A stretch of 64,000 nucleotides of DNA from Streptomyces typhae (GTDB lineage Bacteria; Actinomycetota; Actinomycetes; Streptomycetales; Streptomycetaceae). The position numbers were made by a program, and so were the translations under genes. A model generated the notes under the pieces. The model saw only the letters and a program-made list of their open reading frames with translations. It had not been told where the DNA came from and made no database searches. Shown here piece by piece: positions 1 to 64,000 of the stretch. The stretch is taken from assembly GCF_009755605.1 (NCBI RefSeq), contig NZ_WPNZ01000010.1, positions 248,001 to 312,000 on the forward strand, in the 5' to 3' direction. Within the stretch, counting starts at the first letter, position 1. Each line of letters begins with the position of its first letter.

Positions 1-275
1 ACGTCCCGCGAGGAGTCCCCGTCGTTCTTCTCGATCTTCTCGGACGCCTCGACGTTGCCCTTGAGGGTCTGCACGATGGTGATCTTCGGGACCTTCTCGG
101 CCCTCATCGTGCCGTAGTCGATGAGCGTCGCGGGCGCCGCCTCCAGGACCATCGTCTGGTACCGGTCCGCCGGGACCTTCACCAGGCGGGGGAAGGCGTA
201 CCAGCGCAGCAGCGGGGACAGGGCCGCGCAGAAGACGGCGAAGGCGAGCAGGACCAGGCAGGCCTTGCGGCGCAT
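1..275 (-). CDS. DUF3068 domain protein, N-terminal part (cut by window edge)
   Basis: The gene reads leftward off the window, so only about the first 91 residues are visible. The start is ATG at 275, preceded by GGGAGGG, which overlaps the stop of the small gene upstream; the two are 11 nt apart and probably co-transcribed. Residues 4-25 form one hydrophobic segment (ACLVLLAFAVFCAALSPLL), followed by an exposed stretch with PADRYQTMVLEA and LIDYGTMR. This resembles the actinobacterial DUF3068 family, proteins with one N-terminal and usually one C-terminal membrane helix whose function is not established. The family call rests on the N-terminal part only. Confidence 0.7.
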   Translation of the reverse strand, partial: MRRKACLVLLAFAVFCAALSPLLRWYAFPRLVKVPADRYQTMVLEAAPATLIDYGTMRAEKVPKITIVQTLKGNVEASEKIEKNDGDSSRD

Positions 276-286
276 CTCGGCCCTCC

Positions 287-421
287 CTACGGGTGCTCGG
301 GGACGGTGGTGAGCAGCGGCTCGGGCGAGGTCTCGCCGGTCGGTGCGCCGATGGCGGTGACCGTCAGGACCAGGGCGAGGGCGGCGGCGAGGCCGATGGC
401 GGCGGCGATGAGGGCACGCAT
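287..421 (-). CDS. Small membrane peptide, SPW_0924-like, 44 aa
   Basis: This is a short gene with ATG at 421, preceded by GGGAGG at five-base spacing, and a TAG stop at 287-289. The peptide starts MRALIAAAIGLAAALALVL, one membrane helix or uncleaved signal, followed by a polar tail ending LLTTVPEHP. I recognise it as the small Streptomyces family annotated SPW_0924, whose function is unknown. Its stop codon lies in the ribosome binding site of the DUF3068 gene, so the two are likely translationally coupled. Confidence 0.75.
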   Translation of the reverse strand: MRALIAAAIGLAAALALVLTVTAIGAPTGETSPEPLLTTVPEHP

Positions 422-437
422 GCGGGCCTCCCGGGAA

Positions 438-452
438 CTGACGCTTCGTCAG
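438..452. promoter_or_regulatory. Palindrome upstream of the small membrane peptide gene
   Basis: CTGACG-ctt-CGTCAG is a perfect 6-bp inverted repeat with a 3-bp centre, ending 17 bp before the ATG at 421. It could be an operator overlapping the transcription start or a small leader hairpin. No cognate regulator is visible nearby. Confidence 0.35.
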
Positions 453-509
453 GGCGGGGGCACCGTAGCAACGGGCGGGCCAGATGAGAACACCCGGGCG
501 CCACAGGGA

Positions 510-540
510 ACCGCCTCCGGCCCCGAAGGGCGGAGGCGGT
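510..540 (-). terminator. Hairpin downstream of the lytic transglycosylase gene
   Basis: A 10-bp perfect stem (510-519 with 531-540) encloses an 11-nt loop about 80 bp past the stop of the leftward transglycosylase gene. No clear T-run follows, as is common for high-GC actinobacterial terminators. Confidence 0.5.
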
Positions 541-622
541 CCGGATGCCGGGCGGTCGCGGGCGGCGCTGCGAGGCGCTGGGGCCTGGCGTCACGTGGCA
601 GCAGGGAGTTTGACGACAGGCC

Positions 623-2401
623 CTAGGCGGCCGGTGCGGCCACCTTCAGTTCGACGGTGAGCGTGGCGCCGCCGTTGGTGACGACGCGCAGGAGGTACGT
701 CCCCGCGGTGTCGTCGGCGTACAGCTTCGGCAGCAGCAGCTTGCCCTCGGCGTCGGTCGTCAGGCCCTTGAGGGCGCGCACCGGCTTGCCGTCCGCGTCC
801 TTGAAGTAGGGGCCCTTGTCGTTGGCGGTGCCGTTCCCCGCGGACTTGATCAGCGTGGCGGTCGCGGCGACGCCCGCGGCGCGCTCTCCCTTGTACGTCG
901 CCTTGAAGCCGAGGGGCTCGGCGAACTCCTGGCCGGGCGCGCAGATCAGCGGCTTGTCGTCGAGGCGCTTGAGGGTGTCGGCGGTGCGCGCGGTGACGGT
1001 CGCGGGCACCTCGACGGCGCTCAGGGAACGCTCCACGACGCGGGCGCGGACGGTGAACTCGCCGGTCCGCTCGCCCGCCCGGAGCTCGGGCGCGGTCGCC
1101 GTGCCGGTGGCGGTCGTGGTGACGGTGACGCTGCGGGCGCCGCCCTCGAACCGGGTGTCGGTGTCGCCGGAGACGGTGAACCGCACCTTGACCTTGGCGA
1201 CGCCGAGGCCGGAGCCGGTCTCGGCCTTGACTGCGACGCGCTCATCGAAGGCGTCGCCCGCGGTCGCGGTGAGCTCGTCGGCGCCCGCGTTCTGCAAGCG
1301 GGCGACCTGCTCGGACGGCTTGGACGGCCGCGGCGGCTTGGGATTGCCGGTGCTGCCGTCGCCGGGCTTGGGTGGCTTGTGGGTCCCGGTGCTGGGCTCC
1401 GGGGTGCCGGGACGGTGCGCCTGGTCGGGCTTGCCGCCGGGCTTCTCGCCGGGCTGCTTGCTGGGCTTGTGGGGCGAGGGCGAGGGCAGCGGCTTCGGCC
1501 CGGGAGCGGGTGTCGTGGGCGGGCTGCTCGGCCTGGGCGCGGGCCTCGTCGGCTGTACCGGCCGCGTGGTGTCGCTGCGGTCGTCGGGCAGCACACCGGT
1601 GCCGTCGGGAACCTCGTGGGTGCCCTTGCGGTAGTACTCCAGCCACGACAGGACCGTGTTCAGGTACTCCGTGGAGCGGTTGTAGCTGAGGATCGCGGCG
1701 TGCAGGTCGTCGTCGACGGCGAGGTCGCGGTCGTTCGCGCACAGGTAGTGGGCGGCGGCGAGCGCGGCGTCGTAGATGTTGTTGGGGTCCTTCTTGCCGT
1801 CGGCGTTGCCGTCCTTGCCGGCGAAGGCCCACGTCGACGGGATGAACTGCATGGGGCCGACGGCGCGGTCGTGCGTGGTGTCGCCGTCGTAGGCGCCGTT
1901 GTCGGAGTCCTTGATCATCGCGAAGCCGTTGCCGTCGAGGACCGGGCCGAGGATCGGTGTGATCGTCGTGCCGTCGGCGTCGACGCGGCCGCCGCGGGCC
2001 TGGCCGGACTCGACCTTGCCGATGGCGGCGAGCAGCTGCCAGGGGAGGTTGCAGCCGGGCTTGTCGGTGCGCACGGCCGTCTCGGCCTTCTTGTACGCGT
2101 CGAGGACGGTGGCGGGCAGGCCCGCTTCCCGCTCGCCCGTGCCGACGCCGCCTTCGCCGGGCTTGCCGGTGGGCGGTGCGGGGCTCTTCAGGGGCGGGAG
2201 GTCGGTGTAGTACGGCGAGTTGCCGGTCGCGGAGTCGCCGTCGGGCGCCGGCGAGGAGCCCGCCGCGCCTGCCCGGTCGTCCCGCGCGTCGTCGCTCGTA
2301 GCGCCCGGGGCCTGCGAGGCGGCCAGTGCCGCCACCGCCGCGGCGGCGACAGCGGTGGTCACCGCGGTCCTGCGCATCCGCCTGCCGAATACCGCCGCCA
2401 T
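623..2401 (-). CDS. Secreted lytic murein transglycosylase with Ig-like tail
   Basis: The predicted product has 592 residues. It starts at ATG 2401, after GGGGAGGG, rather than at the upstream in-frame start at 2485. An Arg-rich N-terminus (FGRRMRRTAVT) and an Ala-rich hydrophobic helix give an export signal. The catalytic domain, about residues 115-270, has the MltB-like signatures AIGKVESG (candidate catalytic Glu), VGPMQFIPSTW and AALAAAHYLC, and should cleave the glycan chain of peptidoglycan to 1,6-anhydro ends. A Pro/Lys/Ser-rich linker follows (about 275-395). The last 190 residues look like two beta-sandwich, Ig-like modules that may hold the enzyme at the wall. The linker is strongly repetitive. 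Role in growth or spore-wall remodelling is inferred. Confidence 0.85.
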   Translation of the reverse strand: MAAVFGRRMRRTAVTTAVAAAAVAALAASQAPGATSDDARDDRAGAAGSSPAPDGDSATGNSPYYTDLPPLKSPAPPTGKPGEGGVGTGEREAGLPATVLDAYKKAETAVRTDKPGCNLPWQLLAAIGKVESGQARGGRVDADGTTITPILGPVLDGNGFAMIKDSDNGAYDGDTTHDRAVGPMQFIPSTWAFAGKDGNADGKKDPNNIYDAALAAAHYLCANDRDLAVDDDLHAAILSYNRSTEYLNTVLSWLEYYRKGTHEVPDGTGVLPDDRSDTTRPVQPTRPAPRPSSPPTTPAPGPKPLPSPSPHKPSKQPGEKPGGKPDQAHRPGTPEPSTGTHKPPKPGDGSTGNPKPPRPSKPSEQVARLQNAGADELTATAGDAFDERVAVKAETGSGLGVAKVKVRFTVSGDTDTRFEGGARSVTVTTTATGTATAPELRAGERTGEFTVRARVVERSLSAVEVPATVTARTADTLKRLDDKPLICAPGQEFAEPLGFKATYKGERAAGVAATATLIKSAGNGTANDKGPYFKDADGKPVRALKGLTTDAEGKLLLPKLYADDTAGTYLLRVVTNGGATLTVELKVAAPAA

Positions 2402-2745
2402 GTCCGTATGTCCCTCCCCTTGACTGCCCCTGCCCGTCCCGATCCCGCGCGCCCGCGGGCCCTCCTGAGACGACTCAGGCGACACTACGACAACTTCTCG
2501 AGCCGAGACACCTGTTCGTGCCCGATTTTCCCGGTTGACGCGTCACAGCACCGTTCCGGTTCCGCACGTTCCGGCCACGGCCACTCCGCATTCACGCCCG
2601 AGGGGCGGCAGCAGACAGCCCGTCCGGCGTTTGAGGACGAGCGCGCAGCGCGACAACCCCCTCCCACGACCCGCAGACACAGACGAAAGCACAGGCACAG
2701 ACGAAAGCACAGGCACAGGCACAAGCGAAGGCCCAGGCAAGCAGG
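2402..2745. other. Gene-free spacer between transglycosylase and polA
   Basis: The 344 bp hold no convincing gene. Three structures are visible. CCTGAG-acga-CTCAGG at 2464-2479 is an inverted repeat in the transglycosylase leader. The common Streptomyces intergenic motif containing CGTCCGGCGTTTGAGGAC occurs at 2617-2652. An 18-bp perfect tandem duplication (2683-2700 and 2701-2718) is followed by degenerating GGCACA units just downstream of polA. A c-di-AMP riboswitch, sometimes found before cell-wall hydrolase genes, is not recognisable. Confidence 0.6.
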
Positions 2746-5526
2746 CTAGTGAGCAGCCGACTCCCAGTCGGCCCCCACCCCCACCGACACATCCAACGGC
2801 GCCCGCAGCGAAACAGCCCCGGCCATCTCCCGGCGGACGAGACCCTCGACCGCCCCTTGCTCACCGGGAGCGATCTCCAGGACGATTTCGTCGTGGACCT
2901 GGAGCAGCATCCGCGAGGTGAGCTCCGCCTCCGTCAGCGCCCGGTCCACGTTCAGCATGGCGACCTTGACGATGTCCGCGGCCGTCCCCTGGATGGGCGC
3001 GTTGAGCGCCATGCGCTCGGCCATCTCGCGCCGCTGCCGGTTGTCGCTGTTGAGGTCGGGCAGATAGCGGCGGCGGCCGAGCATCGTCTCCGTGTACCCC
3101 GTGGCGCGGGCCTCGTCGACGACGCGGCGCAGATAGTCGCGCACGCCGCCGAAGCGCTCGAAGTAGGTGTCCATCAGGGCGCGGGCCTCGCCTGCCTCGA
3201 TACCGAGCTGCCCGGACAGACCGAACGCCGACAGGCCGTACGCCAAGCCGTACGACATGGCCTTGATCTTGCGGCGCATCTCGGCGTCGACGGCGGAGCG
3301 CTCCACGCCGAAGACCTGCGAGGCGACCGTGGTGTGCAGGTCCTCGCCGGAGGTGAACGCCTCGATGAGGCCCTCGTCCTCCGACAGGTGCGCCATGACA
3401 CGCAGTTCGATCTGGCTGTAGTCGGCGGTCATCAGGGACTCGAAGCCCTCGCCCACGACGAAGCCGCGGCGGATCGCCCGGCCCTCGTCGGTGCGCACCG
3501 GGATGTTCTGCAGGTTGGGGTCCGTCGAGGAGAGACGGCCGGTGGCGGCCACGGTCTGGTTGTACGTCGTGTGGATGCGGCCGTCCGCGGCGATCGACTT
3601 GACCAGGCCCTCGACGGTGACGCGCAGCTTCGCCTGCTCGCGGTGGCGGAGCATGATGACGGGCAGTTCGTTGTCCGTCTGGGCGGCGAGCCAGGCGAGG
3701 GCGTCGGCGTCCGTCGTGTACCCGGTCTTCGTCTTCTTCGTCTTGGGCAGGCCCAGCTCGCCGAAGAGGACTTCCTGGAGCTGCTTGGGCGAGCCCAGGT
3801 TGAACTCGTGGCCCGCCGCGGCGTGCGCCTCCTTCACCGCCTGCTGCACGGCGCCCGCGAACTGCTGCTCCATGGACTCCAGGTGGGCGCGGTCGGCCGC
3901 GACGCCGTACCGCTCCAGGCGGGCCAGGAGGGTGGAGGTGGGCAGCTCGACGTCCGTGAGGAGGCCGGCGGCGTTCACCTCCGTCAGGCGGTCGCCGAAG
4001 GCGGTCCCCAGGTCGAGGATGGTGCGGGCGCGCACCATCAGCTCGTCGGCCGCGGCCCCCACCGCGTCCTCGTCGTCCTCGTCGGCCTCCCCGAACGCCA
4101 GCTGCCCGCTGTCCGTGGCGGCCGCGGGGACCAGCTCCCGGCCCAGATACTCCAGGGACAGCGCGTCCAGGTCGAAGGAGCGGCGGCCCGGCTTGACCAG
4201 ATAGGCCGCCAGGGAGGTGTCCATGGTGATGCCGGCGACGCTCCAGCCGTGCTCGGCGAAGACGCGCATCACGCCCTTGGCGTTGTTCAGGACCTTGGGC
4301 TTGTCGGGGTCGGCGAGCCAGGCCGCGAAGGCGTTCTCGTCGGCCTGGTCGATCGTGGTCGGGTCGAACCAGGCGGCCGCTCCCCCGGCCGCGGCGAGGG
4401 CGACCTCGGTGACCGAGCCGGTGCCGAGCTGCCAGGAGTCGACTGTGGCAAGGCCGAGGACCGCGTTGCCGTGCTCGGCGAGCCAGCCGGTGAGCTCGCC
4501 GGCGCCGAGGACCGAGCCGTCCAGGTCGATGCCCTCGGCGGGCGGGGCCTCCTCGGCCTGCTCCGCGCCCGGGTCCACGGCGAGCAGCCGCTCCCGCAGC
4601 GAGGGGTTGCGGATCTCCAGGGTGTCGAGGACCATCGCGACGCCCTTGCGGTCGTACGCGGCGCGCTCCAGGTCGGCGACCGACTTGGGCAGCTCCACGT
4701 CCCGCACCAGCTCGGTCAGGCGGCGGTTGAGCCGCACCGACTCCAGATGGTCCCGGAAGTTCTGCCCGGCCTTGCCCTTGACCTCGTCGGCGCGCTCGAC
4801 CAGCTCCGCGAACGAACCGAACTGCGTGATCCACTTCGCGGCGGTCTTCTCGCCGACGCCGGGGATGCCGGGCAGGTTGTCCGACGGGTCGCCGCGCAGC
4901 GCCGCGAAGTCCGGATACTGGGCCGGGGTGAGGCCGTACTTCTCCTCGACCTTCGCCGGGGTGAAGCGCGTCAGCTCCGAGACGCCCTTCGTGGGATAGA
5001 GCACCGTGACGTGGTCGGTGATGAGCTGGAAGGAGTCCCGGTCGCCCGTGACGATCAGGACCTCGAAGCCGGCCGCCTCGGCCTGCGTGGCGAGGGTGGC
5101 GATGACGTCGTCGGCCTCGAAGCCGTCGACCGCGAACCGCACCGCGCTCATCGCGTCGAGCAGCTCGCCGATCAGCTCGACCTGGCCCTTGAACTCGTCG
5201 GGGGTCTTGGAGCGATTCGCCTTGTACTCCTGATACGTCTCGGAGCGCCAGGTCTTGCGCGAGACGTCGAAGGCCACCGCGAAGTGCGTGGGCGCCTCGT
5301 CGCGCAGCGTGTTCGCCAGCATCGACGCGAAGCCGTAGATCGCGTTCGTCGGCTGTCCTGTCGCCGTCGTGAAGTTCTCCGCGGGCAGCGCGAAGAACGC
5401 CCGGTACGCCAGGGAGTGCCCGTCCATCAGGAGCAGGCGGGGACGCTCACCGCCACCGGCCGGGGTCGCCTTCTTCGCCGCCCTCGCGGCGGGCGCGGAC
5501 TTCTTCTTCGCTGCTGTTTCTGCCAC
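2746..5526 (-). CDS. polA: DNA polymerase I
   Basis: The protein has 926 residues from the GTG at 5526 (VAETAAKKK). The Lys/Ala-rich first 25 residues are typical of actinobacterial PolA. The 5'-3' exonuclease starts at LLLMDGHSLAYRAF and carries the helix-hairpin motif GIPGVGEKTA. In the middle domain the proofreading Asp-x-Glu motif is replaced by a region reading LATVDSW, so 3'-5' exonuclease is probably inactive, as in other actinobacteria. The polymerase domain has motif A (DYSQIELRVMAHL, near residue 700), motif B (RRKIKAMSYGLAYGLS) and motif C (QVHDEIVLE, near 878). It fills gaps in repair and removes Okazaki primers. It is divergent from the oxidoreductase gene at 5651. Confidence 0.98.
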   Translation of the reverse strand: MAETAAKKKSAPAARAAKKATPAGGGERPRLLLMDGHSLAYRAFFALPAENFTTATGQPTNAIYGFASMLANTLRDEAPTHFAVAFDVSRKTWRSETYQEYKANRSKTPDEFKGQVELIGELLDAMSAVRFAVDGFEADDVIATLATQAEAAGFEVLIVTGDRDSFQLITDHVTVLYPTKGVSELTRFTPAKVEEKYGLTPAQYPDFAALRGDPSDNLPGIPGVGEKTAAKWITQFGSFAELVERADEVKGKAGQNFRDHLESVRLNRRLTELVRDVELPKSVADLERAAYDRKGVAMVLDTLEIRNPSLRERLLAVDPGAEQAEEAPPAEGIDLDGSVLGAGELTGWLAEHGNAVLGLATVDSWQLGTGSVTEVALAAAGGAAAWFDPTTIDQADENAFAAWLADPDKPKVLNNAKGVMRVFAEHGWSVAGITMDTSLAAYLVKPGRRSFDLDALSLEYLGRELVPAAATDSGQLAFGEADEDDEDAVGAAADELMVRARTILDLGTAFGDRLTEVNAAGLLTDVELPTSTLLARLERYGVAADRAHLESMEQQFAGAVQQAVKEAHAAAGHEFNLGSPKQLQEVLFGELGLPKTKKTKTGYTTDADALAWLAAQTDNELPVIMLRHREQAKLRVTVEGLVKSIAADGRIHTTYNQTVAATGRLSSTDPNLQNIPVRTDEGRAIRRGFVVGEGFESLMTADYSQIELRVMAHLSEDEGLIEAFTSGEDLHTTVASQVFGVERSAVDAEMRRKIKAMSYGLAYGLSAFGLSGQLGIEAGEARALMDTYFERFGGVRDYLRRVVDEARATGYTETMLGRRRYLPDLNSDNRQRREMAERMALNAPIQGTAADIVKVAMLNVDRALTEAELTSRMLLQVHDEIVLEIAPGEQGAVEGLVRREMAGAVSLRAPLDVSVGVGADWESAAH

Positions 5527-5650
5527 GCCCCCGATCCTGCCACGCCCCACTGACAGTCCGGTCATCCGCGGCCCGGGGCGCCGCCCTGTCGGCCCTGCGT
5601 GGGAGGATCGAAGGACGTATCTCGCGCATGCGCTCGAAGAGGAGCAGGCC

Positions 5651-7930
5651 ATGGCAAGCAAGCCGCCCAAGGGCGATCCGGTCCAGGACGCGCCCCAGGT
5701 CACCGAGGCGCAGCACGCCGCGGCCGGGCTGCCGGCCATCGGTCACACCCTGCGGATCGCCCAGCGCCAGATGGGCGTGCGGCGCACGGCGCTCACGCTC
5801 CTGCGCGTCAATCAGAAGGACGGGTTCGACTGCCCCGGCTGCGCCTGGCCCGAGCCGGAGCACCGGCACACGGCGGAGTTCTGCGAGAACGGCGCGAAGG
5901 CCGTCGCCGAGGAGGCGACCCTGCGCCGCGTCGCCCCGGACTTCTTCGCCGCGCACCCCGTGGCCGACCTCGCCACCCGCAGCGGGTACTGGCTGGGGCA
6001 GCAGGGCCGCCTCACCCACCCCATGTATCTGGCCGAGGGAGCCGACCGCTACGAGCCGGTGTCGTGGGAGCGCGCCTTCGACATCGTCGCCGAGGAGCTT
6101 GCCGCCCTCGGCTCCCCCGACGAGGCCCTCTTCTACACCTCGGGGCGCACGAGCAACGAGGCGGCGTTCCTGTACCAGCTGTTCGCCCGCGAGCTGGGCA
6201 CGAACAACCTGCCCGACTGCTCGAACATGTGCCACGAGTCGTCGGGCTCGGCGCTCACGGAGACCCTCGGCGTCGGCAAGGGCAGCGTGCTGCTGGAGGA
6301 CCTCCACAAGGCCGACCTGATCATCGTGGCCGGGCAGAACCCCGGCACCAACCACCCGCGGATGCTGTCGGCCCTGGAGCAGGCCAAGCGCGGCGGCGCG
6401 CAGATCGTCACGGTGAATCCGCTGCCCGAGGCGGGCCTGGAGCGCTTCAAGAACCCGCAGACCCCCCAGGGCATGCTCAAGGGCACCGCTCTCACCGACC
6501 TGTTCCTGCAGATCCGCATCGGCGGCGACCAGGCCCTCTTCCGCCTCCTGAACAAGCTGATCCTGGAGACGGAAGGAGCCGTCGACGAGGACTTCGTCCG
6601 CGAGCACACCCACGGGTACGAGGACTTCGCCGCCGCCGCCCGCGCCGCCGACTGGGACGAGACGCTGACCGCGACCGGCCTCGACCGCGCCCGCATCGAG
6701 GAGGCGCTGCGCATGGTCCTCGCCTCCAGGCGCACGGTCGTGTGCTGGGCGATGGGCCTGACCCAGCACAAGCACGCGGTGCCCACGATCCGCGAGGTCG
6801 TCAACTTCCTGCTCCTGCGCGGCAACATCGGCAGGCCGGGCGCGGGCGTGTGCCCGGTGCGCGGCCACTCGAACGTGCAGGGCGACCGCACGATGGGCAT
6901 CTTCGAGCGGCCCGCGCCCGCGTTCCTCGACGCCCTGGAGAAGGAGTTCGGGTTCGCGCCGCCGCGCCACCACGGCCTGGACGTGGTGCGCGCCATCCGG
7001 GCGCTGCGCGACGGCGAGGCGAAGGTGTTCTTCGCGATGGGCGGCAACTTCGTCGCCGCCTCCCCCGACACCGACGTCACGGAGGCCGCGATGCGGCGCG
7101 CCCGTCTGACGGTGCACGTCTCCACGAAGCTGAACCGCTCGCACGCGGTGACCGGGGCGCGCGCCCTGATCCTGCCGACCCTCGGCCGTACCGAACGCGA
7201 CGTCCAGGGCAGCGGTGAGCAGTTCGTGACCGTCGAGGACTCCATGGGGATGGTGCACGCCTCGCGCGGGCGCCTGGAGCCCGCGAGCCCGCAGCTGCTG
7301 TCCGAGCCCGCCATCGTGTGCCGCCTCGCCCGCCGCGTCCTCGGCCCGGACTCGGCGACGCCCTGGGAGGAGTTCGAGAAGGACTACGCGTCGGTGCGCG
7401 ACCGCATCGCGCGCGTGGTGCCCGGGTTCGAGGACTTCAACGCGTGCGTCGCCCGGCCCGGCGGGTTCGCGCTGCCGCACGCCCCGCGTGACGAGCGCCG
7501 CTTCCCGACGGCCACCGGCAAGGCGAACTTCACGGCCGCGCCGGTCACGTACCCGAGCCTGCCCGAGGGCCGCCTCCTGCTGCAGACCCTGCGCTCCCAC
7601 GACCAGTACAACACCACGATCTACGGCCTGGACGACCGCTACCGGGGCATCAGGAACGGCCGCCGCGTCGTCCTGGTCAACCCCGACGACGCCCGTGCCC
7701 TCGGTCTCGCCGACGGCTCGTACACCGACCTGGTCAGCGAGTGGACGGACGGCGTCGAGCGGCGCGCGCCGGGCTTCCGCGTCGTGCACTACCCGACGGC
7801 GCCGGGCTGCGCCGCCGCGTACTACCCGGAGACCAACGTCCTGGTGCCGCTCGACGCGACGGCCGACACCAGCAACACCCCCGCCAGCAAGTCCGTGGTC
7901 GTGCGCCTGGAACAATCGACGACCGACTGA
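5651..7930 (+). CDS. FdhF/YdeP-family molybdopterin oxidoreductase
   Basis: The 759-residue product starts at ATG 5651, after GAGGAGCAGG. It belongs to the formate dehydrogenase alpha-like (YdeP) branch of molybdopterin oxidoreductases. Visible elements are the N-terminal Cys-rich segment FDCPGCAWPEP, FYTSGRTSNEAAFLYQLFAR, the cofactor region CSNMCHESSG, GQNPGTNHPRM, and the C-terminal aspartate-decarboxylase-like fold with LRSHDQYNTTIYG. No formate dehydrogenase beta or gamma subunit or fdhD lies next to it. It is probably a cytoplasmic stand-alone enzyme; the true substrate of the YdeP branch is unsettled. It is divergent from polA with only 124 bp between starts. Confidence 0.9.
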   Translation: MASKPPKGDPVQDAPQVTEAQHAAAGLPAIGHTLRIAQRQMGVRRTALTLLRVNQKDGFDCPGCAWPEPEHRHTAEFCENGAKAVAEEATLRRVAPDFFAAHPVADLATRSGYWLGQQGRLTHPMYLAEGADRYEPVSWERAFDIVAEELAALGSPDEALFYTSGRTSNEAAFLYQLFARELGTNNLPDCSNMCHESSGSALTETLGVGKGSVLLEDLHKADLIIVAGQNPGTNHPRMLSALEQAKRGGAQIVTVNPLPEAGLERFKNPQTPQGMLKGTALTDLFLQIRIGGDQALFRLLNKLILETEGAVDEDFVREHTHGYEDFAAAARAADWDETLTATGLDRARIEEALRMVLASRRTVVCWAMGLTQHKHAVPTIREVVNFLLLRGNIGRPGAGVCPVRGHSNVQGDRTMGIFERPAPAFLDALEKEFGFAPPRHHGLDVVRAIRALRDGEAKVFFAMGGNFVAASPDTDVTEAAMRRARLTVHVSTKLNRSHAVTGARALILPTLGRTERDVQGSGEQFVTVEDSMGMVHASRGRLEPASPQLLSEPAIVCRLARRVLGPDSATPWEEFEKDYASVRDRIARVVPGFEDFNACVARPGGFALPHAPRDERRFPTATGKANFTAAPVTYPSLPEGRLLLQTLRSHDQYNTTIYGLDDRYRGIRNGRRVVLVNPDDARALGLADGSYTDLVSEWTDGVERRAPGFRVVHYPTAPGCAAAYYPETNVLVPLDATADTSNTPASKSVVVRLEQSTTD

Positions 7931-7942
7931 GCGTTCGCTCAG
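7927..7942. promoter_or_regulatory. TetR-type palindrome at the oxidoreductase stop codon
   Basis: CTGAGCG-tt-CGCTCAG is a perfect 7-bp inverted repeat. It overlaps the TGA of the oxidoreductase gene and lies 72 bp before the thioesterase start. GAGCG/CGCTC arms are typical of TetR-family operators controlling acyl-CoA metabolism genes. No TetR gene is in the window, so the regulator would act from elsewhere. Confidence 0.4.
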
Positions 7943-7946
7943 CAAC

Positions 7947-7970
7947 CGGTGGCCGCCGCGGCGGCCACCG
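7947..7970 (+). terminator. 24-bp perfect palindrome between oxidoreductase and thioesterase
   Basis: CGGTGGCCGCCG followed directly by its reverse complement forms a very stable GC hairpin 17 bp past the oxidoreductase stop. It has no T-run and may terminate or attenuate transcription into the thioesterase gene. Confidence 0.5.
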
Positions 7971-8013
7971 CGGTGGTTGTCAGGTGCCGCGTCGACGAAC
8001 GGAGCCAGGACCT

Positions 8014-8541
8014 ATGGGTGAGCAGCACACGACGAAGTTCCCGCAAGAGGTCATCGACGAGTACGCCGCGCTCGGCGTCGACCTGCCCGCCCTGTTCTCC
8101 GCGGGACATCTCGGCTCCCGCATGGGCGTGCAGATCGTCGAGGCCTCCGCCGAGCGCGTGGTCGGCACCATGCCGGTGGAGGGCAACACCCAGCCGTACG
8201 GCCTGCTGCACGGCGGCGCGTCGGCGGTACTCGCCGAGACCCTCGGCTCCGTCGGCTCGATGCTGCACGGCGGCAGCACGAAGCTCGCCGTGGGCGTCGA
8301 CCTGAACTGCACGCACCACCGGGGCGTGCGCTCCGGCCTGGTCACCGGCGTGGCCACCCCCGTGCACCGGGGGCGCTCCACGGCCACGTACGAGATCGTC
8401 ATCAGCGACGAGGCCGGCAAGCGGGTGTGCACCGCACGCCTGACGTGCATGCTGCGCCCTGCCGGGGCCACGGCCCCGGGCCCCGCCTCAGCCCAGGACC
8501 GGCCCCGGACCCCCGCCTCGAACGGCGCGGGACCGGCCTGA
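8014..8541 (+). CDS. PaaI-family hotdog-fold thioesterase
   Basis: The product has 175 residues, starting at ATG 8014 with AGGA upstream. The hotdog core contains the catalytic helix GLLHGGASAVLAETLGS, with the Gly-Gly and Glu/Asp positions expected of the PaaI/MenI/YdiI group, then LAVGVDLNCTHHRG and TATYEIVI strands. Such enzymes hydrolyse aromatic or hydroxy-acyl CoA thioesters in the cytoplasm; the exact substrate cannot be read from sequence. The last 35 residues are a Pro/Ala-rich disordered tail beyond the normal fold. A TetR-like palindrome lies upstream and a strong terminator downstream, so it is probably its own unit. Confidence 0.88.
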   Translation: MGEQHTTKFPQEVIDEYAALGVDLPALFSAGHLGSRMGVQIVEASAERVVGTMPVEGNTQPYGLLHGGASAVLAETLGSVGSMLHGGSTKLAVGVDLNCTHHRGVRSGLVTGVATPVHRGRSTATYEIVISDEAGKRVCTARLTCMLRPAGATAPGPASAQDRPRTPASNGAGPA

Positions 8542-9312
8542 TCGCGCCTTCCCGGCACAGGCGCGGGCGTCGCGCCGAGCGCACTCGGCCGCAGCCGCCG
8601 GACGGATCCCGGCACGGCCCGCCCCGCCGCCGCATCGCGGCGGCGGGGCGGGCCTTTGCCATGGTGGAGCGCGGGCGTCCGCCGGGCGTGGACGCCGCCG
8701 GAATGACCGGATAGCGGACACCGGTCGTCACCAACCGTATTCGAGGGCGTCGGTCAGGTGTCTTCATCATGTATCTCCTTACACCCGCGCGAGCACCGCG
8801 ACCTTCACAGGAAAACAGGAGTGCTACACAAAAACACTCCTGACCCCGCGCATTCGCAAAAGCGCAAAACCGCCCCGGAGTGTCAGGTTCCCTTTTCCGC
8901 GCGTAACGCTCCGTAATGTGCGCGCAATCCCGCCGAGACCCGCCGGAAGCACCCGCGACCGCAAAAAGATCATTTCCGCGCGCGAGGGTGCCGCATACGC
9001 CCCGAACACCGCTGTCATGAGTCAAACCACTTAACGGTCCTGCACGTTTCCTGAGGTCAGGATCTACCGAAGCACGCAGATTCCGCCACAACCACCCCCT
9101 GCGTTCCAGCGCGGAATACTCCGTGGCATAACAAGAGCGTCACAGCCTTGGTCCGACCACTCCACCTGGATCAATTGCCCCCTTAGAGTCACGGCCAGTC
9201 ACCGCGCCGCCGGGTGCGAACTGAATTGCACGGCCCTGTACCACCACCAGTACGGCCCGGCGATCTTCACGGCACCTCCGCCGAGGTGGCCGCGCCAGGG
9301 AAAGGACCCATC
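8542..9312. other. 771-bp gene-free region before the liv operon
   Basis: Apart from the terminator at 8616-8657, nothing coding is supported here. From about 8740 to 9240 the base composition is noticeably less GC-rich than the surroundings, which fits a long promoter or leader region for the amino-acid transporter. The open frames on either strand lack third-position GC bias and ribosome sites. I see no confident -10/-35 pair, tRNA or riboswitch. Confidence 0.6.
8616..8657 (+). terminator. Rho-independent terminator after the thioesterase gene
   Basis: An 18-bp perfect stem (8616-8633 with 8637-8654) has a 3-nt loop ATC and is followed by TTT. It is one of the strongest hairpins in the window and sits 75 bp past the stop codon. 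Confidence 0.85.
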
Positions 9313-10548
9313 GTGCGAAACCGTTCCGCGCTCATACTCACCACGGTGCTGACCACCGGAGCCCTCACCCTCACCGCCTGCGGGTCGCGCGACGACAAGG
9401 ACTCCGAAGACAACGGCAGCGGCGGCAACACCACGGTCACCATCGGCTTCGACGCCCCCCTGACCGGTGACCTCTCCGCACTCGGCATCGGCATGCGCAA
9501 CTCCGCCGAACTCGCCGTCAAGACCGCCAACAAGGAGAACACCGTCGAGGGCGTCAAATTCAAGCTCCAGCCCCTCGACGACCAGGCCCAGCCCTCCGTC
9601 GGCGGCCAGAACGCCCAGAAGTTCATCAGCGACAAGGGCGTCCTCGGCGTCGTCGGCCCGCTGAACTCCAGCGTCTCGCAGTCGATGCAGAAGCCCTTCA
9701 ACGACGCCAGCCTCACCCAGATCTCCCCGGCCAACACCGGAACCGAGCTCACCCAGGGCGACGGCTGGAAGAAGGGCGACAAGAAGCGGCAGTTCAAGAC
9801 CTTCTTCAGGACCGCAACCACCGACCAGGTCCAGGGCCAGTTCGCCGCCCAGTACCTGATCCAGAAAGCCAAGGTCAAGAAGGTCTACCTGATCGACGAC
9901 CAGAAGACCTACGGCGCCGGCCTCGCCGCGTCCTTCAAGGACACCTTCACCGCCCTCGGCGGCAAGATCGTCGGCCAGGACCACGTCAACCCCGAGGACC
10001 GCGACTTCAAGTCCGTCGCCTCCAAGGTCAAGGGCACCGGCGCGCAGGCCGTCTACTACGGCGGCGAATACCCCGCCGCCGCCCCCCTCAGCCAGCAGCT
10101 CAAGGAATCCGGCGCCAAGGTCCCGCTCATGGGCGGCGACGGCATGAAGAGCGAAGAGTTCCCGAAGCTCAACAAGAAGGCCGTCGGCGACCTCGGCACT
10201 TCCGTCGGCAAGCCCGTCGAGGAACTCGCCTCCGCCAAGAAGTTCATCGAGGAATACAACAAGAACTACAAGGAAAACATGGAGACCTACGGCGGCGGCA
10301 CCTATGACGCCACCTGGGCCATCATCGAGGCCGTGAAGATCGCCGTCGCCGACAACGGCGGAAAGGTCCCCTCCGACGGCCGCGCCAAGGTCCTCGAAGC
10401 CATGAGCAAGGTCAAGTTCGACGGCGTCACCGGCACCGTCTCCTTCGACGAGTTCGGTGACACCACGAACACGATGATGACCGCATACGAAGTCAGCAAG
10501 GGCAACAAGTGGGAATCGAAGTTCAGCGAGGCCTACAAGCCCCGCTAG
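9313..10548 (+). CDS. Branched-chain amino acid ABC transporter, substrate-binding lipoprotein
   Basis: The product has 411 residues from the GTG at 9313, with AAAGGA upstream. The start is fixed by the lipoprotein signal: VRNRSALILTT, a hydrophobic core and the lipobox LTAC with Cys about residue 20. The mature part is a type 1 periplasmic-binding fold of the LivJ/LivK class (IGFDAPLTGDLSALGIGMRNSAELAV, VVGPLNSSVSQSM, YYGGEYPAAAPL, GTYDATWAIIEAV). It should bind Leu, Ile, Val or similar amino acids outside the membrane and deliver them to the permeases encoded next. It is the first gene of a five-gene rightward operon; the 95-bp gap before livH suggests extra expression of the binding protein. 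Confidence 0.95.
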   Translation: MRNRSALILTTVLTTGALTLTACGSRDDKDSEDNGSGGNTTVTIGFDAPLTGDLSALGIGMRNSAELAVKTANKENTVEGVKFKLQPLDDQAQPSVGGQNAQKFISDKGVLGVVGPLNSSVSQSMQKPFNDASLTQISPANTGTELTQGDGWKKGDKKRQFKTFFRTATTDQVQGQFAAQYLIQKAKVKKVYLIDDQKTYGAGLAASFKDTFTALGGKIVGQDHVNPEDRDFKSVASKVKGTGAQAVYYGGEYPAAAPLSQQLKESGAKVPLMGGDGMKSEEFPKLNKKAVGDLGTSVGKPVEELASAKKFIEEYNKNYKENMETYGGGTYDATWAIIEAVKIAVADNGGKVPSDGRAKVLEAMSKVKFDGVTGTVSFDEFGDTTNTMMTAYEVSKGNKWESKFSEAYKPR

Positions 10549-10643
10549 ACCCCGACCCCAGCCATTGACTCCCGACCGCGCGGGAAGCGCTACCAGCGCT
10601 CCCGCGCGGTGCCATATCCGAACCATCCAACGGAGGGCCTGCG

Positions 10644-11573
10644 GTGAACGAACTGCCGCAACAGCTGGCCAATGGACTCATCCTCGGCGCGATGTACGGT
10701 CTCATCGCGATCGGCTACACGATGGTCTACGGAATCGTCCAGCTCATCAACTTCGCCCACGGCGAGATCTTCATGGTCGGCGGCTTCGGCGCCCTCACCG
10801 TCTCCCTGTGGCTACCCGACGGGTTCTCGCTGCTCGCCGCGATCCCACTCATGATCATCGGCGGCGTCATATGCTCCGTCGCCGTCGGCACCGCCGCCGA
10901 ACGCTTCGCCTACCGACCCCTGCGCGGCGCACCACGACTCGCACCCCTCATCACCGCCATCGGCCTGTCCATCCTGCTCCAGCAGGCCGTCTGGAAGTGG
11001 TACCCCGACGCGAAGAAGGACCGCACCTTCCCCCAGTTCAGCGGCGAGCCCGTGCACATCTTCGGCGCCGACATCCAGCGCGGTGACTTCTTCCTCATCA
11101 TCGCCGCCCCGCTGTGCATGCTGGCCCTCGCCTACTACGTCAACAAGACCCGCACGGGCCGCGGCATGCAAGCCACCGCACAGGACCCCGACACCGCCAA
11201 GCTCATGGGCATCAACACCGACCGCATCATCGTCATGGCCTTCGCCATCGGCGCCGCGTTCGCCGCCGTCGCAGCCGTCGGATACGGCCTCCACAACGGC
11301 CAGGTCGGCTTCAAAATGGGCTTCATCATGGGCCTCAAGGCCTTCACCGCAGCCGTGCTCGGCGGCATCGGCAACATCTACGGCGCCATGCTCGGCGGCA
11401 TCGTCCTCGGCGTCGCCGAAGCCCTCGCCACCGGCTACATGGCCGACGTACCCGGCATGGAACAGTTCGGCGGCGGCGCCTGGAAGGACGTGTGGGCCTT
11501 CGCCCTCCTCATCCTCGTCCTCCTGCTGAGGCCACAAGGCCTACTCGGCGAACGCGTCGCGGATCGGGCGTGA
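10644..11573 (+). CDS. livH: Branched-chain amino acid ABC transporter permease LivH
   Basis: This is a 309-residue polytopic inner membrane protein with a GTG start at 10644 after GGAGGG. It begins NELPQQLANGLILGAMYGLIAIGYTMVYG, the classic LivH opening, and carries LINFAHGEIFMVGGF and the cytoplasmic coupling segment GRGMQATAQDPDTAKLMGI, which contacts the ATPases. About eight membrane helices are visible. It pairs with LivM to form the translocation channel. livM begins 5 bp after its stop codon, so expression is coupled. Confidence 0.95.
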   Translation: MNELPQQLANGLILGAMYGLIAIGYTMVYGIVQLINFAHGEIFMVGGFGALTVSLWLPDGFSLLAAIPLMIIGGVICSVAVGTAAERFAYRPLRGAPRLAPLITAIGLSILLQQAVWKWYPDAKKDRTFPQFSGEPVHIFGADIQRGDFFLIIAAPLCMLALAYYVNKTRTGRGMQATAQDPDTAKLMGINTDRIIVMAFAIGAAFAAVAAVGYGLHNGQVGFKMGFIMGLKAFTAAVLGGIGNIYGAMLGGIVLGVAEALATGYMADVPGMEQFGGGAWKDVWAFALLILVLLLRPQGLLGERVADRA

Positions 11574-11578
11574 TACCC

Positions 11579-13435
11579 ATGACCACCAACACCACCAAGA
11601 ACACCGGCAGCCCGGACAACTCCGGAAACGGCACCAACAACACGGGCACCACCGCCAAAACCCCGGCGCACGCCCCCACCGCCACCCTGCCGCTGCCCGC
11701 CACCACCGCCCGCATCGCCGTCCTCGCCGGATCCGCCACGGCCCTCCTCGGCACCTTCCTCGCCTGGACCTGGACCACCGCCTTCCCCGGCGACCTCACC
11801 GTCACCGGCTACCCCGGCGGCCTCCAGGTCGTCACCCTCACCGGCGCCGCCCTCACCCTGCTCTTCGCCCTCTCCGGCATGGGCATCCGCGGCCTCGGCT
11901 GGCTCACCCCCGGCGGCACCAACAGCCCCGTCCTCCTCCTCAGCCTCGGCGTCCTCGGCACCACCGGCTACAGCATGGGCGCCATCGCCGAACACCTCGG
12001 CGGCATCGTCAACCTCGAACCCGGCGCCTGGGTCTCCGGCATCGGCGCCCTCATCGCCACCATCGGCGCCCTCGCACTCCCCTCCGACCTGCCCGCCGAC
12101 GAACCCCACGCCGGACCCTGGCAACGCCTGCGCCACAGCCTCAAGGCACCCCCACCCCCACGCGCCAAGACCCTGCCCGACTGGGTCGAGATCCTCATCA
12201 TCGCCGCGGCGTTCGGCATCGGCCTGTACGTCTTCGCCTACGGCATCGAGGCCTACTCCGAACTCTTCATCGGCTTCCTCATCACCACCGTCCTCGGCGC
12301 CACCGCACTCAACCGCGCCGGACTCATCCCCCGCCTCAACACACTCACCACCAAACACCGCAACGTCACCTTCACCGCCGCCATCGTCGCCGCGGCCATG
12401 TTCCCCTTCACCCAGAGCGACGCCAGCTACGCCCTCATCGGCGTCAACATCCTCATCTTCGCCACCGTCGCCCTCGGCCTGAACGTCGTCGTCGGCCTCG
12501 CCGGACTCCTCGACCTCGGATACGTCGCCTTCCTCGGCGTCGGCGCCTACACCGCCGCCCTCGTCTCCGGATCGCCCGCATCCACCTTCGACGTCCACTT
12601 CCCCTTCTGGGCCGCCGTCCTCGCAGGCGCCGCCGCCTCCCTCGTCTTCGGCGTCATCATCGGCGCCCCCACCCTCAGGCTTCGCGGCGACTACCTCGCC
12701 ATCGTCACCCTCGGCTTCGGCGAGATCTTCCGCATCACCATGAACAACCTCAACGGCAGCGCGGGCCCCGACCTCACCAACGGCGCCCAAGGCATCCCCA
12801 ACATCCCCGACCTCGAGATCCTCGGCTGGAACCTCGGCGTCGAACACGAGATCCTCGGCTTCACCCTCAGCAGGCCCGCCAACTACTACCTGCTGATGCT
12901 CTTCTTCACCGCCGTCGTCGTCCTCGTCTTCCGCCGCTCCGGCGAATCCCGCATCGGCCGCGCCTGGGTCGCCATCCGCGAGGACGAGACCGCCGCCACC
13001 GCCATGGGCATCAACGGCTTCCGCGTCAAACTCATCGCCTTCGCCCTCGGCGCGACCCTCGCCGGCTTCGCCGGCACCGTCCAGGCCCACGTCTCCTACA
13101 GCATCACCCCCGAGCAGTACCTCTTCGCCAACACCGTGCCGCCCAACTCCGCGTTCCTCCTCGCCGCCGTCATCCTCGGCGGCATGGGAACCATCAGCGG
13201 CCCCCTCATCGGCGCGGCCCTGCTCTACCTCATCCCCGCCAAACTCCAGTTCCTCGAGGACTACCAGCTCCTCCTCTTCGGCCTCGCCCTCATCCTGCTC
13301 ATGCGCTTCAGGCCCGAAGGCCTCGTCGCCAACAAGCGCGCCCAGCTCGAATACCACGAGACCGACCAACTCGACGTACCCGAACAGGAGAAACTCCCCG
13401 AAGGCACCGTCGGCGCAAGCAAGGCGGGGGCGTGA
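11579..13435 (+). CDS. livM: Branched-chain amino acid ABC transporter permease LivM, long form
   Basis: The product has 618 residues, about 300 more than E. coli LivM. After a Thr/Asn-rich start (NTTKNTGSPDNSGNGTNN) come about four extra membrane helices (IAVLAGSATALLGTFLAWTWT, VTLTGAALTLLFAL), then the usual permease from about residue 205: NVVVGLAGLLDLGYVAFLGVGAYTAAL, LRLRGDYLAIVTLGFGEIFRI and the coupling helix AWVAIREDETAATAMGIN. The long N-terminus is normal for Streptomyces homologues. It forms the channel with LivH. Its stop overlaps a GTG that could be an alternative start of livG. Confidence 0.93.
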   Translation: MTTNTTKNTGSPDNSGNGTNNTGTTAKTPAHAPTATLPLPATTARIAVLAGSATALLGTFLAWTWTTAFPGDLTVTGYPGGLQVVTLTGAALTLLFALSGMGIRGLGWLTPGGTNSPVLLLSLGVLGTTGYSMGAIAEHLGGIVNLEPGAWVSGIGALIATIGALALPSDLPADEPHAGPWQRLRHSLKAPPPPRAKTLPDWVEILIIAAAFGIGLYVFAYGIEAYSELFIGFLITTVLGATALNRAGLIPRLNTLTTKHRNVTFTAAIVAAAMFPFTQSDASYALIGVNILIFATVALGLNVVVGLAGLLDLGYVAFLGVGAYTAALVSGSPASTFDVHFPFWAAVLAGAAASLVFGVIIGAPTLRLRGDYLAIVTLGFGEIFRITMNNLNGSAGPDLTNGAQGIPNIPDLEILGWNLGVEHEILGFTLSRPANYYLLMLFFTAVVVLVFRRSGESRIGRAWVAIREDETAATAMGINGFRVKLIAFALGATLAGFAGTVQAHVSYSITPEQYLFANTVPPNSAFLLAAVILGGMGTISGPLIGAALLYLIPAKLQFLEDYQLLLFGLALILLMRFRPEGLVANKRAQLEYHETDQLDVPEQEKLPEGTVGASKAGA

Positions 13436-13440
13436 GAACC

Positions 13441-14502
13441 ATGACCACCACCACAACCACCACCGTCCTCGAAGCCAGCGGCGTCACCATGCGCTTCGGC
13501 GGCCTCACCGCCGTACGCAGCGTCGACCTCACCGTCAGCAGCGGCGAGATCGTCGGCCTCATCGGACCCAACGGCGCCGGCAAGACCACCTTCTTCAACT
13601 GCCTCACCGGCCTCTACGTCCCCACCGAGGGCAAGGTCTCCTACAAAGGCACCGTCCTGCCCGCCAAGCCCCACCTCGTCACCGACGCCGGCATCGCCCG
13701 CACCTTCCAGAACATCCGGCTCTTCGCCAATATGACGGTCCTCGAAAACGTCCTCGTCGGACGCCACACCAGGACCAAGGAAGGCCTCTGGTCGGCCCTC
13801 CTGCGCGGCCCCGGCTTCAAGAAGGCCGAAGCCGCCTCCCACGCCAGGGCCATGGAGTTGCTGGAATTCATCGGCCTCGCCCACAAAGCCGACCACCTCT
13901 CCCGCAACCTCCCCTACGGCGAGCAGCGCAAGCTCGAAATCGCCCGCGCACTCGCCAGCGAACCCGGCCTGCTCCTGCTCGACGAACCCACCGCCGGCAT
14001 GAACCCGCAGGAGACCCGCGCCGCCGAAGAACTCGTCTTCGCCATCCGCGACCAAGGCATCGCCGTCCTCGTCATCGAGCACGACATGCGGTTCATCTTC
14101 AACCTCTGCGACCGCGTAGCCGTCCTCGTCCAGGGCGAGAAACTCGTCGAAGGCACCTCCGACGTCGTCCAGGCCGACGAACGCGTCGTCGCCGCCTACC
14201 TCGGTACGCCCTTCGAGGGGGCACCCGGCGCCGCGGAGCTCGCCGAGGTCGAGGCGGCCGAAGCGGGCGCCGACACCGAAGCCGGGGCCGACGCCGCGGA
14301 AGCCACGGCGGACACCCCGCCGGACAGCCCGTCCGGCTCCCCCGGCACTGCCTCCAGCACCCCCGGCGCCCCCTCCGGCACCCCGGAGAGCACACCGTCC
14401 GACACCCCGCCGGACACCACGTCCGACACCCCGCCGGACACCACATCCGGCACCACTCCGGACGCCTCGGCCGACACCTCGGCGGAAGGAAAAGCCCCGT
14501 GA
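13441..14502 (+). CDS. livG: Branched-chain amino acid ABC transporter ATPase LivG, with long C-terminal tail
   Basis: The 353-residue product starts at ATG 13441; the in-frame GTG at 13432, which overlaps the livM stop, is an alternative. The ATPase core spans about residues 8-255: Walker A GPNGAGKTT, the LPYGEQRKLEIARAL signature, Walker B LLLLDEPTAGM and the switch His in VIEHDMRF. About 100 residues of Ala/Glu- then Thr/Pro/Ser-rich low-complexity sequence follow, including three 24-bp tandem units (14398-14469). A typical LivG ends near 255, so the tail is an extension. The livF start overlaps the stop codon. Confidence 0.93.
   Translation: MTTTTTTTVLEASGVTMRFGGLTAVRSVDLTVSSGEIVGLIGPNGAGKTTFFNCLTGLYVPTEGKVSYKGTVLPAKPHLVTDAGIARTFQNIRLFANMTVLENVLVGRHTRTKEGLWSALLRGPGFKKAEAASHARAMELLEFIGLAHKADHLSRNLPYGEQRKLEIARALASEPGLLLLDEPTAGMNPQETRAAEELVFAIRDQGIAVLVIEHDMRFIFNLCDRVAVLVQGEKLVEGTSDVVQADERVVAAYLGTPFEGAPGAAELAEVEAAEAGADTEAGADAAEATADTPPDSPSGSPGTASSTPGAPSGTPESTPSDTPPDTTSDTPPDTTSGTTPDASADTSAEGKAP
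14398..14469 (+). repeat. 24-bp tandem repeat inside the livG tail
   Basis: Three consecutive units at 14398, 14422 and 14446 each encode eight residues of the pattern SDTPPDTT. The first two differ at one base; the third is more diverged. The repeat is in frame, so copy-number change alters tail length without breaking the gene. Confidence 0.8.
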
Positions 14503-15215
14503 CCACACTCCTCGAGGTCGAGGACCTCAAGGTCGCCTACGGCAAGATCGAAGCCGTCAAAGGCATCTCCTTCAGCGTCGAAGCCGGCCAGGTCGTCACC
14601 CTCATCGGCACCAACGGCGCCGGCAAGACCACCACCCTGCGCACCCTCTCCGGCCTCCTCAAACCCCTCGCCGGAAAGATCATGTTCGACGGACAGCCAC
14701 TCAACGGCGTCCCCGCCCACAAGATCGTCGCCCTCGGCCTCGCCCACTCCCCCGAAGGCCGGCACATCTTCCCCCGCCTCACCATCACCGAGAACCTGCA
14801 ACTCGGCGCCTACCTCCGCGACGACAAAGCAGGCATCGAAAAAGACATCCAACGCGCCTACGACCTCTTCCCCATCCTCGGAGAACGCCGCAAGCAAGCC
14901 GCCGGCACCCTCTCCGGCGGCGAACAACAAATGCTCGCCATGGGCCGCGCCCTCATGTCACGCCCCAAACTGCTCATGCTCGACGAACCCTCCATGGGAC
15001 TCTCGCCGATCATGATGCAGAAGATCATGCACACCATCGCCGAGCTCAAGTCCCAGGGCACCACCATCCTGCTCGTCGAGCAGAACGCCCAGGCCGCGCT
15101 CTCGCTCGCCGACCACGGCCACGTCATGGAAGTGGGCAACATCGTCCTCTCCGGGACGGGGCAGGACCTGCTGCACGACGAGTCGGTACGCAAGGCCTAC
15201 CTCGGCGAGGACTGA
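14499..15215 (+). CDS. livF: Branched-chain amino acid ABC transporter ATPase LivF
   Basis: The product has 238 residues, GTG at 14499, with a 4-nt overlap with the livG stop. It has the full ATPase set: Walker A GTNGAGKTT, the signature LSGGEQQMLAMGRAL, Walker B LLMLDEPSMGL and the switch His region replaced by the LivF-type LLVEQNA. It forms the second nucleotide-binding subunit, which with LivG powers uptake of branched-chain amino acids. It is the last gene of the operon and is followed within 30 bp by a strong terminator. Confidence 0.96.
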   Translation: MTTLLEVEDLKVAYGKIEAVKGISFSVEAGQVVTLIGTNGAGKTTTLRTLSGLLKPLAGKIMFDGQPLNGVPAHKIVALGLAHSPEGRHIFPRLTITENLQLGAYLRDDKAGIEKDIQRAYDLFPILGERRKQAAGTLSGGEQQMLAMGRALMSRPKLLMLDEPSMGLSPIMMQKIMHTIAELKSQGTTILLVEQNAQAALSLADHGHVMEVGNIVLSGTGQDLLHDESVRKAYLGED

Positions 15216-15242
15216 GCTGGCCCCTGGGCCCTGAGCAGCGAA

Positions 15243-15280
15243 GAGGGCGGTCACCCCGCTGTGGGGTGACCGCCCTCCTT
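15243..15280 (+). terminator. Terminator of the liv operon
   Basis: A 15-bp perfect stem (15243-15257 with 15263-15277) with a GCTGT loop and a short CTT tail lies 27 bp after the livF stop. The ANTAR regulator gene converges from the other side, so it may work in both directions. Confidence 0.85.
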
Positions 15281-15371
15281 GTGTTCTCGCGTTCCTCTCG
15301 GCTTTCCGCCGGTGGGGGCTGGGCGCGCAGTTCCCCGCGCCCCTTGCGGGGCGCCCCCGGCGGTTGGGTGA

Positions 15372-16028
15372 CTAGCCCTTCGCTGCCTTCTTCTCCTCCG
15401 CGTCCTCGATGACCGCCTCCGCCACCTGCTGCATCGACAGGCGGCGGTCCATCGACGTCTTCTGGATCCAGCGGAACGCGGCGGGCTCGCTCAAGCCGTA
15501 CTCCGTCTGCAGGATCGACTTCGCCCGGTCCACCAGCTTCCGCGTCTCCAGACGCTGCGTGAGGTCCGCGACCTCCTGCTCCAGCGCCTTCAGCTCCGTG
15601 AAGCGGGACACCGCCATCTCGATGGCCGGGACCACGTCGCTCTTGGAGAACGGCTTCACCAGGTACGCCATCGCGCCCGCGTCCCTGGCCCGCTCGACCA
15701 GGTCGCGCTGCGAGAACGCGGTGAGCATGAGCACCGGGGCGATGGACTCCTCCGCGATCTTCTCCGCCGCGGAGATGCCATCCATCACCGGCATCTTCAC
15801 GTCCAGGATCACCAGGTCCGGCTTGTGCTCACGGGCGAGCTCGATCGCCTTCTCACCGTCACCGGCCTCACCCACGACGGTGTAGCCCTCTTCCTCCAGC
15901 ATCTCTTTGAGGTCGAGCCGGATGAGGGCCTCGTCCTCGGCGATGACGACACGGGTCGTCAGCGGCGGGACGTGCGACTGTTCGTCGTCGGTCGTCTCTT
16001 CGGGCTGGGGCGACTCGGGGGCGGTCAC
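15372..16028 (-). CDS. pdtaR: ANTAR-domain response regulator, PdtaR-like
   Basis: The product has 218 residues, starting at the GTG at 16028 after GAGGAGC; an upstream in-frame start lacks a good ribosome site. The receiver domain (about residues 25-140) has acidic residues in VVIAEDEALIR, the phosphoacceptor in VILDVKMPVMDG and the conserved Lys in YLVKPFSK. A coiled segment (ELKALEQEVADLTQRLETRKLVDRAK, about 147-172) leads to the ANTAR RNA-binding domain with AAFRWIQKTSMDRRLSMQQVA. The architecture matches mycobacterial Rv1626, which acts by transcription antitermination. The kinase partner is not in the window. Confidence 0.93.
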   Translation of the reverse strand: MTAPESPQPEETTDDEQSHVPPLTTRVVIAEDEALIRLDLKEMLEEEGYTVVGEAGDGEKAIELAREHKPDLVILDVKMPVMDGISAAEKIAEESIAPVLMLTAFSQRDLVERARDAGAMAYLVKPFSKSDVVPAIEMAVSRFTELKALEQEVADLTQRLETRKLVDRAKSILQTEYGLSEPAAFRWIQKTSMDRRLSMQQVAEAVIEDAEEKKAAKG

Positions 16029-16077
16029 GGAAGCTCCTCGTTGCGGGCAGTCACTGCTTCCCAAGAGCGTACCTAGC

Positions 16078-16106
16078 TGCGACGCTCCGCGGTGACCCGG
16101 TATGCT
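16078..16106 (+). promoter_or_regulatory. Candidate promoter of tRNA-Leu
   Basis: TGCGAC at 16078-16083 and TATGCT at 16101-16106 are separated by 17 bp. They lie 25 bp before the tRNA, as expected for a housekeeping sigma promoter. The region is divergent from the ANTAR regulator gene. Confidence 0.5.
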
Positions 16107-16130
16107 TCCCCGGGAGCGCGTAGCGCTCTG

Positions 16131-16214
16131 GCCGGGTTGGCGGAATCGGCTTACGCGGATGTCTCAAACACATCTGTCCGAGAGGACATACGGGTTCGAA
16201 TCCCGTACCCGGCA
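16131..16214 (+). tRNA. tRNA-Leu (anticodon CAA)
   Basis: The 84-nt gene folds as a class II tRNA. The acceptor arms GCCGGGT and ACCCGGC pair fully, with discriminator A. The anticodon stem GATGT/ACATC holds the loop CTCAAAC with CAA at 16165-16167. The long variable arm is TGTCC-gaga-GGACA and the T arm CGGGTTCGAATCCCG. The long variable arm and anticodon identify it as leucine tRNA reading UUG. The 3' CCA is not encoded. Confidence 0.97.
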
Positions 16215-16222
16215 CGCTGCGT

Positions 16223-16257
16223 AGCGGAGGATCACGTTCTCGTGATCCTCCGCTTTT
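16223..16257 (+). terminator. Rho-independent terminator of tRNA-Leu
   Basis: A perfect 14-bp stem (16223-16236 with 16241-16254) with loop TTCT is followed by TTT. It starts 9 bp past the tRNA and separates it from the downstream LAGLIDADG gene. Confidence 0.92.
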
Positions 16258-16296
16258 AGTTGCACGCGAACGCGAGTGGTCGCACAGAGTAGCCCC

Positions 16297-17085
16297 ATGA
16301 ATGCTTACGGCACAGAGGTGCGGCACAAGGCCCTATCCCTCTTACACAGCGGGGCACGAAACGCCGACGTCGCCCGTCGGCTGGGTCTCCCGGCGAGCAC
16401 AGTTGGAGTGTGGCTCCATCGAGACCGCGCTCGGCGGGGCGAACTGCCGGTAGCCAGGTCCCATGAATGCCCACGGTGCGACGGGCGAGCGCTCGACACA
16501 AAGGCATACTCCTACCTGCTGGGCTGGTACCTAGGAGACGGCTACATCTCCCAGCATCCGGAGCACAGAGCCCCAAGTCTCAGAATCACTTGTGACGATT
16601 CCTGGCCCGGCCTCATGGCCGAATGCGAGCGGACCATTCGGGCGGTTTTCCCAGATGGCTCCACGTGCAGGGCCCGCAAGATCGGCTGCCACGACATCAA
16701 GATCTACTCGACGCACCTCCCGTGCCTCTTCCCTCAGCACGGCCCTGGCAAGAAACACGAGCGCACCATCGCCCTCGCCCCCTGGCAGCAGGAAATCGTC
16801 GACGCCCACCCCTGGGCATTCATCAGGGGGCTCATCCACTCCGACGGCTGTCGCATCATCAACTGGACGACCCGGCTCGTCGCCGGTGAGCGGAAGCGGT
16901 ACGAATACCCCCGGTATTTCTTCACCAACAAGTCCGACGACATCCGGAAGCTCTTCAGCGACACGCTGACCAAGGTCGGCGTCGAGTGGACGACGTTGGC
17001 GCGGGGCAGTGACCCCTTCAACATCTCCATCGCTCGCAAAGCGAGCGTAGCCCTCATGGACGCCCACGTCGGAGAAAAGTACTGA
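16297..17085 (+). CDS. Free-standing LAGLIDADG-type protein with N-terminal HTH
   Basis: The product has 262 residues from ATG 16297; GTG 16276 is an alternative. Residues 9-45 form a resolvase-like helix-turn-helix (HSGARNADVARRLGLPASTVGVW), followed by a CPRC knuckle (58-61). Two LAGLIDADG-like motifs follow, YLLGWYLGDGYI (73-84, acidic D81) and FIRGLIHSDGC (175-185, acidic D183), the arrangement of a monomeric homing endonuclease. It is not in an intron or intein and lies 83 bp beyond tRNA-Leu. Related Streptomyces proteins are often labelled HTH regulators, so DNA binding is likely but cleavage is unproven. Its codon use is less GC-biased than its neighbours, suggesting acquisition. Confidence 0.8.
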   Translation: MNAYGTEVRHKALSLLHSGARNADVARRLGLPASTVGVWLHRDRARRGELPVARSHECPRCDGRALDTKAYSYLLGWYLGDGYISQHPEHRAPSLRITCDDSWPGLMAECERTIRAVFPDGSTCRARKIGCHDIKIYSTHLPCLFPQHGPGKKHERTIALAPWQQEIVDAHPWAFIRGLIHSDGCRIINWTTRLVAGERKRYEYPRYFFTNKSDDIRKLFSDTLTKVGVEWTTLARGSDPFNISIARKASVALMDAHVGEKY

Positions 17086-17120
17086 CTGAGGGCCGCTCCC
17101 CCCGTGCGAGCGGCCCTCAG
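17086..17120. terminator. Hairpin between the LAGLIDADG gene and pyk
   Basis: A 12-bp perfect stem (17086-17097 with 17109-17120) with an 11-nt loop lies between the convergent genes, beginning directly at the upstream gene's stop. It probably serves both. A nine-base G run follows. Confidence 0.7.
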
Positions 17121-17142
17121 GTCTGGGGGGGGGACGTAGCGC

Positions 17143-18579
17143 CTAGCGGGGGCTGTCGTCCTCGCCGATGTGGTGGACCCGGACCAGGTTCGTGGAGCCG
17201 GGGACGCCGGGGGGCGAGCCGGCCGTGATGATGACGATGTCGCCGGGCTGACAGCGGCCGATCTTGAGGAGTTGTTCGTCGACCTGGCGGACCATCGCGT
17301 CGGTGGAGTCGACGTGCGGGCCGAGGAAGGTCTCGACGCCCCAGGTGAGGTTGAGCTGGGAGCGGGTCGCGGCGTCGGGGGTGAAGGCCAGGAGGGGGAT
17401 CGGGGAGCGGTAGCGGGAGAGGCGGCGGACGGTGTCGCCGGACTGGGTGAAGGCGACGAGGAACTTGGCGCCGAGGAAGTCGCCCATGTCGGCGGCGGCG
17501 CGGGCGACGGCTCCGCCCTGGGTGCGGGGCTTGTTGCGTTCGGTGAGCGGCGGCAGGCCCTTGGCGAGGATGTCCTCTTCGGCGGCTTCGACGATGCGGG
17601 CCATGGTGCGGACGGTCTCTATGGCGTATTTGCCGACGCTGGTCTCGCCGGAGAGCATGACGGCGTCGGTGCCGTCGATGACGGCGTTGGCGACGTCGGA
17701 GGCTTCTGCGCGGGTGGGCCGGGAGTTGTCGATCATCGAGTCGAGCATCTGGGTGGCGACGATGACCGGTTTGGCGTTGCGCTTGGCGAGCTTGATGGCG
17801 CGCTTCTGAACGATCGGGACTTGTTCGAGGGGCATCTCGACGCCGAGGTCGCCGCGGGCGACCATGATGCCGTCGAAGGCGGCGACGATGTCGTCGATGT
17901 TGTCGACGGCCTGGGGCTTCTCGACCTTGGCGATGACGGGGAGGCGCCGGTTCTCCTCGTCCATGATGCGGTGGACGTCGTCGATGTCGCGGCCGCTGCG
18001 GACGAAGGAGAGGGCGATGACGTCGAAGCCGGTGCGCAGGGCCCAGCGGAGGTCTGCTTCGTCCTTGTCGGAGAGTGCGGGGACGGAGACGGCGACGCCG
18101 GGGAGGTTGAGGCCCTTGTGGTCGGAGACCATGCCGCCTTCGATGACGGTGGTGGTGACGCGGGGGCCGTCGACGGCGGTGACTTCGAGGGTGACTTTGC
18201 CGTCGTCGACGAGGATGCGTTCGCCGGTGGTGACGTCTTCGGCGAGGCCGGAGTAGGTGGTGCCGCAGCTGCGGCGGTCGCCCTGGGCGCCGGGTTCGAC
18301 GGTGATGGTGAATTCGTCGCCGCGCTCGAGGAGTACGGGTCCTTCGCTGAAGCGGCCGAGGCGGATCTTCGGGCCTTGAAGGTCGGCGAGGACGCCGACG
18401 CTGCGGCCACTCTCGTCGGCGGCCTTGCGCACACGCTGGTAGCGCTCCTCGTGGTCGGCGTAGGTGCCGTGACTGAGGTTGAAGCGTGCCACGTCCATTC
18501 CGGCGTCGACCAGGGCCTTGATCTGGTCGTAGGTGTCGGTGGCGGGTCCCAGGGTGCAAACGATTTTTGCTCGGCGCAT
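17143..18579 (-). CDS. pyk: Pyruvate kinase
   Basis: The 478-residue product starts at ATG 18579 with RRAKIVCTLGPAT. It converts phosphoenolpyruvate and ADP to pyruvate and ATP. Visible family signatures are MDVARFNLSHG, the catalytic segment IAKVEKPQAVDNIDDI with the essential Lys, MVARGDLGVE for metal binding, and MLDSMIDNSRPTRAEASDVANAVIDG. The C-terminal domain is complete and the length is normal. A GGTCTAGAC element directly abuts the start codon (see the separate entry), hinting at carbon-source control. The gene is transcribed alone, away from the SIMPL gene. Confidence 0.97.
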   Translation of the reverse strand: MRRAKIVCTLGPATDTYDQIKALVDAGMDVARFNLSHGTYADHEERYQRVRKAADESGRSVGVLADLQGPKIRLGRFSEGPVLLERGDEFTITVEPGAQGDRRSCGTTYSGLAEDVTTGERILVDDGKVTLEVTAVDGPRVTTTVIEGGMVSDHKGLNLPGVAVSVPALSDKDEADLRWALRTGFDVIALSFVRSGRDIDDVHRIMDEENRRLPVIAKVEKPQAVDNIDDIVAAFDGIMVARGDLGVEMPLEQVPIVQKRAIKLAKRNAKPVIVATQMLDSMIDNSRPTRAEASDVANAVIDGTDAVMLSGETSVGKYAIETVRTMARIVEAAEEDILAKGLPPLTERNKPRTQGGAVARAAADMGDFLGAKFLVAFTQSGDTVRRLSRYRSPIPLLAFTPDAATRSQLNLTWGVETFLGPHVDSTDAMVRQVDEQLLKIGRCQPGDIVIITAGSPPGVPGSTNLVRVHHIGEDDSPR

Positions 18580-18588
18580 GTCTAGACC
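18580..18588 (-). promoter_or_regulatory. DasR-like (dre) element abutting the pyk start codon
   Basis: The palindrome GTCTAGAC lies immediately upstream of the pyk ATG, and in the gene's orientation reads AGGGTCTAGAC. The DasR consensus core is GGTCTAGACC, so nine of ten positions match. The same 11-mer occurs before the sugar ABC operon at 47.7 kb. Binding at this position would block translation or transcription start. Confidence 0.4.
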
Positions 18589-18752
18589 CTAGGGCTTACT
18601 GACGGGTAGAGAATTGGCTGGGCGTGACTACTCAACGTCCTTTGCATGAAGGTCTCTTGACAAGTGTTGAAGTGTGCGCGGAGTCGCTCCTATGAGCGCG
18701 TTCATTGGTCAATGGGGCGTGGTGCGATCACAGTTGCGACGGTGGCGGTTGC

Positions 18753-19460
18753 TCAGAGTTGTGGCGGGTTCATGGTGAAGCGTGCGTTGACCTGTGCGTA
18801 GACGGACTGGCGTTGCGGTTCCAGGTCGAGGGCGGGGGCGGATTCGGGGGCGCCGCCGTAGGCCGCGCGGGCCATGCCGGGGGCGGCGGGGCCGCCGTAG
18901 CCGTAGGGGGTGTTGTCGGCGCCGATGTCGGCGATCTCGACGAGGGCGGCGAGGGTGGTGCCGAGGGCTTCGGCGTATTCGCGGGCGCGCTGGACGGCTT
19001 CCCTGACGGCTTCCTGGCGGGCGCGGCGGTGGGCGGGCGAGTCGGGGCGCAGGGACCACCAGGGGCCGTCGACGCGGGTGAGTTCGAGGTCGGCGACGCG
19101 GGTGGTGAGTTCGCCGAGGGCGGTGAAGTCGGTGAGTTCGGCGGTGATGTGGACGCGGCCGTGGTAGGTGCGGACGCGTTCTCCCTTGCCGCGTTTGGTG
19201 AGTTCGGGGGTGATGGAGAAGGTGCCGGTCTCGACGCGTTCGACGGCTTCGCCGTAGGTCTTGACGAGGTCGATGACGGTGGTGTTGCGGCGGGTGAGGT
19301 CGGTGAGGGCGTCGCGGCGGTCGCTGCCGCGGGCGCTGACGGTGATGCCGATGCGGGCGATCTCGGGGTCGACTTCGAGGAGGGCTTCGCCGCGGACCGC
19401 CAGGCGTGGGGCCTCTGGGGTGCCGTAGGGGACGTTGGAGGTGGGTTCTTCGGTGGTCAT
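18753..19460 (-). CDS. SIMPL (DUF541) domain protein
   Basis: The product has 235 residues from ATG 19460. The SIMPL fold is recognised from RLAVRGEALLEVDPEIARIGITVSARG at the start, the repeated alpha/beta pattern, and RARQEAVREAVQRAREYAEALG in the second half followed by the Gly/Tyr-rich loop TPYGYGGPAAPG. Most SIMPL proteins are exported, but no signal peptide is visible here, so this one is probably cytoplasmic. The family's biochemical function is not settled. It stands alone between pyk and the divergently transcribed nucleotidase gene. Confidence 0.88.
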   Translation of the reverse strand: MTTEEPTSNVPYGTPEAPRLAVRGEALLEVDPEIARIGITVSARGSDRRDALTDLTRRNTTVIDLVKTYGEAVERVETGTFSITPELTKRGKGERVRTYHGRVHITAELTDFTALGELTTRVADLELTRVDGPWWSLRPDSPAHRRARQEAVREAVQRAREYAEALGTTLAALVEIADIGADNTPYGYGGPAAPGMARAAYGGAPESAPALDLEPQRQSVYAQVNARFTMNPPQL

Positions 19461-19490
19461 GGGGCCACTCTCGCACCGCCTCGGGGTGCC

Positions 19491-19538
19491 GAACAGTCAA
19501 CGGAACAGCCAACGGAACAGTCAACGGGACAGTCACCG
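19491..19538 (+). repeat. 12-bp tandem repeat, four units
   Basis: Units GAACAGTCAACG, GAACAGCCAACG, GAACAGTCAACG and GGACAGTCACCG follow one another without gaps in the divergent spacer between the SIMPL and nucleotidase genes. Direct repeats at about one helical turn could be a binding array, but no regulator is known for this sequence. Confidence 0.8.
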
Positions 19539-19641
19539 GATCGAAACCTGGCGGGTCTGTCGCGGGCCGTGTCGACGGGTCAGAATCTACGCGCGTCACG
19601 AAGTCGTGCCGATCGTGCAGGTTCATAAGGGAGACAGTGAG

Positions 19642-21441
19642 ATGCCGCTCGACAGAAGGTCGTTCCTGGGGAGCTCAGCCGCCGCGGGAGCTGTCGCCCT
19701 CGCGGGCCCGGCGGCGGGGGCCGAGGCGGCTCCCGCCGCGTCGCACGGCGGCGGGCGGACGAGACGGTACTCGTTCACCGTCATGGGCACCACGGACCTC
19801 CACGGCAACGTCTTCAACTGGGACTACTTCACGGACAAGGAGTTCGACGACAAGGACCACAACGATGTGGGCCTGGCGAAGATCTCGACGCTGGTGAACC
19901 AGGTCCGCAGGGAGAAGGGGCGCCGGAACACTCTCCTCATCGACGCGGGCGACACCATTCAGGGCACGCAGCTGTCGTACTACTACGCGAAGGTCGACCC
20001 GATCACGGCGGCCCGCGGCCCGGTGCACCCGATGGCGCTGGCGATGAACGCGATCGGCTACGACGCGGCGGCGCTCGGAAATCACGAGTTCAACTACGGC
20101 ATTCCGGTGCTGCGGAAGTTCGAGGAGCAGTGCGACTTCCCGCTGCTGGGGGCGAACGCGCTGGACGCGAGGACGCGGCGGCCCGCGTTCGCGCCGTACA
20201 GCATGCACCGGCTGCGGACGCCGTACGGCCGTGATGTGCGGGTGGCGGTGCTGGGTCTGACGAATCCGGGTATCGCGATCTGGGACAAGGCGAATGTGCA
20301 GGGGAAGATGGTGTTCCCGGGCCTGGAGGAGCAGGCGGCGAAGTGGGTGCCGCGGCTGCGGTCGATGGGTGCGGACGTGGTGATCGTGTCGGCGCACTCG
20401 GGGTCGAGCGGTACGTCGTCGTACGGGGATCAGTTGCCGTATGTGGAGAACGCGGCGGCGCTGGTGGCGGAGCAGGTGCCGGGGATCGACGCGATCCTGG
20501 TGGGGCACGCGCACACGGAGATTCCCGAGTACCGGGTGGAGAACAAGGCGACGGGGAAGAGCGTCGTTCTCTCGGAGCCGTTGAAGTGGGGGCAGCGTCT
20601 GACGCTGTTCGACTTCGATCTGGTGTGGTCGAAGGGTCGCTGGCGGGTGGCGGAGGTGGGGGCGAAGGTCCTGAACTCCAACACGGTGGCGGAGGACCGG
20701 CGGATCACGCGGCTGCTGGGTGATGAGCACAAGAAGGTCGTGCGGTATGTGAACCAGGTCATCGGCACGTCGAAGGCGGCGATGAGCACCGCGGAGGGCC
20801 CGTACAAGGATGTGGCGATCATTGATCTGATCAGCCATGTGCAGGCGGAGACGGTGAAGGCGGCGCTCGCGGGCGGCGCGTACGCGAAGCTTCCGGTGCT
20901 CTCGCAGGCGTCGTGCTTCTCGCGGGCGGCGGGGGTTCCCGCGGGCGAGGTGACGATCCGGGACGCGGCGGGCCTGTATCCGTTCGAGAACACGCTGGAG
21001 GCGCGGGTGCTCACGGGTGCGCAGCTGAAGGAGTATCTGGAGTTCTCGGCGCGCTATTACGTGCGGACCGAGGCGGGGGCGCCGGTGGATCCGGCGAAGC
21101 TGACGAATGCGGAGAACACTCCGGATTACAACTACGACGCGCTGTACGGAGTGTCGTACGAGATCGATATCGCGCAGCCCGCGGGTTCGCGGATCTCGAA
21201 GCTGCGGTTCGAGGGGAAGGATCTCGATCCGAAGGCGGAGTTCGTGCTCGCGGTGAACAATTACCGGGCGAGTGGCGGGGGGAATTTCCCGCACATCGCG
21301 CGTGCCAAGCAGGTGTGGGCGAATTCCGAGGAGATCCGTAACACGATCATCGCGTGGGTGAAGGCGAAGGGCACGATCGATCCGGCGGAGTTCGCTTCGG
21401 TGGACTGGCGGCTGACGCGGGCGGGCGCGCCGGTGTTCTAG
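19642..21441 (+). CDS. Tat-exported bifunctional UDP-sugar hydrolase/5'-nucleotidase
   Basis: The 599-residue product starts at ATG 19642. The Tat signal PLDRRSFLGSSAAAGAVALAG has the twin-Arg RRSFLG motif. The N-terminal metallophosphatase carries metal ligands in GTTDLHGNVF, DAGDTIQGT, LGNHEFNYG, SAHSG and VGHAHTEIP. The C-terminal 5'-nucleotidase domain (from about residue 390) ends with NNYRASGGGNFP, the substrate-stacking region. It should dephosphorylate extracellular nucleotides for phosphate and nucleoside recovery. It stands alone, with a bidirectional terminator between it and the convergent hydroxylase gene. Confidence 0.94.
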   Translation: MPLDRRSFLGSSAAAGAVALAGPAAGAEAAPAASHGGGRTRRYSFTVMGTTDLHGNVFNWDYFTDKEFDDKDHNDVGLAKISTLVNQVRREKGRRNTLLIDAGDTIQGTQLSYYYAKVDPITAARGPVHPMALAMNAIGYDAAALGNHEFNYGIPVLRKFEEQCDFPLLGANALDARTRRPAFAPYSMHRLRTPYGRDVRVAVLGLTNPGIAIWDKANVQGKMVFPGLEEQAAKWVPRLRSMGADVVIVSAHSGSSGTSSYGDQLPYVENAAALVAEQVPGIDAILVGHAHTEIPEYRVENKATGKSVVLSEPLKWGQRLTLFDFDLVWSKGRWRVAEVGAKVLNSNTVAEDRRITRLLGDEHKKVVRYVNQVIGTSKAAMSTAEGPYKDVAIIDLISHVQAETVKAALAGGAYAKLPVLSQASCFSRAAGVPAGEVTIRDAAGLYPFENTLEARVLTGAQLKEYLEFSARYYVRTEAGAPVDPAKLTNAENTPDYNYDALYGVSYEIDIAQPAGSRISKLRFEGKDLDPKAEFVLAVNNYRASGGGNFPHIARAKQVWANSEEIRNTIIAWVKAKGTIDPAEFASVDWRLTRAGAPVF

Positions 21442-21487
21442 GTTCGGCGGCCTTCCGGGGTCGTCCGGGTCGGCCGGGTCGGTTCAG

Positions 21488-21531
21488 GTGCCCCGTTTCC
21501 GGTGTCCGTCAGGGCGCGGGAAACGGGGCAC
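21488..21531. terminator. Bidirectional terminator between nucleotidase and hydroxylase genes
   Basis: A 13-bp perfect stem (21488-21500 with 21519-21531) with an 18-nt loop lies between two convergent stop codons. Confidence 0.75.
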
Positions 21532-21581
21532 GGCCGTTGTGCGCGGGAGTGCGCGGGAGTGCGGGGGCGCAGGGATGGGCG

Positions 21582-23048
21582 TCAGCTCTTGAGGCGGACG
21601 AGGTTGGTGTGCTGGGGGACGCGGGGTGCGGGGGTGCGGGCCGCGGGGTCGGTGAGGCCGAAGGTGGTGAAGGCGGTGCGGTCGGGCAGGGGGTAGGGGT
21701 TGGTGCCGGTGAGGGTGTTGAGGATGGTGGCGCTGCGCCAGGCGGCGAGGCCGAGGTCGGGGGCGCCGACTCCGTGGGTGTGGCGTTCGGCGTTCTGTAC
21801 GTAGACGTTGCTGCCGGTGGCGGTGATGGAGGGGTCGAGGAGGAGGCGGTACTTGTCGTCGATGCGGGGGCGTTCGGCGGAGTCGCGGCGCATATAGGGG
21901 TCGAGGCCGGCGAGGAGCTGGTCGAGGGGGCGTTCGCGGTAGCCGGTGGCGAGGATGACGGCGTCGGTGGTGAGGCGGGAGCGGGTGCCTTCCTCGATGT
22001 GTTCGAGGTGGAGTTCGACGCGGGTGGTGGCCACGCGGCCCGCGGTGCGCACGGTGACGCCGGGGGTCAGGACGGTGTCGGGCCAGCCGCCGTGGAGGGT
22101 GCGCTGGTAGAGCTCGTCGTGGATGGCGGCGATGGTGTCGGCGTCGATGCCCTTGTGGAGCTGCCACTGGCCGGGGACGAGCCGGTCGCGTACGGGTTCG
22201 GGCAGGGCGTGGAAGTAGCGGGTGTAGTCGGGGGTGAAGTGTTCCAGGCCGAGCTTGGAGTACTCCATGGGGGCGAAGGCGGGGGTGCGGGCGAGCCAGT
22301 GCAGGCGTTCGGCGCCCGGGGGGCGGTGCCGGAGCAGGTCGAGGAAGATCTCGGCGCCGGACTGTCCGGAGCCGATGACGGTGATGTGGTCGGCGGTGCG
22401 GAGCCGGTCGCGGTGCAGCAGGTAGTCGGCGGAGTGGATGACGGGGACGGTGGGGGCGTCGGCGAGGGGTCTGAGGGGTTCGGGGACGTAGGGGGCGGTG
22501 CCGACGCCGAGGGCGATGTTGCGGGCGTGGGTGCGGCCGAGTGCTTCGGCTTCGCCGTCGGCGTCGAGCTGGGTGAAGTCGATGTCGAACAGGGAGCGTT
22601 CGGGGTTCCAGCGGACGGCGTCGATCTGGTGGCCGAAGTGCAGGGCGGGGAGGTTCTCACTGACCCAGCGGCAGTAGGCGTCGTACTCGGCGCGCTGGAT
22701 GTGGAAGCGCTCGGCGAAGTAGAAGGGGAACAGGCGCTGGCGGGAGCGGAGGTAGCTGAGGAACGACCAGGGGTTGGCGGGGTCGGCGAGGGTGACGAGG
22801 TCGGCGAGGAAGGGGACCTGGAGGGTGGCGCCTTCGATGAGGAGGCCGGGGTGCCAGTGGAAGGAGGGCCGCTGTTCGTAGAAGGCGGCGTCGATGCTGC
22901 CGCGTTCGGCGAGGGGCTGGGCGAGGGCGGCGAGGGACAGGTTGAACGGCCCGATGCCGATGCCGACCAGGTCGCGGGGTGCGGTGGAGGCGGTGGCTGC
23001 CTGCGCGGTCCTGTCGTGGCGGTGGGGCGTGTCGGGCGTGGCCGTCAT
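21582..23048 (-). CDS. FAD-dependent lysine/diamine N-hydroxylase (DesB-like)
   Basis: The 488-residue product starts at ATG 23048, overlapping the preceding decarboxylase stop by 4 nt (ATGA). It belongs to the IucD/SidA/DesB N-hydroxylating monooxygenases. The FAD motif GIGIGPFNLSL is near residue 30, LQVPFLADLVTLADP binds substrate and flavin, the NADPH motif is VIGSGQSGAEIF, and the C-terminal ATGYRERP is present. These enzymes N-hydroxylate lysine, ornithine, cadaverine or putrescine, the first committed step to hydroxamate siderophores. The decarboxylase partner suggests a diamine. No acyltransferase or NIS synthetase gene follows; the next gene converges. Confidence 0.88.
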   Translation of the reverse strand: MTATPDTPHRHDRTAQAATASTAPRDLVGIGIGPFNLSLAALAQPLAERGSIDAAFYEQRPSFHWHPGLLIEGATLQVPFLADLVTLADPANPWSFLSYLRSRQRLFPFYFAERFHIQRAEYDAYCRWVSENLPALHFGHQIDAVRWNPERSLFDIDFTQLDADGEAEALGRTHARNIALGVGTAPYVPEPLRPLADAPTVPVIHSADYLLHRDRLRTADHITVIGSGQSGAEIFLDLLRHRPPGAERLHWLARTPAFAPMEYSKLGLEHFTPDYTRYFHALPEPVRDRLVPGQWQLHKGIDADTIAAIHDELYQRTLHGGWPDTVLTPGVTVRTAGRVATTRVELHLEHIEEGTRSRLTTDAVILATGYRERPLDQLLAGLDPYMRRDSAERPRIDDKYRLLLDPSITATGSNVYVQNAERHTHGVGAPDLGLAAWRSATILNTLTGTNPYPLPDRTAFTTFGLTDPAARTPAPRVPQHTNLVRLKS

Positions 23049-24511
23049 CGGTGGCTGGTTCCTTCCACGAGCGTGAGCAGGGCCGTGAGGTGTTCGGTGC
23101 GGATGTGGGGGTTGAGGAGGGTGGCTTTGAGCCAGCGGCGGCCGTCGAGCTGTGCGCGGCCGAGGACGGCGGTGCCGTTGTCCAGGAGTGTCCTCCGGAC
23201 GTGGGCGATGTATTCGTCGTCGGCGTCGGTTGGCCGGAACAGGACGGTGCTGATGGCGGGCTTGTCGTAGAGGTCGAAACGGGGGTGGGCGGCGACGAGG
23301 TCGGCGAGTTCGCGGGCGCGGTCGCAGACCTGGTCGACGAGGGCGCCGAGTCCGGTGCGGCCGAGGGCCTTGAGGGTGACGGCGATCTTCAGGGCGTCGG
23401 GTCTGCGGGTGGTGCGCAGGGAGCGGCCGAGGAGGTCGGGCAGGCCTGCTTCGGTGTCGTCGTCGGCGTTGAGGTAGTCGGCGCGGTGGTCGAGGGCTCT
23501 GGTGTCGGCGGGGTCGCGGACGGTGAGGATGCCGGCGGCTGCGGGTTGCCAGCCGAGTTTATGCAGGTCGAGGGCGACGCTGTCGGCGCGTTCCAGGCCG
23601 TGGAGCTTGGGTCGGTGGGTGTCGCTGAAGAGGAGTCCGGCGCCGTAGGCGGCGTCGACGTGGAGTCGGGCGCCGTGGGTGGCGCACAGGTCGGCGATGT
23701 CGGTGAGGGGGTCGATGAGGCCGGCGTCGGTGGTGCCGGCGGTTGCGGCGACGAGGACGGTGGCGGCGGGTCCGCTGCGGCCGGCGCGGCCGGTGCGTTC
23801 GCTGGGTCCGCTGGGTCCGCTGGGTTCGGTGAGTTCGGTGAGTTCGCTGAGTTCGGTGAGGGCTTCGTCGAGGGCGGCGGGGTCGAGGACGCCGGCGGGT
23901 GCGGGCACGGTGACGGGTTCGGGCAGGCCGAGGAGCCAGGCGGCGCGGCGCAGGGAGTGGTGGGCGTTGGCGCCGGTGAGCAGCCGCAGGGGGTGTCCGC
24001 GGGTGGCGGCGTGTTCGCGGGCGAGGAGCAGGGCGAGCTGGTTGGACTCGGTGCCGCCGGTGGTGATCAGGGCGTCGCCGGTGCCGGGGCCGTGGACTTC
24101 GGCGGCGAGGGTGGCGGTGAGGAGCGCTTCGAGGGCGGAGGCGGCGGGCGCCTGGTCCCAGGAGTCCATGGAGGGGTTGAGGGCGGACGCGGCGAGGTCG
24201 GCGGCTGCGGCGATGGCGAGGGGCGGGCAGTGCAGGTGGGCCGCGCACAGGGGGTCCGCGGGGTCGGCGGCGCCTGCGGCGACGGCGCCGACCAGGGTGC
24301 GCAGGGCGTTCTCGGCGCCCGTTCCGTGGGTCGGCAGGAGGTCGCCCGCGGCTTCGCGGACGCGGGTGGCGACGGTGGCGGGGCCGCCGCTCGGGAGGGG
24401 GCCGCCGCGGGTCCCGGCGCCCTCGGTGAGGGCGCCGAGGGTTGTTTCGAGCAGGGGCCGCAGGGCGTCGGGGCCGTTCTTGCCTCCGGCGAGGGGCGGC
24501 GGGGTGCTCAT
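23045..24511 (-). CDS. PLP-dependent amino acid decarboxylase (DesA-like)
   Basis: The 488-residue product starts at ATG 24511, chosen for the strong GGAGGT site. It is a group II PLP decarboxylase: HCPPLAIAAAADLAASALNPSMDSWDQAP, TTGGTESNQLALLLAR, LHVDAAYGAG and LDLHKLGWQPAAAG, where the Lys binds PLP. The DLHKLGWQP form is that of DesA-type lysine decarboxylases rather than glutamate decarboxylase. It likely makes cadaverine (or another diamine) for the hydroxylase encoded next. A Glu/Leu/Ser/Thr-rich insertion near residues 215-245 coincides with 9-bp tandem repeats. No classic iron box is visible upstream. Confidence 0.86.
   Translation of the reverse strand: MSTPPPLAGGKNGPDALRPLLETTLGALTEGAGTRGGPLPSGGPATVATRVREAAGDLLPTHGTGAENALRTLVGAVAAGAADPADPLCAAHLHCPPLAIAAAADLAASALNPSMDSWDQAPAASALEALLTATLAAEVHGPGTGDALITTGGTESNQLALLLAREHAATRGHPLRLLTGANAHHSLRRAAWLLGLPEPVTVPAPAGVLDPAALDEALTELSELTELTEPSGPSGPSERTGRAGRSGPAATVLVAATAGTTDAGLIDPLTDIADLCATHGARLHVDAAYGAGLLFSDTHRPKLHGLERADSVALDLHKLGWQPAAAGILTVRDPADTRALDHRADYLNADDDTEAGLPDLLGRSLRTTRRPDALKIAVTLKALGRTGLGALVDQVCDRARELADLVAAHPRFDLYDKPAISTVLFRPTDADDEYIAHVRRTLLDNGTAVLGRAQLDGRRWLKATLLNPHIRTEHLTALLTLVEGTSHR
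23801..23859 (-). repeat. 9-bp tandem repeats within the decarboxylase gene
   Basis: About six and a half units, three of GCTGGGTCC type then three to four of GGTGAGTTC type, encode repeating SGP and ELT/ELS tripeptides on the minus strand. The frame is kept whatever the copy number. The repeats fall in a surface loop before the LVAATAGTTDAGL strand. Confidence 0.8.
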
Positions 24512-24655
24512 GGCGGTGACCTCCGGGTGCTCGGGTGGGGTCGCCGGCCTGGCCGCTGCGGTGTCCGGCTCGCCCGGAGAGCTCAACGATGCGGACTCGT
24601 AAGGGGTATTGCCCATGGGGGGAGTTTGCGGGGGGTAGGTGGGTGGTGCTAGGCC

Positions 24656-24768
24656 CTGGCGGGGCTTTCCCCGGTCCCGCCCCTTCCCGAAACCATGGGG
24701 CTCCGCCCCCTGGACCCCCGTATCGGCGCTTCGCGCCTTGTCCTCAAACGCCGGACGGGCTGGATCTT
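24656..24768. repeat. Streptomyces intergenic palindromic element
   Basis: This spacer holds nested GC palindromes and ends in TCCTCAAACGCCGGACGGGC, a sequence scattered through Streptomyces intergenic regions. A second, shorter copy is at 2617-2652. It abuts the stop codon of the GH35 gene and may act as its terminator. Confidence 0.6.
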
Positions 24769-24769
24769 C

Positions 24770-26599
24770 CTACCGCAGCCGTACCTCCCCCGCTCCCCCG
24801 GCTCCCTCCACCTCGAGGACCCACACCTCGTTGGTTCCCTCCTTCAGGACGGGGCCGGGTACGTACAGGGAGTGCTGGGGGCCGATGCCCCAGTAGCGGC
24901 CGAGGCAGAAGCCGTTGATCCAGGCGAAGCCGCGGCCCCAGCCGGGGAGTTCGAGGTCGGCGTCGCCGGGGTCGTGGACGGTGAGGGTGCCGCGGTGGAG
25001 GCCGGTCGCGCCGGGCAGGGGGCCGGTGTCGGCGGGGAGGTCGCGGACGGGGGCGGGGGTGTCGAAGGCGGTGAGGGGGAGGCCGACGGCCCGTACGCCG
25101 TGGACGTACTGGCGTTCGTGGAGGATGCCGCCGGTGACGCCCTTGGGTTCGCCGAGCCGGGGGCCGTAGTTGACGCGGCCCAGGGACTCCGTCCAGAGGG
25201 TGACGCGGGCGGGCCCGGCGACGGGTTCGGGCAAGGTCGGGGCGTCTTCGGTGAGGATGCCCGCGGGCAGGCCGTCGATGTGGACGACGGCGCGGTCGCG
25301 CAGTCCGCGCACGGTCAGCGGGTAGGGCTCGCGGGGTCCTGGGAGGTCGACGGTGTAGCGGACCAGGCCCCGGTCGACGCCGAGGTCCTCGAAGGTGGGC
25401 GGTACGGCGTGCTCGGTCTCGGGGGTGCCGAGGGCGTCGGCGAGGGTGTCCAGGGCGACGCGGTCGGTGAAGCGGGCGGTGGCGGGTGCGGTGAGGGCGG
25501 GCAGGGGTGGGGGCGGGTCGGGCAGCGGCGTGTCGGCGTAGGGGGCGAGGACTTTGCGGAACAGGTGGAACTTCTCGGTGGGGCGGCCGTGTTCGTCGAT
25601 GGGCGCGTCGTAGTCGTAGGAGGTGACGTCGGGTTGCAGGGTGCCGTCGTGCAGGCTGTCCCCGGCCCGGTTGGCGCCCGCCCAGCCGGCGAAGCTGGTG
25701 CCTCCGTGGGCCATGTAGAGGTTGACCGAGGCGCCGCACTCCAGGATCTCGCGGAGCGCGTCCGCGGCGTCCCGGGGGTCGCGTACGACGGTCCGGGTGC
25801 CCCAGTGGTCGAACCAGCCGCACCAGAACTCCATGCACATCAGGGGTCCTTCGGGGCGGTGGCGGCGCAGTGCGGCGAAGCCTTCGCGGGCGCGGGAGCC
25901 GAAGTTCACGGTGGCGAGGACGCCGGGGACGCCCCCGCCGGTCAGCATGTGGTCCTCGGGGCCGTCGGAGGTGAACAGTTCCGCGGTGACGCCGTGGGCG
26001 CGCAGGAGTTCGGTGAGGCGGGTCAGGTAGACCTGGTCGGAGCCGTAGCTGCCGTACTCGTTCTCGACCTGCACCATGATCACCGGCCCGCCGCGGTCGT
26101 GCTGGCGGGAGACGACCTGGGGCAGGAGCCGGGCGAACCAGCGTTCCACGTGCGCCAGATAGGTCTCGTCGCGGGTGCGGGCGCGCGCGCCGACCTCGGC
26201 CGTCAGCCAGTACGGCAGGCCGCCGTTGTCCCATTCGGCGCAGATGTAGGGGCCGGGGCGGACGATCGCCCACAGTCCCTCGGCGTGGGCGGCGTCGAGG
26301 AAGCGGCCGAGGGCGGTGCTGTCGTGCAGTTCGCCGGGGCGGGGTTCGTGCAGGTTCCAGGGGACGTACGTCTCGACGCAGTTGAGGCCCATGGCCCGGA
26401 GCATCGCGAGGCGGTGCCCCCACTGTGCCTCGTGCACGCGGAAGTAGTGCAGCGCCCCGGAGAGCAGCCGTACGGGCCGCCCGTCCAGTTCGAAGTGGTC
26501 CGCGCCCACCCTGAAGCTGTCGCCCCGGCCGCTGTAGGCCCGGCTGCTGTCGGCCCGGCCGCCGTCGCCCCGGCCGTTGTCGCTGTCGCTGTCGTCCAT
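24770..26599 (-). CDS. GH35 beta-galactosidase, probably intracellular
   Basis: The 609-residue product starts at ATG 26599, after GGGAGGG. The TIM-barrel begins with DGRPVRLLSGALHYFRVH and PWNLHEPRPGE. The clan GH-A acid/base Glu is in VENEYGSYG (near residue 181), and the nucleophile Glu in CMEFWCGWFDHWG (near 257). The C-terminal 200 residues are jelly-roll domains ending with WINGFCLGRYWGIGPQ, a family hallmark. No signal peptide is present; the first 28 residues are a Ser/Asp/Gly/Arg-rich tail. It removes non-reducing beta-galactose, often beta-1,3 or 1,4 linked. It is divergent from an AraC gene and shares an upstream element with the GH101 gene. Confidence 0.93.
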   Translation of the reverse strand: MDDSDSDNGRGDGGRADSSRAYSGRGDSFRVGADHFELDGRPVRLLSGALHYFRVHEAQWGHRLAMLRAMGLNCVETYVPWNLHEPRPGELHDSTALGRFLDAAHAEGLWAIVRPGPYICAEWDNGGLPYWLTAEVGARARTRDETYLAHVERWFARLLPQVVSRQHDRGGPVIMVQVENEYGSYGSDQVYLTRLTELLRAHGVTAELFTSDGPEDHMLTGGGVPGVLATVNFGSRAREGFAALRRHRPEGPLMCMEFWCGWFDHWGTRTVVRDPRDAADALREILECGASVNLYMAHGGTSFAGWAGANRAGDSLHDGTLQPDVTSYDYDAPIDEHGRPTEKFHLFRKVLAPYADTPLPDPPPPLPALTAPATARFTDRVALDTLADALGTPETEHAVPPTFEDLGVDRGLVRYTVDLPGPREPYPLTVRGLRDRAVVHIDGLPAGILTEDAPTLPEPVAGPARVTLWTESLGRVNYGPRLGEPKGVTGGILHERQYVHGVRAVGLPLTAFDTPAPVRDLPADTGPLPGATGLHRGTLTVHDPGDADLELPGWGRGFAWINGFCLGRYWGIGPQHSLYVPGPVLKEGTNEVWVLEVEGAGGAGEVRLR

Positions 26600-26654
26600 C
26601 GTGTCCCTCCCGATCCCTGCTGCGGCCACGATTGCCTCTGGCGGGCGGCACGGT

Positions 26655-26683
26655 CCATGGACAAAGATCGAGCCGGGTTGGAC
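26655..26683 (-). promoter_or_regulatory. Putative AraC-type operator upstream of the GH35 gene
   Basis: In the GH35 orientation the element reads GTCCAA, 12 bp, then TTTGTCCATGG. Two direct GTCCA half-sites are thus 21 bp apart, two helical turns, 56-84 bp before the start codon. Nearly the same sequence occurs before the GH101 gene. The AraC gene at 26781 diverges from this spacer and is the obvious candidate regulator. Confidence 0.55.
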
Positions 26684-26780
26684 GCAGTGATCGGGCGGCC
26701 GCCCGGCGGCGACGCGGTGACGGCGGCGGGCACGCGGTGGTGGCACCGTCGGGCGATCGGGAGGAAAGGGGCAGCCGCGG

Positions 26781-27683
26781 ATGTACCACACCTGGATGCG
26801 GTATTTCACTCCGAGCCCTGTGCATCACCGGCTCGGTCTGGTGTGTCTGGGCGTGGGCCTGCAGCACGGCACGCTCCCGGAGGTCGGGCCGCGCACCCTC
26901 GACCATCACGTCGCCCTCGTCGTCAGCGCGGGCAGCGGCTGGTTCCGGGCTCCCGACGGGCGGCGCAGGGCGGTCACGGCGCCCGCCCTGATCTGGCTCT
27001 CGCCGGGGGTGCCGCACCACTACGGCGCGGACGCGGAGACCGGCTGGGACGAGTGCTTCGTGGACTTCACAGGCCCGGCGGCGGCGACGTACACGGAGCT
27101 CGGCTACATCGACCCGGACCGGCCCGTGGTGCCGCTGGCCGACCCGGACGCGGCCCGTGCCGTCGTCGGCCGCATCGCCCGCGCCGCCCGCCGCGGCAAC
27201 CCCCTCCTGGAGGTGGAGACCAGCGCGGCGGTGCACGAGCTGCTCGTCGCGCTGCGCCGGGCCCGCGCCGACATGGCCCCCGACGGCGACCCCGTCCTGC
27301 AGTCCCTGGCCCGGGACGCGTTCACGGCGCTCTCGGTGACCGAGCACGCGGCGCGGCACGGCATGACGCCCGCCGAACTGCGCACGGCCGTGCGCCGTGG
27401 CGCGGGGTGCAGCCCCAAGGACTATCTCCTCGGCATCCGGCTCGGCCGGGCCAAGGAACTGCTCGCGGCCACCGAGCTGCCCGTCGCCGCGATCGCCAGG
27501 CGGGTCGGCTACGACGACCCGGCCTACTTCTCGCGGCTCTTCACCCGCCGTGTCGGGACGGCTCCGGTGCGCTTCCGTGCGCAGCAGGGGCGGGCGGTGC
27601 CGGGCGGCTGGTCGCAGCAGGTGCCCGATCCCGAACATCCGCCCACTCTGCCGTCCTTCGGCGGTGCGCCCGAGGGCACGTAG
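26781..27683 (+). CDS. AraC-family transcriptional regulator
   Basis: The product has 300 residues from ATG 26781. The N-terminal half is a cupin sensor domain (residues about 15-160; PRTLDHHVALVVSAGSGWF, IWLSPGVPHHYGADAE) of the type that binds sugars. The C-terminal 100 residues hold two helix-turn-helix units; the second is RLGRAKELLAATELPVAAIARRVGYDDPAYFSRLFTRR with the AraC signature. It lies head-to-head with the GH35 gene, 181 bp between starts, and probably activates that gene, and by shared sites GH101, in response to a galactose-containing sugar. The inducer is unknown. Confidence 0.9.
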   Translation: MYHTWMRYFTPSPVHHRLGLVCLGVGLQHGTLPEVGPRTLDHHVALVVSAGSGWFRAPDGRRRAVTAPALIWLSPGVPHHYGADAETGWDECFVDFTGPAAATYTELGYIDPDRPVVPLADPDAARAVVGRIARAARRGNPLLEVETSAAVHELLVALRRARADMAPDGDPVLQSLARDAFTALSVTEHAARHGMTPAELRTAVRRGAGCSPKDYLLGIRLGRAKELLAATELPVAAIARRVGYDDPAYFSRLFTRRVGTAPVRFRAQQGRAVPGGWSQQVPDPEHPPTLPSFGGAPEGT

Positions 27684-27694
27684 GCTCAGCTGCC

Positions 27695-28057
27695 ATGACC
27701 ACTCACCACACCAGTGACGACAACGGCGCCACCGGCACGGGGGCGGCGGAGGGCGGCGGCGTCGACCCCGCCGTGCGCGCCGAGCTGTCCCGCCTACGGG
27801 ACAGCATCGACAACATCGACGCCGCGGTCGTCCACATGCTCGCCGAGCGCTTCAAGTGCACCCAGCAGGTCGGCCACCTCAAGGCCAATCACCAGCTGCC
27901 GCCCGCCGACCCGGCCCGTGAGGCCCGTCAGGTCGCCCGCCTCCGCCAGCTCGCCGAGAACGCCAAGCTGGACCCCGCCTTCGCCGAGAAGCTCCTGAAC
28001 TTCATCATCGGGGAGGTGATCCGGCACCACGAGAGCATCGCGGACGGCAACCGCTGA
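27695..28057 (+). CDS. Chorismate mutase (AroQ type)
   Basis: The 120-residue product starts at ATG 27695, 11 bp after the AraC stop. The AroQ helical domain runs from about residue 26: ELSRLRDSIDNIDAAVVHMLAERFKCTQQVG with the conserved Arg and Lys, then the second and third helices AREARQVARLRQLAENAKLDP and FLNFIIGEVIRHHESI. It converts chorismate to prephenate for Phe/Tyr synthesis. The short length and free-standing form match the actinobacterial cytosolic enzyme. It might be co-transcribed with araC, though the functions look unrelated. Confidence 0.9.
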   Translation: MTTHHTSDDNGATGTGAAEGGGVDPAVRAELSRLRDSIDNIDAAVVHMLAERFKCTQQVGHLKANHQLPPADPAREARQVARLRQLAENAKLDPAFAEKLLNFIIGEVIRHHESIADGNR

Positions 28058-28141
28058 GGGGCGTGCGGACCGGCCGCCGCGCATCCGGGACGGCGGTACC
28101 CGCACTGACGGGCGCACGGCGGGATCAGGCACCATGGCCAG

Positions 28142-30646
28142 ATGTCCGTTCTGACGCGCGACGAAGCGCAGACCCGAGCCCAGCTCCTCGACGTATGGCG
28201 GTACGAGGTCGATCTCGACCTGACCACCGGCGAGGACACCTTCGACTCCCGCACGGTGATCACCTTCAGCGCCGCGGCGGACGGCGACACCTTCGTCGAG
28301 TTGAAGCCCGCACGGCTGCGCTCCGTCACGCTCGACGGCACCGCCCTGGACCCGGCGGACCTGGACGGCAACAGGCTGCCGCTGCGCGGTCTGACCGCGG
28401 GTGAGCACGAGCTGCGGGTCGACGCGGTCATGCGCTACTCCCGCACCGGTGAGGGCATGCACCGGTTCACGGATCCCGCCGACGGTGAGACGTACCTGTA
28501 CACGCAGTTGTTCCTGGAGGACGTGCAGCGCGTGTTCGCGGCGTTCGACCAGCCGGATCTGAAGGCCGTGTTCGCGCTGACGGTGACCGCGCCGGAGGGC
28601 TGGACGGTCCTCGCCAACGGTGTCGTCGAGGACCTGGGCGGGGGCCGCTGGCGGGCGGCGCCGACCCCGCTGATCTCCACGTATCTCGTCGCGGTCGCCG
28701 CGGGGCCCTGGCACTCGGTGCGCACCGAGCACCGCGGTCTGCCGTTCGGCCTCCACTGCCGCCGTTCCCTCGCGCCGTATCTGGACGCGGACGCCGACGA
28801 GCTGCTCGACGTGACCGTGGCGTGCTTCGACCGCTACCACGAGAAGTTCACCGAGCCCTATCCGTTCGACTCCTACGACCAGGCGTTCGTTCCGGAGTTC
28901 AACGCGGGCGCCATGGAGAACCCCGGCCTCGTCACCTTCAGGGACGAGTTCGTCTTCCGGTCGGCGGTGACGGACACCCAGCGCCAGAGCCGTGCCATGG
29001 TCGTCGCGCACGAGATGGCGCACATGTGGTTCGGGGACCTGGTGACGCTCGCGTGGTGGGACGACATCTGGCTGAACGAGTCCTTCGCCGAGTACATGGG
29101 CTACCAGACGCTGACCGAGGCGACCCGCTTCGCCGACACCTGGGTCGACTTCGGTGTCGCCCGCAAGCCGGGGGGTTACGACGCGGACCAGCGGCCCTCC
29201 ACGCATCCGGTGGCGCCGGATCCGGACGCGGTCCCCGACACGGCGTCGGCGATGCTCAACTTCGACGGCATCTCCTACGCCAAGGGCGCGAGCGCGCTGC
29301 GTCAGCTCGTGGCGTGGCTCGGCGAGAAGGACTTCCTGGCGGGCATCAACGCGCACTTCGCGCGGCACAGGTTCGGCAACGCCACGCTCGCCGACTTCAT
29401 CGACAACCTGGCCTCCGCGACGGACCGCGACGTGCGCGGCTGGGCGCAGGCGTGGCTGCGGACCACGGGCGTGGACACGTTCCGGCCCACCGTCACGCAC
29501 AGCGGCCGCGAGTGGACCCTCGCCCTGGACCGCGAGGGCAGCCGCCCGCACCGGGTCGCGGTGGGCGTGTACGACAGGGACCTGTCCGACGGGCGGTCCC
29601 TGGTCCTGCGGGAGCGGTTCGAGACGGACGTGCCGTCGCAGGAGGGGCCCGTGGCGCGCGACGGCGGGCGGCCCGCGCTCGTCGTGCCCAACGACCAGGA
29701 CCTGACGTACGCCAAGGTGCGCCTGGACGGGGTGTCGCAGGAGACGGTCCTCGCGTCGCTCTCCGGTGTTCCGGACGCGCTGACACGTGCGGTGCTGTGG
29801 AACGCGCTGCGCGACATGGTGCGCGACGGGGAGCTGGCGCCCGCCGCCTATCTGGAGGCGGCCCGCGCCCATCTGCCCGCGGAGAGCGACCTCGCCCTCG
29901 TCGCGGGTGTCCTCGGCTTCGCCGGTTTCGCCGTCGCCGACCGGTACACGCCCCTCGACGGCAGGACCGCCGCCCTGGCCACGATCGGCGCGCTGTGCGA
30001 GGACGTGATCCGGCGTACGGAGGATGGTTCGCAGCCGGGGCTGCGGCTCATCGCCGTACGGGGGGTCATCGACTCCGCGACGCAGCCCGAGCCCTTGGCG
30101 ACCTGGCTGTCGCAGGGTGCGGTGCCCGGTGGGCCCGAGCTGGATCCGGAGCTGCGCTGGCGGATCCTCGGCCGGCTCGCCGCGCTCGGCGCGGTCGACG
30201 AGAGTGCGATCGCGGCGGAGCTGCGCCGCGATCCGAGCGCGACCGGTCAGGAGGGTGCCGCGCTCTGCCGGGCCGCGCTGCCCGACGCGAGCGCGAAGCA
30301 GCAGGCGTGGGATGCCATGTTCGGGTCGGACGAGCTGTCCAACTACTTGTTCACGGCCACGGCCCAGGGTTTCTGGCAGCCCGAGCAGGAGGCCCTCGTG
30401 CGCACCTATGTGCCGCGTTTCTTCGAGGACGCGGTGGCGCTCGCGGACCGGCGCGGGCCCGCCATGGCGGAGGCCGCGGGGCGGTTCGCCTTCCCGAGGT
30501 CGGCCGTGGACGGGGAGACGCTGCGCCTGGGCGAGCGCTGCCTGGAGCGCACCGACGTCCTGCCCGCGCTTCGCCGCATCCTGGCCGATCAACTGGACGA
30601 ACTGCGGCGGGCGTTGCGGGTGCGGGACGGTGCCGGGCAGCGGTGA
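28142..30646 (+). CDS. pepN: Aminopeptidase N (M1 family)
   Basis: The product has 834 residues from ATG 28142, a normal length. The M1 core shows the exopeptidase motif GAMENPGLVTF, the zinc site HEMAHMWFGDLVTLAWWDDIWLNESFAEYMGY (HExxH plus downstream Glu) and the catalytic Tyr region GISYAKGASALRQL. The long C-terminal helical domain from about residue 520 is complete. It is a cytoplasmic zinc enzyme that removes N-terminal residues from peptides during protein turnover. It is probably transcribed alone. Confidence 0.96.
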   Translation: MSVLTRDEAQTRAQLLDVWRYEVDLDLTTGEDTFDSRTVITFSAAADGDTFVELKPARLRSVTLDGTALDPADLDGNRLPLRGLTAGEHELRVDAVMRYSRTGEGMHRFTDPADGETYLYTQLFLEDVQRVFAAFDQPDLKAVFALTVTAPEGWTVLANGVVEDLGGGRWRAAPTPLISTYLVAVAAGPWHSVRTEHRGLPFGLHCRRSLAPYLDADADELLDVTVACFDRYHEKFTEPYPFDSYDQAFVPEFNAGAMENPGLVTFRDEFVFRSAVTDTQRQSRAMVVAHEMAHMWFGDLVTLAWWDDIWLNESFAEYMGYQTLTEATRFADTWVDFGVARKPGGYDADQRPSTHPVAPDPDAVPDTASAMLNFDGISYAKGASALRQLVAWLGEKDFLAGINAHFARHRFGNATLADFIDNLASATDRDVRGWAQAWLRTTGVDTFRPTVTHSGREWTLALDREGSRPHRVAVGVYDRDLSDGRSLVLRERFETDVPSQEGPVARDGGRPALVVPNDQDLTYAKVRLDGVSQETVLASLSGVPDALTRAVLWNALRDMVRDGELAPAAYLEAARAHLPAESDLALVAGVLGFAGFAVADRYTPLDGRTAALATIGALCEDVIRRTEDGSQPGLRLIAVRGVIDSATQPEPLATWLSQGAVPGGPELDPELRWRILGRLAALGAVDESAIAAELRRDPSATGQEGAALCRAALPDASAKQQAWDAMFGSDELSNYLFTATAQGFWQPEQEALVRTYVPRFFEDAVALADRRGPAMAEAAGRFAFPRSAVDGETLRLGERCLERTDVLPALRRILADQLDELRRALRVRDGAGQR

Positions 30647-30851
30647 GGGGGGCCTCGGTCGCTCGGCCTAGGTCCGCGGTCCCGGCCGTCCGGGGGGTGA
30701 TCTCCGTCAAGGTGACGATCCGGTGGCCGTGCGGCGCTGCCTAGGGTCGATCTTGACGGCGTGCGGCGGGCCGGGGCGGCACAGCCCCGGTGCGCGCCGG
30801 GCCGGGGCGGATCCGCCGCGGGCCGTGCCGTCCCGAACCCGAGGAGTTCCT

Positions 30852-31712
30852 GTGATCGTCGTGACCGGTGCCACCGGCAATGTGGGCCGTGCCCTCGTCG
30901 CCCGGCTCGCCGCCGAGGGCGTGCCCGTGCGGGCCCTGACCCGGGACCCGGCGCGTGCGGGTGCCCTGCCCGCGGGCGCCGAGGCGGTCCGCTTCGCGCC
31001 GACGGCCGAACCGGCCGCCATGGCCGGCGCGTTCGCGGGTGCCACCGGGCTGTTCCTGCACCTGGCGGCGGGTGGCGACCACACCGCGGCGCTCCTCGAT
31101 GCCGCGCGTGCCGGTGGTGTCCGGCACGTCGTCGTCCTCTCGTCGATCATCGTCGACCACGACGAGGCCGCCGGGCATCCCCTGTACGACGCGCACGCGG
31201 CGCTGGAGGGGCACGTGCGGGCCAGTGGCCTCGGCTGGACGTTCCTGCGGCCCGGGGCCTTCAGCACCAACGCGCGGCAGTGGGCGGCGCAGATCCGTGC
31301 CGGTGACACGGTCCGCGGTCCGTTCGCGAAGCTGCGTCTGACGCCGGTCCACGAGGACGACATCGCCGCGGTCGCCGCCCGTGCCCTGCTCGACCCGGCG
31401 GCGCACACGGGCGTCGCGCACAGCGTCACCGGGCCCGCCGCCCTCACCACCGAGGAGCAGGTCCGGCAGGTGGGCCGGGCCCTCGGCCGGGACCTGCGGT
31501 ACGTGGAGGTCGCGCCGGACGAGGTGACGCCCGACATGTTCCCGCACATCGAGCCGGAGATGCTGCCGGTGTTCCTGGCGTCCCTCGGCGCCGCCGTCGA
31601 CAGTGACCCCGACCTGACGGCCACCGTGCGGGAGGTCACCGGACGTCCGGCGCGGACGTTCGCCCAGTGGGCCGAGGAGCACGCCGACGACTTCCGCGCG
31701 GGGGCCGCCTGA
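30852..31712 (+). CDS. NmrA-like NAD(P)-binding protein
   Basis: The 286-residue product starts with GTG at 30852 after GAGGAG. IVVTGATGNVGRALVARL is a GxxGxxG dinucleotide fold; VVLSSIIVDHDEAAG and GWTFLRPGAFSTNARQW follow as in NmrA/atypical SDR proteins. The usual SDR catalytic Tyr-x-x-x-Lys is not evident, so it may be a redox sensor rather than a dehydrogenase. It is convergent with the GH101 gene (17 bp between stops). Function is not known. Confidence 0.85.
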   Translation: MIVVTGATGNVGRALVARLAAEGVPVRALTRDPARAGALPAGAEAVRFAPTAEPAAMAGAFAGATGLFLHLAAGGDHTAALLDAARAGGVRHVVVLSSIIVDHDEAAGHPLYDAHAALEGHVRASGLGWTFLRPGAFSTNARQWAAQIRAGDTVRGPFAKLRLTPVHEDDIAAVAARALLDPAAHTGVAHSVTGPAALTTEEQVRQVGRALGRDLRYVEVAPDEVTPDMFPHIEPEMLPVFLASLGAAVDSDPDLTATVREVTGRPARTFAQWAEEHADDFRAGAA

Positions 31713-31729
31713 GGGCTCCCCGGCGTGCG

Positions 31730-34700
31730 CTACACCTCCCGCACCTCGAACGTGTCCAGGACGAACTCCGCCTTGCCGTCGTCGCCGACCTTCCGCAGTC
31801 CGACCCAGGCCTCGCCGTCGGCGGGAGCGGTGAACTCGTAGGACAGCGCGGTCGGCGCGGTGGCCACGGGCAGGGCCTCGCGGGACAGTTCGCGCGCTCC
31901 GGGCTCGTCCACGGCCGTCACCCAGGCGTACTGCCCGGCCTTCTCGTTCTCGTACCGGAACGAGACCCGGTAGCGTCGGCCCGCCGTGAAGCGGACCGTG
32001 TGCGGGACGGTGCGGTGGACGAGGCCTTTGTTCTCGCCGCGGGACTTCAGGGACTGGGTGCCGTCCACGACGTCGTCGACGGCTTTGCCGTTCCAGCCGC
32101 GCTGGGTGTACGGGGCGTGCCGCTGCGCGATGTGGGTGCGCGGATCGGTGGCGCCCCCGGCGTCGCCCTTGACGAACGGGCCCCAGCCCTGCGGCACGTC
32201 CTCGAAGTCCTCGCGGGCGAGCACGCCCCGGCCGAGGGGCGGCCGTGCGCCGGTGGCGACGACGCGCACGTTGTCGAACCGCACCTGGGCGTCGCCCGCG
32301 TCGGCGCGCAGCGCGAGGTGCACCGGGCCGCCGCCGTCGGGGACGGTGAAGTACGTGAACAGGCGCTGGAAGCGGGTGCCGTGCTTGCGGTCGGCGGCGA
32401 CGAAGTTGACCGCGGTGGAGGTGTGCGTCCAGTTGGCGGCGGTGACGCCGTCGGCGGTGTGCACCTCCAGGGCGGCGCGGCGCCGCTGCCCGGCCTTCTC
32501 CCCCACTTCGACCTGCACGGACGCGGCGTACGTACCGGGCTTGAGGCGGCGCAGGCGCTGGCTGACGGTGGCGGCGGTACCGGCGGCGATCACCAGTTCG
32601 TGGTCGCCGAGCTCGCTGCGTTCGACGGTGGCGGGTCCGGTGACGTGCCAGGCGTCGAGGTTCCCGGCGTGGAAGCCGGGGTCGCGCAGGGGTGTGCCCT
32701 GGCCCCAGTCGGGGTCGGGGGCGCGCCGGACGCGGGCGCGGTGGACGACGTAGGGCTGCCGGGCGGCGGCGTCGAGGGTGATCCTCCCGCCGCGTACGGG
32801 GATGTCGGCGACGAAGGCGCGGCCCTGGTCGGTGAGGCGGTGGAGGGCGACCTCGCGCAGGTGCGACCAGCCCTCGGGCAGGGTCCAAGTGGTCTCGCCG
32901 CCGCGCGGGTTGTAGTGGTAGAGCTTCTTCGGGTCGGTGGGCCTGCGCGGCTCCCAGGGCAGCAGATAGGTGCCGTTGTCGTAGACGAGGTGGCCGTCGG
33001 TGGTGACGCGCCGGGTGCCGTCGGCGTCGGTGACGGAGGTGGCGCCGGTGCCGAAGAACGTGATCTCGTGCTCGGTCCAGGACTTGATGGGCTGCGCCTG
33101 GAGGTACTTGGCGGGCAGCGCGTGCGTCCAGATCAGGTCGTAGAAGGCGTTCCAGTCGGTCTTGCCGGTCCAGCCGGAGAAGGTGCCCATGCGGGCGGCG
33201 CCGAGCAGGGTGGGCCACTTGTCGGCGAAGACGTCCTTCTGGTGGTGGCGGATGAAGCGGATCAGCCGGGAGTTGATGCCGCGGGAGGTGTCGGGGCCGT
33301 AGTCGGTCTCGGTGGCCCAGTGCGACCACAGGGCGGAGCGTTCGAAGCCGTGGCCCCATTCGCTGGTGACCATCCAGCCCTGTTCGCGCAGGGTGCGCTG
33401 GAGGCGGTCGGAGGTCCAGCCGGACTCGCGGAACACGTCGATGTAGAGGGTGTTGAGGGCCGGGTGGGTCTCGCGGCGCAGATCGGCGAGGCGGCGCACG
33501 ATGTCGCCGGAGACGAGGTCGCGGCGCTGGTCGATGCGGTAGCTCTGGTCGAGCCAGTCCCACTGCTCGTCGCTCTTGTCGACGAGCTTGTCGGAGAAGG
33601 CGTTCGCGACGGGGTAGGACTCGGTGGCGTTGATGTGCACGCCGAAGTCGCTGTTCCACTTGGCGCCCTCGGCGAGGAGGGTGTTGAGGTCGGCGAGGCC
33701 GCCCGCGCGGGTGTTGTGGTTCCCGGCGTAGTCCGGGTGCGCGGAGTCGTGGCCCTCGGACTGGTAGCCCTTGAGGAGGGTGTACTGGCGCAGTCCGTCG
33801 GTGGCGAGGTGGACGCGCTTGACGTCGTCGAGGGTCGCGAGGAACGGGTTGGTGGCCTGCGAGGCGAAGTTGAAGGGGATGTGCGGGACGACCCGCAGAT
33901 GCTGCTCGTCGGCGCCGAGCGGGGTGACCATGATGTCGCGGAAGGCGATGGCGGCGTCCTGCCAGTCGACCTTGCCGTCGCCGTTGCGGTCGCCGGTGAC
34001 GACGACGGTCGCGTACGGCAGCGGCTCGGTGGCGGCGACGGGGGCGGTGGCGGCGCGGTGCGTCCACTGGCCGGGGGTGAGGCTCGTCTCGACGTGGCCG
34101 TCCTTGCGTACGGTGTGGTGCCACAGGCGGCCGTTCTCCCAGGTGGTCTCGGAGGTGGGCTTGTCGTAGACGGTGTTGGTCTCGACGGCGCCGCCGAGCC
34201 CGTCGTGCGCGAGCACCGCGTACGCGCAGCCGGTCGGGACCCCGGCGGGCGTGTCGGGGCGCAGCGCGACGAGGGTGTCGCCGCTCTTGGCCTTGTCGAG
34301 CTGCACCTTCGCGGCGAGCAGGGTGGCGCCGGGCTGGTCGCTGCGGACGGAGAGCAGGGCGAGGCCGGGGACGCGCAGGGTGCCGACGCGCAGGGCGGCG
34401 GTGTCGGCGATCCTCGTGACGCGCCAGTGCACCTGGCGGCCCCGCACGGCGATCTCGACGTCGATGCGGGTGCCGCCGTCGAAGGTGAGGGTGTACATGG
34501 CGCGGTCGCCGCGCAGGGCCGTGGTGACCTTCGGGGTGTACTCCTTCTCGTCGATCAGGAGCGTGGTCACGGGGTCCGGCCGGCCGTGCAGGACGGCGCG
34601 GCTCGCGCGGTCGGTGTACGAGACGACGCGCGGGAAGCCGGTGGCGACGCGGACGTCGAGGGCGGACGAGCGCAGGACCGCCTCGTCGGGGGCGGCGTTC

Positions 34701-34828
34701 GTGGTGGCCGGGGCCGCGTGCGCGGTGCCCGCTCCGGTGATCCCGGCGATCCCGGCGATCGCCCCCGTGGCGACCACGGCTCTGCGGCTCGGCCCGGCCT
34801 CGGGCCCTGGCGTCTGTGACGACGGCAT
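31730..34828 (-). CDS. Secreted GH101 endo-alpha-N-acetylgalactosaminidase
   Basis: The 1032-residue product starts at ATG 34828, after AAAGGGG; an in-frame GTG at 34867 has no good ribosome site. The export signal has twin Arg (PSRRAVVATGAIAGIAG) and ends near AHA. The catalytic domain is recognised by FNFASQATNPFLATLDDVKR, KGYQSEGHDSAHPDY, NTLYIDVFRESGWTSDR (candidate nucleophile D464) and MVTSEWGHGFE (candidate acid/base E490). Carbohydrate-binding-like beta modules follow from about residue 700. GH101 enzymes release Gal-beta-1,3-GalNAc from Ser/Thr of mucin-type glycoproteins. A shared operator links it to GH35. Confidence 0.9.
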   Translation of the reverse strand: MPSSQTPGPEAGPSRRAVVATGAIAGIAGITGAGTAHAAPATTNAAPDEAVLRSSALDVRVATGFPRVVSYTDRASRAVLHGRPDPVTTLLIDEKEYTPKVTTALRGDRAMYTLTFDGGTRIDVEIAVRGRQVHWRVTRIADTAALRVGTLRVPGLALLSVRSDQPGATLLAAKVQLDKAKSGDTLVALRPDTPAGVPTGCAYAVLAHDGLGGAVETNTVYDKPTSETTWENGRLWHHTVRKDGHVETSLTPGQWTHRAATAPVAATEPLPYATVVVTGDRNGDGKVDWQDAAIAFRDIMVTPLGADEQHLRVVPHIPFNFASQATNPFLATLDDVKRVHLATDGLRQYTLLKGYQSEGHDSAHPDYAGNHNTRAGGLADLNTLLAEGAKWNSDFGVHINATESYPVANAFSDKLVDKSDEQWDWLDQSYRIDQRRDLVSGDIVRRLADLRRETHPALNTLYIDVFRESGWTSDRLQRTLREQGWMVTSEWGHGFERSALWSHWATETDYGPDTSRGINSRLIRFIRHHQKDVFADKWPTLLGAARMGTFSGWTGKTDWNAFYDLIWTHALPAKYLQAQPIKSWTEHEITFFGTGATSVTDADGTRRVTTDGHLVYDNGTYLLPWEPRRPTDPKKLYHYNPRGGETTWTLPEGWSHLREVALHRLTDQGRAFVADIPVRGGRITLDAAARQPYVVHRARVRRAPDPDWGQGTPLRDPGFHAGNLDAWHVTGPATVERSELGDHELVIAAGTAATVSQRLRRLKPGTYAASVQVEVGEKAGQRRRAALEVHTADGVTAANWTHTSTAVNFVAADRKHGTRFQRLFTYFTVPDGGGPVHLALRADAGDAQVRFDNVRVVATGARPPLGRGVLAREDFEDVPQGWGPFVKGDAGGATDPRTHIAQRHAPYTQRGWNGKAVDDVVDGTQSLKSRGENKGLVHRTVPHTVRFTAGRRYRVSFRYENEKAGQYAWVTAVDEPGARELSREALPVATAPTALSYEFTAPADGEAWVGLRKVGDDGKAEFVLDTFEVREV

Positions 34829-34892
34829 CAACGCACCCCTTTGTGGGACGGAATTCGTGTCGGTCACGATGCGCCGCGCGGGACGAGGGCGC

Positions 34893-34922
34893 CCATGGAC
34901 AAAGACGGGAGAGGTCTTGGAC
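34893..34922 (-). promoter_or_regulatory. Putative AraC-type operator upstream of the GH101 gene
   Basis: In the gene's orientation it reads GTCCAA, 13 bp, then TTTGTCCATGG. This is almost the same as the site at 26655-26683 and lies a similar distance from the start codon (65-94 bp). Half-sites are 22 bp apart. A spacer one base longer than its partner suggests independent sites, not a recent copy. Confidence 0.55.
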
Positions 34923-35001
34923 TAACGTCCGGCGCGCGGGGCACTGACGGCCGCGCCGCTGCCGGGGCCGCTCCCGCCCCGTCCGCCCGCCGGTCCCCGC
35001 G

Positions 35002-36237
35002 CTACCCGCCCGCGCCCTGCCCGTACGGCAGCACCGCCCGCACTTCCCAGCCGCCCGCCGCGGCGGGGCCCGCCGTCAGGGTGCCGCCGAGGGCCGTCGC
35101 GCGTTCCTCCAGGCCGGCGAGGCCGAAGCCGCCGCGGTCGCCGGGGTGTTCGGAGGGGGCAGGGTGCTGGTCCGTCGGCCCGCCGCCGTCGTCGGTGACG
35201 CGGACCTCCAGGCCGCCGTCGACGACCCGCACGCCGACCTGCACCGATGTCGCCCCGGCGGCGTGCTTGCGGACGTTCGTGAGCGCCTCGCGCACGATGT
35301 GGTGCGCGGTGGCGGCGAGATCGGCCGGAAGCCGCTCCTGAAGGCCGGGTTCCACCGCCACGGCGACCGGCGGCCCGGTGGCGGAGAATGTCTCCGCGAG
35401 GTCCCGCAGCGCGGCGAGCCCGGCCGGCGGCGCGGTGCGGGCCTCGCCCTCGCGGAGCACCCGCACCAGGCGCCGCATCGCGCCGAGCGCCTCGTCGCCC
35501 GCGTCGGCGATCCGGGTGAAGGTGCCGGCCGCGGCGTCGGCGCCGACCGCGGTGAAGGACGCGGCGCGGGCCTGCACGACGATGCCGGTGACGTGGTGGG
35601 CGACCAGGTCGTGGAGCTCCCGGGCGAGGTCGAGGCGCTCGGCGGCGCGCACCGCCGCCACGTCCCGCTCCCGCTGCGCCTGCTGAGCCCGCAGCAGCAG
35701 CGAGAACGCGCTGACCACGGCGGCGAGCGCGGAGAACAGCAGCGTGAAGCGGCCGGGGGACGCGTCCCGTACGGGTGCGGCCACGCAGGCGAGGGCGAGC
35801 AGCGGGCCGAGCACGGCGGCGGGCCGCGCGGGCAGCCGCAGCAGGACGCCGGTGAGCAGGACGAGCAGCGCGATGGCCTCGCCCGTGCCCCAGACGGTCT
35901 GCGGGCGCGCGCTGACGAACGCGTACAGCGTGGCCGCCCAGGAGACACCGGCCGCCGTCCAGGCGCGCACGGCCAGGGGCGGCCGGGCCCAGGGCACGGC
36001 GCACAGGCAGCACAGGATGCCCGCGGTCCACACGGCGGCGCGCGGTCCGGTGGGCCGGTCGGCGAGGGTGAGGCCCTCGGCGGTGACGAGGAGGACGAGC
36101 ACGGTGGCGAGCAGCAGGCGGGCCGCGGTGCGGCGCTCGGGGTGGCGGTCCAGGAGCCGCGCGTACCGGTCGAGGAGTCCGGGTCCGGCGGGGCGGTGCC
36201 GTGCGGGGTGCGCCGGGGGGTGCGGGCGGGGGTTCAT
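35002..36237 (-). CDS. Sensor histidine kinase, HisKA_3 type
   Basis: The 411-residue product starts at ATG 36237, overlapping the response regulator stop by 4 nt. Residues 30-185 contain about five membrane helices with short loops, so sensing is probably within the membrane. The dimerisation helix RLDLARELHDLVAHHVTGIVVQARAA carries the phosphorylated His. The ATPase domain has N box ALTNVRKHA, DDGGGP and GGFGLAGLEER. It should phosphorylate the NarL-type regulator encoded just upstream. The signal is unknown; the genes around it give no hint. Confidence 0.93.
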   Translation of the reverse strand: MNPRPHPPAHPARHRPAGPGLLDRYARLLDRHPERRTAARLLLATVLVLLVTAEGLTLADRPTGPRAAVWTAGILCCLCAVPWARPPLAVRAWTAAGVSWAATLYAFVSARPQTVWGTGEAIALLVLLTGVLLRLPARPAAVLGPLLALACVAAPVRDASPGRFTLLFSALAAVVSAFSLLLRAQQAQRERDVAAVRAAERLDLARELHDLVAHHVTGIVVQARAASFTAVGADAAAGTFTRIADAGDEALGAMRRLVRVLREGEARTAPPAGLAALRDLAETFSATGPPVAVAVEPGLQERLPADLAATAHHIVREALTNVRKHAAGATSVQVGVRVVDGGLEVRVTDDGGGPTDQHPAPSEHPGDRGGFGLAGLEERATALGGTLTAGPAAAGGWEVRAVLPYGQGAGG

Positions 36238-36890
36238 GGGGTGCGGGTGGCGAGGCCGCTCTCCCAGGCCCAGGCGGCGATCTCGACGCGGTTCCTGGCG
36301 TCCAGCTTGGCCTGCACGTTGGCGAGGTGGGACTTGACCGTGGACAGGGAGACGAACAGTTCGGCGGCGATCTCGTTGTTGGTGCGGCCGCGGGCGAGGG
36401 CGCGGACGACGTCCCGTTCGCGCTGGGTGAGGGGTTCGGCGGGGGTGCGCGTCGCGGGGGCCGCGCCGGGGGCCAGTTCCCGCAGCAGCCGCACGGTGAT
36501 CGCGGGTGAGACGAGCGCGTCGCCGACGGCCGCGGCGCGTACGGCCTCCACGAGCATGGCGGGGCTCGCGTTCTTCAGCAGGAACCCGCTGGCGCCCGCG
36601 CCCAGGGCCGCGTGCACGTACTCGTCGAGGTCGAAGGTGGTGACGATGACGATGCGGGGCCGCACCGCGCCGTCGGCGGTGAGCCTGCGGGTGACTTCCA
36701 GTCCGTCGAGGCGGGGCATGCGGATGTCGAGGAGGAGCACGTCGGGGTCGTGGTCCCGGACGGCGGCGAGCGCGTCCTCGCCGTCGACGACGTCGGCGAG
36801 GACCTCGATGTCGGGGCGGCTCTCCAGGATCATGCGGAAGCCGGTGCGGACCATTTCCTGGTCGTCCGCGATGACCACCGTGATCGCCAT
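36234..36890 (-). CDS. NarL/FixJ-family response regulator
   Basis: The product has 218 residues from ATG 36890. The receiver domain has VVIADDQEMVR, the phosphoacceptor in LLLDIRMPRLDG, and the switch Thr and Lys in IVTTFD and FLLKNAS. The C-terminal LuxR-type HTH is LTQRERDVVRALARGRTNNEIAAELFVSLSTVKSHLANVQAKL. It is the first gene of a two-gene operon with the histidine kinase (ATGA overlap). Targets are unknown; the operon lies upstream of a protease gene read in the same direction but separated by a terminator. Confidence 0.95.
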   Translation of the reverse strand: MAITVVIADDQEMVRTGFRMILESRPDIEVLADVVDGEDALAAVRDHDPDVLLLDIRMPRLDGLEVTRRLTADGAVRPRIVIVTTFDLDEYVHAALGAGASGFLLKNASPAMLVEAVRAAAVGDALVSPAITVRLLRELAPGAAPATRTPAEPLTQRERDVVRALARGRTNNEIAAELFVSLSTVKSHLANVQAKLDARNRVEIAAWAWESGLATRTP

Positions 36891-37006
36891 GTGCTGCCGC
36901 CCGCCGTTCCCCGAAGTCCGTTCCGTACCGCCCCGAGTGTCCCATATGCGGACATACTCAGCGGGAGGCCGGACAGTCGGCGCACGCCGGAGCGGGGCAC
37001 GGGAAA

Positions 37007-37038
37007 CGGGGCCGGGTCCGTTCCGCGACCCGGCCCCG
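37007..37038 (-). terminator. Terminator downstream of the trypsin-like protease gene
   Basis: A 12-bp perfect stem (37007-37018 with 37027-37038) with an 8-nt loop lies about 70 bp past the protease stop and upstream of the response regulator gene. No T-run is present. Confidence 0.7.
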
Positions 37039-37110
37039 CGACTCCACTACTCGACTCGACTGCTCACCGTGCGGGCACTGTGGGGTGCCCGGTGCGTCGG
37101 AGCCGGTGCG

Positions 37111-39068
<1,958 letters not shown>

Positions 39069-39071
<3 letters not shown>

Positions 39072-39216
39072 GCGCGCCGCACGGGGGGCACGGCAGGGGC
39101 GGTGCCTGAGCGCGCTGCGGGGGGGGACGGCAGAGGTGGTGCCTGAGCGCGCCGCGGGGGCACGGCAGAGGCGGTGCCTGAGCGCGCCTCCAGTACGACA
39201 CGACAGGGGCGACACC
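39069..39216 (+). repeat. 35-38 bp tandem repeat, four units, starting at a stop codon
   Basis: Units begin at 39069, 39107, 39144 and 39179, each opening TGAGCGCGC and closing with a variant of GGCAGGGGCGGTGCC. The first TGA is the stop codon of the metalloprotease gene. The fourth unit supplies the left arm of the terminator at 39199-39259, and earlier units could pair with the same right arm less perfectly. Confidence 0.75.
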
Positions 39217-39259
39217 TGAGCGCGAGTACGGTCCGCGCCCGGGTGTCGCCCCTGTCGTG
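39199..39259. terminator. Terminator between metalloprotease and DEAD-box helicase genes
   Basis: An 18-bp perfect stem (39199-39216 with 39242-39259) with a 25-nt loop sits between convergent stop codons, 9 bp from the helicase stop. It probably works in both directions. Confidence 0.75.
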
Positions 39260-39267
39260 CTCTCGGT

Positions 39268-40905
39268 TCAGGCCGCCGCGCTGCGGCTCTGGCCGCCCCG
39301 GCGACCGCGGCCGCCGCGGCCCCGGCGGCGGGCGGCGCCGCCCGTGCCGGAGGCGCTGCCCCCGCCGGAGGGCCTGCCGCCCGAGCTCTTGCGCTGGGCC
39401 GGGACCTGCACGGGCGGCGCGATGACGACCGGCACGCCGGACGGCTCGCGGGCACCGGTGATCGTCACCAGTTCCTCGGAGGAGGAGCGGACCGCCACCG
39501 TCTGCGGGCTGATGCCCGCGTCGGACATCAGCCGCGCCACCTCGCGCTTCTCGTCGGGCAGGACGAGCGTGACGACACGTCCGGACTCCCCCGCCCGCGC
39601 GGTGCGCCCGCCGCGGTGCAGATAGTCCTTGTGGTCGACGGGCGGGTCCACGTTCACGACCAGGTCGAGGTCGTCGACGTGGATGCCGCGGGCGGCCACG
39701 TTGGTGGCGACGAGCGCGGTGACCTCACCGCTCTTGAACTGCTCCAGGGTGCGGTTGCGCTGGGGCTGCGAGCGTCCGCCGTGCAGCCCGGAGGCGCGCA
39801 CGCCGTTGGCGAGGAGCCGCTTGGTGAAACGGTCCACGGCCCGCTTGGTGTGCAGGAACAGGATGACGTTGCCCTCGCGGGCGGCAATGCGCAGCGCGAC
39901 GGCCTTCTTGTCGGTCTCGTCGGCGACGTACAGGACGTGGTGCTCCATCGTGCTCACCGCGCCCGCGGACGGGTCGACCGAGTGCACGACGGGGTCGCTG
40001 AGGTAGCCGCGTACGAGGCGGTCCACGTTGCGGTCCAGGGTCGCGGAGAACAGCATGGTCTGGCCGTCCGGCTCCACCTGCTTGAGCAGGGCGGTGACCT
40101 GCGGCAGGAAGCCCATGTCGGCCATCTGGTCGGCCTCGTCGAGGACCGTGACACGGACCTGCCCGAGGGCGCAGTCGCCGCGCTCGATGAGGTCCTTCAG
40201 GCGGCCGGGGGTGGCGACGAGGACCTCGACGCCGCGGCGCAGCGTCGCGGCCTGCTTGTTGATCGACATGCCGCCGACGACGGCGCTGACGCGCAGGTTC
40301 ACGGACGTGGCGTACGGCGCGAGCGCGTCAGTGACCTGCTGGGCCAGCTCACGGGTGGGGACGAGGACGAGCGCGAGGGGCTTGCCGGGCTCGGCGCGGC
40401 GGCCCGCGGTGCGGCCGAGCACGGCGAGGCCGAAGGCCAGGGTCTTGCCGGAGCCGGTGCGGCCGCGGCCGAGGACGTCACGGCCCGCGAGCGAGTTCGG
40501 CAGCGTCGCGGCCTGGATCGGGAACGGCGTGGTGACGCCCTGCGCGGCGAGGGTCTTCAGGAGCGCCTCGGGCATGTCGAGGTCGCCGAAGGCCTCGACG
40601 GCGGGCAGCGCGGGGGTCGTGGTCTCGGGCAGCGCGAAGTCCGCGGGGGCGGTGCGCCCCGCGGGCCGTGACGGCTTGCGGCCGCCTCGGCCGCCACCGT
40701 TCACCGGCCGCTTACCGGCGTCGCCGCTCTTGCCGCGGGCGGACGAGCCCGCCGAAGCGCCGCGGGCGGCGGAGCCCCCGGTCGCGCCACGGGAAGTGGA
40801 GGAGCCCCCCGCGGAGCCTCCCGCGCCACGCGTGGCCGAGCCTGCCGTGCGGGCATTCGTTGAGCGCCGGCGGGCGGGGCGCGCGGGACGGTCGGAGCGA
40901 TTCAT
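39268..40905 (-). CDS. DEAD-box ATP-dependent RNA helicase
   Basis: The 545-residue product starts at ATG 40905, with AGGAAGG upstream. A basic, Gly/Ser/Ala-rich disordered N-terminus of about 90 residues precedes the core. Helicase motifs are in order: Q motif FGDLDMPEALL...PFPIQAATLP, motif I GRTGSGKT, PTRELAQQ, DEAD in VLDEADQMADMGF, SAT in LFSATL, and motif VI HRGGRTARAG. A basic Gly/Arg-rich tail (RRRGRGGRGRRGGQSRS) follows, typical of RNA-annealing helicases. It unwinds structured RNA, often needed in the cold. It lies directly downstream of a cold-shock gene on the same strand. Confidence 0.95.
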   Translation of the reverse strand: MNRSDRPARPARRRSTNARTAGSATRGAGGSAGGSSTSRGATGGSAARGASAGSSARGKSGDAGKRPVNGGGRGGRKPSRPAGRTAPADFALPETTTPALPAVEAFGDLDMPEALLKTLAAQGVTTPFPIQAATLPNSLAGRDVLGRGRTGSGKTLAFGLAVLGRTAGRRAEPGKPLALVLVPTRELAQQVTDALAPYATSVNLRVSAVVGGMSINKQAATLRRGVEVLVATPGRLKDLIERGDCALGQVRVTVLDEADQMADMGFLPQVTALLKQVEPDGQTMLFSATLDRNVDRLVRGYLSDPVVHSVDPSAGAVSTMEHHVLYVADETDKKAVALRIAAREGNVILFLHTKRAVDRFTKRLLANGVRASGLHGGRSQPQRNRTLEQFKSGEVTALVATNVAARGIHVDDLDLVVNVDPPVDHKDYLHRGGRTARAGESGRVVTLVLPDEKREVARLMSDAGISPQTVAVRSSSEELVTITGAREPSGVPVVIAPPVQVPAQRKSSGGRPSGGGSASGTGGAARRRGRGGRGRRGGQSRSAAA

Positions 40906-40937
40906 GGGGCAGCCTTCCTGGCCGGTGACAGCACACG

Positions 40938-40974
40938 AGCCGGGACCCGCACCGTGGAGGTGCGGGCCCCGGCT
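40938..40974 (-). terminator. Hairpin between the cold-shock and DEAD-box genes
   Basis: A 16-bp stem with one mismatch (40938-40953 with 40959-40974) and a 5-nt loop lies 24 bp past the cold-shock stop. It would limit, but perhaps not prevent, read-through into the helicase gene. Confidence 0.7.
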
Positions 40975-40997
40975 GCGAGGTTCGCGATCCGCGACGA

Positions 40998-41201
40998 TCA
41001 GGCGGGAACGATGTTCTCGGCCTGCAGGCCCTTCTGGCCCTGGGTCACGTCGAAGGAGACCTTCTGGCCCTCCAGGAGCTCACGGAAGCCCTGGGTGGCG
41101 ATGTTCGAGTAGTGGGCGAAGACGTCGGGGCCGCCGCCGTCCTGCTCGATGAAGCCGAAGCCCTTTTCCGAGTTGAACCACTTCACGGTTCCGGTTGCCA
41201 T
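40998..41201 (-). CDS. Cold-shock protein (CspA family)
   Basis: The 67-residue product starts at ATG 41201, after GAGGAGAT. It is one cold-shock domain with RNP1 KGFGFIEQD and RNP2 DVFAHYSNI intact, and [14 protein letters not shown] at the start. It binds single-stranded nucleic acid and melts RNA structure. Its long upstream leader (about 41202-41400) is less GC-rich and can form a hairpin around GGCTCTTTCGGGCC, similar in kind to leaders of other cold-shock genes. The helicase gene downstream suggests a cold or RNA-structure response unit. Confidence 0.96.
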
Positions 41202-41211
41202 ATCAATCTCC

Positions 41212-42060
41212 TCAACAGGGGCAGATTAAGGAGAGCCACGGAATTGTGGTCCTCCCGGCGCCGCATTGACCCCCATCCGGAGAGACCGGAGTCCGGCCCG
41301 AAAGAGCCGGAGAAACAAAATAATGCGCCCTCGGAGCATCCCGGCAGGCGCACATAAAGTTCATGGGTACCAAAACTGCAACGCTCAACACTAACACGTG
41401 CCCCGTCCCCGGCAGCGGGGGGCCGCCGGGGACGGGGTACGTCAGGGCGGCGCGCCCGGCGGCCCGCCCCGGCAGCGCCAGGCACAGCACCGCGCTGAGG
41501 GCGAACGCGGCCACCACCCACGGCATCGCCGCGTCGAGGGCGTCCGTGAGCGCGGGCGCCGCCCCGTCCCGCGCGGGCGCCCCGGCGGGGACGTGGCGGA
41601 AGAAGACCGTGCCGATGGCTGCGGCACCGAGGGCGCCGCCGAACTGCTGCGCCGTGGAGAAGATGCCGGAGGCGCCGCCCGCGATGTCACCGGGCACAGC
41701 CGACAGGACGACGTTCACCAGCGGCACGACGAGCAGGCCGAGCCCGGCCCCCGCCACGACCAGCCCCGGCACCAGCGGCCAGGCCCCCGTGTGCGCGGCG
41801 CTCGCGCCGGTCACCGCCGACCACACCCAGGCGAAGCCGCCCGCCATCAGCAGGGCCCCGGCGGCGAGCACGAACCGCCCGAAGCGCACGGCGAGCCCGT
41901 CGGCGGCGGGCGCGGTCAGGAAGCCGCCGACGGAGAAGGCGACGGTGACGAGCCCGGCCTGCATCGGCGTGTAGCCCTCGCCGCCCTGCAGCCAGATCGC
42001 GAAGACCGGGAAGAAGCCCTGCATGCCGACGGCGAAGAAGAGCTGCACCAGGACGCCCAC
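41212..42060 (-). pseudogene. Truncated MFS drug exporter (DHA2-like), C-terminal half only
   Basis: The frame from 42060 begins inside a membrane protein: GVLVQLFFAVGMQGFFPVFAIWLQ, GYTPMQAGLVTVAFSVGGFLTAP, then GDIAGGASGIFSTAQQFGGALGAAAIG. These are the last five or six helices of a 14-helix EmrB/QacA-type exporter; the first 200-250 residues are missing. The frame has no normal C-terminal stop and runs on from about 41415 through the promoter and leader of the cold-shock gene. The break at 42060 lies 16 bp from a MarR-type operator. I infer a decayed exporter of toxic organic compounds. Confidence 0.7.
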
Positions 42061-42075
42061 GGCGCCGCAAAGTCT

Positions 42076-42093
42076 TTCGTTCGACCGAACGAA
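42076..42093. promoter_or_regulatory. MarR-type operator
   Basis: TTCGTTCG-ac-CGAACGAA is a perfect 8-bp inverted repeat 20 bp before the marR start. Its 18-bp length and position fit autoregulation by the MarR protein and control of the divergent exporter. The exporter is now only a remnant. Confidence 0.7.
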
Positions 42094-42113
42094 GCTTTCG
42101 CTAGGCTCGGCGC

Positions 42114-42689
42114 ATGCCGAAGAGCCGTACGCCGCAGGAGCCGGAGCCCGGAGGGGAAGGGGCCCCGGAGCCCGTCGGAGGCCGTGGCCCGGAGCCCGCC
42201 GGGGACTGCGCCCCGCAGCCCGCCGGGGACCGGGACCCGGAGCGTGCCGGCGTCATGGCCCGTCTGGCCGCGTCGGGCCGGGCCAACAGCGCGGTCACGG
42301 TGATGTTCCACTCGGCGGTGGCCGCCCGGCAGGGCCTGAACGCCACCGAGAGCAAGACGCTCGACCTGCTGATGCGCAAGGGGCCGCTCACCGCCAAGGA
42401 CCTCGCCGCCGAGACGGGCCTCGCGCCCGCGTCCGTGACGGGCCTCGTGGACCGCCTGGAGACCAAGGGCTACGTCCGCCGGGTGAAGCACCCCACGGAC
42501 AAGCGGCGGGTGCTCGTCGAGATCCGCATGGAGAAGATGGCGGGCATGGCGGAGGTCTTCGCGGACTGGGCGCGCGAGGTGGAGGAGCTGTGCGCCGACT
42601 TCACCACGGCGGAGCTGGAGACGGTGATCCGCTTCCTGGACGGCGCGGCGGAGCGGCAGCACCGGGCGGCGGCCCGGCTCTCCCGGTAG
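42114..42689 (+). CDS. MarR-family transcriptional regulator
   Basis: The 191-residue product starts at ATG 42114. The first 45 residues are a degenerate repeat of about nine residues (PEPGGEGA, PEPVGGRG, PEPAGDCA, PQPAGDRD), outside the normal fold. The winged-helix domain follows: LNATESKTLDLLMRKGPLTAKDLAAETGLAPASVTGLVDRLETKGYVRRVKHPTDKRR with the family's wing. It probably represses its own promoter and the divergent MFS gene in the absence of a small aromatic ligand. The regulator is intact although its usual target is truncated. Confidence 0.92.
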   Translation: MPKSRTPQEPEPGGEGAPEPVGGRGPEPAGDCAPQPAGDRDPERAGVMARLAASGRANSAVTVMFHSAVAARQGLNATESKTLDLLMRKGPLTAKDLAAETGLAPASVTGLVDRLETKGYVRRVKHPTDKRRVLVEIRMEKMAGMAEVFADWAREVEELCADFTTAELETVIRFLDGAAERQHRAAARLSR

Positions 42690-42715
42690 CCCCCCTGGTA
42701 CCGCCCCCACCAGGG

Positions 42716-43468
42716 CTATGGACGTACGGTCGAACCTCCGGCGGCCGGAGGGACGATCCCGTGTGCGCGCGCGGCGGCCAGCCAGCGCGGGAACTCGCCG
42801 AGCAGGCGGTCGTACAGCTCGTCGTCGGACAGGGCGAAGGGGTCCTTCCCGGCGTGGAAGAACCCGGAGTTGTCGACGACGCGCCGGGCCGGTACGGCCA
42901 GCTCGTCCAGCCCCCGCAGATAGTCGAACTGCTTGCTCGCGGGGTTGCCGAAGCCGATGAACTGCCAGAACAGCGGCAGTCTCGCCGCCTTGCACAGATA
43001 CCGCTCGGCGGCCGCTCTGCTGAGCGGGCCGCCGTCGGTCTGGAAGACGACGAGGGCGGGGGCGCCGCCGCCGCTGTCGAGGTAGTGGTCGATGACGGCG
43101 TCCATCGCCAGGTGGTAGCTGGTCTGCCCCATGTGGCCGAGACCGGCGACGATCTCCTCGACCCGGCCGTGGTGAGCGGCCAGTTCGATGTCGGCGATCG
43201 CGTCCACGTCCGTGGAGAAGAAGACGGCCGGGACGACACCGTCGTCGTCGAGGTGCGCGGACAGGCCAAGGACGCGGTCGGCGAGCGCCTGCACGCTGCC
43301 GTCCCGGTAGTAGGGCCGCATGGAGCCGGAGTGGTCCACGACGAGGTACACGGCGGCACGCTCGCCGCCGAGCCCGCGCGCCCGCAGCCGCTCGCCGGCG
43401 GTCTTGTACAGGCTGACCAGGCGCGGAGCCGTGGCCTGCACCTTCTCCAGGCTGATGGCCGCGTCCAC
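42716..43468 (-). CDS. VWA-domain protein (TerF-like)
   Basis: The product has 250 residues from the GTG at 43468, just 2 bp after the hydrolase stop. The von Willebrand A domain shows the metal-binding MIDAS motif DHSGSM, then Thr in GQTSYHLAMD and Asp in FQTDGG. LFWQFIGFGN and FHAGKDPFALSDDELYDRLLGEFPRWL match the vWA proteins linked to tellurite-resistance (Ter) systems. No other ter gene is nearby. It is cytoplasmic, with no signal. The tight spacing suggests an operon with the alpha/beta hydrolase gene, with no obvious shared function. Confidence 0.85.
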   Translation of the reverse strand: MDAAISLEKVQATAPRLVSLYKTAGERLRARGLGGERAAVYLVVDHSGSMRPYYRDGSVQALADRVLGLSAHLDDDGVVPAVFFSTDVDAIADIELAAHHGRVEEIVAGLGHMGQTSYHLAMDAVIDHYLDSGGGAPALVVFQTDGGPLSRAAAERYLCKAARLPLFWQFIGFGNPASKQFDYLRGLDELAVPARRVVDNSGFFHAGKDPFALSDDELYDRLLGEFPRWLAAARAHGIVPPAAGGSTVRP

Positions 43469-43470
43469 CG

Positions 43471-44358
43471 TCAGCCCCCGAGGAAGTCGAGGGCGAGCCG
43501 CTGGAACTCCGCCGCGCGTTCCTCGTACGCCAGATGCCCGCAGCGCGGGAACACGTGCAGCCTGGCGTCGGGCATGGCCTTGAGGGCGACGAAGGCGCCG
43601 TCGACGGGGTTGACCCGGTCCTCGCGGCCCCAGGTCAGCAGCGTGGGGGCGGTGACCCGGTGCGCCTCGCGCCACAGCATGCCCGTCTCGGGCCACTTGC
43701 CGAAGGCGGCCCCGATCCGGCGGGCGCCGAGCCTGGCCCCGGGGTCGGCGGCGCGCGCGTACCGCTCCTCGACGAGTTCGTCGGTGACGAGGGCGGGGTC
43801 GTGCACGAGGGAGGTGAGGAAGCCGCGCACGTGCGCGCGGGTCGGCTCGGGGGCGAGGGTGACGTCGAGGAGCCGCTTGACGCCCTCCGTCGGCTCGGCG
43901 GTGAACAGGTTCAGCGCGAGACCGGCGGGCGCCGTCAGGACGAGCCGGTCCACGAGGCCCGGGTGGTCCAGCGCCATCCGCACACAGACGCCGCCGCCGA
44001 GGGACGCGCCCGCGAAGTGCGCCTCGGCGACGCCGAGTTCGCCGAGGAGCGCGGCGACCGCGTCCGCGCTGAAGGCGAAGAAGTCCTTGTCGAGCTCGGG
44101 CTTGTCGGACCGGCCGAAGCCCGGCTGGTCGACGAGGAGCACCCGGAAGCGCGGCGCGAAGGCGGCGAGCGAGGCGCCGAACGCCGACCAGGCGGTGGCA
44201 CCGGGCCCGCCACCGTGCAGCATCACGAGCACCGGCGCACCGGGGTCCGCGGGACCCGCCTCGTGGAAGTGCAGCACGAGACCACCGGCCCGGCGGGTGC
44301 GTGAGGTGTTCTCGTACGTGTACGGAGCCGGGGCCCGCTCCTCGCTGATGATCGTCAC
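43471..44358 (-). CDS. Alpha/beta hydrolase, HsaD/BphD-like
   Basis: The 295-residue product starts at the GTG at 44358; GTG 44376 is an alternative. The oxyanion motif is LHGGGPGATAWSAF, the nucleophile Ser in GASLGGGVCVRMAL, Asp in TWGREDRVNPVDG and His in CGHLAYEERAAEF. The GGGPGA oxyanion loop and WGREDRVNP are typical of C-C bond hydrolases acting on meta-cleavage products (BphD, HsaD). No aromatic or steroid ring-cleavage genes are adjacent, so the substrate is not known. It is cytoplasmic, upstream of the VWA gene. Confidence 0.88.
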   Translation of the reverse strand: MTIISEERAPAPYTYENTSRTRRAGGLVLHFHEAGPADPGAPVLVMLHGGGPGATAWSAFGASLAAFAPRFRVLLVDQPGFGRSDKPELDKDFFAFSADAVAALLGELGVAEAHFAGASLGGGVCVRMALDHPGLVDRLVLTAPAGLALNLFTAEPTEGVKRLLDVTLAPEPTRAHVRGFLTSLVHDPALVTDELVEERYARAADPGARLGARRIGAAFGKWPETGMLWREAHRVTAPTLLTWGREDRVNPVDGAFVALKAMPDARLHVFPRCGHLAYEERAAEFQRLALDFLGG

Positions 44359-44421
44359 CCGCCCATGGTCCCCCACCGCCCCCGCCCGCCCCGCCGAGGG
44401 GGCGGGCGGGCGCGGAAAGCC

Positions 44422-44469
44422 CGAAAAAGGGGGCGAGGCAGGTGCCGTGGCACCTGCCCCGCCCCCCTT
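44422..44469 (-). terminator. Rho-independent terminator of the sugar ABC operon
   Basis: A stem of about 20 bp with one mismatch (44427-44446 with 44449-44469) sits just past the last permease stop. In the leftward direction it is followed by five T residues (44424-44428), which is rare in this window. Confidence 0.88.
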
Positions 44470-44477
44470 GTCAGGCG

Positions 44478-45311
44478 TCAGCCCTTGACGGCTCCCGCCG
44501 CGAGGCCCGAGCCGAGCCTGCGGTGGACGAGGACGAAGAAGATCATGACGGGCACCGTGACCAGCGTGGAGCTGGCCATGACGGGCCCCCAGGACGTGGT
44601 GTTCTCCCCGAAGAACTGGAAGATTCCCACCGCGGCCGTGTATTTGTCACTGCCCTTCATGAAGGTGTACGCGAAGACGAACTCGTTCCACGCCGTGATG
44701 AAGGCGAAGATCGACGTGGCCACGAGGCCCGGTCCGACCAGCGGAAGGAGCACCGACCAGAACATCCGGAACCAGGACGCCCCGTCGATGTACGCGGCTT
44801 CCTCGACCTCCTTGGGCACCGCCGCGACGAAGCCGCGCAGGGTCCAGATCGCGAACGGCAGCGAGAGGGCGATGTAGACGATCGACAGGCCGAGCAGCGA
44901 GTTGAGCATCTCGTAGTCCCGCATCTGGATGAACAGCGGGATGACCAGGGCCTCCAGCGGCACCATCTGCACGATCAGGACCATGATCAGCACGGAGGTG
45001 CGGAACTTGAACTTGAAGCGGGCCACCGCGATCGCCGCGAACAGCGAGAGCACGGCCGCCGCCAGGATCGTGGCGATGCCGACGATCGCGGAGTTCAGCA
45101 GGTACTGGCCGAAGTTGCCCCGGTCGAAGACGAAGTCGAAGTGCTCGAAGCTGACGCCGCTCGGCAGCAGGTCCGAGCCTCGTGTCAGCGCCTTCGGGTC
45201 GAAGGCCGTGGAGACCATCCAGTAGACCGGGAACAGCGTGAAGACCAGGAGCGCCGCGACGGCGAGCGGCAGGCCGATGCGTGAGGCGAGCGGGGTGCGT
45301 CGGGTGGTCAC
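44478..45311 (-). CDS. Sugar ABC transporter permease (MalG-like, CUT1)
   Basis: The 277-residue product starts at the GTG at 45311, overlapping the upstream permease stop by 4 nt. Six membrane helices are seen, beginning ASRIGLPLAVAALLVFTLFPVYWMVSTAF. The coupling loop EEAAYIDGASWFRMFWSVLLPLVGPGL matches the EAA motif of MalG-type permeases. It forms the channel with the MalF-like partner. No ATPase gene is in the operon, as usual for Streptomyces CUT1 systems served by the shared MsiK ATPase. Confidence 0.95.
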   Translation of the reverse strand: MTTRRTPLASRIGLPLAVAALLVFTLFPVYWMVSTAFDPKALTRGSDLLPSGVSFEHFDFVFDRGNFGQYLLNSAIVGIATILAAAVLSLFAAIAVARFKFKFRTSVLIMVLIVQMVPLEALVIPLFIQMRDYEMLNSLLGLSIVYIALSLPFAIWTLRGFVAAVPKEVEEAAYIDGASWFRMFWSVLLPLVGPGLVATSIFAFITAWNEFVFAYTFMKGSDKYTAAVGIFQFFGENTTSWGPVMASSTLVTVPVMIFFVLVHRRLGSGLAAGAVKG

Positions 45312-46318
45312 AGGTCCTCCTCCCCCTGCCGGAACAGTGTGCGGATGTACACGATGGTGATGACGAGCAGCAGCAGCGTCAGGAGGACGGCCGCCGCGGC
45401 ACCCGCGCCGTAGTCGTTCTTGGCGAACGCCTCGATGTAGGAGTACACGCCGAGGTTGTAGACGTCGGGGTTGGAGCCGCTGCCTCCCGGCATCAGGAAG
45501 ACCTGGGTGAAGACCTTGAAGTCCCAGATGGTGGAGAGGATGGTCACCACCAGGAAGACGGGCTTGATGGTCGGCACGGTGATCTTCCAGAACCGCTGCC
45601 AGGCGTTGGCGCCGTCGAGCTCCCCGGCCTCGTACAGCTCCTTCGGGATCGTCAGGAGCCCGGCGAGGACGGTGATCGCCACGAACGGGAAGCCGTGGTG
45701 CACGACGTTCAGGGTGGCGATGCCGTAGAACGGCAGGCGCTCGGTGAACCAGTTGGTGGTCTCGGCGTCGATCAGGCCCATGGAGTCGGCCATCTGGCTG
45801 ACCATGCCGTCCTCCGGCGAGAACAGCCAGATCCAGACGTAGGTGCCGGTGACCGCGGGCATCGCCCAGGCGGCCAGGATCGACACGGAGCAGATCAGCT
45901 TCCAGGTCGGGCCGAGCCGGTTCAGGAGCAGCGCCACGGCCGTGCCGAGCGCGACGGTCAGACCGACGCAGGCGATCGCGAAGAACACCGTGTTGGGAAG
46001 GACCGTCTTCCACAGCAGATCGCTCTTGAGCAGGTCCTTGTAGTGGTCGAACCCGGTGAACGTGGCCTCGCCGCCGCCGAACTTGACCTTGTAGTCCTGG
46101 AGCGAGAGCTTGCCGACCTGGATCAGCGGCCACAGCAGCAGGCCCGCGAGGACGATCAGCGAGGGGGCGAGGAGGACCCAGGGGCGGGTGAGGTTGACCA
46201 GTCTCTTGCGGCGGCGCGCGGCCTCGCCGTTGTCGGTCGGGGCGGCGGGGCTGAGGCCCGAAGAGCCGGAGGAACCGGCCTTCGAGCCGTCGCCGACGAG
46301 CATTTCTTTCACTTTCAC
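45308..46318 (-). CDS. Sugar ABC transporter permease (MalF-like, CUT1)
   Basis: The product has 336 residues from the GTG at 46318; GTG 46312 and ATG 46303 are alternatives. A Ser/Gly-rich cytoplasmic start and a basic stretch (RRRKRLV) precede six helices beginning PWVLLAPSLIVLAGLLLWPLIQV. The EAA loop is ELYEAGELDGANAWQRFWKITVPTIKPVF. It pairs with the MalG-like protein encoded next. Only 9 bp separate it from the binding-protein gene, so all three form one operon. Confidence 0.95.
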   Translation of the reverse strand: MKVKEMLVGDGSKAGSSGSSGLSPAAPTDNGEAARRRKRLVNLTRPWVLLAPSLIVLAGLLLWPLIQVGKLSLQDYKVKFGGGEATFTGFDHYKDLLKSDLLWKTVLPNTVFFAIACVGLTVALGTAVALLLNRLGPTWKLICSVSILAAWAMPAVTGTYVWIWLFSPEDGMVSQMADSMGLIDAETTNWFTERLPFYGIATLNVVHHGFPFVAITVLAGLLTIPKELYEAGELDGANAWQRFWKITVPTIKPVFLVVTILSTIWDFKVFTQVFLMPGGSGSNPDVYNLGVYSYIEAFAKNDYGAGAAAAVLLTLLLLVITIVYIRTLFRQGEEDL

Positions 46319-46327
46319 TCGCCTCTG

Positions 46328-47629
46328 TTACTTGTCCTTGGCGAACATCTCGTCCATGTCCTTGGCCGCCTTGTCCGCGGCCTCCTTCACGGACGACTTG
46401 CCGGTGAGGATCGACTGCACCATGCCGGGGATGACCTGGGAGCCCTGGATCTCGCCGTACGCCTTGGTCTTCGGCACCGTGGCGCCGGCCTCGATCATCT
46501 GCTTCGCGAACGGCTCGACCAGCGGGTCCTTCTGGTCCTCGATCTTCTTCAGCTCGGAGTTCTGGCCGGGGAAGTAGTTGGTCTGCTTGGCCCACTTCGC
46601 GGCGAACTCACCGGTGGTCATGAGCTTGACCAGCTCCCAGGCGAGGTCCTTCTTGTCCGTGTTGAACGCGGACAAGTAGGAACCGCCGAGGAAGGACTTG
46701 CTCATCCCGCCGGTCTGGCCCGGGATCGGGATGGCGGCCAGCTTGCCCTTGAGCTTCGGGTTCGCCTCCACGATGGCCTTCGGCGTCCAGTTGCCGCTGA
46801 CCGACATGGCGATCTCGCCCTTGTTCCAGGCGTCGCCGACCTCCTTCTCGGTCCAGGTGTTCACCTTGGCCGGGGAGACCTTGTCCTTGGTGGCGAGGCC
46901 CGTGTAGTACTCCAGGCCCTCGATGGACTTCGGGGAGTTGATCTCCGACTTCCACACGTCGCCCTGCTTGGTGGCGAGTTCGCCGCCCGCGCCCCAGACG
47001 AAGGCGGTCGCGAACATCTCCGCGCCGCCCGCGACCGGGAACGGCACCAGGCCCGGCTCCTTCTCCTTCAGCGTCTTCGCCGTCTCCTGGAGTTCCTTCC
47101 AGTTCGTCGGCGCCTTCAGCTTGTGCTTCTCGAAGATGTCCTTGCGGTACACGATGGAGCGCACGCCCGCGTACCACGGCATGCCGTACTGCTTGCCGTC
47201 GAGCGTGCCCGCGTCCTTCAGGCCCTCGACGAGGTCGTTGGTGAGGCCCGACTTTTTCACGTCGTCCGTCACGTCGACGAGCGCGCCGGTCTCGGCGAAC
47301 TGCGGCACCCAGGTCGTGCCGACCTCCGCCACGTCCGGGACCTGGTCCTCGCCGCCCTCGATGGCGGTGGTGAACTTCTTCTGGGCGGTCGCCCACTGCT
47401 GGTACTCGACCTTGATCTTGGCGCCGGTCTTCTTCTCGAAGGCCGCGCCGACCTCCTTGAAGAAGGGCCGGGGGTCGGGGTTGGTGCCCTCCATGATCCA
47501 CACGGTGAGCGTCTTGCCCTTGCCGTCAGCCTTGTCGCCGCTGCCGCCGTCGCCGTCATCGCCGCACGCGGTTGCGGTGAGAGTGAGCGTCAAGGCGATA
47601 CAACCCGCCGCGATGACACGTCGCTTCAT
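46328..47629 (-). CDS. Sugar ABC transporter substrate-binding lipoprotein (CUT1)
   Basis: The 433-residue product starts at ATG 47629, with AAGGGGG upstream. The signal MKRRVIAAGCIALTLTLTATAC ends in a lipobox with the lipidated Cys near residue 22. The mature fold is a family 1 solute-binding protein (TLTVWIMEGTNPDPRPFFKEVGAAFEKKTG, WYAGVRSIVYRKDIF, FAKWAKQTNYFPG). CUT1 proteins bind di- and oligosaccharides. A DasR-like site 58 bp upstream suggests control by N-acetylglucosamine status, so chitobiose or another amino sugar is possible; the ligand is not proven. Confidence 0.93.
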   Translation of the reverse strand: MKRRVIAAGCIALTLTLTATACGDDGDGGSGDKADGKGKTLTVWIMEGTNPDPRPFFKEVGAAFEKKTGAKIKVEYQQWATAQKKFTTAIEGGEDQVPDVAEVGTTWVPQFAETGALVDVTDDVKKSGLTNDLVEGLKDAGTLDGKQYGMPWYAGVRSIVYRKDIFEKHKLKAPTNWKELQETAKTLKEKEPGLVPFPVAGGAEMFATAFVWGAGGELATKQGDVWKSEINSPKSIEGLEYYTGLATKDKVSPAKVNTWTEKEVGDAWNKGEIAMSVSGNWTPKAIVEANPKLKGKLAAIPIPGQTGGMSKSFLGGSYLSAFNTDKKDLAWELVKLMTTGEFAAKWAKQTNYFPGQNSELKKIEDQKDPLVEPFAKQMIEAGATVPKTKAYGEIQGSQVIPGMVQSILTGKSSVKEAADKAAKDMDEMFAKDK

Positions 47630-47686
47630 ACCGGCCCCCTTCAGGTTCATTTGGTGTGAGCGATTCTGGTCACACAGAGTGTGGGC

Positions 47687-47696
47687 GGTCTAGACC
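47687..47696 (-). promoter_or_regulatory. DasR-like (dre) operator before the sugar ABC operon
   Basis: GGTCTAGACC is a perfect 10-bp palindrome and equals the core of the DasR response element. It lies 58 bp upstream of the binding-protein start. In the operon's orientation it reads AGGGTCTAGACC, sharing 11 bases with the site at the pyk start. Confidence 0.55.
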
Positions 47697-47755
47697 CTTT
47701 TCGCGAAGCGGCCGAACCGTAATCACCGTTGCGCGGTGCGCTATGCCGTGCAACT

Positions 47756-47778
47756 GCCGTTGCGCCTCCCGCAACGGC
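47756..47778. other. Hairpin in the spacer between the ABC operon and gltD
   Basis: GCCGTTGCG-cctcc-CGCAACGGC is a perfect 9-bp stem between the gltD terminator and the ABC operon promoter. It may back up the gltBD terminator or be an operator. Confidence 0.4.
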
Positions 47779-47798
47779 ACGTTAACCTCCCGGGCACC

Positions 47799-47850
47799 GA
47801 AAAACGCGACGCCCACCCAGTGTCCGGTCGGGGACAGGGCAGGCGTCGCG
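47799..47850 (-). terminator. Rho-independent terminator of gltBD
   Basis: A 9-bp outer stem (47805-47813 with 47842-47850) encloses an inner TGTCC/GGACA stem. Leftward it is followed by TTTTTCGG. It lies 48 bp past the gltD stop. Confidence 0.85.
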
Positions 47851-47897
47851 CCAGTTCCGTACGCCGTTGTACGGGACGAATGAAGGGACCGTACGGG

Positions 47898-49350
47898 CTA
47901 TACCGTGAGGGACCTGTCGGTCGGGCGAATGGGCGAGGGAAGATCACTCGCACCGGTGAGGAAGCGGTCCACGCCCCGGGCGGCCGAGCGGCCCTCGGCG
48001 ATGGCCCACACGATCAGCGACTGCCCGCGGCCCGCGTCACCGGCGACGAAGACACCGGGGACGTTGGTCTGGAACTCGCCGTCACGGGCGACGTTGCCGC
48101 GCTCGTCCAGGTCGAGCCCGAACTGGTCCACCAGGCCGTTGTCACGGTCCGTGCCGGTGAAGCCCATCGCGAGGGTCACCAGCTGCGCGGGGATGCGCCG
48201 TTCGGTGCCCGGCTTCGGCGTGAGCTTGCCGTCCACGAACGCGACCTCGACCAGGTGCAGGAACTGCACGTTCCCGTCCTCGTCGCCTTCGAAGTGGGTG
48301 GTCGAGACGGAGTACACCCGCTCGCCGCCCTCCTCGTGCGCCGAGGTGACCTTGTAGAGCATGGGGAACGTCGGCCAGGGCTGACCGGGCGCCCGGTCCT
48401 CGCCGGGGCGGGGCATGATCTCCAGCTGGGTGACGGAGGCCGCGCCCTGGCGGTGCGCGGTGCCCACGCAGTCCGCCCCGGTGTCGCCGCCGCCGATGAC
48501 GACGACGTGCTTGCCCTCGGCGGAGACGGGCGTGGTGACGTAGTCGCCCTCCTGCACCTTGTTGGCGAGCGGCAGGTACTCCATGGCCTGGTAGACGCCC
48601 TTGAGCTCGCGGCCGGGGACGGGCAGGTCACGGGCGGTGGTGGCGCCCGCGGCGACGACCACGGCGTCGTAGCGCTTGCGGAGCTTGGCGGCGTCGATGT
48701 CGCGGCCGATCTCCACGCCGGTGCGGAACTTGGTGCCCTCCGCGCGCATCTGCTCGATGCGGCGGTTGATGTGCCGCTTCTCCATCTTGAACTCGGGGAT
48801 GCCGTAGCGCAGCAGACCGCCGATGCGGTCGGCGCGCTCGTACACGGCGACGGTGTGCCCGGCCCGGGTGAGCTGCTGGGCGGCGGCGAGGCCCGCCGGG
48901 CCCGAGCCGATCACGGCGACCGTCTTGCCGGAGAGCCGCTCGGGCGCCTGCGGCGCCACGTCACCGGTCTCCCAGGCCTTGTCGATGATGGAGACTTCGA
49001 CGTTCTTGATGGTGACGGCGGGCTGGTTGATGCCGAGGACGCACGCCGCCTCGCAGGGCGCGGGGCACAGCCGCCCGGTGAACTCCGGGAAGTTGTTCGT
49101 GGCGTGCAGCCGCTCGGAGGCGGCGGACCAGTCCTCGCGGTAGGCGTAGTCGTTCCACTCGGGGATGAGGTTCCCGAGCGGACAGCCGTTGTGGCAGAAC
49201 GGAATGCCGCAGTCCATGCAGCGCGAAGCCTGCTTGGAGATGATCGGCAGGAGCGAGCCCGGGACGTAGACCTCGTTCCAGTCCTGGACGCGCTCGCCGA
49301 CCGGGCGGGTCTCGGCGACCTCGCGGCCGTGGTTCAAAAAGCCCTTGGGA

Positions 49351-49358
<8 letters not shown>
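47898..49358 (-). CDS. gltD: Glutamate synthase (NADPH) small subunit
   Basis: The 486-residue product starts at ATG 49358, overlapping the end of gltB by 8 bp. The N-terminal part holds two Cys clusters for 4Fe-4S centres ([20 protein letters not shown] and [15 protein letters not shown]). FAD and NADPH Rossmann motifs follow: [15 protein letters not shown] and [14 protein letters not shown], with the C-terminal [20 protein letters not shown]. It passes electrons from NADPH to the large subunit, which makes two glutamates from glutamine and 2-oxoglutarate. It ends with a strong terminator. Confidence 0.97.
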
Positions 49359-53913
<4,555 letters not shown>

Positions 53914-54007
53914 CGGCACTCCCGTCGTCGTGATGGGGGCAACCTCCCGGGCGACTAGGGGCTCCGGGGGCGCGAGCGGCGATAGGGACGACGTTGGCCC
54001 TGGCTAA

Positions 54008-54023
54008 ATTTCGTGCAGGTTAC
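54008..54023 (-). promoter_or_regulatory. GlnR-like box upstream of gltB
   Basis: In the gltB orientation it reads GTAAC, 6 bp, GAAAT. The GlnR consensus is GTnAC-n6-GAAAC, so nine of ten positions match. It lies 95-110 bp before the gltB start, a suitable position for an activator. Confidence 0.5.
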
Positions 54024-54198
54024 ATGATGGACCGCTTCTCGAAAAGCGGATACTTCATTCCAACATGTGGACAAGGCGCTCTGGGGTGGCGAGCGGAGGA
54101 AAGGGGTTCCGGCGGACAGATCGATGGCCGCGGACCCGGAGCGCCAGGGGCCTCATTGCCCGCAGCGCTTACGGCTCATGCCCAGCCACCGAGGAATC

Positions 54199-54214
54199 GA
54201 AACCGCACGGTAAC
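54199..54214 (+). promoter_or_regulatory. Second GlnR-like element, about 290 bp upstream of gltB
   Basis: GAAAC, 6 bp, GTAAC on the plus strand contains the two GlnR half-sites in swapped order, as in the middle of extended boxes. No flanking half-sites are seen, so support is weaker than for 54008-54023. Confidence 0.3.
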
Positions 54215-54221
54215 GGCTACT

Positions 54222-54239
54222 TATGCAGAATCCTGCATA
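54222..54239. promoter_or_regulatory. ARG-box-like palindrome between VIT1-like gene and gltB
   Basis: TATGCAG-aatc-CTGCATA is a perfect 7-bp inverted repeat. TATGCA and TGCATA arms about 6 bp apart resemble Streptomyces ArgR sites. It is also 14 bp past the VIT1-like gene stop, where a weak hairpin terminator would be expected. Confidence 0.35.
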
Positions 54240-54252
54240 CACCTGCGGCCGC

Positions 54253-54984
54253 CTATCCTACGGCCGTCCCGAACAGACTGCCCAGGGCGTACGTCACACC
54301 CGCCGCGGCGCCACCGAGAGCGAGCTGCCGCAGCCCGCTGAACCACCAGGACCGCGCGGTCACCCTGGCCACCACGGCACCGCACGCGAAGAGACCGGCC
54401 AGGGCCAGCAGCACCGCGGGCCACAGGGCATCGGCACCGAGCAGATACGGCAGCACGGGCAGCAGCGCGCCGAGGGCGAAGGCGCCGAAGGAGGACACGG
54501 CGGCGACCAGCGGCGAGGGCAGGTCGCCCGGGTCGATGCCGAGCTCCTCGCGAGCGTGGATCTCCAGGGCCTGCTCCGGGTCCCGGGACAGCTGCCGGGC
54601 GACCTCGCGGGCGAGGCCCGCCTCGACGCCGCGCGACTCGTACAGCGCGGCCAGCTCCGCCTCCTCGTCCTTGGGGTGCTTGCGCAGCTCGCGGCGCTCC
54701 ACGTCCAGCTCCGCCTCGACCAGCTCGCGCTGGGAGGCCACGGAGGTGTACTCGCCCGCCGCCATGGAGAAGGCCCCGGCCGCGAGGCCCGAGAGCCCGG
54801 TGATGACGATGGTCTGCTGCGAGACGGAACCGCCGGCGACGCCGGTCATCAGCGCCAGGTTGGACACCAGGCCGTCCATGGCACCGAACACGGCGGGGCG
54901 CAGCCAGCCACCGTTGACGTCACGGTGGGTGTGGTTGTCGCGGTGCGCCTCGTGCAGTGCTGCTTCGGTCTCGATGACGGCCAT
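54253..54984 (-). CDS. VIT1/CCC1-family iron or manganese transporter
   Basis: The product has 243 residues from ATG 54984 (MAVIETEAALHEAHRDNHTHRD); upstream in-frame starts would add an unusual Cys/Gly-rich stretch. The first helix WLRPAVFGAMDGLVSNLALMTGVAG carries the Asp and Met used for metal passage. AAGEYTSVASQRELVEAELDVERRELRKHPKDEEAEL is the acidic cytoplasmic metal-binding region, followed by three more helices (VSSFGAFALGALLPVLPYLL). The family exports Fe2+ or Mn2+ from the cytoplasm. It is divergent from the ribokinase-like gene. Confidence 0.92.
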   Translation of the reverse strand: MAVIETEAALHEAHRDNHTHRDVNGGWLRPAVFGAMDGLVSNLALMTGVAGGSVSQQTIVITGLSGLAAGAFSMAAGEYTSVASQRELVEAELDVERRELRKHPKDEEAELAALYESRGVEAGLAREVARQLSRDPEQALEIHAREELGIDPGDLPSPLVAAVSSFGAFALGALLPVLPYLLGADALWPAVLLALAGLFACGAVVARVTARSWWFSGLRQLALGGAAAGVTYALGSLFGTAVG

Positions 54985-55298
54985 GACGGACCCGTGCTCC
55001 TTCCTCGTGCGGACGGGGACACGGCGCGCCTCGCGGCTTTGCGCCCCGGCACACACGGACAGGGCCCTCCGGGCCCCGCCTCCTCCCCCTGAACAACATC
55101 GAAAGTACGCGCGAAAAATCCCGCCCGCCAGCAAGGAAGGCCGTACTTACCTGCGAAGACGCGCCGAAGGAGTGACGCTGAGCGGGGTCGTGCCCCCTTG
55201 TGTGCCGCGGTGTGGCAGAGATGCTCCGAGGCGTCCGGCGGCAGCCTCCACGGACTCGGCACCCCCGCAGACCTCACCACCCGGGAGACACAGCGCTC
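54985..55298. other. 314-bp spacer between VIT1-like and ribokinase genes
   Basis: No gene is supported. An inverted repeat AAGTACG (55103-55109) and CGTACTT (55142-55148) with 32 bp between lies near the middle and may be part of the divergent promoters. Nothing else stands out. Confidence 0.5.
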
Positions 55299-56198
55299 AT
55301 GACCCATATCGCCGTCTTCGGCAGCACCAACATGGACCTCGTCGCGTACGTGGCGAAGGCCCCGCAGCGCGGGGAGACCGTCACCGGCCGGGAGTTCCGC
55401 ACCCTGCCCGGCGGCAAGGGCGCCAACCAGGCAGTCGCCGCGGCCCGCGCGGGCGCCACCGTCGCGATGATCGGCGCGGTCGGCAACGACGCCTTCGGCA
55501 GCGGGCTGCGCTCCGCCCTCGACCACTCGGGGGTGGACACCGACCTGCTGCGGACCGTGGAGGGCCCGAGCGGCACCGCCCACATCGTCGTCGACGACGA
55601 CGGCGGCAACGCGATCGTCGTCGTCCCCGGCGCCAACGCCTCGCTCACCGCCCTGTCCGCGGGCGACACGGCCGAGATCGCCGCCGCCGACGCGCTGCTG
55701 CTCCAGCTGGAGACTCCCCTGGAGGGGGTGCTGGCCGCCGCGCGGGCCGCCCGCGAGAGCGGTGTGCGCACGCTCCTCACCCCGGCCCCGGCCCAGCCGC
55801 TGCCGCCCGAGCTCCTCGCCGCCACCGACCTGTTGCTGCCCAACGAGCACGAGGCCGCAGCCCTCACCGGCATCGACGACCCGGCCGCCGCGGCGGCCGC
55901 CCTGCTCTCCCAGGTCCCGGAGGTCGTCGTCACGCTCGGCGCCGCGGGCAGCCTCTACGCGGCCCGCGGCGCCGCACCCGTGACGGTGCCCGCGCGCCGG
56001 GTCACCGCGGTGGACACCACGGGCGCAGGTGACACGTTCGTGGGCGCCCTCGCGGTGTCACTCGCCGAGGGCACACCCATGCCACAGGCCCTGGAGTGGG
56101 CGTCGGCGGCGTCCGCGCTCTCCGTGCAGCGGCCGGGGGCGTCGGCGTCCATGCCGTACCGCACGGAGATCGACGGGGCGGCGGGCGGCACGGCGTGA
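55299..56198 (+). CDS. rbsK: Ribokinase family sugar kinase
   Basis: The 299-residue product starts at ATG 55299. PfkB-family motifs are complete: AVFGSTNMDLVAYV, LPGGKGANQAVAAARAGA (sugar-binding Gly-Gly and Lys-Gly-Ala-Asn) and, near the end, VDTTGAGDTFVGALAVSLAEG with the catalytic Asp. GSTNMD and GGKGANQA match ribokinase rather than fructokinase. It phosphorylates ribose, or another pentose, at O5. No ribose transporter genes are adjacent. Confidence 0.9.
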   Translation: MTHIAVFGSTNMDLVAYVAKAPQRGETVTGREFRTLPGGKGANQAVAAARAGATVAMIGAVGNDAFGSGLRSALDHSGVDTDLLRTVEGPSGTAHIVVDDDGGNAIVVVPGANASLTALSAGDTAEIAAADALLLQLETPLEGVLAAARAARESGVRTLLTPAPAQPLPPELLAATDLLLPNEHEAAALTGIDDPAAAAAALLSQVPEVVVTLGAAGSLYAARGAAPVTVPARRVTAVDTTGAGDTFVGALAVSLAEGTPMPQALEWASAASALSVQRPGASASMPYRTEIDGAAGGTA

Positions 56199-56249
56199 GG
56201 CCCGCGACGCCCCGACGCCTCCTTCGGGCGTCCGCGCGCTCGGCCTCAC
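56195..56249. terminator. Hairpin between convergent rbsK and lgt
   Basis: An outer stem GTGAGGCC/GGCCTCAC (56195-56202 with 56242-56249) encloses a smaller GACGCC/GGCGTC hairpin. It begins at the rbsK stop and ends 20 bp before the lgt stop. Confidence 0.55.
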
Positions 56250-56268
56250 CGCGCTCGCGTCCGGGCGC

Positions 56269-57222
56269 TCAGCTCTTCTCGGCGGCCGACTCCGCGGCCC
56301 CCTCGGACTTCGCGTCGGCCGCCACGGAGTCGGACTCGGTGTCGGCGGGGTCCGAGGGCTCGCCCTCCTTGTCCTTGACGCCGTCTCCGTCCGAAACCCC
56401 GGAGCCGGTCAACGGCTCGACGACCTCCTCGCGCCCCGGCCGCGTACGCGCCGACACCACGAGGTAGACCACGGCGAGCACGAAGACGGCGAGCGCGGTC
56501 CAGTTGTTGAGGCGCAGACCGAGGAACTCATGGGCGTCGTCGACGCGCATGTACTCGATCCAGAAGCGGCCCACGCAGTACGAGGCGACGTACAGGGCGA
56601 AGGCGCGGCCGTGGCCGAGCCTGAAGCGGCGGTCGGCCCAGATGACCAGGACGGCGACGCCGACGCACCACAGCGACTCGTACAGGAAGGTCGGGTGGTA
56701 GGTGCCGGGCACCCGTCCGTCCTCCGCGGACGTGATCTTCAGGGCCCACGGCAGGTCGGTCTCCCTGCCGTACAGCTCCTGGTTGAACCAGTTGCCCCAG
56801 CGGCCGATGGCCTGGGCGACGGCGATGCCGGGCGCGAGGGCGTCGGCCCACGCGGGCAGCGGAATCCCGCGCCGGCGACAGCCGATCCAGGCGCCGACCG
56901 CGCCGAAGGCGATCGCGCCCCAGATGCCGAGGCCGCCCTCCCAGATCTTGAAGGCGTCCACCCAGTCGCGGCCGTCGCTGAAGTACAGCTGGTAGTCCGT
57001 GATCACGTGGTAGAGGCGGCCGCCGACGAGCCCGAAGGGCACCGCCCACACGGAGATGTCCGCCACGGTGCCTGGTCGGCCGCCGCGGGCGATCCATCGC
57101 TTGTTGCCGAGCCACACGGCAACGAAGACGCCGATGATGATGCAGAACGCGTAGCCGCGCAGCGGAATGGGGCCGAGGTCGACCACTCCGCGGGACGGGC
57201 TGGGGATGTAGGCAAATTCCAT
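56269..57222 (-). CDS. lgt: Prolipoprotein diacylglyceryl transferase
   Basis: The 317-residue product starts at ATG 57222 (MEFAYIPSPSRGVVDLG). Seven helices are visible. The Lgt signature is GRWGNWFNQELYG, and the catalytic Arg/His region lies in VGGRLYHVITDY and YHPTFLYESLW. It transfers diacylglycerol from phosphatidylglycerol to the lipobox Cys of prolipoproteins in the membrane, such as the two binding proteins in this window. About 50 acidic residues (EPSDPADTESDSVAADAKSE) extend the C-terminus, as often in Streptomyces. Confidence 0.97.
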   Translation of the reverse strand: MEFAYIPSPSRGVVDLGPIPLRGYAFCIIIGVFVAVWLGNKRWIARGGRPGTVADISVWAVPFGLVGGRLYHVITDYQLYFSDGRDWVDAFKIWEGGLGIWGAIAFGAVGAWIGCRRRGIPLPAWADALAPGIAVAQAIGRWGNWFNQELYGRETDLPWALKITSAEDGRVPGTYHPTFLYESLWCVGVAVLVIWADRRFRLGHGRAFALYVASYCVGRFWIEYMRVDDAHEFLGLRLNNWTALAVFVLAVVYLVVSARTRPGREEVVEPLTGSGVSDGDGVKDKEGEPSDPADTESDSVAADAKSEGAAESAAEKS

Positions 57223-57304
57223 GGCAGGGTCGACGCTACCGTGCCGGCCGTGCGCGACGGCAGCCAGCCCGGCAACGGGTCCGTAACGGGACCGGTCGGG
57301 CGGA

Positions 57305-57337
57305 CCCCCCCCGGCGGGCGCCCGCCCGCCCCCCCCC
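57305..57337. repeat. C8 and C9 homopolymer tracts
   Basis: Runs of eight (57305-57312) and nine (57329-57337) C residues lie in the spacer upstream of lgt and downstream of the DsbA-like gene. They could slip in replication, or reflect sequencing difficulty. They are outside coding sequence. Confidence 0.6.
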
Positions 57338-57444
57338 GCAACAGGGAGGACAAAAACACCAATCGCCCCCCCGCCCGCCACGGGGTCCGTCCCGGGCCGG
57401 GTCGGCCGCACGCCGCCGGGCGGCGTCCGGCCGGCCGCACCGGG

Positions 57445-58224
57445 CTACTGGTCGGCCTTCTCCACCTGGGCCTTCAGCTTCTGGGGCGTCAGCGGATTCT
57501 TCTGGTCGGCGAAGATGTCCTTGCCGTCGAGCAGGACCGTGGGCGTGCCGCGCAGCTTGGCCTTCTGGAACGCCTCGTTGGACTTGCCGACCCAGGCGTC
57601 GTGGCCGCCGTCGTTCACGCACTTCTTGAACGTGTCCGTCACCAGGCCGTCGACCTTGCCCGCCAGGTCGAGGAGCTTGTGGTTGTTCCCGAAGGCGTCG
57701 TCCGGCTCCGGGGGCTGGTTCTTGAACAGCTCGTCGTGGTACGGCGCGAACTTGCCGGCGTCCTGGGCGCAGGCGGCGGCGTTGGCCGCGCGCAGGGAGC
57801 CGCTGCCGCCCATGTTGCCGTCGATGAGGGTCGCGAGGTGGTACTCCACCTTCAGCTTGCCCTGGGTGGTCAGCTCGTTGATCGTCGAGCGGTACATGTC
57901 CTCGAACTGCTTGCAGGCCGGGCAGCGGAAGTCCTCCCACACCGTGAGCTTCGACTTGGCGCCGTCCTTACCGAGGGGGATCGCGAGGCCGCCGTCGCCG
58001 CTCGCCCCCTTCGGCGCGACGACCGGGCCCGAGGTGTCCTTCTTCTTGTCGTCGCCGGAGTTCGCCGCGAGCAGGCCGACGACCGCGGCCAGGGCGAGCA
58101 CCGCGACGACGGTCGCGCTCACCAGGAGCACCCGGCGCCGCTTGTCGCGCGCCTTCTGCCGCTCTCGCTCTTCCGCCATTCGCTCGCGGGCCGTTCGCTT
58201 GCCTTCTCGGTTCGTCTCACTCAC
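57445..58224 (-). CDS. Membrane-anchored DsbA-like thioredoxin-fold protein
   Basis: The 259-residue product starts at the GTG at 58224 (VSETNREGKRTARERMAEER); ATG 58176-58178 is a later alternative. A charged cytoplasmic helix is followed by one membrane helix (VLLVSATVVAVLALAAVVGLL, about residues 34-54). The extracellular thioredoxin fold has the active site FRCPACKQFED (CPAC) and the cis-Pro in RGTPTVLLDG. It resembles actinobacterial DsbA/MtbA-type oxidases that form disulphides in exported proteins. It lies between trpA and lgt, separate from both. Confidence 0.92.
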   Translation of the reverse strand: MSETNREGKRTARERMAEERERQKARDKRRRVLLVSATVVAVLALAAVVGLLAANSGDDKKKDTSGPVVAPKGASGDGGLAIPLGKDGAKSKLTVWEDFRCPACKQFEDMYRSTINELTTQGKLKVEYHLATLIDGNMGGSGSLRAANAAACAQDAGKFAPYHDELFKNQPPEPDDAFGNNHKLLDLAGKVDGLVTDTFKKCVNDGGHDAWVGKSNEAFQKAKLRGTPTVLLDGKDIFADQKNPLTPQKLKAQVEKADQ

Positions 58225-58239
58225 ATCCGGGCAAACGAA

Positions 58240-58267
58240 CCGGGGAGGCGGCAGCGTGCCTCCCCGG
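58240..58267 (-). terminator. Terminator of trpBA
   Basis: A 10-bp perfect stem (58240-58249 with 58258-58267) with an 8-nt loop begins 20 bp past the trpA stop, upstream of the DsbA-like gene start. Confidence 0.75.
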
Positions 58268-58287
58268 CCCAAGGCCACCCTTAAGGA

Positions 58288-59099
58288 TTACGCGTGTCCG
58301 CGCACTCCTTCGGCGAGTTCACCCGCGAGTGCCCGCACCGCGGCGATCCCGGCCGCCTCGTCGGCCGCGTCGAGCATCCGCTGGACGAACGCGGAACCCA
58401 CGATGACGCCGTCGGCGAAGCCCGCGACCTCGGCGGCCTGCGTGGCGTCGGAGACGCCGAGGCCGACGCAGACCGGCAGGTCCGTGGTGGCGCGGGTGCG
58501 CTCCACCAGGTTCTGCGCCTGGGCGCCCACGGACGCCCGGGTGCCGGTGACCCCCATCAGCGACGCCGCGTACACGAAGCCGGAACCGGCCGCGGTGATC
58601 GTCGCGAGCCGCTCGTCCTTGCTGCTCGGGGCGACCACGAAGACCGTGGCGAGACCGTGCTTGGTGGCGTGCTCGCGCCACAGCGCCGACTCCTGGACCG
58701 GCAGGTCGGGCAGGATGCACCCGGCGCCGCCCGCCTCGGCGAGCTCGGCGGTGAACCGCTCGACGCCGTAGCGGTCGACGGGGTTCCAGTACGTCATGAC
58801 GAGGACGGGCTTGCCGGTGGCCGCGTGCGCCTCACGGACCGTCCGCAGCACGTCGGCGATCTTGACGCCGCCGCGCAGGGCGATGTCGTCGGCGGTCTGG
58901 ATGACCGGCCCGTCCAGGACGGGGTCGCTGTGCGGGAGGCCGACCTCGACCACGTCCGCGCCGCCGTCGAAGGCCGCCTTGACCGCCTCGATGCCGCCGT
59001 CCACGGTGGGGAAGCCCGCGGGCAGGTAGGCGATGAGGGCGGACCTGCCCTCGGCCTTCGCGGCGGCGAGAGTACGGTCCAACAGCTCGATGTTGCCGC

Positions 59100-59103
<4 letters not shown>
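58288..59103 (-). CDS. trpA: Tryptophan synthase alpha subunit
   Basis: The product has 271 residues, GTG at 59103, overlapping the trpB stop by 4 nt. The TIM barrel shows [16 protein letters not shown], the catalytic Asp in [18 protein letters not shown] and [12 protein letters not shown]. It splits indole-3-glycerol phosphate and passes indole to TrpB. The conserved catalytic Glu near residue 49 of E. coli lies in VVEVGLP. Translation is coupled to trpB. Confidence 0.97.
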
Positions 59104-60392
<1,289 letters not shown>

Positions 60393-60981
60393 GTGGAACC
60401 TCACGTGGAGTGGGGTGGGCTGGGGTCACCGTATGCGCGCTTGCCTTGCCGGCCGGGGGGTGCGGGGGCCGGGGGGTGCCGGGGGCGGCACCTGTCCCGC
60501 CGCTCCGCGGCGGAATGTCCCCACCCACCCGCCCGTGAACCGCGTCCCGGGCAGTACGGGAAAGGCCGCTGCTTCGCAGCGGATCATCCCACCCGGCCTG
60601 CCGCCCGCGGACGCCCTCCCCGAAGCAGGGGAAAGGCCCGCCGCTTCGCGGCGGAAACTCCCCACCCGCCCGTGGACGGCGTCTCGAGGGGTGCGGGAAA
60701 GGCCCGCTGCTTCGCGGCGGATCATCCCGCCCGGACGCCGTGGACGCCCTCCCCGGCCGCAGGGGCTCAGCCCCCGGCCCGCCCCGGGGGTCCAGGGGGC
60801 AGAGCCCCCGGTCTCGGGAAGGGGCGGGCTCGGGGAAGGGAGCATCCGCCGCGACGGCGAGCAACCCGCACGGCGCGGTCCGGCGGTGCCGAACAGGCCA
60901 GGGCGAGCCAGCCAGGGCGAGCAGGCCGAGGCCGACGGACCGGTGTCGGGGACGCCGGTGTCCGGGAGCGGCGGAGTCGGC
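60393..60981. repeat. 589-bp spacer with four-copy hairpin repeat upstream of trpB
   Basis: No gene is supported. Four near-identical 17-nt hairpins of the form CCGCYGCTTCGCRGCGG lie at 60497-60513, 60566-60582, 60638-60654 and 60704-60720, a period of 66-72 bp. The last three are preceded by GGGAAAGG, and all are followed by GGA-type tails. From about 60745 to 60838 a longer GC palindrome (CAGCCCCCGG... type) of the common Streptomyces intergenic kind follows. The array separates trpM from trpB. Confidence 0.75.
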
Positions 60982-61260
60982 CTAGGCCGGTCGTGGGCCG
61001 AGGCGACGGCGCGCGTCGGAGAGGCGCCATCGCATGCCGTTCACCTGACCGGGCTCGTCCCCGATGACGTACCGCACGCGACGCCCACGCACCCGCCGAG
61101 CAGGCGCCCTGCACCCACGGGGCCGGCACCCGCGGGCGAGCCGGGCATACGGATCCCGGCCCGCACCCGGCGCCGCCGCGGCCGACCGCACGCGCACGCG
61201 TCCGCCGTCCGGGCGGGAGCCCGGACGGACGGCGGTGGCACGACGGCGGTCGCTGCGCAT
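60982..61260 (-). CDS. trpM: TrpM-like small protein
   Basis: The frame gives 92 residues from ATG 61260, 8 bp past the trpC stop; internal GTG codons could give about 69 residues. The recognisable part is YARLARGCRPRGCRAPARRVRG followed by RYVIGDEPGQVNGMRWR, which I know from Streptomyces proteins named TrpM, encoded between trpC and trpB. TrpM is reported to modulate tryptophan synthesis and differentiation; its mechanism is unclear. The protein is basic and Cys-containing, with no known fold. The start codon is uncertain. Confidence 0.65.
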   Translation of the reverse strand: MRSDRRRATAVRPGSRPDGGRVRVRSAAAAPGAGRDPYARLARGCRPRGCRAPARRVRGRRVRYVIGDEPGQVNGMRWRLSDARRRLGPRPA

Positions 61261-61268
61261 GGCCGGAG

Positions 61269-62078
61269 TCAGCCCCGCCCGTGCCGCAGCGCGGGATGGG
61301 CCCCGGCGGCGACGAGGTCGGACACCGCCGACCTGGGGTTGCCGCCGGTGACGAGGGACTCGCCCACGAGCACCGCGTCGGCCCCGGCGTTGGCGTAGGC
61401 GATGAGGTCGTGCGGCCCCCGCACCCCGGACTCGGCGATCTTGACGACGGAGTCGGGCAGCTCGGGCGCGACGCGCTCGAAGGTGGCGCGGTCGACCTTG
61501 AGCGTCTTCAGGTCGCGCGCGTTGACGCCCACGACCTTCGCCCCGGCGTCGACGGCCCGCTCGGCCTCGTCCTCGTCGTGGACCTCCACGATCGGGGTGA
61601 GACCGATGGACTCGGCGCGCTCGATCAGCGACTCAAGGGCCGGCTGGTCGAGGGCGGCGACGATCAGCAGGGCGAGGTCGGCCCCGTACGCACGGGCCTC
61701 CCACAGCTGGTACGAGGTGACGATGAAGTCCTTGCGGAGCACCGGGACGTCGACCTTGGCGCGGACGGCCTCCAGGTCGGCGAGCGAACCGCCGAAGCGG
61801 CGCTCCTCGGTGAGCACGGAGATGGCGGCGGCACCGCCCGCCTCGTAGTCGGCGGCGAGCCCGGCGGGGTCGGCGATCGCGGCGAGCGCGCCCTTGGACG
61901 GGCTGGAGCGCTTCACCTCGCAGATGACCTTGACGCCGTCGCCGCGCAGCGCGGCCACGCCGTCCTTGGCGGCGGGAGCCTTCGCCGCGCGCTCCTTGAG
62001 CTCGTCGAGGCTCACGCGCGCCTGTCGCTGTGCGAGGTCGGCACGGACTCCGTCGATGATCTCGTCGAGCACACTCAC
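61269..62078 (-). CDS. trpC: Indole-3-glycerol phosphate synthase
   Basis: The 269-residue product starts at the GTG at 62078 ([19 protein letters not shown]), with AAAGGGGG 8 bp upstream. TIM-barrel motifs are [12 protein letters not shown] (catalytic Lys), [50 protein letters not shown] and [13 protein letters not shown]. It closes the indole ring from carboxyphenylamino-deoxyribulose phosphate. A separate terminator upstream shows it starts its own transcript, likely trpC-trpM and perhaps trpBA. Confidence 0.97.
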
Positions 62079-62103
62079 GCGAGCGGCCCCCTTTCCAGGA
62101 CGG

Positions 62104-62119
62104 TTGAACCTACGTTCAA
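62104..62119 (-). promoter_or_regulatory. Palindrome upstream of trpC
   Basis: TTGAAC-ctac-GTTCAA is a perfect 6-bp inverted repeat with a 4-bp centre, 26 bp before the trpC start. It may be an operator, or the TTGAAC may be part of a promoter. The regulator is not known. Confidence 0.4.
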
Positions 62120-62202
62120 GCACTGCAGCGGTACTCGGCCCGCCCTCGGCGGGCGGCCCCATGGTCACTTGGTCACTGCGATGGTATCCGCAGCGGGGCG
62201 AA

Positions 62203-62229
62203 GGACCCGCATCCGGTTGACGCGGGTCC
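62203..62229 (-). terminator. Hairpin between the DUF2752 gene and trpC
   Basis: GGACCCGC/GCGGGTCC (62203-62210 with 62222-62229) with an 11-nt loop lies 50 bp past the DUF2752 gene stop. Confidence 0.6.
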
Positions 62230-62279
62230 CACCACCTGGACATGTGTCAGGCGCCCGGCGGAGTGCTACGGCCTACGGG

Positions 62280-62759
62280 CTAGGGGTGCAGGAAGGCGCC
62301 GAACGGCAGGTTCCGTACGACGGTGAACAGGGCGACGGCGACACCGACACCCCACAGGTGCGCCCGCCCGAGCCCGAGCCGCACCGGGCGCCCGCGCGCC
62401 GCCGCGGCCACCCACAGGACCCACACGGCCGCGAGGACGCCGTAGCCGACGACGGCCACCGCGTTGGCGCCGAGCGCCGCGGTGAGGTCGCCGTGGGCGA
62501 AGGCGTGGGCGCTGCGCAGGCCGCCGCAGCCGGGGCAGTACAGGCCCGTGTAGTACAGGAGCGGGCAGGTGGGGTAGTGGCCCGGTTCGTTCGGGTCGAC
62601 GGCGGCGACGTACGCGAAGGCCGCGGCGACCGAGCCGAGCACGGCGAGCGGCACACCCAGGCGCCGGAACGCGCGCCGGTACGTGCCCGGGAACGCGCCG
62701 TCCGCGCGCGGGGGCGCGGCGGTCTCCGGATCTGTGTTCACCCGGGGATCTGTGTTCAC
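62280..62759 (-). CDS. DUF2752 membrane protein
   Basis: The product has 159 residues from the GTG at 62759, or 153 from an identical GTG at 62741. The DUF2752 core is recognised by YYTGLYCPGCGGLRSAHAFAHGDLTAAL (Cys-x-x-Cys-Gly-Gly-x-Arg) between helix one (VPLAVLGSVAAAFAYVAAV) and two further helices. Function is unknown. It sits between the HGxxPAAW gene and trpC in the same direction, a placement conserved in Streptomyces trp regions. The first codons are duplicated. Confidence 0.85.
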   Translation of the reverse strand: MNTDPRVNTDPETAAPPRADGAFPGTYRRAFRRLGVPLAVLGSVAAAFAYVAAVDPNEPGHYPTCPLLYYTGLYCPGCGGLRSAHAFAHGDLTAALGANAVAVVGYGVLAAVWVLWVAAAARGRPVRLGLGRAHLWGVGVAVALFTVVRNLPFGAFLHP

Positions 62760-62764
62760 CCGGG
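62729..62764 (-). repeat. Perfect 18-bp duplication of the DUF2752 gene start
   Basis: Two identical 18-bp units (62729-62746 and 62747-62764) each carry CCCGG followed by a GTG start and the codons for NTDP. Either copy could initiate translation in the same frame. Confidence 0.85.
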
Positions 62765-62875
62765 CATTGTCTCCCGTGCCGGGCCGGAAGGGCGGGATCC
62801 GGTGAGCCGACGGAGGGGCACACCGATGCTGTCGTACGCCGACGCGGGGGCAGGGCCATGACGTCGTACGCCGAC

Positions 62876-62908
62876 GGGGCGGCCGGAACGCAGTGTTCCG
62901 GCCGCCCC
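62876..62908 (-). terminator. Terminator downstream of the HGxxPAAW gene
   Basis: A perfect 14-bp stem (62876-62889 with 62895-62908) with a 5-nt loop lies 27 bp past the stop, ending the trpE-side transcript. Confidence 0.8.
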
Positions 62909-62934
62909 GCGGGTGAAGGGTTCCGCTGTCGCGG

Positions 62935-63168
62935 TCAGCTCTCGGAGGTCGCCACCCGGGCGGGCCGCTGCGGCTTCTGGCCGAGGCCCGCGAGGCGCAT
63001 GGCGCCGCCCACGACGCCGCCCACGAGGGTGAGCGCCATACCGGCCCAGAAGCCGACCGGGTTGTCCATCACCATGAACGCGCCCGCGACACAGAAACCG
63101 ATGAAGGCGATGATGACACCGGTCCAGGCGGCCGGGGTGTGACCGTGTCCGTGGCTGCTGCCCGCCAT
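62935..63168 (-). CDS. HGxxPAAW-family small membrane protein
   Basis: The 77-residue product starts at ATG 63168, with GAGGAGCAAG upstream. SSHGHGHTPAAWTGVIIAFIGFCVAGAF gives the name motif HGHTPAAW and the first of two helices; the second is FWAGMALTLVGGVVGGAM. A basic tail (QKPQRPARVATSES) follows. The family is conserved in the actinobacterial trp region; its function is unknown. It is probably in one operon with the TIGR02234-family gene and trpE. Confidence 0.88.
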   Translation of the reverse strand: MAGSSHGHGHTPAAWTGVIIAFIGFCVAGAFMVMDNPVGFWAGMALTLVGGVVGGAMRLAGLGQKPQRPARVATSES

Positions 63169-63272
63169 GACTTGCTCCTCGTAGCTATGCGTGTGGGGTG
63201 GTGCTCCGGACCATTGTCCCGTACCCCCGCGGCGGGCCTTGCGCGGGGGTGGGGGCTGCGGAACGGCGGGCC

Positions 63273-63929
63273 TCAGGGCTCGCGGGTGGGGTCCTCGCCG
63301 CGGTCGATGGCCTTCCACAGGTCCTCGGGGCGGTCCGGGTCGGGGGCGCGGCGCGGGGCCCGCGGACGGGGGGCGCCGTCGCGTTCGTAGCGGCCCGACA
63401 TCGCGGGCCAGTTCCGGCCGCAGAACAGGGCGAGCAGACCGGCCGCGAGGATCAGCGCGCCCGCGGCCACGGCGGCGTAGGGCCAGCCGGTGTGGCTGAG
63501 GTCGGAGATCCGCGCGGCGGCGTCGCCGGAGGTCTCGGCGGCCTTGTCGTCGAGGGCGGCGCTGTCGTCCGCGCCGAGCAGCGCGGCGACGACGATGCCG
63601 ACGCCGCTGAGCGCGAGCAGCAGCGACACGAGCAACCGGCCCGTGCGGCGCACGGCGAAGACGGCGACGAGCGCGGCGAGGCCCACTATCGCGAGGGCCG
63701 CGGGCACGCCCGTGACGTCGCTGCCCTTGGCGGTCAGCGGGAAGTCGCCACCCGCGACGGCCGCGGTGCCGTGCGCCCACGACTGCCGGGACGCGAGCAG
63801 CGCGAGGGCCGCGCCGGCGGCGCCGAGCAGCAGGGCGGCGGCGAGGCTGCGCCGGCCGCCGCGCGGGGCGGGGTCGGCGGCCACCTGCGGCACGTCCTCG
63901 GTACGGGGCGTTGGTACTGCAGAAGTCAC
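63273..63929 (-). CDS. TIGR02234-family trp-region membrane protein
   Basis: The 218-residue product starts at the GTG at 63929, 8 bp past the trpE stop, so it is in an operon with trpE. Four helices are seen: LAAALLLGAAGAALALLASRQSW, GVPAALAIVGLAALVAVFAV, LVSLLLALSGVGIVVAALL and PYAAVAAGALILAAGLLALF. ASRQSW near the first helix end and the GRNWPAMSGRYER tail are typical. The family is always near trp genes in actinobacteria; a role in tryptophan handling is assumed but not shown. Confidence 0.88.
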   Translation of the reverse strand: MTSAVPTPRTEDVPQVAADPAPRGGRRSLAAALLLGAAGAALALLASRQSWAHGTAAVAGGDFPLTAKGSDVTGVPAALAIVGLAALVAVFAVRRTGRLLVSLLLALSGVGIVVAALLGADDSAALDDKAAETSGDAAARISDLSHTGWPYAAVAAGALILAAGLLALFCGRNWPAMSGRYERDGAPRPRAPRRAPDPDRPEDLWKAIDRGEDPTREP

Positions 63930-63936
63930 CCGTCCA

Positions 63937-64000
63937 CTATCCCTCACGGCCCGCGGCGGTGTGCAGGCGGTTCGCGGTGTGGATGGCGCGCAGCACGGCG
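63937..64000 (-). CDS. trpE: Anthranilate synthase component I, C-terminal end
   Basis: Only the last 20 codons are in the window, reading AVLRAIHTANRLHTAAGREG then TAG. This matches the extreme C-terminus of Streptomyces TrpE and its place upstream of the TIGR02234-family gene. TrpE makes anthranilate from chorismate with TrpG. Confidence 0.8.
   Translation of the reverse strand, partial: AVLRAIHTANRLHTAAGREG

Follow-up and report, generated by a model that had tools for sequence, protein, structure and literature searches.

Genes and predicted operator elements of the locus

The window, that is, the whole 64,000-nucleotide stretch of Streptomyces typhae DNA that was analysed (contig positions 248,001-312,000), contains a GH35 gene, an araC-type gene and a GH101 gene, together with two spaced repeats that are treated here as predicted operators. 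The features are listed by position in the window.

24770-26599, minus strand: GH35 beta-galactosidase gene (Pfam GH35; nearest solved structures 4mad, 8h25 and 4e8c)
26628-26633, minus strand: -10-like hexamer AATCGT of the GH35 promoter, 23 nt after the operator CCAT
26655-26683, minus strand: predicted operator 1 (GH35), GTCCAA-N12-TTTGTCCATGG; left half-site 26678-26683, right half-site 26655-26665
26781-27683, plus strand: araC-type regulator gene (AraC_binding (cupin) and HTH_18 domains)
31730-34828, minus strand: GH101 endo-alpha-N-acetylgalactosaminidase gene (five Pfam domains; Tat-like N-terminus)
34866-34871, minus strand: -10-like hexamer CATCGT of the GH101 promoter, 23 nt after the operator CCAT
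34893-34922, minus strand: predicted operator 2 (GH101), GTCCAA-N13-TTTGTCCATGG; left half-site 34917-34922, right half-site 34893-34903

The GH35 protein matches its Pfam model with an E-value of 8.7e-108, and its blocks QVENEYGSYG and MCMEFWxGWF, which we take to be the conserved acid/base and nucleophile regions, match up with 4mad, 8h25 and 4e8c in an alignment. These nearest solved relatives are presumably specific for beta-1,3-linked galactose, and from them the enzyme is predicted to be BgaC-like with the same specificity. Its N-terminus, judged by eye, has no obvious signal peptide, and the protein is apparently cytoplasmic. The GH101 protein possesses the complete GH101 domain set (five Pfam domains; Glyco_hydro_101, E-value 2.8e-123), matches 3ecq in the PDB with an E-value of 2e-155 and begins with a Tat-signal-like N-terminus (SRR), again judged by eye. 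The substrate specificities of both enzymes are predicted from their sequence relationships.

Each repeat is oriented into a glycosidase gene. A preliminary description of this DNA had reported both elements, and a pattern search of the window recovered them at 26655-26683 and 34893-34922 as the only two copies, with no third one in the window and none in any of 100 dinucleotide shuffles of it. The GTCCA half-sites, measured in both elements, are direct repeats 21 bp (operator 1) and 22 bp (operator 2) apart, which agrees with the reported spacing of 21-22 bp, and the araC gene diverges from operator 1, as had also been described. The reported distance of 56-94 bp to the start codon stands in part: the distance from the operator end to the start codon is 56 nt for operator 1 (GH35 ATG at 26599) but 65 nt for operator 2 (likely GH101 ATG at 34828); the figure of 94 presumably came from a different start codon.

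The genome-wide motif search that had been proposed as a check shows that the element is not randomly scattered. GTCCAA-N12/13-TTTGTCCATGG occurs twice in the 9.81 Mb genome, upstream of GH35 and GH101, and these two remain the sole perfect sites when up to three mismatches are allowed. The related pattern GTCCAN{12,16}TTGTCCATG has three matches genome-wide, comprising both operators and one looser site. At up to three mismatches the N12 form gave 13 additional matches versus two for a reversed-pattern control, and the N13 form four versus none. Two of these 17 imperfect matches have two mismatches (L303 and L304), both within coding frames, and the other 15 have three.

The regulator and its predicted sensor domain

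The product of the araC gene combines a C-terminal double helix-turn-helix of the AraC type (HTH_18, E-value 4.2e-20; HTH_AraC, E-value 3.4e-8) with an N-terminal cupin-like ligand domain (AraC_binding, E-value 5e-11). Its best sequence match in the PDB is the AraC DNA-binding domain, 2k9s. In the AlphaFold2 model (mean pLDDT 87) the DNA-binding part aligns with the DNA-binding domains of AdpA, MarA and SoxS. The matches of the ligand domain were ranked by re-comparison of the Foldseek matches; the top structural match is BgaR (6nwh_A, Z 18.7, rmsd 2.5 A, 156 residues, 16% identity), followed by the weaker RhaR (Z 15.3) and AraC (Z 13.2). The similarity to BgaR, a lactose sensor, points to a beta-galactoside ligand, although a common fold is no proof of a common ligand. 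An additional AraC protein, with 46-50% identity, is present in genomes G105, G047, G050, G184 and G023.

Conservation and co-occurrence with the regulator

Among 199 genomes of the genus, 120 carry an AraC orthologue, defined by approximately 60% identity or more and with fragments counted. The strict site is present in 101 of these 120 genomes versus none of the 79 without the orthologue, counts in which kinship is ignored, and the reversed-pattern control yielded zero in 199/199 genomes. The 19 AraC-bearing genomes without a strict site comprise 14 that carry variants with one or two mismatches, four that have neither GH35 nor GH101 beside araC, and one (G022) with a truncated araC. At the four araC loci without GH35 and GH101 no site under four mismatches was found.

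The neighbourhoods of araC were compared in a set of 74 loci and in a set of 80 GTDB loci picked for araC closeness. A site with at most two mismatches lies upstream of GH35 in 52/52 and 80/80 cases, respectively, and upstream of GH101 in 33/34 and 32/32; at the single GH101 miss, L101, the site is located ~1.4 kb upstream of GH101. Seven GH35 and three GH101 upstream sequences are common to both sets, so the distinct sequences beside araC amount to 125/125 for GH35 and 62/63 for GH101, counts that are not independent because the genomes are related. One GH101 row (L107), in which the gene starts at the locus edge, was left out and the same promoter counted in L108; also left out were two M1 peptidase rows and one row each for araC, the decarboxylase and the monooxygenase. 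Control upstream regions (M1 peptidase, decarboxylase, monooxygenase and chorismate-mutase-like genes; 84-116 distinct sequences each) have a minimum of five mismatches, and the region upstream of araC in its own direction has a minimum of four (145 distinct sequences). When both strands were searched at 20 araC genes without a neighbouring GH35, 17 had no site within three mismatches. The other three, L096 with two mismatches and L128 and L137 with three each, have a degenerate antisense site before araC that may be a remnant of a lost GH35 operator, and they indicate that the site follows the enzyme genes mostly but not strictly.

Of 394 genomes in the family, 125 have the strict pattern, and these represent 5 of 17 genera. 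Outside the genus the scan gave 14 sites, each adjoining an AraC relative (60-77% identity); eight of them precede GH35 and six GH101. Thus neither of two outcomes that would have spoken against the preliminary description was seen, namely random occurrence of the motif or its lack of conservation before orthologous GH35/GH101 genes. A chance repeat is ruled out by the shuffles, genome scans, reversed-pattern controls and conservation. A class-wide draw outside the family gave the pattern in one of 354 genomes, before a PhyH dioxygenase gene and ~1.8 kb from a gene for a 51%-identical AraC. The operator seems to track this AraC lineage, with a changed target at that distance, and the PhyH case indicates that the operator alone does not define the pathway.

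Co-occurrence by itself cannot name the protein that binds the element. In genome G114, where the search recovered no AraC orthologue, GH101 is preceded by a site with one mismatch; the contig stops shortly beyond this gene. The element might then be bound by another, for example global, regulator, with the araC neighbour incidental; the lack of the strict site in all 79 AraC-less genomes, the AraC relatives beside every site outside the genus and near the lone site outside the family, and a half-site geometry that suits an AraC-type dimer make this very improbable. The operator and its tie to this AraC regulator, the predicted binder, are firm as far as sequence goes.

Promoter geometry

The 239 distinct sites were cut to 130 with less than 80% downstream identity. 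In 127 of these 130 non-redundant sites a NANNNT hexamer begins 22-24 nt past the operator CCAT, whereas 500 shuffles averaged 6.4 sites with a hexamer at this offset and never exceeded 14. In the first site collection the N12 and N13 forms share the same -10 register, which suggests that the right half-site is tied to the promoter and the left is not. The fixed distance to the hexamer places the right half-site on or just beside the -35 region, where the hexamers are weak as judged by eye. This organization, in which directly repeated half-sites are about two helical turns apart, with the nearer one at -35 and a constant spacing to -10, matches the layout of AraC-type activator promoters, and we infer from it activation, not repression.

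Since the right half-site overlaps -35, a protein bound there could also obstruct the polymerase, and the AraC protein would then be a repressor whose ligand-free form blocks the -35 region until the ligand lifts the block. Such a mechanism is improbable, as the site is directed at its target with a constant distance to the -10 hexamer in the promoters inspected and the -35 hexamers are weak by eye; moreover, AraC relatives that combine these two domains are mostly activators.

Additional targets and the proposed regulon

Thirteen sites in the genus lie away from araC and its GH101 cluster by coordinates, and all were inspected: ten precede MFS transporter genes, two precede genes for right-handed beta-helix proteins and one precedes a GH31 gene. 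Six sites away from araC in the family scan were also inspected, of which five lie before MFS genes (L297, L300 and L382-L384) and the sixth before a sulfatase gene (L296; Pfam Sulfatase, E-value 1.3e-50).

The GH31 target is nearest to alpha-GalNAcases (6m76, E-value 5e-112; 7f7r, E-value 2e-111), the next group following at 6e-57. Among 20 GH31 loci, that of G034 included, 16 have a site with at most four mismatches before the gene, in a scan that permitted gaps of 11-14 and had no shuffle control; the strict pattern is present only in G034. The beta-helix protein, referred to here as GH136-like, matches the LnbX model with an E-value of 1.5e-25, far under the model cut-off, and in the PDB it matches first 7v6m, which bears a fibronectin-type name (E-value 5.5e-31), and second LnbX, 5gqc (E-value 1.5e-29). 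Both LnbX aspartates, presumably the catalytic pair, are aligned in the L072 protein. Five of 30 GH136-like loci have a site within three mismatches (a perfect match in L317 and L320, one mismatch in L319, two in L326 and three in L323); in L318 the sequence breaks off close to the start of the gene, and the G040 copy (L071/L320) is broken by frame breaks. The MFS protein of L064 best matches efflux-type families, and the MFS targets as a group resemble efflux pumps, which a glycan regulon does not predict. No strict operator was found before any disaccharide importer in the window genome.

In 26 MFS, GH31, GH136-like and g14 GH35 genes the start codon lies 4-7 nt past the hexamer, at the expected transcription start, and the transcripts of these genes are therefore probably leaderless.

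With the exception of the MFS, sulfatase and PhyH proteins, the targets would by homology act on Gal-beta-1,3-HexNAc or alpha-GalNAc, and the target set is unusually coherent. The operators before GH31 alpha-GalNAcase-like and GH136-like genes and the BgaR-like sensor support the mucin-type glycan regulon put forward in the preliminary description, with specificities assigned by homology.

These extra targets also bear on the nature of the signal. With the same operator and regulator, the true signal could be plant or microbial beta-galactosides (lactose-like or galactan-derived) or galactose, with GH101 having joined later, as the nearest sensor fold is that of a lactose sensor, GH35 enzymes take several beta-galactosides, and many araC-GH35 loci have no adjacent GH101 (80 GH35 versus 32 GH101 in the 80-locus set). 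The GH31 alpha-GalNAcase-like and GH136-like lacto-N-biosidase genes argue against a general beta-galactoside signal, as does GH101 itself, which is specific for core-1 O-glycans. Moreover, GH101 still co-occurs with the regulator when located away from araC: the AraC protein is present in 37 of 40 genomes with an unlinked GH101 versus 41 of 117 without GH101, where kinship is ignored and contig breaks make some linked GH101 genes (e.g., in G081 and G114) appear unlinked. On balance, a general beta-galactoside signal is possible but rather unlikely.

We consider it highly probable that the locus belongs to a regulon for Gal-beta-1,3-HexNAc glycans under an AraC-family activator, in which both elements are operators of the 26781-27683 product, and among several beta-galactosides the beta-1,3-HexNAc type is the likeliest signal. 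The regulator would bind a beta-galactoside, most likely glycan-released Gal-beta-1,3-GalNAc or Gal-beta-1,3-GlcNAc, and two subunits would sit on the directly repeated GTCCAA and TTTGTCCATGG half-sites, separated by two turns of DNA, so that the right-hand subunit, positioned against the weak -35 region, could recruit RNA polymerase. The induced and secreted GH101 endo-alpha-GalNAcase would release Gal-beta-1,3-GalNAc, and the induced, apparently cytoplasmic GH35 beta-galactosidase would cleave it. Elsewhere the same switch may drive genes for the GH31 alpha-GalNAcase-like enzyme, the GH136-like lacto-N-biosidase and the MFS transporter. If this is true, a soil genus best known as a source of antibiotics has its own control circuit for mucin-type glycans, and the circuit accounts for the joint travel of GH101 and GH35 in the genus. 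The operator alone could then predict new targets, and the locus supplies a pair of promoters along with a sensor whose ligand is directly testable.

A reversed repeat at unlinked GH101 genes

A second repeat, CTTGGACT-N15-TTGGAC, lies upstream of 16 GH101 genes out of 20 that are not adjacent to araC. It corresponds to the operator half-site in reversed orientation, likewise 22 bp apart, and TTGAC begins 27 nt behind it in 16/16 cases. Among the 20 upstream regions searched, the repeat is missing from L397, L403, L404 and L405; the genomes without it are G077 and G152, which do not carry this AraC, and G166 and G083, which do. The second repeat is regarded as a lead only. It is included in a broader and more tentative proposal, to which we give somewhat less than an even chance, that one BgaR-like AraC sensor of Gal-beta-1,3-HexNAc governs a dispersed Streptomycetaceae regulon and also reads CTTGGACT-N15-TTGGAC. 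Such a regulon would channel core-1 (GH101, GH31) and type-1 (GH136-like) glycans onto one intracellular GH35, and soil actinomycetes would thereby have an inducible system dedicated to O-glycans of the animal or fungal type.

Comparison with known systems

The closest counterpart of the sensor is found in BgaR-PbgaL of Clostridium perfringens, where BgaR, a protein of the AraC type as its fold agrees, is likewise tied to a beta-galactosidase gene, which it activates. The present system differs from it in the ligand domain (~15-16% identity), in the bacteria concerned and in its GH101, GH31 and GH136-like targets. The operator architecture resembles that of E. coli AraC at araBAD I1-I2, which are also direct repeats ~21 bp apart with the proximal one at -35. 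The half-site letters and the target pathway are different here, and there is no evidence at this locus of DNA looping or of a distant repressing half-site as in araBAD. Lactose induces bgaR-PbgaL, which is used as a lactose switch, according to excerpts of PMC10312008.

Mucin-type glycosidases of Streptomyces, with GH101 variably present, are reported in the sections of PMC9120202 considered here. The portions of PMC5583593 and PMC8857197 covered do not describe an operator or AraC regulator of GH35/GH101. The regulon had been called undescribed in the preliminary description, and this agrees with the literature matches listed, mostly outside subscription papers, none of which reports an operator or AraC regulator of Streptomyces GH35/GH101. 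In gut Firmicutes, the human-milk-oligosaccharide loci of Roseburia and Eubacterium, which have ABC importers, pair a GH136 lacto-N-biosidase with a disaccharide-splitting enzyme, and E. ramulus has a GH42 beta-galactosidase in place of the phosphorylase; the word AraC is absent from the main text on these loci, as far as the part of PMC7335108 covered goes.

The bifidobacterial galacto-N-biose/lacto-N-biose pathway under NagR is similar to the proposed regulon in the disaccharides expected and in its predicted control by one regulator. NagR, a ROK-family protein, is the predicted regulator of the bifidobacterial galacto-N-biose genes in the part of PMC4746261 covered, in contrast to the AraC class of the regulator at this locus. 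The two systems also appear to differ in their final step. The bifidobacterial pathway cleaves the disaccharide with a GH112 phosphorylase, whereas a GH35 hydrolase is predicted to do so here.

Variant, displaced and possible second operators

The regions upstream of GH101 genes located away from araC (loci L386-L405 of related genomes) contain a reversed direct repeat, CTTGGACT-N15-TTGGAC, which is present in 16 of the 20 and has a period of 22 bp. The sequence TTGAC follows 27 nt behind this repeat. The AraC regulator that is predicted to bind the gapped GTCCAA direct repeat may also use this reversed repeat, as its second operator.

In three araC loci that lack GH35 (L096, L128 and L137), a degenerate GTCCAA operator with 2-3 mismatches to the window's pattern lies antisense upstream of araC, occupying the position of the GH35 operator; a GH35 gene may once have stood there and been lost, leaving these sites as remnants. 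A GH101-type operator with no GH101 gene behind it adjoins araC-GH35 in L088 (site 9861) and in L299 of genome G161 (site 8461), as if left behind after loss of the GH101 gene. The site in L101 (5366) precedes GH101 by ~1.4 kb, a distance that leaves room for an inserted gene between the two.

Operators before other genes

The operator at position 4276 of L296 (genome G430), with which a TAGGGT hexamer is in register, precedes a sulfatase gene (Pfam Sulfatase, 1.3e-50), whose product may, from its sequence, be a glycan sulfatase. Among 354 genomes outside the Streptomycetaceae a sole site was found, at position 5699 of L381 (G676), with a PhyH dioxygenase gene downstream; its neighbours are an amidohydrolase gene and a gene for an AraC protein 51% identical to that of the window. 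A second AraC, sharing 46-50% identity with the window's protein, is encoded in G105, G047, G050, G184 and G023.

Genes flanking GH35

The GH35 gene of the window is adjoined by:
21582-24616, monooxygenase-like and pyridoxal-decarboxylase-like genes

By eye, this pair looks like desferrioxamine-type siderophore genes, and it is kept in the neighbourhood in many relatives.
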